Below, piece after piece: positions 1 through 20,462 of a DNA stretch of 20,462 nucleotides (its first letter is position 1; each line of letters opens with the position of its first letter). The position numbers and the translations under genes were made by a program. Origin of the DNA: a virus; IMG/VR virus record IMGVR_UViG_3300008996_000058, positions 1 to 20,462 of that record, one strand, 5' to 3'. Below the pieces are notes generated by a model that worked only from the letters and a program-made list of their open reading frames with translations, searched no databases and had not been told where the DNA came from.

Positions 1-200
1 CCGAGGCCTTGAATCGAAAGTGAACCAGAAACAGCTTGTGCTGCTAGAGTAGATTTAACAATCTCCATGGCTCCTGATACTATTAATGCTGCTATTGTAC
101 TATCGGTCTGATAGAATACAGATTGACCAGCTACGCTAAAGCTACCTGTGATATTTAGCGAACCAGAAGGGTTTAGTTGTGATAGGTGAACTCGTGCCAT
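1..200 (-). CDS. Virion structural protein, N-terminal part (runs off left edge)
   Basis: An open frame begins at an ATG at 200 and stays open for 66 codons to the window edge, so only the N-terminus is present. The visible residues start MARVHLSQLNPSGSLNITGS and are rich in Ser, Gly, Ala, Ile and Val with alternating small and hydrophobic residues, suggesting a beta-rich fold such as a fibre or tail-surface protein. The start follows the stop of the upstream structural gene after one base, so it is probably translated in the same unit as the neck genes. I recognise the style as that of T4-like virion proteins from environmental phages but cannot name a family. There is no Shine-Dalgarno sequence. 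The structural role is inferred mainly from the neighbours. Confidence 0.7.
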   Translation of the reverse strand, partial: MARVHLSQLNPSGSLNITGSFSVAGQSVFYQTDSTIAALIVSGAMEIVKSTLAAQAVSGSLSIQGL

Positions 201-201
201 A

Positions 202-1437
202 TTATGTAAACTTACCTGCTAATATAACTTCAAAGTCCGGTAGCATTTCGTACTGAATTGCGTTGGTATCAAAGAATACTTCAATATTAGCTCCTACTTG
301 GGATGTTGTTCTCTGAGTAGATGGGATTAAGATACCGTTAACGTATACCTGGAAGCTTGATTCATCGATAGTAAAGCCTGAAGGTGCTGTGGCAATAGTA
401 CGGTTGTTAAACGTAGCTTTATTACTGATGACTGTATCCGCTATAGCTGTTGTGTTCAAGCTAATAAATGTAATCTCTGCTCCTGTCATACCTCCTGTTC
501 CTGGTGGTGGTTGGAATGCACCAATCTGACTGTCAAAGAATCTAGCCGGAGCTGCTTCTTGAGGTGTTCTAGATGCTGCTGTTAACGTTTCTAAATCTCC
601 TACAGTCTCGAATCCAAAGTTAACCTGAGCCTTAGAGTAGAATTTCTTAAGGTTAGCTTTATCGCGGTTGTAAGTATCTGTGATAATATACCCGTGGAGC
701 ACTAAGCTAAATGTAGCCTTTACTGCTCTATCACTTCCTTGAGCCATCTCAATGGTAGGAGTATAGGAATCAATTCTAGCTCTAAAGCGGTAGCGTTCTT
801 TATCCCCCCAGTATGAATCAGAAGCAAAGTTTAATGCTTCAATTAGCTTGTCACATTGCTCTACATAATCGGTATAGATAATACATTGGTAGGTTACTGT
901 AACGTAATCTGGTATTACAACTCCGTAGAGTTCTTTGGATGGTTGACGATTAGAAATTAAGGAAAATCTATCGTAGATGTTTCTCTTGGAATACTTCTTT
1001 TCGTAAATAACAAAGTTACTAACTTCGTTACCGTCTAGCTTATTACCTAATGATCTATTCTTCTCAATGTTACTTTTACGGAACATGATTAACGGCACTT
1101 GAAGCTTACCGTCTTTGTCTCTATAGAAGCCGTCCTTTTGTACAGCTGCCCATCTTTCTGGTGATCCGTAGAGAATTGGTACGTCAAGCTTACTGCCATT
1201 CTGTACAACTGATGGTTTAATTATATTCTTAAAGTAGTATACGATTGCTTCATCGATGTCTTTTAAACTTACAACAGGAAGTTTTACCGTATCGTCTTTA
1301 AGTGAAAGCTGATTCTCTCTGTTTAGTTTTGTAGAAGCAGGCACAGTACCTCTGGTAGCATCATAAGCTTGTATTTGCTCACGTGCTAACTCCGATTGAG
1401 TTTTCGGTGTCGGTTTTTTTCTTTTATACTGCGCCAT
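202..1437 (-). CDS. Virion structural protein, probably neck or tail region
   Basis: This 411-residue protein has a basic N-terminus (MAQYKRKKPTPKTQSELARE), a mixed alpha/beta body from about residue 55 to 275, a Pro/Gly-rich linker near 300-318, and a C-terminal beta-rich domain of about 90 residues containing FQVYVNGILIPST. The segment around residues 88-120 (PILYGSPERWAAVQKDGFYR) resembles a conserved block that I associate with structural proteins of T4-like environmental phages; it is not a T4 protein I can name. It overlaps the upstream gp14-like gene in a TAATG stop/start junction, implying translational coupling, and leads into another structural gene one base later. A sheath, tube or connector role is possible. 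The virion assignment is fairly secure from context, the precise function is not. Confidence 0.75.
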   Translation of the reverse strand: MAQYKRKKPTPKTQSELAREQIQAYDATRGTVPASTKLNRENQLSLKDDTVKLPVVSLKDIDEAIVYYFKNIIKPSVVQNGSKLDVPILYGSPERWAAVQKDGFYRDKDGKLQVPLIMFRKSNIEKNRSLGNKLDGNEVSNFVIYEKKYSKRNIYDRFSLISNRQPSKELYGVVIPDYVTVTYQCIIYTDYVEQCDKLIEALNFASDSYWGDKERYRFRARIDSYTPTIEMAQGSDRAVKATFSLVLHGYIITDTYNRDKANLKKFYSKAQVNFGFETVGDLETLTAASRTPQEAAPARFFDSQIGAFQPPPGTGGMTGAEITFISLNTTAIADTVISNKATFNNRTIATAPSGFTIDESSFQVYVNGILIPSTQRTTSQVGANIEVFFDTNAIQYEMLPDFEVILAGKFT

Positions 1438-1925
1438 TACGGTCTAACTTGTGTAATGTTTAGTTTGTCTGTTCTCGTTAAGTGAGCATCACAGACAATT
1501 GAAATACTAGCTCCGTGTTCACCTGTTCTTCCGTAGTTGTAATTATTATCTTTACCGAAGAAGAATTGATTCTCTCTTACTATGTCTACTTCGTAGTAGT
1601 TTTCATTTAGCATGATAATGTCTCCTACTTCAGGTACTAAGTTCTGATCAACTAAATCATCTCTTAAAAATGCAAATGATAAAGTACGAGTAAGATCAGG
1701 TCCAAAATCATCTACAGTATATACTTGATCTCCTCTAGTAATCAAACACTGCATTAATACAGGGCTGTAGTACATCTTTTCGCTAGACTCTCCGTAGATG
1801 TTAGCTTGAGTCTCGTTAAGTGAGATTTTATAATAGCCAATCTCCTGCTCGATAATATCTCTGAGCAGAGCACGGTTCATCTTTTTAATTAAACCGAAAT
1901 CTCTTTGACTACCGAATATACTCAT
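1437..1925 (-). CDS. gp14-like: gp14-like neck protein (short form)
   Basis: This 162-residue protein has an N-terminal helical region (about 1-30) followed by a beta-rich body. The segment FLRDDLVDQNLVPEVGDIIM and the following YYEVDIVRENQFFFGKDNNY match, in order and spacing, the part of T4 gp14-family neck proteins where a 'P-x-x-GD-(L/I)-I' turn is followed by 'F/Y-E-(I/V)' and an aromatic stretch. T4 gp14 is about 256 residues, so this is a reduced version. It lies two genes after the gp13-like protein, as expected for the neck pair that joins the DNA-filled head to the tail. It starts in an ATGA overlap with the gene before it and ends in a TAATG overlap with the gene after it. GAGGAGG lies seven bases before the ATG, but it is also coding sequence for Glu-Glu in the upstream gene. 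The assignment is by motif recall. Confidence 0.6.
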   Translation of the reverse strand: MSIFGSQRDFGLIKKMNRALLRDIIEQEIGYYKISLNETQANIYGESSEKMYYSPVLMQCLITRGDQVYTVDDFGPDLTRTLSFAFLRDDLVDQNLVPEVGDIIMLNENYYEVDIVRENQFFFGKDNNYNYGRTGEHGASISIVCDAHLTRTDKLNITQVRP

Positions 1926-2239
1926 AAGTTAACCTCCTCTACGTGGCGTTCTGAAATTTGACATTTCTTTACTTCTGAAACTCTAGTCATCACATCCTTC
2001 TGTAGTATCTGAAATGCTTCAGTAGGTGGTTTGGTAGTTGCAATTTTTACTTGGAATAAAGCTCTAGGCCTAGGATCTTCTTTATCTGATTTGTTATTTA
2101 CTACAGCTACCTGTGGTAGACCGCGTACAATATTAGCTAGTGTCGATACATCCATATCGGTATCGTCAAATTCAAGGTACATATAAGTTCTAAACATCTT
2201 ATACGTCTCTTCAAGTAGTATGTTACCTAGCTTCATCAT
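1922..2239 (-). CDS. Conserved small protein between the neck genes, ferredoxin-like fold likely
   Basis: This 105-residue protein begins MMKLGNILLEE. From about residue 17 the predicted pattern is strand (RTYMYLEFD), helix (DVSTLANIVRGL), strand (VAVVN), strand (RALFQVKIAT), helix (PTEAFQILQKDVMTRV), strand (VKKCQIS). This beta-alpha-beta-beta-alpha-beta order is that of ferredoxin-like or ACT-like domains, and the 'IVRGLPQVAVVNN' block is the type where such domains place a Leu-Pro-x-Val turn. It sits between the gp13-like and gp14-like genes with ATGA overlaps on both sides, so it is made with the neck proteins and may be a minor structural or assembly factor. The start could be either of two adjacent ATG codons (2239 or 2236). 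The fold is inferred by eye and the function is unknown. Confidence 0.7.
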   Translation of the reverse strand: MMKLGNILLEETYKMFRTYMYLEFDDTDMDVSTLANIVRGLPQVAVVNNKSDKEDPRPRALFQVKIATTKPPTEAFQILQKDVMTRVSEVKKCQISERHVEEVNL

Positions 2240-3378
2240 CCTATAAAGATTGTCATTGGTACTTGAGTAGTGATTCTCTTAAGATTATCTGATTCGTCAG
2301 CCTTTCTTTCTAGTTGAGCCTTCTTAGACGTTTGGTCTAACATCTCTCTTAGCTCAGTAAGTAAGGATATCTTCTCAGATCTTGCATCTGTAAGCAGGTC
2401 TGCTTGGTTTAATCCTGTGTTTGAACCCGGTACAGGTATCTGTTGGTACTTACCTCTAATGTATCCTAGGAGTTCTTTAGTAAGAGCTAACGTATAACGG
2501 TAGATCCACTGTCTTCCTACTGAGTTTACAGTGCTATAAGTAACATTATCATAAGGTACCTCACCTACATTGGTAATTAATCCAGAGGAACTATCCTTAA
2601 CTGCACCTTTTTTGTCGCTTTTCTTGTAGTATTCGAACCACATAGCACCGTCTTGCTTAGGTACAGGGAATAATTTAAGCTGATTATTGACTACTTCAAA
2701 GGAATATGCCGATCTTCTGATCTGATCGTTAAATTCGATGGCTTGAACCTTTAAAATGTCGTAAGAAGCAGGCATTAACAGGAAGTTTACACCTGGACTG
2801 TATGATCCAAAGTCAAAAGCGTCCATTAATGACTGAATACCTGTACCAGTACCTGCATATGGGTCAAAATAACGTAAGATCGCCGGTGGAGACTCGTAAA
2901 ATACCTTTCTAATCTCAATTCCTCCGGTGATTCCTTGTGCAGTAGCCCAGGCATCTAAATCGTAACTCTGAGTGCCGGCAGTTACTGTGATAGATCCTGA
3001 GTATTTAGTAACATTACCTCCTACTTCTGCTTCTGTACCGTAATTTTCAGCAATTTCAATAACTCTCCCTAAAGATCCTTCTATTAACTTACTATTATAC
3101 GATGTAGCTGATGAATCACCCTCCATAGATAGGTAATTCTCTCTAATCTTGTACTGAAATACTTCGTTACCGTAAGTGGTTACTGCTTCTTCAAAGCAAG
3201 CATAGATAGAACCAGATTGTAGTTCTACATCCATCAATGGATACCCCAATCTCTGTGCACAAAACTTAGCTACCTTATCAGCATCAGCTATAAAGTCAGC
3301 ATCTGTGTCATAGAATGCGAATGGAGTCTGTCCGGCTTGAAATTGAGATGAGCCTTCCCAGATTGCGATATCAGCCAT
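2236..3378 (-). CDS. gp13-like: gp13-like neck protein
   Basis: This 380-residue protein contains the hallmarks of the T4 gp13 neck family. An N-terminal region has RLGYPLMDVELQSGSIYACF and then EEAVTTYGNEVFQYKIRENY (about 43-82), where T4 gp13 has its 'LG.P...VEL....-----EEA' block. Next come a beta segment with QSYDLDAWA, IRKVFYESPPAILRYF (about 155-170), and ...ILKVQAIEFNDQIRRSAYSF, ending in a helical C-terminal third. Family role: gp13 and gp14 form the neck that seals the filled head before tail joining. The protein is longer than T4 gp13 (about 309 residues). It heads its own unit: an exact TATTTATA octamer lies 14 bases upstream of the ATG with no Shine-Dalgarno sequence. The stop overlaps the next start as ATGA. 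Its position after phoH and gp23 is unlike T4. Confidence 0.75.
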   Translation of the reverse strand: MADIAIWEGSSQFQAGQTPFAFYDTDADFIADADKVAKFCAQRLGYPLMDVELQSGSIYACFEEAVTTYGNEVFQYKIRENYLSMEGDSSATSYNSKLIEGSLGRVIEIAENYGTEAEVGGNVTKYSGSITVTAGTQSYDLDAWATAQGITGGIEIRKVFYESPPAILRYFDPYAGTGTGIQSLMDAFDFGSYSPGVNFLLMPASYDILKVQAIEFNDQIRRSAYSFEVVNNQLKLFPVPKQDGAMWFEYYKKSDKKGAVKDSSSGLITNVGEVPYDNVTYSTVNSVGRQWIYRYTLALTKELLGYIRGKYQQIPVPGSNTGLNQADLLTDARSEKISLLTELREMLDQTSKKAQLERKADESDNLKRITTQVPMTIFIG

Positions 3379-3392
3379 AGTTCGAGTTTATA

Positions 3393-3400
3393 TATAAATA
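3393..3400 (-). promoter_or_regulatory. Putative late-promoter octamer upstream of the gp13-like gene
   Basis: The coding strand reads ACTATTTATA ending 14 bases before the ATG at 3378. It is one of seven exact TATTTATA copies in this window, each in an intergenic space at the head of a gene cluster. It is the reverse complement of the T4 late promoter element TATAAATA. Promoter function is inferred from placement. Confidence 0.6.
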
Positions 3401-3412
3401 GTAACTCTGCTT

Positions 3413-4099
3413 TTAATCCCTGAATGTTTGGTATACATTAAGTATAGGTTCGACGATAGGGTGTCTATGATTTTGTAATAACGTTACAACCCTAAAGCCT
3501 TTAACGTTCTCCTCTAAGCGATTTAAGAATGAAAAACCAGTCTGTCTTTTATCTCGTAAATCAATCTGAGCTATGTCTCCACAGATAGCCATCCAGCTAT
3601 TCATACCCAGTCTACCTAAGACCATTTCCATCTGGGTATGAGTAACGTTTTGTGCTTCATCAACAATAACAAATGTGTTAACGAAAGTACGTCCTCTCAT
3701 AAAAGCGAATGGAAGGATTTCAATATTACCTTCTTCTACTTCCCTGTCGATTTTTTCTTTTGAATATAAGAGGTATAGGTTGTGATAAATCGGCGCAAGC
3801 CAGGGGTCCATTTTTTCGCGGATGTCTCCTGGGAGGAAGCCAATGTCTTCTTTAGCCACTGTTGGTCGCGTGATGATAATCTTGTTGACCTGTTTCGTGA
3901 ATAAGAGGTCAAGCGCACATTGAACTGCCACCAGAGTCTTACCACTTCCAGCCATACCACGTAGAACGGTGATGGGATTAGTGAGTATAACTTCCTTCGC
4001 AGCTTTCTGTTCATCGTTGAGAGAAATATTAAACTTAATAGGGTTCTTTGGTCGTCTCTTAGCTTTGAAGATCTCGTCTTCGTGGTGATTCGAACTCAT
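3413..4099 (-). CDS. phoH: PhoH-like P-loop ATPase
   Basis: This 228-residue protein is a compact PhoH domain. The Walker A motif GMAGSGKT is at residues 48-55, TRPTVAKEDIGFLPGD at 77-92 is the characteristic PhoH block, and Walker B FVIVDEAQN is at 143-151. It is followed by ICGDIAQIDL and by LLQNHRHPIVEPIL near the C-terminus, which fits the family's helicase-superfamily-1-like motifs. PhoH genes are common in marine phages. Bacterial PhoH belongs to the phosphate regulon and has been linked to RNA metabolism; the phage role is unsettled. Here it stands alone between the capsid terminator and the gp13-like gene, with its own TATTTATA octamer 25 bases upstream, so it is likely expressed late with the virion genes. 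Length is typical of phage PhoH. The start is the first ATG in frame, with no Shine-Dalgarno sequence. Confidence 0.95.
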   Translation of the reverse strand: MSSNHHEDEIFKAKRRPKNPIKFNISLNDEQKAAKEVILTNPITVLRGMAGSGKTLVAVQCALDLLFTKQVNKIIITRPTVAKEDIGFLPGDIREKMDPWLAPIYHNLYLLYSKEKIDREVEEGNIEILPFAFMRGRTFVNTFVIVDEAQNVTHTQMEMVLGRLGMNSWMAICGDIAQIDLRDKRQTGFSFLNRLEENVKGFRVVTLLQNHRHPIVEPILNVYQTFRD

Positions 4100-4124
4100 A
4101 TATTCGTAACGTTGGTTTATATTG

Positions 4125-4132
4125 TATAAATA
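4125..4132 (-). promoter_or_regulatory. Putative late-promoter octamer upstream of phoH
   Basis: The coding strand reads CTATTTATAC, 25 bases before the phoH ATG and just after the capsid-operon terminator. This is where a new promoter would be needed. It is an exact copy of the octamer found at six other unit heads. Confidence 0.6.
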
Positions 4133-4153
4133 GATTTATAACTAATATACGAT

Positions 4154-4179
4154 AAAAAAAGAAGGGGCCCGAAGGCCCC
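4154..4179 (-). terminator. Rho-independent terminator after the major capsid gene
   Basis: On the minus strand a six-base-pair GC-only stem, GGGGCC/GGCCCC (4164-4179), closes a TTCG tetraloop (the very stable cUUCGg type). It is followed by TTC and a seven-T run ending at 4154. It lies 27 bases after the capsid stop codon and before the phoH promoter motif, so it ends the scaffold-capsid transcript. Confidence 0.93.
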
Positions 4180-4205
4180 CTCAAATTTTCCTATGTAAGG
4201 ATGAA

Positions 4206-5813
4206 TTAAACAGTAGCTAGGTCAGAAACCCAGATCTTACCGTAGAATTCAGGACGGATCATCTTCTTAGCGTAACGAGTCATAATACCCTTCGTTGGAG
4301 TGAAGTTCTTAGGATCGTATACTAATGGAGTCATCATTAATGGTACATATGGAGCATAAACAGCACCTGTCTCTAGGAACTGGCTACCTCTGTAACCCAT
4401 AAGGATAACGTTCTCAGTCATGTAAGGGTTCTTATAAACACGGAAGCGTGAGTTAAGTGAACCTACTTTCTGAACACCCATTGCGAAGTCCATCTTGTCA
4501 CCGTTAGTCTCGGCAGCATATCCAGGAATTGACTCAAGGATAGTAGCAACAGAAGGAGAAACTACTAGGAAGTTTGCACCGCCACGTAAAGTCTTCTGGT
4601 GGATCTTGTTAGACACTTTCTGGATCTTAGTACCAAGAGTTTGGAACCACTGACCTTGAGTGTTGTAGAAATCAGCTACAGCAGTAGTCTGCCATGCACC
4701 GTTAGCCCAGATCTTGTTGTTCTCAGCAGACCACTTCTCAGTAGTAACTGCATCTTGGATAAGCATATCAAGGATCTCGAGATCGATTTCCATAGAGATA
4801 TACTCAGAAAGAAGAGAAGTTAACTCAGCCTCAGCGTCGATGCTGTGGTAAGCGTTAAGATCTTGAGCGAATTCTGGAGACCATTGTGCTTTTAACTTAC
4901 GAGTCTTAGCAACGATAGCTTCAGAAGCAAGAGATACGTTGATCTCAGGGATAACTGGAGTTGTATCACCTACACCGTCAGTGAATTCGAAATCACCACG
5001 AGTGTTGTCAGATGGCTGAAGGTGGAATACAGCAGCAGCGTCAGTTAAGTTAGCAGCAGTAACCGCAGAAGCAGCAACTACGAAAGTAACTGTGTTACCA
5101 GATACAGTAGTGAATTCTGGGTTAGTTGTGATGTCGCTAGCGGCACCGTAAGCGGCAGAGCCAGAAGAAAGACGGAAAGCACGAACACCTTTAGTATCAA
5201 TAGCTTGAGCAAAAGTGATTGCGTAAGTCTTATAGTCGCTTGGGTTAACACCATCTTGGTAGCCAACAGAAGCTGAAGTAGCAGTACCAGCTGTGATAGC
5301 TAGAGATGCAGTAGCAACTGGGTTGATTGTGTAACCGAATTGTCCAGCACCGTAAAGACCACCAGCAACTTCTAGATCAACAGTCATTTTGCTGTTAGCA
5401 GTAGAAACGTTACCGTAAAGGTTGTCACCTAGAGTACGACCGTTAACACCGTTACCATACTTGAAGTCAAGATAGAATACTAGGCCAGAAGGAAGGTTCA
5501 TTGGTTGAACAGAAACGAAATCTTTAGCAGAGATCTGAGCGAATACTTTACGCACAAGTGGTAAAGCAACACCAGCCCATTGCTCAGCGTTAGCTGTAGC
5601 AGTACCGATAGCACCGCCACCAGTAGAGTTCATTTCGTTTACAAGCTGCTTAGCTTGGTTTTCGAGGATCATAGCCATGCTATTTTTCTCGATCTCGTTG
5701 TTTAAGCCCTCAAGTAAGCCTGTAGCAGACCACTTATCAGCTAAACGAGTTGCGTCAGCTTGTAAGCTCTTGAAGCCTTGAGCTGACTCGTTTAATAGAG
5801 AATTTAATTCCAT
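4206..5813 (-). CDS. gp23: Major capsid protein, T4 gp23 family
   Basis: This 535-residue protein forms the hexameric lattice of the head. The diagnostic N-terminal block is present: DKWSATGLLEGL near 26-37, then ENQAKQLVNE, and WAGVALPLVRKVFAQISAKD followed by FVSVQPMNLPSGLVFYLDFK at about 79-118. T4 gp23 is matured by removal of about 65 residues by gp21 at (L/I)-x-E. Candidate sites here are LNE at 7-9, LLE at 33-35 and ILE at 49-51, and VNE at 58-60 is a near match. The middle (about 155-290) is a Thr/Ala/Ser-rich stretch at the place where gp23 proteins carry an insertion domain; the C-terminal third has the shell helices and ends ...FYGKIWVSDLATV. T4 gp23 is 521 residues. The gene follows the scaffold by 20 bases with no promoter between them and is followed by a strong terminator. 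Confidence 0.97.
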   Translation of the reverse strand: MELNSLLNESAQGFKSLQADATRLADKWSATGLLEGLNNEIEKNSMAMILENQAKQLVNEMNSTGGGAIGTATANAEQWAGVALPLVRKVFAQISAKDFVSVQPMNLPSGLVFYLDFKYGNGVNGRTLGDNLYGNVSTANSKMTVDLEVAGGLYGAGQFGYTINPVATASLAITAGTATSASVGYQDGVNPSDYKTYAITFAQAIDTKGVRAFRLSSGSAAYGAASDITTNPEFTTVSGNTVTFVVAASAVTAANLTDAAAVFHLQPSDNTRGDFEFTDGVGDTTPVIPEINVSLASEAIVAKTRKLKAQWSPEFAQDLNAYHSIDAEAELTSLLSEYISMEIDLEILDMLIQDAVTTEKWSAENNKIWANGAWQTTAVADFYNTQGQWFQTLGTKIQKVSNKIHQKTLRGGANFLVVSPSVATILESIPGYAAETNGDKMDFAMGVQKVGSLNSRFRVYKNPYMTENVILMGYRGSQFLETGAVYAPYVPLMMTPLVYDPKNFTPTKGIMTRYAKKMIRPEFYGKIWVSDLATV

Positions 5814-5833
5814 GATAAATTTTGGATTTAAAG

Positions 5834-7015
5834 TTATTTAATAATTCCTGCAAGTTTTTGCATGCGTAATACAGCCTGATTAGCTTCAGCAATTACTTCT
5901 GGTTTGTCAGATGTTCCTACAGCAGCTGAAGCAAAGCCCTTGGCTTCCTTAACTACTTCTTTTTTACCAGAAGGAATGTTTTCGCTAACCGTTTCAAAAA
6001 CAAGCTTAACTTCTTTAACTGTCTCAGCTTTGTCGAAAGCAGCAATAACTGTAGCTTTCTGTGATTCAGTAAGGGCGTTAGCCTTGAATACCTTATTAAC
6101 GTAAAGTAACTTAGCATTTAGTAAGTTTACTTCATTAAGATCTTTGCGAAGAGCTTCGATAGTCTCCATAGCTTCAGCGAGTTCTTCACCGATAGAGGAT
6201 GTCTTACCAGAACCAGACTTAGCCATACCGGCTGTAACTGTACCTGGATCTAAGATATCCATTTTCTCAGCAAACTTGAAGAATTCGTCATCGATAAGTG
6301 GTTTACCCTCTTTAGCATTTTGCTGCATCTTAGCAACTAATTGCTTGATCTTATCCATAGGTCCTTCTTCCATAGTCTCTTCTTCTTCTGCGACGTTACC
6401 GTGAGCAGTTTCAGTCTCTGGATCGTTGATAGTCTCTTCAACAGTATCTTCGTCTTTAGCCATTTCAGCGAGTTCAGCCATGAGTTCGTCGAGGTTAATT
6501 TCTTCCTCTCCGGCTTCAGCCTCAGGTTCAGCAGTCATATCCATGCCTACCATATCTTCAGCTTCCTCATCACCTTCTTCACCTTCAGGCGCTTCCATGT
6601 CACCCATTTCCTGAGAAAGGATATCACGGATTAGGTCTTTAAGGTCATCGACAGTCATGTCTTCAACCTCTAGATCTTCTTCAGCTTCGTCCTCTGATTC
6701 TTCAGAGTCACCCTCAGCTTCTTCTTCACCAGCTTCTTCACCTTCTTCTTCCTCTTTTTCTTCAGCTTCTTCAGCCTCCGCTACTTCTTCTTTGTAGTCG
6801 CCTTCTTCCATAGTTTCAGTCTCTTCAACTTCAGCTTCAGCAAGAACCTCTTGGTTCTCTGCTTCTTCTTCCATCTCAGCTAAACGTTGAGCTAAAAGCT
6901 CTTTTAACTGTGGAGTTAACGACTCCTCTAAAGCAAGTTTTGCGTTAGTGATAGCAGCTTCACGAATAGATTTAGCATCAGCAATAGCCTGCTTGAATAA
7001 ATCTTTGTTAGCCAT
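5834..7015 (-). CDS. gp22-like: Prohead core scaffold, gp22-like
   Basis: This 393-residue, extremely acidic protein lies directly upstream of the capsid gene, where T4 has scaffold gene 22. The N-terminal helix (MANKDLFKQAIADAKSIREA to about residue 50) is followed by a Glu-dominated low-complexity zone (about 46-215). A mixed region comes next, then a helical C-terminal domain (about 285-393) containing LLNAKLLYVNKVFKANALTE and ending RMQKLAGIIK. Family role: scaffolds build the core on which the shell assembles and are then digested by gp21. Many L-x-E tripeptides (LAE, LEE, LLE) fit that fate. T4 gp22 is about 269 residues, so this is longer, mostly through the acidic zone. It shares one transcript with the capsid, has a 97-base structured leader, and carries a TATTTATA octamer upstream. 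Identity rests on position, composition and recalled C-terminal similarity. Confidence 0.85.
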   Translation of the reverse strand: MANKDLFKQAIADAKSIREAAITNAKLALEESLTPQLKELLAQRLAEMEEEAENQEVLAEAEVEETETMEEGDYKEEVAEAEEAEEKEEEEGEEAGEEEAEGDSEESEDEAEEDLEVEDMTVDDLKDLIRDILSQEMGDMEAPEGEEGDEEAEDMVGMDMTAEPEAEAGEEEINLDELMAELAEMAKDEDTVEETINDPETETAHGNVAEEEETMEEGPMDKIKQLVAKMQQNAKEGKPLIDDEFFKFAEKMDILDPGTVTAGMAKSGSGKTSSIGEELAEAMETIEALRKDLNEVNLLNAKLLYVNKVFKANALTESQKATVIAAFDKAETVKEVKLVFETVSENIPSGKKEVVKEAKGFASAAVGTSDKPEVIAEANQAVLRMQKLAGIIK

Positions 7016-7035
7016 AATGTTAACTTGTGATTTCT

Positions 7036-7065
7036 ACGTTTAATTGTGACCGAGCGGTCAAACGT
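7036..7065 (-). promoter_or_regulatory. Two-part inverted repeat in the scaffold-gene leader
   Basis: An outer repeat ACGTTT (7036-7041) pairs with AAACGT (7060-7065), and an inner GACCG (7048-7052) pairs with CGGTC (7055-7059) around a two-base loop, leaving a six-base bulge on one side. In the RNA this would be an 11-base-pair bulged hairpin 20 bases before the scaffold ATG. It could tune translation or stability of the scaffold-capsid message, or bind a protein. Confidence 0.5.
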
Positions 7066-7086
7066 AATAAAATTTTTATAATATAG

Positions 7087-7105
7087 ATATCGTATCGGAC
7101 GATAT
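7087..7105 (-). promoter_or_regulatory. Perfect dyad just downstream of the scaffold promoter motif
   Basis: ATATCGT (7087-7093) and ACGATAT (7099-7105) form a perfect seven-base inverted repeat with a five-base spacer. It begins seven bases downstream of the TATTTATA octamer in the direction of transcription. The position suits an operator or a hairpin at the very 5' end of the transcript. None of the other six octamers has such a dyad. Confidence 0.5.
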
Positions 7106-7112
7106 ATTCATA

Positions 7113-7120
7113 TATAAATA
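7113..7120 (-). promoter_or_regulatory. Putative late-promoter octamer for the scaffold-capsid operon
   Basis: The coding strand reads GTATTTATATATG. It lies between the terminator of the preceding unit and the scaffold gene, 97 bases from its ATG, which makes it the longest leader among the seven octamer copies. Confidence 0.6.
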
Positions 7121-7139
7121 CATCCGGAAACTAAAAAAC

Positions 7140-7165
7140 AAAAAAAAAACCCCGCCGGAGCGGGG
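7140..7165 (-). terminator. Rho-independent terminator after the protease cluster
   Basis: On the minus strand CCCCGC and GCGGGG (7150-7165) form a six-base-pair stem around a TCCG loop. The stem is followed immediately by ten T residues (7149-7140) and a second T-rich stretch. It lies 20 bases after the stop of the 38-residue gene and before the scaffold promoter motif. Confidence 0.95.
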
Positions 7166-7185
7166 CGCCTAAGGTAGCAGGCTTC

Positions 7186-7302
7186 TTAAATGCTTTGTTC
7201 CAATTTTTTCATCACTTGATGATTGGCTTGCATTCTCTTGCTTCTCTTCATCTTAGAAGCTCTGCTAAGAGGCTTTTGATTCTCTTTCTGATACTTACCC
7301 AT
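7186..7302 (-). CDS. 38-residue basic peptide, unknown
   Basis: A short frame begins MGKYQKENQKPLSRASKMKR and ends KKLEQSI. About one residue in four is Lys or Arg, with no Cys and no Trp. It begins two bases after the stop of the H1-like gene and is the last gene before a strong terminator, so it fits the unit without gaps. No other frame covers these bases on this strand. The basic composition next to an H1-like gene suggests nucleic-acid contact, but there is no recognisable domain. It could be spurious; tight packing and the terminator placement favour a real gene. Confidence 0.6.
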   Translation of the reverse strand: MGKYQKENQKPLSRASKMKRSKRMQANHQVMKKLEQSI

Positions 7303-7304
7303 GA

Positions 7305-7475
7305 TTAGGCTTTATCTTCAGCTGTTGAAGCTTTTCTATACTCTGTAATAAGCTTTTTAATCTCTCCGGCTGCCTTTCTAGCTCTAGAGTGAGCAGCTTT
7401 AGTTGGTTTTCCGTGTTCGGCTTCTAGGGTTGTGAAATGTTCAGCAATCCTGTCAAATAGTTCTTGTGATGTCAT
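7305..7475 (-). CDS. Histone H1/Hc1-like small DNA-binding protein
   Basis: This 56-residue protein begins MTSQELFDRIAEHFTTLEAE and continues with a helix rich in Ala, Lys and Arg (KAAHSRARKAAGEIKKLITE, residues 26-45), ending YRKASTAEDKA. The pattern of an N-terminal 'F..I...F..LE' helix followed by 'KAA..RARKA..EIKKL...YRKAS' is that of Hc1-type histone H1-like proteins of Bacteroidetes and Chlamydiae, and similar short proteins occur in T4-like marine phages. Likely role: nucleoid-type binding of phage or host DNA; packaging into the head is conceivable from the neighbourhood. It follows the prohead protease by 18 bases and precedes the 38-residue gene by two. The leader is A/T-rich without a Shine-Dalgarno sequence. 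The family call is by pattern recall. Confidence 0.75.
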   Translation of the reverse strand: MTSQELFDRIAEHFTTLEAEHGKPTKAAHSRARKAAGEIKKLITEYRKASTAEDKA

Positions 7476-7493
7476 AACAAATAAATTTAAAAA

Positions 7494-8072
7494 TTAAGCT
7501 CTTAAGATGTCGTTAAGAATGGAATCTAATTTACCATACTTATCTTGCTTTACAGCTCCTTCGTTCAATGAAATAGGGTTCATAAATGCTCCGTGAGTAG
7601 ATGGATTGGAAACAAAGTCCCAACACACTAGCTCGAAGTCATCTTGAACTTCTAAATATCCTTCGTTTGTAGGTTTAACAGATCCAGTACCTCTAGAAGA
7701 GATACCGATGGTGTGTCCACCTTTAATAATTTCTTTTACAATATTCCCGGCTGGAGTATTAAGTAACTCTACTCTACCGCATAAATCGTCGCCGTCCCAC
7801 CATAGATCTTTAACTACGTGAGAGGCGTTCTTTAGAGATACAATTGGAGACTCTGGGTGATCTAATTCACCATAGGCATTACCTACTTTAACAAAGTTTT
7901 CTAGGTAGTTGTTAACTTCTCTAAGTAGAACTTTCTTATCGTATACTCTGCCGTTTTGGTTTTGAGCTCCTGCTCTTTGCATTACGCCTTCGACTTCAAA
8001 AACGCCCGGTCTTTCCTTAGATTCTCTAAGAACAGATTTAAATGGGGTATATTCTACTAATACGTTTGCCAT
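7494..8072 (-). CDS. gp21: Prohead maturation protease, T4 gp21 family
   Basis: This 192-residue serine protease should cleave scaffold, capsid and internal head proteins during head maturation at (L/I)-x-E sites. The catalytic His is in AYGELDHPES (His72), and the Ser is in TIGISSRGTGSV (Ser125 or Ser126), followed by the beta segment FELVCWDFVSNPSTHGAFM typical of the herpesvirus-like protease fold used by gp21. Near the N-terminus VFEVEGVMQRAGAQNQNGRV and then YDKKVL are also characteristic. T4 gp21 is about 212 residues. The acidic/helical C-terminal tail is short (KLDSILNDILRA). It starts two bases after the stop of the 330-residue gene, so it is translated from the same message. The capsid and scaffold substrates lie immediately downstream in the next unit. 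Confidence 0.95.
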   Translation of the reverse strand: MANVLVEYTPFKSVLRESKERPGVFEVEGVMQRAGAQNQNGRVYDKKVLLREVNNYLENFVKVGNAYGELDHPESPIVSLKNASHVVKDLWWDGDDLCGRVELLNTPAGNIVKEIIKGGHTIGISSRGTGSVKPTNEGYLEVQDDFELVCWDFVSNPSTHGAFMNPISLNEGAVKQDKYGKLDSILNDILRA

Positions 8073-8074
8073 GG

Positions 8075-9067
8075 TTACTCTGTAATTACTTTAGTAATGA
8101 TCTTCTTGAATAACTCTTTAAGCTGTTGTTCTTCTAGACCACGTTCACGACGTAAAGTTTCCTCATCGTGCTCTTCTTGATCTTTAGAGATCTGAGCTAG
8201 TTCCTCTTCTGAGTATTTAGGTGCTTCGTATTCGGCTACTTTACCTACATAGTGTAGTACGCTTCCGTTGGCTAATGTTACTTTACCGTCTTTATGAAGT
8301 TTTTCCATCTCTTCGTCAGAAAGCTCAAGTGTAGTTCCTTCGTCTACATCATATCCAAGCTCGTCAGGAGTTAATGTATGCTTATCTTCAGGGTATACAG
8401 GGCCGTCTTTCTTCTCATCCATTCTTTGACCCATATAATCATTGAAGTCGTCCTCTAGATCGTCCATTGACTGCCAAGTAGCATACTGAGTTGTTCTAGA
8501 AGGATCTCCTGATTTAAAGTCTCTCATTACGGAAGCTACATAAGCTTTAGCAACTTCGTCTCTAGGATCAGCATCAGCTAAAAAGTCTTTAAGTAAGCCG
8601 GTAATTAAAGCTTTGTTTAGTATTACAGGCTCATTACCCATCTCGCTAACTTCTTCCTTAACTACTACCTTCTCCATTTTCTCTCCTGGAGTCTCTAGCT
8701 GAATGCTATCTTGCTTAACGTAGTAGAGTACGTCTTTAGCTAGGTTACTAACAGCCATTGCTTTACATTTCTCATATTGCTCTGGAGTAACGTCTAAAGT
8801 ACCGTATTTGTTATCAAGCTCAAATTTGATACCTGTATCTAATACATCAGGAGCAATTGCATCCTCAGGCTTAGCTGTAGAGTACTTAGGTTCTTGCATC
8901 TTAGCTTCAGCAATCATACCTCTATTCTTGAGAATATTTACAGTATCATCGTAGCTATTAACCTTAGAGATAAGGTTAGGTAGTTGCATACTAGCATCTC
9001 TAACAAATTGGGATTTCGCGAAGCTACCTTCGGCGACAGCGTTGTATTTCTCTTGTAATGTTTTCAT
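8075..9067 (-). CDS. Head-region protein of unknown function, probable prohead component
   Basis: This 330-residue acidic protein begins MKTLQEKYNAVAEGSFAKSQ and then FVRDASMQLPNLISKVNSYD, a block I recall from uncharacterised proteins beside head genes of environmental T4-like phages. After about residue 60 it is rich in Glu, Asp and Lys, with helical stretches near 160-190 and a Glu-rich C-terminal helix (about 275-330). The first residues resemble the T4 internal-protein signal MKTYQEFIAEA, with VAE at 11-13. It occupies the slot between portal and protease where T4 has small core genes 67 and 68, so a core or internal-head role is plausible. It starts in an ATGA overlap with the 73-residue gene and ends two bases before the protease. 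No enzymatic motif was seen. Confidence 0.7.
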   Translation of the reverse strand: MKTLQEKYNAVAEGSFAKSQFVRDASMQLPNLISKVNSYDDTVNILKNRGMIAEAKMQEPKYSTAKPEDAIAPDVLDTGIKFELDNKYGTLDVTPEQYEKCKAMAVSNLAKDVLYYVKQDSIQLETPGEKMEKVVVKEEVSEMGNEPVILNKALITGLLKDFLADADPRDEVAKAYVASVMRDFKSGDPSRTTQYATWQSMDDLEDDFNDYMGQRMDEKKDGPVYPEDKHTLTPDELGYDVDEGTTLELSDEEMEKLHKDGKVTLANGSVLHYVGKVAEYEAPKYSEEELAQISKDQEEHDEETLRRERGLEEQQLKELFKKIITKVITE

Positions 9068-9285
9068 TGTCTGTAGTCTACCATTTTAGTGCTAGAAGGT
9101 CTGTTTGGTCGTTGTGTCTTCTTGAAACCCATTTTAGCCATAAACTTAGTGGCTAAGTTATCGCGATCGTCTTTTGAAAAAGCATTAGGAGTTTGATATG
9201 CTCCTACTGCACCAGTAGTGTTCATTTCTGAGAGTTGTTCTCTAACATACTCTCTTAATAGTTCTGCTACTTCACTTCTTTTCAT
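9064..9285 (-). CDS. 73-residue protein with a capsid-targeting-like N-terminus
   Basis: The N-terminus MKRSEVAELLREYVREQLSE forms an amphipathic helix with LRE at 10-12 and LSE at 18-20, both fitting the gp21-type (L/I)-x-E cleavage form. The rest is short, polar and Gly/Asn-rich (AVGAYQTPNAFSKDDRDNLA), followed by FMAKMGFKKTQRPNR and a basic tail. ATGA overlaps couple it to the genes on both sides. Proteins of this style occur beside portal genes in environmental T4-like phages, as far as I recall, without a known function. In T4 the comparable slot encodes small core proteins that gp21 digests, which is my best guess here. Confidence 0.7.
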   Translation of the reverse strand: MKRSEVAELLREYVREQLSEMNTTGAVGAYQTPNAFSKDDRDNLATKFMAKMGFKKTQRPNRPSSTKMVDYRQ

Positions 9286-10133
9286 AAGGTATTAAGCTCG
9301 TTAACTAAGTCGTAATACTGTAGTAGGTTTACGATGTGGGTATCGTTAATACGAGTTTGTTTTGAAAGGGGCTTGATAGTCTTAGCAACCTCGTCTAGTT
9401 TAATTCTAGCGATATCGTTACTAACCTTAGTCTTCATCTTCTCGACAGCAAGGCCAATTTTTTCAAGCTCCTCGTTAATCATTGTTCTAAGTTTTACTTG
9501 AGATTCGGAAGCAGTAATAAACTCTCTTAAGATAGCTTTCTGTTCTGGAAGTAGGTTGGCATATTCACCGTTAAACTTCTCAAGTAAAATCTTGTATGTA
9601 AGCATTCTAAGATCCTTATCATACTTTGCATATTCTTCAACTAAAGCATCTTTAACGTCCTCTTCGTTTTGCTTAGATTCAGTTAAATGCTCTAATACAG
9701 TCATTTTATTATCCACTAAAGTCTGTGGATCGGCTAAGTCAGCATTCTGTGCTTCCATTAAGCAATATAGGGCAGCTAGAGCTTTATAGTCTCTTACCTT
9801 CATTGAGAAGAACTCATCGAGGTCGTAGCTGTTTTTAATCTCAGCGATAAGATCGTACTTCTGCTTCTTGATTGTCTCTCTTTCTAACTTACGAGAAATT
9901 TCGATAATAGTGGAAACGATAGTCTCTCCTTTGGATTGACTTACTCCTTTATTCTTAAGGATGTATTCGTACAATTTAAATTCACGGACTAAGGAAGTCT
10001 TACCGGTGTAAAACTTCTTCATGATCTTAACGGCCGGCGAGTCTTTACGGGACAGAGTATCGGCAGCGATCTGCTTTACCAGCAGCTCAAAGATCAATCC
10101 AGTGTTTTTGTACTTCGAATGCTTTATTTTCAT
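9282..10133 (-). CDS. Helical protein next to the portal, unknown
   Basis: This 283-residue protein is Lys/Glu/Leu-rich and almost entirely helical by composition. The N-terminal block MKIKHSKYKNTGLIFELLVK followed by QIAADTLSRKDSPAVKIMKK is a pattern I recall from unannotated proteins beside gp20 in T4-like environmental phages. It has no Cys-based or nucleotide-binding motif and no membrane segment. It is the first gene of the unit that contains the prohead protease, with TATTTATA 19 bases upstream of the ATG and an ATGA overlap at its end. The context suggests a role in prohead core or portal assembly. T4 has no obvious counterpart of this length in this slot. The gene is certain, the function unknown. 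Confidence 0.75.
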   Translation of the reverse strand: MKIKHSKYKNTGLIFELLVKQIAADTLSRKDSPAVKIMKKFYTGKTSLVREFKLYEYILKNKGVSQSKGETIVSTIIEISRKLERETIKKQKYDLIAEIKNSYDLDEFFSMKVRDYKALAALYCLMEAQNADLADPQTLVDNKMTVLEHLTESKQNEEDVKDALVEEYAKYDKDLRMLTYKILLEKFNGEYANLLPEQKAILREFITASESQVKLRTMINEELEKIGLAVEKMKTKVSNDIARIKLDEVAKTIKPLSKQTRINDTHIVNLLQYYDLVNELNTL

Positions 10134-10152
10134 GAGTATGCTATTCTACTAA

Positions 10153-10160
10153 TATAAATA
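10153..10160 (-). promoter_or_regulatory. Putative late-promoter octamer for the protease cluster
   Basis: The coding strand reads CATATATTTATATTAG in the 31-base gap between the portal stop and the next start. The octamer ends 19 bases before the ATG at 10133. It is an exact TATTTATA match. Confidence 0.6.
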
Positions 10161-10164
10161 TATG

Positions 10165-12048
10165 TTACTGCCCTAAATCTTTAATATTGCTTTCATCAAG
10201 CAAACTTGATTGCGGTTCTTCTTTTTTCTCAAAGATTAAGCTCTTCTTAGGTTTGAAGATATCTTGGTTTTGGTAGAACACTGATTTAGTTATAACACTG
10301 CTAGCTTGTGTGTCTTCAGTTACATTAATAGTAGAATCTTCCTCATTATCGTAGCCACCATGCATATCATGTTGACCTAGAGCATCTCTACCAAATGGGC
10401 TATTTTGAGTTCCATAAGTAGAAGCATGGATTTGAGGTCTTCCTTCGGGATTCCCTTCATCATATCCTACAGGCATCTTAGGAGTATCCATTCCTCTTCT
10501 ACCGTACATAGAAGCAAGGTCGTGAGGTGTACCGTAAGTAACTCCAGATTTAGCTGGGTCATTACCTTCGTTTTCAATCTGAGCAACTCTAAAGGCTCTC
10601 TTACTATCTTCTCTAATTAGATCTCTCTGTTCGTTGTATTGATCTTCTGATAAGTTAAAGATACTTTCATAGATATAGTCTGTAGAGAACATCTTGCTTT
10701 CTACCATCTGAGAGGCTAGATCAATCTTTTCTTTCATAAGAGCAATTTTCTCTTGCTCATAAATGATAGAAGGAGTAGTTAGTTTAAGCTCAAAATTAGT
10801 TAAACTTTCATTCTTATAGCCTTGAGTATAAAGGTGTACTAAAGCGATCTTAGTTAACTCTGATTCAAGTATGCGTTGGATGCGTTCTACTGTTCTAGCA
10901 AAACGAATGTCTTCCGCAGCCAATGTCGCTTTACCTTGCAAATCTCCTTCATACCCGAAGTATGCTTTAGGTACTTTAAGTGCGGCAAACATTTTGTCTC
11001 TAAGGTATTCCACGTCATTTGTACCGTCGTACTCTAGACCTTTTGTAGTATCGATACGAGTAGTAGCATCTCCACCTCTAACAGGGATGTAGAAATCCTC
11101 CATCATGTTCTGCATATTAAAACGCAGATTGTATTGACCTGTTTGAGGATCAACGTAAGGAGTCTTTTTCATACCGTTGATAGTCTTTTGCATGAACTGC
11201 TCAACTTCGGCTGGTGGGATCTGACCTACGTTAACATAGAATACTCTCTTCTCAGGAGCTCTCATGATACGGTGAATTAACATCGCATCTTCCATCAGAG
11301 TTAACTGCTTGAAGATCTTTCTAGCAGGCTCAATATAAGAACGTCCGTAAGGTAGGTAGTTAGTATCTGATAATAAACGGAAATGCGCTACCTCGTAGTT
11401 ATCCAATAGTATTACTTTGTCCTTATGTCTAGGGATATAGTTTGGATCGGTAGAGGAGGCAATTCCGTCTGGGTCAATAGTAAATTGTACTTTAGCAGGA
11501 TTGTCTGGATCCTGGCTTTCATGACGTACCATACTGTACACAGTATAAGGTAGTACGTTGTATACACCGAACTTCTCAGCAATCTCTAGCTTCAAAAAGA
11601 AGTCACCGTACTTAACCATATTACGAGTCCAAGACCAGAGGTTAAACTCGATGTTAAGGACGTCGTAAAATAAGTTAGTTAGAATCTTTTTAATATTCTC
11701 ATCTGATGTCTTAATGGTAAGAATATCTCCTACATCGTTTTTAAGACATGCTTCGTCGGCTAGAATATCTAATGCAGAAGCGATAATTGGATCTGTATCC
11801 ATTGCTTCATAATCCGAATATAATTGAATTCTTAACGTCTGATAGTTAAGGTTCGGATTGAAGATATTCTTATTATTGTAGATGTATAAACGAGAGAAGC
11901 GATCTACCAATGAGTTTGTCTCATAGCGACCGGTGCTCTGAATATGGTTAACATCGGCGATTTTCAGCTGATTGCCGCCCACGTTACGAATTACTACGTC
12001 GGTAGAGAAAAGTCTCTGTAATCTACCAAATAAAGAAGTATCAGCCAT
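10165..12048 (-). CDS. gp20: Portal protein, T4 gp20 family
   Basis: This 627-residue protein forms the ring at the head vertex through which DNA enters and leaves and to which terminase docks. Family blocks run in order: an N-terminal segment with MDTDPIIASALDILADEACL (about 82-101), SWTRNMVKYGDFFLKLEI, then EDAMLIHRIMRAPEKRVFYV followed by NVGQIPP (about 252-280). Next come MMEDFYIPVRGGDATTRIDT (about 314-333), DVEYLRDKMFAALKVPKAYF and GKATLAAEDIRFARTVERIQ. T4 gp20 is 524 residues; the extra length is a C-terminal region (about 490-627) rich in Gly, Asn, His and Asp that looks disordered. It stands alone between gp17 and the next cluster, with TATTTATA 16 bases upstream of the ATG and CTCCTTAA before the start rather than a Shine-Dalgarno sequence. 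Confidence 0.97.
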   Translation of the reverse strand: MADTSLFGRLQRLFSTDVVIRNVGGNQLKIADVNHIQSTGRYETNSLVDRFSRLYIYNNKNIFNPNLNYQTLRIQLYSDYEAMDTDPIIASALDILADEACLKNDVGDILTIKTSDENIKKILTNLFYDVLNIEFNLWSWTRNMVKYGDFFLKLEIAEKFGVYNVLPYTVYSMVRHESQDPDNPAKVQFTIDPDGIASSTDPNYIPRHKDKVILLDNYEVAHFRLLSDTNYLPYGRSYIEPARKIFKQLTLMEDAMLIHRIMRAPEKRVFYVNVGQIPPAEVEQFMQKTINGMKKTPYVDPQTGQYNLRFNMQNMMEDFYIPVRGGDATTRIDTTKGLEYDGTNDVEYLRDKMFAALKVPKAYFGYEGDLQGKATLAAEDIRFARTVERIQRILESELTKIALVHLYTQGYKNESLTNFELKLTTPSIIYEQEKIALMKEKIDLASQMVESKMFSTDYIYESIFNLSEDQYNEQRDLIREDSKRAFRVAQIENEGNDPAKSGVTYGTPHDLASMYGRRGMDTPKMPVGYDEGNPEGRPQIHASTYGTQNSPFGRDALGQHDMHGGYDNEEDSTINVTEDTQASSVITKSVFYQNQDIFKPKKSLIFEKKEEPQSSLLDESNIKDLGQ

Positions 12049-12064
12049 TTAAGGAGAGTTTAAT

Positions 12065-12072
12065 TATAAATA
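12065..12072 (-). promoter_or_regulatory. Putative late-promoter octamer upstream of the portal gene
   Basis: The coding strand reads AGTACTATTTATAATTAAAC within the 30 bases between the terminase stop and the portal ATG. It ends 16 bases before that ATG. It is an exact copy of the shared octamer. Confidence 0.6.
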
Positions 12073-12078
12073 GTACTA

Positions 12079-13653
12079 CTACAGTAACCAAGATATATCC
12101 TCTTGGCCATGTGGAGTATCTATAGTATACGGATTATTTTGCATATTTCCAACTGAATACGCGGCTCCTTGTCTTTGATTTAGGTTTCCCATGGCAGATA
12201 AGGATGCTCTTGATAGATCTATTCCTTGCTGTCTTAATCTTAATGCTGTATCTCTGACGTATAGTCCGGTAGCAAAGGCCATTACTAAGTCATCATTATA
12301 GCTAGTCTGTGCTTGTGCTTTACCGTTCTTCCATACAAATACTCTCATCTCTTTTAAGAGTCTCTGAGATTTAATGGTTACAGATCTTTCTCTTACGTAG
12401 TCCATCATCTTAGCAATAACTAAAGGACGAGTGCGCATAGACATTGTAAAGCCAGGAACTAAGTTTCCTCGTTCCATCTTATTCATATAAGTCTCTACAG
12501 TATCCTGTTCTGATCTTGATGAGTAGTAGAGGTTAGCGTACTCTCTTTCAATAATCTGTTCAATCGTAGACCATCCGATGTTAGCATTTTCTACTACTAG
12601 CATTGCATTGTTATACTCAGTTGCTACTCCTACTAACATGTTACCAAATTCCTTAGGAGGTACTTTGCTTTTAAATTCTGCTACTTGAGTGGCTGCTTCA
12701 ACATCAAATATGTGAAAGGTAGAATAGTCTTGTCCGTCCCCTCTGGCAACGTCAGCTACAACCATATATGATTTCATATAGTCTGGGTATTCCCATATCC
12801 AGTAATCGCCCGATACTCCTCTTTTCTCTAAAGGGTCTTGCTGTGCTGTAGTTTCATAGAAGATTAGATCTTCTGGTTCAAATACTGTATCACCTGATGA
12901 TAAGAAGTCACAGTCACATTCCTGTGCTGCCATTCTAGGTCCTAGGTCATTGTCTTGTTGATCTCTCCAGGATTGACTTCTTTCAGGGTGTACGGTCCAA
13001 GGTAACTTAATAGGTACAAAGGAGTTTTCACCTGTTTCTGCTTTTTCCCAAGTCTGGTGGAACCAGTTACCAATCCCGTTAGGAGTTGATAGAGCCATAC
13101 ATTGACCACCGGTTGCAAGGGTCTGTTGAGCGGCTGCAAACGTTTCATCAATATTATCAATGAACGCAGCCTCATCAATTAAGAGTAGAGATACAGCTTC
13201 TGAACGAGCAGCATCTGAGTTAGATGATTTAGCTGCTATTCTAGAACCGTTAGTAAGTCTTAGTGAGAGTTTATTCTTCTCTACTGCTTTTAATTTTAAC
13301 CAGCTAGGAAGCTGATCGTACATAAACTGTACCTTAGTTACAAGGTTACGTGCAGTAGATTGTGTGGTTGCAAGAGCTAGTACGTTTTTGTCTTTATGAA
13401 AGAGCATCAGCCATAGTGAATAGCCTGCTGCTAAAGTTGAGATACCTAACTGTCTTGATTTAAGAGTAATAAGGTACTGATGATCTCTGAATAAGTAAAG
13501 TACTTTGTCCTGGAATGGGTAAAGGTTGAATAGTATACGTCCTCTTTGAGGGTGCTGAATATAACAGTACTTACGCATAAAATATGCCGGGTCTTTGGCA
13601 CATTTAGCGTATTCTTGTATTACTATCTGCTTAACATTCTGCTGTTCACTCAT
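12079..13653 (-). CDS. gp17: Terminase large subunit, T4 gp17 family
   Basis: This 524-residue packaging motor has an N-terminal ATPase and a C-terminal nuclease. A Walker A variant SRQLGIST is at 66-73 (T4 has SRQLGKT-type), Walker B LLLIDEAAF at 156-164, and the coupling motif ALSTPNG at 187-193. The RNase H-like nuclease shows VVADVARGDGQDYS with Asp301, VVENANIGW with Glu355, and SYNDDLVMAFA with Asp454/455. In this variant the usual Walker A lysine position is Ile71, and Lys65 precedes the loop. T4 gp17 is 610 residues; this is shorter mainly at the N-terminus. It overlaps the upstream spanin-like gene by ATGA. No small terminase (gp16) is recognisable in the window. It lies directly upstream of the portal, without the tail sheath and tube genes that separate 17 from 20 in T4. 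Confidence 0.98.
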   Translation of the reverse strand: MSEQQNVKQIVIQEYAKCAKDPAYFMRKYCYIQHPQRGRILFNLYPFQDKVLYLFRDHQYLITLKSRQLGISTLAAGYSLWLMLFHKDKNVLALATTQSTARNLVTKVQFMYDQLPSWLKLKAVEKNKLSLRLTNGSRIAAKSSNSDAARSEAVSLLLIDEAAFIDNIDETFAAAQQTLATGGQCMALSTPNGIGNWFHQTWEKAETGENSFVPIKLPWTVHPERSQSWRDQQDNDLGPRMAAQECDCDFLSSGDTVFEPEDLIFYETTAQQDPLEKRGVSGDYWIWEYPDYMKSYMVVADVARGDGQDYSTFHIFDVEAATQVAEFKSKVPPKEFGNMLVGVATEYNNAMLVVENANIGWSTIEQIIEREYANLYYSSRSEQDTVETYMNKMERGNLVPGFTMSMRTRPLVIAKMMDYVRERSVTIKSQRLLKEMRVFVWKNGKAQAQTSYNDDLVMAFATGLYVRDTALRLRQQGIDLSRASLSAMGNLNQRQGAAYSVGNMQNNPYTIDTPHGQEDISWLL

Positions 13654-14069
13654 AATAGTAGAAGAAGTACCGTTGCTAGAGCTCCTCCAGATGCACCGAA
13701 GGTAAGTCCGGTCCAGAATTTAGCTTTCTTTTCTTTACCCAGTACTGTTATTTCTTTATCTCTAATGGCAATCTGACTTTCTTTTTCAATAAAGATATCG
13801 TCATAAGTGACTAGTCTCTGCTGTAGGTTAGCAATTTGAGCTTTATTAGTCTCTACAAGCTTCTTATAGTCTTCAATGCTCTTTTCTAAGCTAATCTTTT
13901 CTTCTTTACAGAAGTCACCAGCTTCTAGGTCGGCAATAATCTGCCTAACCATATGATCAGGAAAACAAACTAAAGTGTCTCCGTTAACGATTGTAACGCT
14001 TTGCGAAGTAGCCGGGAAGGCTATCAACAGAAAGCCTGCTAAGCTCAGCAATTTTTTTATTGTATGCAT
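13650..14069 (-). CDS. Exported coiled-coil protein with C-terminal membrane anchor, spanin-like partner
   Basis: This 139-residue protein has an N-terminal signal peptide (MHTIKKLLSLAGFLLIAFPA, then TSQ as a signal-peptidase I type site). A short Cys-containing stretch (Cys35 and Cys54) follows, then a long coiled coil (about 57-115), and finally a C-terminal membrane segment (FWTGLTFGASGGALATVLLL). It starts inside the preceding gene, in its +1 frame, overlapping by 86 bases. This is the arrangement of Rz/Rz1 spanin pairs, which fuse inner and outer membranes at lysis. No lipobox Cys is present, so it is not a standard outer-membrane spanin; the signal-plus-C-terminal-anchor topology recalls unimolecular spanins. 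The stop overlaps the terminase start as ATGA. The topology is clear; the lysis role is inference. Confidence 0.65.
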   Translation of the reverse strand: MHTIKKLLSLAGFLLIAFPATSQSVTIVNGDTLVCFPDHMVRQIIADLEAGDFCKEEKISLEKSIEDYKKLVETNKAQIANLQQRLVTYDDIFIEKESQIAIRDKEITVLGKEKKAKFWTGLTFGASGGALATVLLLLL

Positions 14070-14325
14070 CTCTTTCTCTTTTACGTTTTGCTTCCTCGAT
14101 ATCTAAAGCGTTCTCAATAGAGTCAGCCTGTGCTTGTAGTAAGCCGGCTGCAAAAGCTAATGAGTCAATACGTTTTACTAATTGTAGTTCTCTAGCCTGG
14201 CTAGCTTCTTTCTGGTCTTTTAATTCCTGTAGGTAAGCTGCCTTATACGGGTTGTGTAGTCCCGTAGCATACATTGCTGCAATTACGATTGCAATGAGGG
14301 CGATTAAGTACGGTAGTTTATTCAT
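13984..14325 (-). CDS. Membrane-anchored coiled-coil protein, inner-membrane spanin-like
   Basis: This 113-residue protein has one N-terminal membrane segment (residues 5-23, PYLIALIAIVIAAMYATGL). It is followed by a continuous helical, charged region with heptad-like Leu spacing (about 32-92, including LQLVKRIDSLAFAAGLLQAQ) and a short C-terminus VDSLPGYFAKRYNR. This is the layout of Rz-type inner-membrane spanins, whose periplasmic coiled coil reaches toward the outer membrane. The next gene is embedded in its 3' end in another frame, as with Rz1. A TATTTATA octamer lies only eight bases upstream of the ATG, so the transcript leader would be very short. Alternatives include a generic inner-membrane scaffold protein. 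It is the first gene of the unit that ends with gp17. Confidence 0.65.
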   Translation of the reverse strand: MNKLPYLIALIAIVIAAMYATGLHNPYKAAYLQELKDQKEASQARELQLVKRIDSLAFAAGLLQAQADSIENALDIEEAKRKRERDAYNKKIAELSRLSVDSLPGYFAKRYNR

Positions 14326-14333
14326 AACTTTTA

Positions 14334-14341
14334 TATAAATA
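14334..14341 (-). promoter_or_regulatory. Putative late-promoter octamer upstream of the spanin-terminase unit
   Basis: The coding strand reads ATTATATATTTATATAAAAG, in the 24-base gap before the ATG at 14325. Only eight bases separate the octamer from the start codon, so if transcription begins near it the message would be almost leaderless. Confidence 0.55.
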
Positions 14342-14349
14342 TATAATGT

Positions 14350-15411
14350 TTAAATTTCTGTAACCGTTGATGCTGCTTTAGCAGTTGGGTAAATTCCAAA
14401 CCTACAGTTTAATAACCCAGCTGAATTTCTTCCTTTTCTGTAGCTTACATACAAGATAGGTTCGTAGCCTCCTGTTGGGAGTTCTGGGTTTAATAATGTG
14501 TGGTTACTTTCTACTAAATAACTGTTGTCGGGTTGTTTAACAAATTTAACGTTTCCTTGGTATACTACCTGGCAGTTATTAATATTAAAATTTTCCGTGC
14601 TCTGTTCTAGCCCGTAAATAGCTTTTAATTTAATCTCTTCTCCTTTTAATGCTCTTTTAAAACTCTGTTTAGGTTCTAATGATCCGTTAGTAAGTTTACT
14701 AACATCTTCAATAAAAGCTTTAATTTCAGGTTCTTCCATTAATCCGGTAAATCCTCCGTACTGTTGAAAGTCAGTTGGCTTAGAACCGTCTTTATGTGAG
14801 ATAAAGATCACAGGTCCTTTTTCCGTATCTAATGTAAAATCAGCCTTAGGAGTTCCGGGTACTGTTGAAGCTTTAACAATACCTTTATAGACATTTCCAT
14901 TTGGAGATAACTTTAGATCGATAGCTCCTAACTCCTGTAAGGCGCTATTAATACCTGCTAATGCTAAATCCTCTTTTGTAGTTCCTGATCCTTGCCCTTT
15001 TCCACCAAATTCAGGTGCTTTAAGTAAGTCCCCAATAGTGACAGAGTTTCCGTTTTCATCTTCAAAAAAAGGAAAACTGTTTATTCTTGGAGCTCCTATT
15101 TGAGCAATTCCATCAATATCTTGATTTGCAAATAAAGTAGCATACTCGTCGTTAACAAAAGAGAGTACGTATTCTTTATCGTTCATTCCAAGAAAAGACT
15201 CTCCTTTTTCGATTTTATCGTGTAAAACTTTTAAACGGGGTCCGCCATATTTTTTTAAATCTCCGAAAGACAGTTGCTTAAACGCTGCCTCGTATAACTC
15301 TTCTCCTAAAAATTCTCTAAGTATTTGAATATCTTCTAAAGAATTAATGTCAGGGTACCCTTTAGCGGTTCTCCATGACCATTCTGTGATTATTTTATCT
15401 ATCAAGTTCAT
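14350..15411 (-). CDS. Possible PD-(D/E)XK-like nuclease with internal-head-protein-like N-terminus
   Basis: This 353-residue protein begins MNLIDKIITEW, with ITE at residues 8-10. This is the same position as IAE in the T4 internal-protein capsid-targeting signal MKTYQEFIAEA. The middle carries a glycine-rich block GGKGQGSG (136-143), then EDLALAGINSAL with Glu147, PKADFTLD with Asp191, and IFISHKDG with Lys207, followed by DFQQYGGF. A conserved Glu, then Asp, then a beta strand ending x-S-x-K is the layout of divergent PD-(D/E)XK nucleases, here with Ser or His where Glu/Gln is usual. The C-terminal 90 residues are beta-rich. It is coupled to the upstream acidic gene by a TAATG junction and ends its unit. 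The nuclease call is tentative: no family name can be given, and it could be catalytically inactive. Confidence 0.5.
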   Translation of the reverse strand: MNLIDKIITEWSWRTAKGYPDINSLEDIQILREFLGEELYEAAFKQLSFGDLKKYGGPRLKVLHDKIEKGESFLGMNDKEYVLSFVNDEYATLFANQDIDGIAQIGAPRINSFPFFEDENGNSVTIGDLLKAPEFGGKGQGSGTTKEDLALAGINSALQELGAIDLKLSPNGNVYKGIVKASTVPGTPKADFTLDTEKGPVIFISHKDGSKPTDFQQYGGFTGLMEEPEIKAFIEDVSKLTNGSLEPKQSFKRALKGEEIKLKAIYGLEQSTENFNINNCQVVYQGNVKFVKQPDNSYLVESNHTLLNPELPTGGYEPILYVSYRKGRNSAGLLNCRFGIYPTAKAASTVTEI

Positions 15412-16280
15412 TACACTCCTGCAAATACATCTTCTTCACCTGTTGGTGTTTCTTCAGCTCCTGCTTCAGTACCGGCTTCAGCTCCAGCTTCAGCTCCTGC
15501 GGCGCCTCCTTCTTCTCCAGGAAACTCTCCGCCACCGCCTTCTACTCCCCCGAAGATATCTTCACCGCTAACGGCATCCATTCCACTTTGAATTGGGCCG
15601 GAAGCAAGCATGTCTGTAATCTTATCCAGGCATTGCTGATATTCGGCTAGATTCTGTAGGAAATACCTTTTACCTTCTACTGTAGCTTCAAAGCCTTTGC
15701 CCATCCACTTTAGTAGTATGTCTTGTCCATTCTTAAACTCTACTTTAAATGTAGATGGTTTAGGAGACATCCAACCTACCTTCTCAACAAACTCCTCAAA
15801 TTCAGGAGTCATTAAATGAACTAACGTCTTCTTAAGAGTAGGAAACTTAGCTAAGATATCTGCAGTAGCATCAGGAGCTTCTTCTTCACCTTCTACCTCT
15901 CCTGCATCAGGAAATTCCGTCTCAGGTGTTTCTTCTTCAGCTGGTACTTCTTCCTCGTCGCCTTCAGCTTCTGTTAGGTGTCCAGCATAACCTTTAACTA
16001 CGTTTCTAGGATTAGCGATATCTAGAGTTTTATTTAAGAAGTTAATTCGTTTTTGAAGTACTCCTTTCATAAGTTCTAGAGTCTCTAGATCAAATTCATC
16101 TTCAACAGCATCTAGGAACTCTTGAGTCTCTAGTTCGTTAAGCAGAGTTTTAAGTTGAGCTTCACTCATCTTGCAAGCTTTCTCGTACATAGCTTGTGCT
16201 GGAGTAGAGATCATTCCCTGCTCGGCTAAAAGCTCGTAGTAAGCTTCTTCAATAATATTTTTTAGATCTTGAATCTTCAT
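15411..16280 (-). CDS. Acidic protein with capsid-targeting-like helix, unknown
   Basis: This 289-residue protein starts with an amphipathic helix MKIQDLKNIIEEAYYELLAE (LAE at 18-20). A helical region follows (about 25-98), then a Glu/Pro-rich acidic linker (about 104-140) with a second LTE site. Next is a compact alpha/beta domain (about 142-235: ILAKFPTLKKTLVHLMTPEF, TFKVEFKNGQDILLKWMG, FEATVEGKRYFLQN). The C-terminal tail (about 245-289) is nearly all Gly, Glu and Ala in short repeats. The two low-complexity stretches create long spurious frames on the other strand. TAATG junctions couple it to genes on both sides. I do not recognise the folded domain. The composition resembles core or internal head proteins that are processed by prohead protease, which fits the N-terminal site. 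Confidence 0.7.
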   Translation of the reverse strand: MKIQDLKNIIEEAYYELLAEQGMISTPAQAMYEKACKMSEAQLKTLLNELETQEFLDAVEDEFDLETLELMKGVLQKRINFLNKTLDIANPRNVVKGYAGHLTEAEGDEEEVPAEEETPETEFPDAGEVEGEEEAPDATADILAKFPTLKKTLVHLMTPEFEEFVEKVGWMSPKPSTFKVEFKNGQDILLKWMGKGFEATVEGKRYFLQNLAEYQQCLDKITDMLASGPIQSGMDAVSGEDIFGGVEGGGGEFPGEEGGAAGAEAGAEAGTEAGAEETPTGEEDVFAGV

Positions 16281-16807
16281 TACTTCTTATTGCTGCAATG
16301 CTTAGGACTACTTTTTGAAATGTAAGGCTTCTTACACTCTTGAGAGCTTTCGTGAACTCTGCCGCATCTACCGCAGCAGGTAGCACCTTCGTATAAGGCT
16401 TCTGGCTCTTCTTCGGAAGGAGCTTCAGTAGAATCTAAATATTCTTCACCTTCTAGGTAATGCTTAACTGTATCAATATGCTCGAAAGCTACAGTAAGTT
16501 TGCTTTGAACCCAGGCGTCTAACTGCTGACCGTCTTGAATCATCTTTAAGAGTTCGATACAGTACTTAGCAGTATTGTGAAGCTGTATCTTAGCCATATC
16601 TGATTCGTCGTTTGGATTCTCGTTATGATCCTCCTCCATCGGCTCAATCTTAGCACCAGCTTTCTTAAGCTCGATTTCTTCTTCCGGGGATACTGCTTGA
16701 GCAATAGATCCGCCTTTTGGTCCGATTACTTTCTTTACTGTTTCAGCTTCTGCTAATACTTGCTGAATAGCTTCTAAGATAATTTCTTTCTTAAAGGATA
16801 TGGCCAT
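16280..16807 (-). CDS. Protein with conserved helical core and C-terminal Cys/His cluster
   Basis: This 175-residue protein begins MAISFKKEIILEAIQQVLAE (ILE at 10-12, LAE at 18-20). It then has GPKGGSIAQAV, an acidic stretch, and a helical core at about 69-120 (DMAKIQLHNTAKYCIELLKM, QLDAWVQSKLTVAFEHIDTV). I recall this core from uncharacterised proteins of marine T4-like phages, including cyanophages. The C-terminus has Cys144, Cys145, Cys148, His152, Cys158, His170 and Cys171, with CCGRCGRVH as the first half, so a small zinc-binding module is possible. It heads the unit 16807-14350 with TATTTATA 16 bases upstream, and overlaps the next gene as TAATG. A virion or internal-head role is inferred from the N-terminal signal; no enzyme motif is seen. 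Confidence 0.7.
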   Translation of the reverse strand: MAISFKKEIILEAIQQVLAEAETVKKVIGPKGGSIAQAVSPEEEIELKKAGAKIEPMEEDHNENPNDESDMAKIQLHNTAKYCIELLKMIQDGQQLDAWVQSKLTVAFEHIDTVKHYLEGEEYLDSTEAPSEEEPEALYEGATCCGRCGRVHESSQECKKPYISKSSPKHCSNKK

Positions 16808-16823
16808 GATAATGTTATTTCTT

Positions 16824-16831
16824 TATAAATA
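16824..16831 (-). promoter_or_regulatory. Putative late-promoter octamer upstream of the Cys/His-cluster gene
   Basis: The coding strand reads GCGCTATTTATAAAGAAA in the 28-base gap between two genes, ending 16 bases before the ATG at 16807. It is an exact octamer match with the other six. Confidence 0.6.
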
Positions 16832-16835
16832 GCGC

Positions 16836-17627
16836 TTAACAGTGGTAGTTTAAATACCTTTGCAGGGCTTTAGCGTATGTGGTTCCTTTGTCTTTAAGCT
16901 TGCCTTTAGCAACCTTAACTTTGGTACACGACAGGCTTCCTAGTCTTTTTTTTAGTATGCCCGGGTTCATTGGATCGTCAATACCTTCGGTCATTACAAA
17001 AAGGTCTCTGTCTTTTTTAGCTTCACCGCTTTTAATTAGGCTCTGCCATAATGCAGCAGCATCAGCGGTTTGATGAGCATCGGAGTAAAGCGGTCCTAGC
17101 TTTTCATGAGCTAATCTGTACATCTCTTTACCGATTCCGTATCCTCTGTATTCTGGTTTTACAATCACTGAGTCTACTTGGTATGATTGCATGTATGGTT
17201 TTAGTCTTAATGCTCCTACCTTATCTTTACCGTATGTAGCTAATACTACTTTGGTTCCGTTGATATCCTGAATATTAAAATCAATAGTTTCTTCCTGCTC
17301 CTCTAAACCTACTTTTAAAAGTTTGCTATAGTAGTGAGGATCTTCAGCTAAATGCTGTAGTGCAATCCTCTTAGCTTCTTCTCTATCATCAGTATGTTCT
17401 AACTCTACCCCAATACCGGTAGCAAGCTGTAGCATATTAACATCCGATTCAGCAGCAGGTTCTACAACTTCTTTATTAATATGAATAGCAGCTAACTGTT
17501 TTTCAGCTGCTGCTTTAGTATCATGAGTACCGAGTCTTTTACCGCCGTGCTTAGGATAGACAACATATTTGCCGTCTTGCTTGCGGATCATTTCTCTAAT
17601 AATCTCTGTTAATTTACTCTTCTTCAT
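16836..17627 (-). CDS. Multidomain phage protein with GNAT acetyltransferase-like domain
   Basis: This 263-residue protein shows at least four modules. Residues 1-17 (MKKSKLTEIIREMIRKQ) are a basic amphipathic helix with IRE at 10-12. Residues 20-52 (KYVVYPKHGGKRLGTHDTKA then AAEKQLAAIHINK) are a short module common in phage head-associated proteins. Residues 65-105 (GVELEHTDDREEAKRIALQH then LAEDPHYYSKLLK) resemble the DUF5661 type. Residues about 125-205 are GNAT-like, with VDSVIVKPEYRGYGIGKEMY at 151-169 carrying the R-x-x-G-x-G acetyl-CoA loop (161-166). The last 48 residues (NPGILKKRLGSLSCTKVKVA to QRYLNYHC) are another phage-type Lys/Cys module. The acetylation target is unknown. It follows a 30-base spacer after the 34-residue frame. 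The GNAT domain is well supported; calling the protein head cargo is inference. Confidence 0.8.
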   Translation of the reverse strand: MKKSKLTEIIREMIRKQDGKYVVYPKHGGKRLGTHDTKAAAEKQLAAIHINKEVVEPAAESDVNMLQLATGIGVELEHTDDREEAKRIALQHLAEDPHYYSKLLKVGLEEQEETIDFNIQDINGTKVVLATYGKDKVGALRLKPYMQSYQVDSVIVKPEYRGYGIGKEMYRLAHEKLGPLYSDAHQTADAAALWQSLIKSGEAKKDRDLFVMTEGIDDPMNPGILKKRLGSLSCTKVKVAKGKLKDKGTTYAKALQRYLNYHC

Positions 17628-17657
17628 AATTACTGTATAATGGAAACTACAAAAACA

Positions 17658-17762
17658 TTATATTTCACCTCCTAATCTCCCTGACGTAGTTCTTCTTCGG
17701 ATTTCTGAGGTAGGAAGCTTATCAGCTATTTTTATTGATTTCTTTGCCTGCTTTAACTGCAT
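17658..17762 (-). CDS. 34-residue basic frame overlapping the previous gene (possible small gene or +1 extension)
   Basis: A frame opens at ATG 17762 inside the 3' end of the previous small gene and reads MQLKQAKKSIKIADKLPTSE then IRRRTTSGRLGGEI before a TAA. It fills the stretch 17658-17721 that is otherwise non-coding, and its composition looks like a genuine basic phage peptide. It is in the +1 frame of the 64-residue gene, so it could be a separate overlapping gene, a frameshifted extension of that gene, or the trace of an indel. The Gly codons of its C-terminus happen to create AGGAGGTGA. No homology is recalled. Confidence 0.35.
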   Translation of the reverse strand: MQLKQAKKSIKIADKLPTSEIRRRTTSGRLGGEI

Positions 17763-17892
17763 CTTTGAAAGCCTTGGAGTTAGGGTGAGAGGATTTCTCC
17801 CCCCTAGCTCTCTTAGCTCTAATATTAGCCCATAGGCCAGGTTTCTCTTCAGTGAGAACTTCTCTAATAAGGTCTCTCATAAAAGCGTGCAT
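17722..17892 (-). CDS. Small basic protein of the 'GLWANI' type
   Basis: From ATG 17892 this encodes 56 residues: MHAFMRDLIREVLTEEKPGL, then a basic tail WANIRAKRARGEKSSHPNSK and KAGKEINKNS. The frame is open upstream to a GTG at 17916 (64 residues), and another ATG is at 17880. The ATG at 17892 is preferred because it clears the upstream stop by seven bases and leaves the amphipathic helix (IRE, LTE) at the very N-terminus. The 'GLWANIRAKRARG' block is one I recall from small proteins in many large phages; its function is unknown. The N-terminal helix matches the capsid-targeting-like starts of its neighbours. The 3' end overlaps the 34-residue frame. Confidence 0.65.
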   Translation of the reverse strand: MHAFMRDLIREVLTEEKPGLWANIRAKRARGEKSSHPNSKAFKDAVKAGKEINKNS

Positions 17893-17899
17893 TGCTGCT

Positions 17900-18043
17900 T
17901 TATCTGCCTTGGCCACGGTACTTCTTTTTATAGTTCTTGCTACTCTTTAAATGAGAAGTTTGAGTCTTAGAATGTACACCTGGACGGCTTACGTTTGGTT
18001 TTTCGTAAGCTATAGATGCGGATTGAGACTTAATCTTAGCCAT
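17900..18043 (-). CDS. 47-residue basic protein ending KKKYRGQGR
   Basis: The start lies in a TAATG junction with the stop of the previous gene. The product reads MAKIKSQSASIAYEKPNVSR, then PGVHSKTQTSHLKSSKNYKK and KYRGQGR. It is strongly basic (about a quarter Lys/Arg) and lacks Cys, Trp and Asp. I recall very similar small proteins ('GVH-K-T-S--KSSKNYKK-YRGQGR') in environmental T4-like and Bacteroidetes phages, where they are unannotated. The conserved basic tail suggests binding to nucleic acid or ribosome, but that is a guess. Translational coupling to the 95-residue gene and exact packing against the next start support it as real. Confidence 0.75.
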   Translation of the reverse strand: MAKIKSQSASIAYEKPNVSRPGVHSKTQTSHLKSSKNYKKKYRGQGR

Positions 18044-18330
18044 TACTTGATAATCTCAATTTCAGATCTAAGTACTTTCTCTCTCTTACCGTCGATAGCA
18101 ACTGCCCATGTTCTTCCTAATCTAGAGATAACTTTCTCGATCAGACGACCATTGTGGTACATACCTGGTGCTTTAGTTGCTACTTTGGCAGCTTTCTCTT
18201 TTACTACTTCAATTACTGGGGCAGCAATAATTTCATCGATTACTTCTTCTGGAAGTGATTCAATAGCTGGTGCTGATTGTGCGATTACTTCATCGATAAT
18301 CTCATTATCGGACTGTTTCTTCTTTGCCAT
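18043..18330 (-). CDS. Small protein with Ala/Glu-rich N-terminus and basic C-terminal domain
   Basis: This 95-residue protein starts MAKKKQSDNEIIDEVIAQSA, continues with an acidic and Ala/Val-rich stretch to about residue 52, and ends with a compact domain YHNGRLIEKVISRLGRTWAV then AIDGKREKVLRSEIEIIK. The C-terminal half looks like a small beta barrel or SH3-like fold (alternating strands with Gly turns), of a kind I recall in short phage proteins, though no family is certain. It overlaps the end of the cupin-like gene by 26 bases in a different frame and shares a TAATG junction with the 47-residue gene. Unknown function. Confidence 0.65.
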   Translation of the reverse strand: MAKKKQSDNEIIDEVIAQSAPAIESLPEEVIDEIIAAPVIEVVKEKAAKVATKAPGMYHNGRLIEKVISRLGRTWAVAIDGKREKVLRSEIEIIK

Positions 18331-18598
18331 ATTTGTAAATTTTTATAAGTAAGTCTCCAGAACCTTTGATGACACGGTGCCATTCGTGCCTTAAAATAAA
18401 TATCGTTACACCCTCTTCTAAGTTAATAGGGAGTTCATTGTCAGTTTGAAACTTCCATCCTTCGCCGCATTTCATTACTTCTACGATTCGATCTTCGTCG
18501 TCTCTATGCCAGTATAGCTCCTGAGAGTCTACATTAGTATCGAACTTACGTTGAACGCAGTAGTCGTCGATTTGTATATCGGTGTAAGGTCGGCTCAT
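18305..18598 (-). CDS. Cupin-like small protein
   Basis: This 97-residue protein carries ELYWHRDDEDRIVEVMKCGE (27-46) and GWKFQTDNELPINLEEGVTI, then FILRHEWHRVIKGSGDLLIK. Two His-bearing strands separated by about 40 residues (His31 with Asp/Glu nearby, and His70/His73) and a Gly-rich turn are the layout of single-domain cupins. This 'WHRD-EDR ... W-FQ-DNELP ... HR-IKG-G-L-I-I' pattern is one I recall from T4-like environmental phages, where it is labelled hypothetical. Cupins bind metals or sugars; the substrate here is unknown. It starts immediately after the stop of the Ala/Gly-rich gene (TAAATG) and overlaps the next gene by 26 bases. Confidence 0.75.
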   Translation of the reverse strand: MSRPYTDIQIDDYCVQRKFDTNVDSQELYWHRDDEDRIVEVMKCGEGWKFQTDNELPINLEEGVTIFILRHEWHRVIKGSGDLLIKIYKYGKEETVR

Positions 18599-19426
18599 TT
18601 AGAACTTAAACGCTTTTTTTACTTTCTTACCTGCATTCTTAGCTCCGCCAACTGCTGCATTACCGGCATCTTTAGCTCCTCCTACAGCTGCCTTACCGGC
18701 ATTGTTTACAGGTTCTGCTACTTTATCTACTACCTTGGTAGTTTCTTTAGCTACGGTGTTTGCTGTATCAACGACTGCTTCTTGAGCTGGTTTAGTATCA
18801 ACGCTGACTGAGAGATCAACGTCTACTCCGACTAGTAGGGCAACTTCACCTTCTACTCCAATGGTTGCAACACCATCATCCATCGTAGCTCCACCACCTA
18901 CTTCAGCACCTACTTGTGCTCCAACGGATACACCGGCACCTGCTTCAGCACCATTACCATTCTCATCGTATGTGCTATTAGATGCTCCTACACCTACTGA
19001 TGCTCCAGCCATTGCTCCGGCGTGTCCTTCAGCACCATCGGCACCTACTTGACCACTAGCTCCAACATATGCTTTAGCTTCTGCTCCTGCGTGTACTTCG
19101 GTTGTGTTAGTTACTCCGCCATACTCTACTGAGTTAGATGCTCCAACTTCGGCAGAGGCACCTACTTCTGCATGTGCATCAACATATGCGTTTCTACCAT
19201 CCCATCCAGCTTCAGTTGTTGCTTCAGCATGAACTTCAGCTTCTGCATGGGCTTCTTGTGAGATGGTTACATCACCGATTTGGTTTGTATTTTCTACTCC
19301 AGCATGTACTTCTGCATTTGCTTCTACACCAGCACTTACTGATGTGTTTGTAACTTCAGTACCTGCAGATGCTCCTGCTGATGCTCCGGCGTTATCGTTA
19401 CCTACCGATTTGTTTACTTCACTCAT
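18599..19426 (-). CDS. Ala/Gly-rich repetitive protein, unknown
   Basis: This 275-residue protein is dominated by Ala, Gly, Val and Glu. Residues about 12-185 are irregular repeats in which small residues alternate with Val/His/Glu (for example EVHAGAEAKAYVGASGQVGA and VGASVGVGAS). This two-residue alternation suits a stack of short beta strands, as in a fibrous or solenoid protein. The acidic alternating part ends near 215. The C-terminus switches to a basic, Ala/Lys helix-like tail with a duplicated 11-residue unit (KDAGNAAVGGA type) and ends KKVKKAFKF. No signal peptide. It overlaps the holin-like gene by eight bases and abuts the cupin-like start. The codon pattern produces long frames on the opposite strand, which are shadows. 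I do not recognise the family; a virion fibre, or a DNA- or membrane-binding protein through the basic tail, are both possible. Confidence 0.7.
   Translation of the reverse strand: MSEVNKSVGNDNAGASAGASAGTEVTNTSVSAGVEANAEVHAGVENTNQIGDVTISQEAHAEAEVHAEATTEAGWDGRNAYVDAHAEVGASAEVGASNSVEYGGVTNTTEVHAGAEAKAYVGASGQVGADGAEGHAGAMAGASVGVGASNSTYDENGNGAEAGAGVSVGAQVGAEVGGGATMDDGVATIGVEGEVALLVGVDVDLSVSVDTKPAQEAVVDTANTVAKETTKVVDKVAEPVNNAGKAAVGGAKDAGNAAVGGAKNAGKKVKKAFKF
18639..18704 (-). repeat. 33-base tandem duplication in the Ala/Gly-rich gene
   Basis: Two adjacent 33-base units (18639-18671 and 18672-18704) share TTAGCTCC at one end and TTACCGGCAT at the other, with scattered differences between them, mostly at third positions. 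They encode the repeated Ala/Gly/Lys 11-residue unit near the C-terminus. The divergence suggests an old in-frame duplication under protein-level constraint. Confidence 0.8.
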
Positions 19427-19631
19427 CTTTTTCTTTTTTATTATTAAACCAATAATCTACAACTTTACCGAAATTGCCGATTAGTGCGCCTAATAACAAT
19501 AAAAGTAGTTCTTTCCATTCATCACCAACAGCAGAGCCTGTATGCATAGAGATAAGAATGCCATGCACTACAAGTGCAAAGCACAGCACAATAACAATAC
19601 TTAAAACGATTCTATGTCTCTCTTCGGTCAT
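19419..19631 (-). CDS. Holin-like membrane protein
   Basis: This 70-residue protein has two membrane segments: residues 8-27 (IVLSIVIVLCFALVVHGILI) and about 42-58 (LLLLLLGALIGNFGKVV). They are joined by a short loop (SMHTGSAVGDEWKE) and followed by a charged tail DYWFNNKKEKDE. Size, two-helix topology and basic/acidic C-terminus fit class II holins, which open the inner membrane to release the endolysin. No endolysin gene is recognisable in this window. It is tightly packed: six bases after the upstream stop, and its stop overlaps the next start by eight bases. Alternatives are any small phage membrane protein; the topology is clear and the holin role is moderate. Confidence 0.6.
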   Translation of the reverse strand: MTEERHRIVLSIVIVLCFALVVHGILISMHTGSAVGDEWKELLLLLLGALIGNFGKVVDYWFNNKKEKDE

Positions 19632-19637
19632 ACTTTC

Positions 19638-20462
19638 TTACCAGAATCCTCCAAAGCTTGATTTGAGTCCAAGGAGTTTTGCATAACGAGGAAGTCTGCA
19701 TGACCAATAACCTGCTTTAGTCTTATCCTTTTTAGTAGGACAGTTATGTCTATCTGAGAATGCTTTACGAGCTTTAGCGTTATTAATCTTAGCTGTCAAT
19801 CCTCCTTTAGCATCACCAAAGTTAACTACAATAACGTTACCCTTAGCGTTCTTAGTGTATACTTTATATTTTTTAGGTCCTGAGCTTCTCATTGGTTTGT
19901 TAAGTTTAACCTCTTTACCTTTGTATTTAGCTTCGTCAACTCTTTTACCGTAAGCATACTTTACTCCGGTAGCTTTTGGTTGCTCTAGTCTCTTAATAAG
20001 GTCGTCAACGATTCGCTCTAGATGTTTGGTGGATCCTGCTCCTTGAGCTGCTTTTTTAATCTTCATGATTAAAGCCTGCTTTTCAAAGTCTTTAAGACCT
20101 GCTTCATCGATCATGTTAATAATCTCCTGTAGAGGAGTATCTTGAGCTTCACCTGTAATGTCTACTGCCCACATGTCTGGGTCTGGATCTTCTGGTAGGA
20201 TAGAGGCTAGTACGTCTGAACCTGCTATAAGCTTATAATTGACTTGATTACCGTCCATATACTTTAATGCTGTGGGCATCTGTACTTGATCAGTATCTGA
20301 GAAGGTTACAGTACCGGCTGGTAGTTCTCCTAAGAATGTCTTAATATCTGAGTATTTAGTCTGGTATCCTAGTCCACCGGCTGCTTTAGCTTTACCAGCT
20401 AAATCCATCCATCTCTCTTCCCCCATCTTCATTACTAGAGGCTCCTGTGAAGCTTCTCTCCA
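19638..20462 (-). CDS. Phage protein with Cys/Lys-rich C-terminal module (5' end outside window)
   Basis: The frame is open to the right edge: ten further codons (WREASQEPLV) precede the first in-window ATG at 20432, without a stop. The true start is therefore probably beyond the window, and at least 274 residues are encoded. The N-terminal part contains LGELPAGTVTFSDTDQVQMP and an acidic region. The middle is helical (about 100-150). The C-terminal 95 residues read KKYKVYTKNAKGNVIVVNFG, then ARKAFSDRHNCPTKKDKTKA and GYWSCRLPRYAKLLGL. The last block, with 'F--RH-C--KKDKTKAGYWSCR--RY', is a module I recall at the end of many proteins of environmental tailed phages, often head-associated; its function is unknown. 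It is the first gene of the accessory cluster seen here. Confidence 0.75.
   Translation of the reverse strand, partial: WREASQEPLVMKMGEERWMDLAGKAKAAGGLGYQTKYSDIKTFLGELPAGTVTFSDTDQVQMPTALKYMDGNQVNYKLIAGSDVLASILPEDPDPDMWAVDITGEAQDTPLQEIINMIDEAGLKDFEKQALIMKIKKAAQGAGSTKHLERIVDDLIKRLEQPKATGVKYAYGKRVDEAKYKGKEVKLNKPMRSSGPKKYKVYTKNAKGNVIVVNFGDAKGGLTAKINNAKARKAFSDRHNCPTKKDKTKAGYWSCRLPRYAKLLGLKSSFGGFW

Follow-up and report, generated by a model that had tools for sequence, protein, structure and literature searches.

Interchangeable terminal tags as probable capsid-targeting propeptides in a clade of Bacteroidota-associated T4-like phages

Comparison of a 20.5-kb virus contig (the window, meaning the whole stretch of DNA analysed) with its relatives identifies a clade of T4-like phages with at least five N-terminal modules (tags A to E), each with an (L/I)xE end, on many unrelated proteins. 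These N-terminal helices are very probably capsid-targeting propeptides cut by a gp21 homologue, a reading based on where the tags end, their swapping between proteins, the match of one tag to the scaffold, co-occurrence with the prohead protease and the likeness of one site to that of the capsid protein. A broader reading, which we favor somewhat, is that this Bacteroidota-associated clade would load its heads by multiple addresses, using at least five interchangeable tags that are placed at either end of a protein or between fused cargos, are removed at LxE, serve more than 100 families and include one tag equal to the C-terminal peptide of the scaffold. The original prediction of a common capsid-targeting signal removed in the prohead survives in part: comparative evidence strongly supports N-terminal signals with a gp21 site on unrelated proteins, but a single common signal is rejected because several unrelated tag types exist.

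The window carries T4-like phage head genes on its minus strand, encoding terminase, portal, 283-, 73- and 330-aa proteins, gp21-type protease, scaffold and major capsid protein (table 1). Gene calling followed a simple longest-ORF rule, and IMG/VR contigs are fragments. The terminase has a T4-type N-terminal domain and the scaffold is acidic. The gp21 homologue thought to be encoded here is present as a Peptidase S77 prohead protease, as expected of a genome with T4-type capsid-targeting sequences (CTS) or gp21 substrates. The nearest isolate is Flavobacterium phage immuto, whose protease shares 78% identity with this one, and the window phage therefore probably infects a Bacteroidota host.

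Table 1. Features of the window, with tags and proposed cleavage sites (a slash marks the proposed cut)
Feature	Positions	Strand	Details
Major capsid protein	4206..5813	-	Predicted maturation site VNE(58-60)/MNSTGGGAIG at 5634-5642
Scaffold (gp22 position)	5834..7015	-	C-terminus ...AVLRMQKLAGIIK = tag C peptide, 5837-5866
gp21-type prohead protease (Peptidase S77)	7494..8072	-	Pfam PF03420, E 1e-33; PHROG 207 head maturation protease, E 1.8e-52
330-aa protein, core-gene position	8075..9067	-	N-terminus MKTLQEKYNAVAE/G
73-aa protein (gp73)	9064..9285	-	Tag A, residues 1-20 (9226-9285); site LSE/MNTTGAVG
353-aa protein	14350..15411	-	Type E module, residues 1-41 (15289-15411); likely site LYE(39-41) at 15289-15297; ITE at 15382-15390
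289-aa protein	15411..16280	-	Tag A, residues 1-20 (16221-16280); site LAE/QG
175-aa protein, Cys/His-rich C-terminus	16280..16807	-	Tag A, residues 1-20 (16748-16807); site LAE/AE
263-aa GNAT protein, fusion	16836..17627	-	Tag A-like MKKSKLTEIIRE at 17592-17627; modules KYVVY/LGTH, DUF5661, GNAT, PGIL
GNAT fusion, inner joint	17298..17306	-	GLEE(LEE 108-110)/QEETIDF; AlphaFold2 linker 106-113, pLDDT <50
GNAT fusion, inner joint	16986..16994	-	VMTE(MTE 212-214)/GIDDPMNPG; AlphaFold2 linker 215-221, pLDDT <50
GLWANI protein, 56 aa (ATG 17892) or 64 aa (GTG 17916)	17722..17916	-	Tag A-like RDLIREVLTE/EKPGLWANI; LTE 17848-17856

Translation confirms the (L/I)xE motifs first named in the window. 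Residues 18-20 read LSE in the 73-aa protein and LAE in both the 175- and 289-aa proteins, the GNAT protein has I10-R-E12, and the GLWANI protein has L13-T-E15 when started at ATG 17892 (residues 21-23 from the upstream GTG 17916). Taken alone, the bare pattern is weak and only modestly unusual, because [LI]xE occurs in the first 24 residues of 52% of all genes from the related loci; at exactly residues 18-20 the figure is 3.8%, and at random positions 1.6%. The sites might thus reflect composition, glutamate-rich amphipathic N-termini often giving LxE from which cases were selectively picked, and that high general frequency is what such a reading expects. Immuto, the nearest complete genome, was compared with shuffled N-termini. 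Most of it fits chance (LxE in 50 of the remaining 198 genes against 48.8 expected), but there is an excess specific to two gene blocks, namely the block upstream of terL (14/20 N-termini against 7.6 expected, p=0.0015) and the head block (7/9 against 3.2, p=0.0085).

The tags provide a sharper criterion, the position at which conservation ends. Their consensus sequences are MKKSELxxLIREEIxKVLxE (A), MxNFDLKKFLVENKLTxNSRLLxE (B), LSEEFRRMQKLAGIITE (C) and MIKLxDLLKE (D), and tag E is the 41-residue MNLIDKxILEWSYRxxKGYPD...LxE module of the 353-aa protein; in the window itself, type A is joined by a single type E module and, where the scaffold ends, by type C. When IMG/VR was scanned with a DNA pattern for the tag B core that set no LxE condition, the tag was found at the N-terminus of 116 proteins belonging to 61 unrelated downstream families, where unrelated means having no blastp match at E 1e-3, so that counts of families are upper bounds. 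In 34 of these 61, [LI]xE falls exactly where the tag ends, compared with a background of 1.6% and 0-1/61 at three control offsets downstream. For tag C, which has 57 downstream families, an equivalent scan gave 10/16, a count that replaces statistics from a scan whose DNA pattern contained the final E. In both tags conservation stops sharply right after the E, and these exact-boundary matches largely refute chance, which we now regard as having a negligible probability. The excess is weaker for tags A and D (19/58 families against 8.4 shuffled), the cores of which are degenerate and were searched with hand-made patterns. An origin of tag B at the DNA level, as a promoter or recombination cassette, was rejected because conservation starts at the ATG and the upstream bases carry little information.

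Tag swapping likewise speaks against chance. Thirteen of 166 downstream clusters have members with different tag types, although one or two rest on borderline pattern assignments. The clearest swap is between a 130-aa tag C protein and a 139-aa tag B protein that are 67% identical, with the exchange point at ITE/NT; the same domain follows different tags in L175 (tag C, ...GIITE/NTRYNELKPLE) and L470 (tag B, ...SRLITE/NTQHTELKPLE). L198 and L402 show the same kind of exchange, and there are further A/D and E/D examples. On these homologous downstream domains the exchange point is the proposed cut (xxE/). Modules that replace one another on one domain most likely do the same job, and the same signal is found, interchangeably, on unrelated proteins, as in T4-type CTS and gp21 substrates.

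Within individual families of the window, the helix with its LxE is kept across relatives and the downstream parts change, as the original prediction had anticipated. The 73-aa family has [LIVM]xE in 85/85 distinct homologue N-termini, and full-length relatives of the 175-aa protein, 186-497 aa long, keep LAE and diverge in the rest. Most close relatives of the 289-aa protein (187-334 aa) retain the helix and LxE as LAE, LEE, LSE or LIE, and two read LAS or LAT instead. Contrary to the suggestion that it lies apart, the 73-aa gene sits between portal and gp21, the place of core genes 67/68 in T4. The neighboring 330-aa protein has [LIVM]xE at residues 8-14 in 56/81 relatives; its MKTLQE... start recalls the MKTYQE... 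of T4 internal proteins, a stretch too short for a claim of homology.

The 73-aa protein, the predicted mature part of which is basic (pI 10.2), also provides what we consider the best direct clue to possible cleavage at a tag end by the prohead protease. Its P1'-P8' residues resemble those following the maturation site of the capsid protein (LDE/ANVTNVGG and VAE/ANSTNVGG, respectively, in contig L075), with a mean BLOSUM score of 16.8 versus -4.8 elsewhere, and pairing the two sites within genomes beats permuted pairing (p=0.0002), a comparison confounded by phylogeny. Less in keeping with this likeness, the capsid maturation site of the clade is mostly VxE, not (L/I)xE.

A second link to the head is the scaffold, the C-terminal peptide of which (RMQKLAGIIK) equals tag C. 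This peptide, which also serves as an N-terminal tag on other proteins, was found in 65 distinct scaffold-type C-termini in a single scan, and the scaffold ends in it, either complete or as a variant, in 5/5 near-complete genomes. Tag B, too, is not confined to N-termini: it is seen at the C-terminus of proteins and at the joins of fused cargos, where LxE separates it from the cargo (...ALQE/GFDLRKFLAENRK). The S77 protease is encoded in 23/30 records picked only for carrying tags; the figure is 16/16 for those 90 kb or longer and 0/9 for random IMG/VR records 45 kb or longer. A search of 50,697 phage records found tags B and C in only four, all of them immuto isolates, which have the protease. 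Less in keeping with capsid targeting, some tagged genes map well away from the head genes. The tags could instead address the tail or baseplate, the membrane or a host protease, with LxE acting as a helix cap; amphipathic helices are common addressing signals, and one immuto tag A gene adjoins baseplate genes (81.5 kb). Such an alternative is highly improbable, as it leaves unexplained the scaffold C-terminal peptide, the exact LxE boundary, the LxE before C-terminal tags and the co-occurrence with S77.

The 263-aa GNAT protein extends the capsid-targeting reading from tag ends to internal joints. It had been called acetyltransferase-like, and its GNAT domain exceeds the curated Pfam cut-off (PF13508, E 5.6e-7, 30.3 bits against 27); a fold search matches phage and viral GNATs. 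The modules of this protein are separate tagged genes in relatives: KYVVY/DUF5661 in L089 and L096, GNAT in L104 and L107, and PGIL in L391, L117, L409 and L151. The GLEE joint also precedes the PGIL module in L087/L096, and [LIMV]xE occurs in the nine residues before that module in 15/16 contexts (background 0.15). Because the modules are separate in relatives and LxE motifs stand at joints in or beside low-confidence linkers, the simplest reading is a fusion, a polyprotein cargo that would be cut at its joints. The GLWANI module is similarly preceded by [LIMV]xE in 14/17 contexts (background 0.15), with [LIVM]xE in 10/11 distinct N-termini of its family; the mature part of the protein would have a pI of 10.5.

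In AlphaFold2 models the proposed cuts fall in or beside low-confidence linkers. For the 353-aa protein this bears on which site is used. The ITE first proposed as its cleavage site is present as I8-T-E10, but it is disfavored as the cut because conservation continues to residue 41 and the model places ITE mid-helix, inside the first of two helices (3-14 and 25-35). Residues 1-41 form a conserved module that ends in FGxxLxE and is common to proteins that differ afterwards. The likely cut is L39-Y-E41, within a linker predicted to be flexible (37-43, pLDDT <50). Among relatives, [LIVM]xE occurs at residues 6-12 in 57/77 and at 36-46 in 68/77. In the downstream part D191 and K207 are invariant, and D191 with the S205-x-K207 motif (S205-H-K207) suggests a PD-(D/E)XK-like nuclease. 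The protein has no Pfam match, and a fold search against the PDB gave nothing significant, the best plausible match being EcoRV (E 0.41).

The downstream parts of tagged proteins are mostly acidic (median pI 5.1, 121/166 below 6), and 16 Pfam families were matched among 150 tagged proteins. T4 internal proteins are basic, and T4-like basic, DNA-binding cargo is not supported as a general rule in this clade. In T4, gp22, gp67 and gp68 are core proteins degraded or expelled during head maturation. As the main alternative to packaged cargo, the tagged proteins, or some of them, could likewise be components of the assembly core that the protease degrades or expels, and not injected cargo. The 73- and 330-aa genes between portal and gp21 resemble T4 67/68 in position, many tagged proteins hold several LxE sites, and both the acidity and the scaffold's sharing of tag C would suit a core. 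However, more than 150 downstream clusters varying between close relatives are unlike conserved core proteins, enzyme-like domains (GNAT, PD-(D/E)XK, HD and AAA) occur on tagged proteins, and conserved sites cluster at the tag end, not at downstream control offsets. We consider a core role for the tagged proteins unlikely.

If the tags are capsid-targeting propeptides, then during head assembly each would bring its protein to dock in the prohead core, probably through the contacts of the scaffold, given that the scaffold itself ends in the tag C peptide. A gp21-type protease would cut after (L/I)xE and free the tag, as the match to the capsid protein site suggests, and in fused cargo, the GNAT protein for example, the inner LxE joints would also be cut. 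The mature cargo may stay inside the head with the DNA and be delivered to the host.

The principle of capsid-loading N-terminal signals is already known from T4, giant phages and P1. T4 CTS are propeptides of 10-19 residues cut after L/I-x-E, with separable targeting and processing residues (PMC9026906). Like the gp21-cut CTS of IPI/IPII/IPIII and Alt, the clade tags would be short N-terminal propeptides with an L/I-x-E end and interchangeable cargo, in phages with T4-type head genes and an S77 protease. Unlike T4 with its one family, the clade has at least five tag types and many more, mostly acidic, cargo families, and its tags are also C-terminal or between fused cargos, with a scaffold C-terminus equal to a tag. 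Inner-head proteins of SPN3US/phiKZ have protease-removed N-terminal propeptides, as proposed here, and two SPN3US paralogues have an identical N-terminus (PMC5694885); several of these propeptides, however, exceed 100 residues, with cleavage following different short motifs, and no swappable set of short tags is described. In phage P1, N-terminal residues of DarB are enough to bring a foreign protein into the head (PMC9024508), but this is a single protein, with no T4-type scaffold or multi-tag set. A literature search that covered few subscription journals or preprints found no prior report of these tags and no virion proteomics or N-terminal data for the clade, including immuto. New here are a set of addresses that can replace one another, their placement at either terminus as well as within fusions, the identity of one tag with the scaffold peptide and the breadth of the cargo.

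The proteins that tailed phages inject are largely unknown because phage internal proteins change quickly in evolution and, except in T4 and a few other models, have no recognisable signal. If our reading is correct, the tags make it possible to read from sequence which proteins an uncultured clade of aquatic phages packages. Nearly all of the tagged proteins lack a known domain, making them a rich pool of candidates for host takeover and counter-defence. The tags further provide a model, open to test, in which cargo docks via a scaffold peptide, and may be modular addresses for protein delivery.

The probable capsid-targeting tags also occur in tandem and inside proteins. One protein carries tag C and then tag A in tandem, and fused cargos carrying an inner tag were also found, the related loci listed for these two arrangements being L256, L147 and L399. 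Such tags suggest that genes have been joined or split near the edges of tags.

Features of the window and of related loci (L numbers).
Feature	Location	Strand	Remarks
Hc1 protein, histone H1-like, 56 aa	window 7305-7475	-	PF07432, E 2e-9
Two overlapping genes	window 13650-14325	-	upstream of terL
Repetitive protein, 275 aa	window 18599-19426	-	rich in Ala/Gly/Val; repeats AGASAGAS..., AEVHAGVE...
ORF, 264 aa	window 19638-20432	-	incomplete at window end
Tandem/internal tag	L256		near start of 251-aa ORF
Tandem/internal tag	L147:963-1763		
Tandem/internal tag	L399		530-aa ORF
Scaffold, Microcystis phage Mel-JY01	L493:22743-23843		C-terminus RMKKLAGIVK

The head gene block of the window phage includes a phage-encoded histone-like protein, 56 aa long, whose gene is placed between those for the gp21 protease and the scaffold and which is conserved in more than 20 relatives. 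The ORF truncated at the window end has a full-length form of 375 aa in the related locus L085 (N-terminus MLLTESKLTGVLTEG), and its C-terminal module (RHNCPTKKDKT..YWSCRLPRYAKLLGL) is common to many proteins differing elsewhere. The overlapping gene pair, without a match in Pfam, resembles a spanin pair in layout, with one N-terminus comprising a membrane helix and coiled coil and the other gene having a signal-peptide-like start. The Ala/Gly/Val-rich protein is 80% identical to its counterpart in Flavobacterium phage immuto, the nearest isolate; immuto aside, it has almost no relatives among the fetched loci, and no match in Pfam or PHROG.

Mel-JY01, whose recorded host is Microcystis, encodes a protease 58% identical to that of the window. 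Together with its scaffold end, this indicates either that the clade extends past the Bacteroidota or that the host label of Mel-JY01 needs checking.
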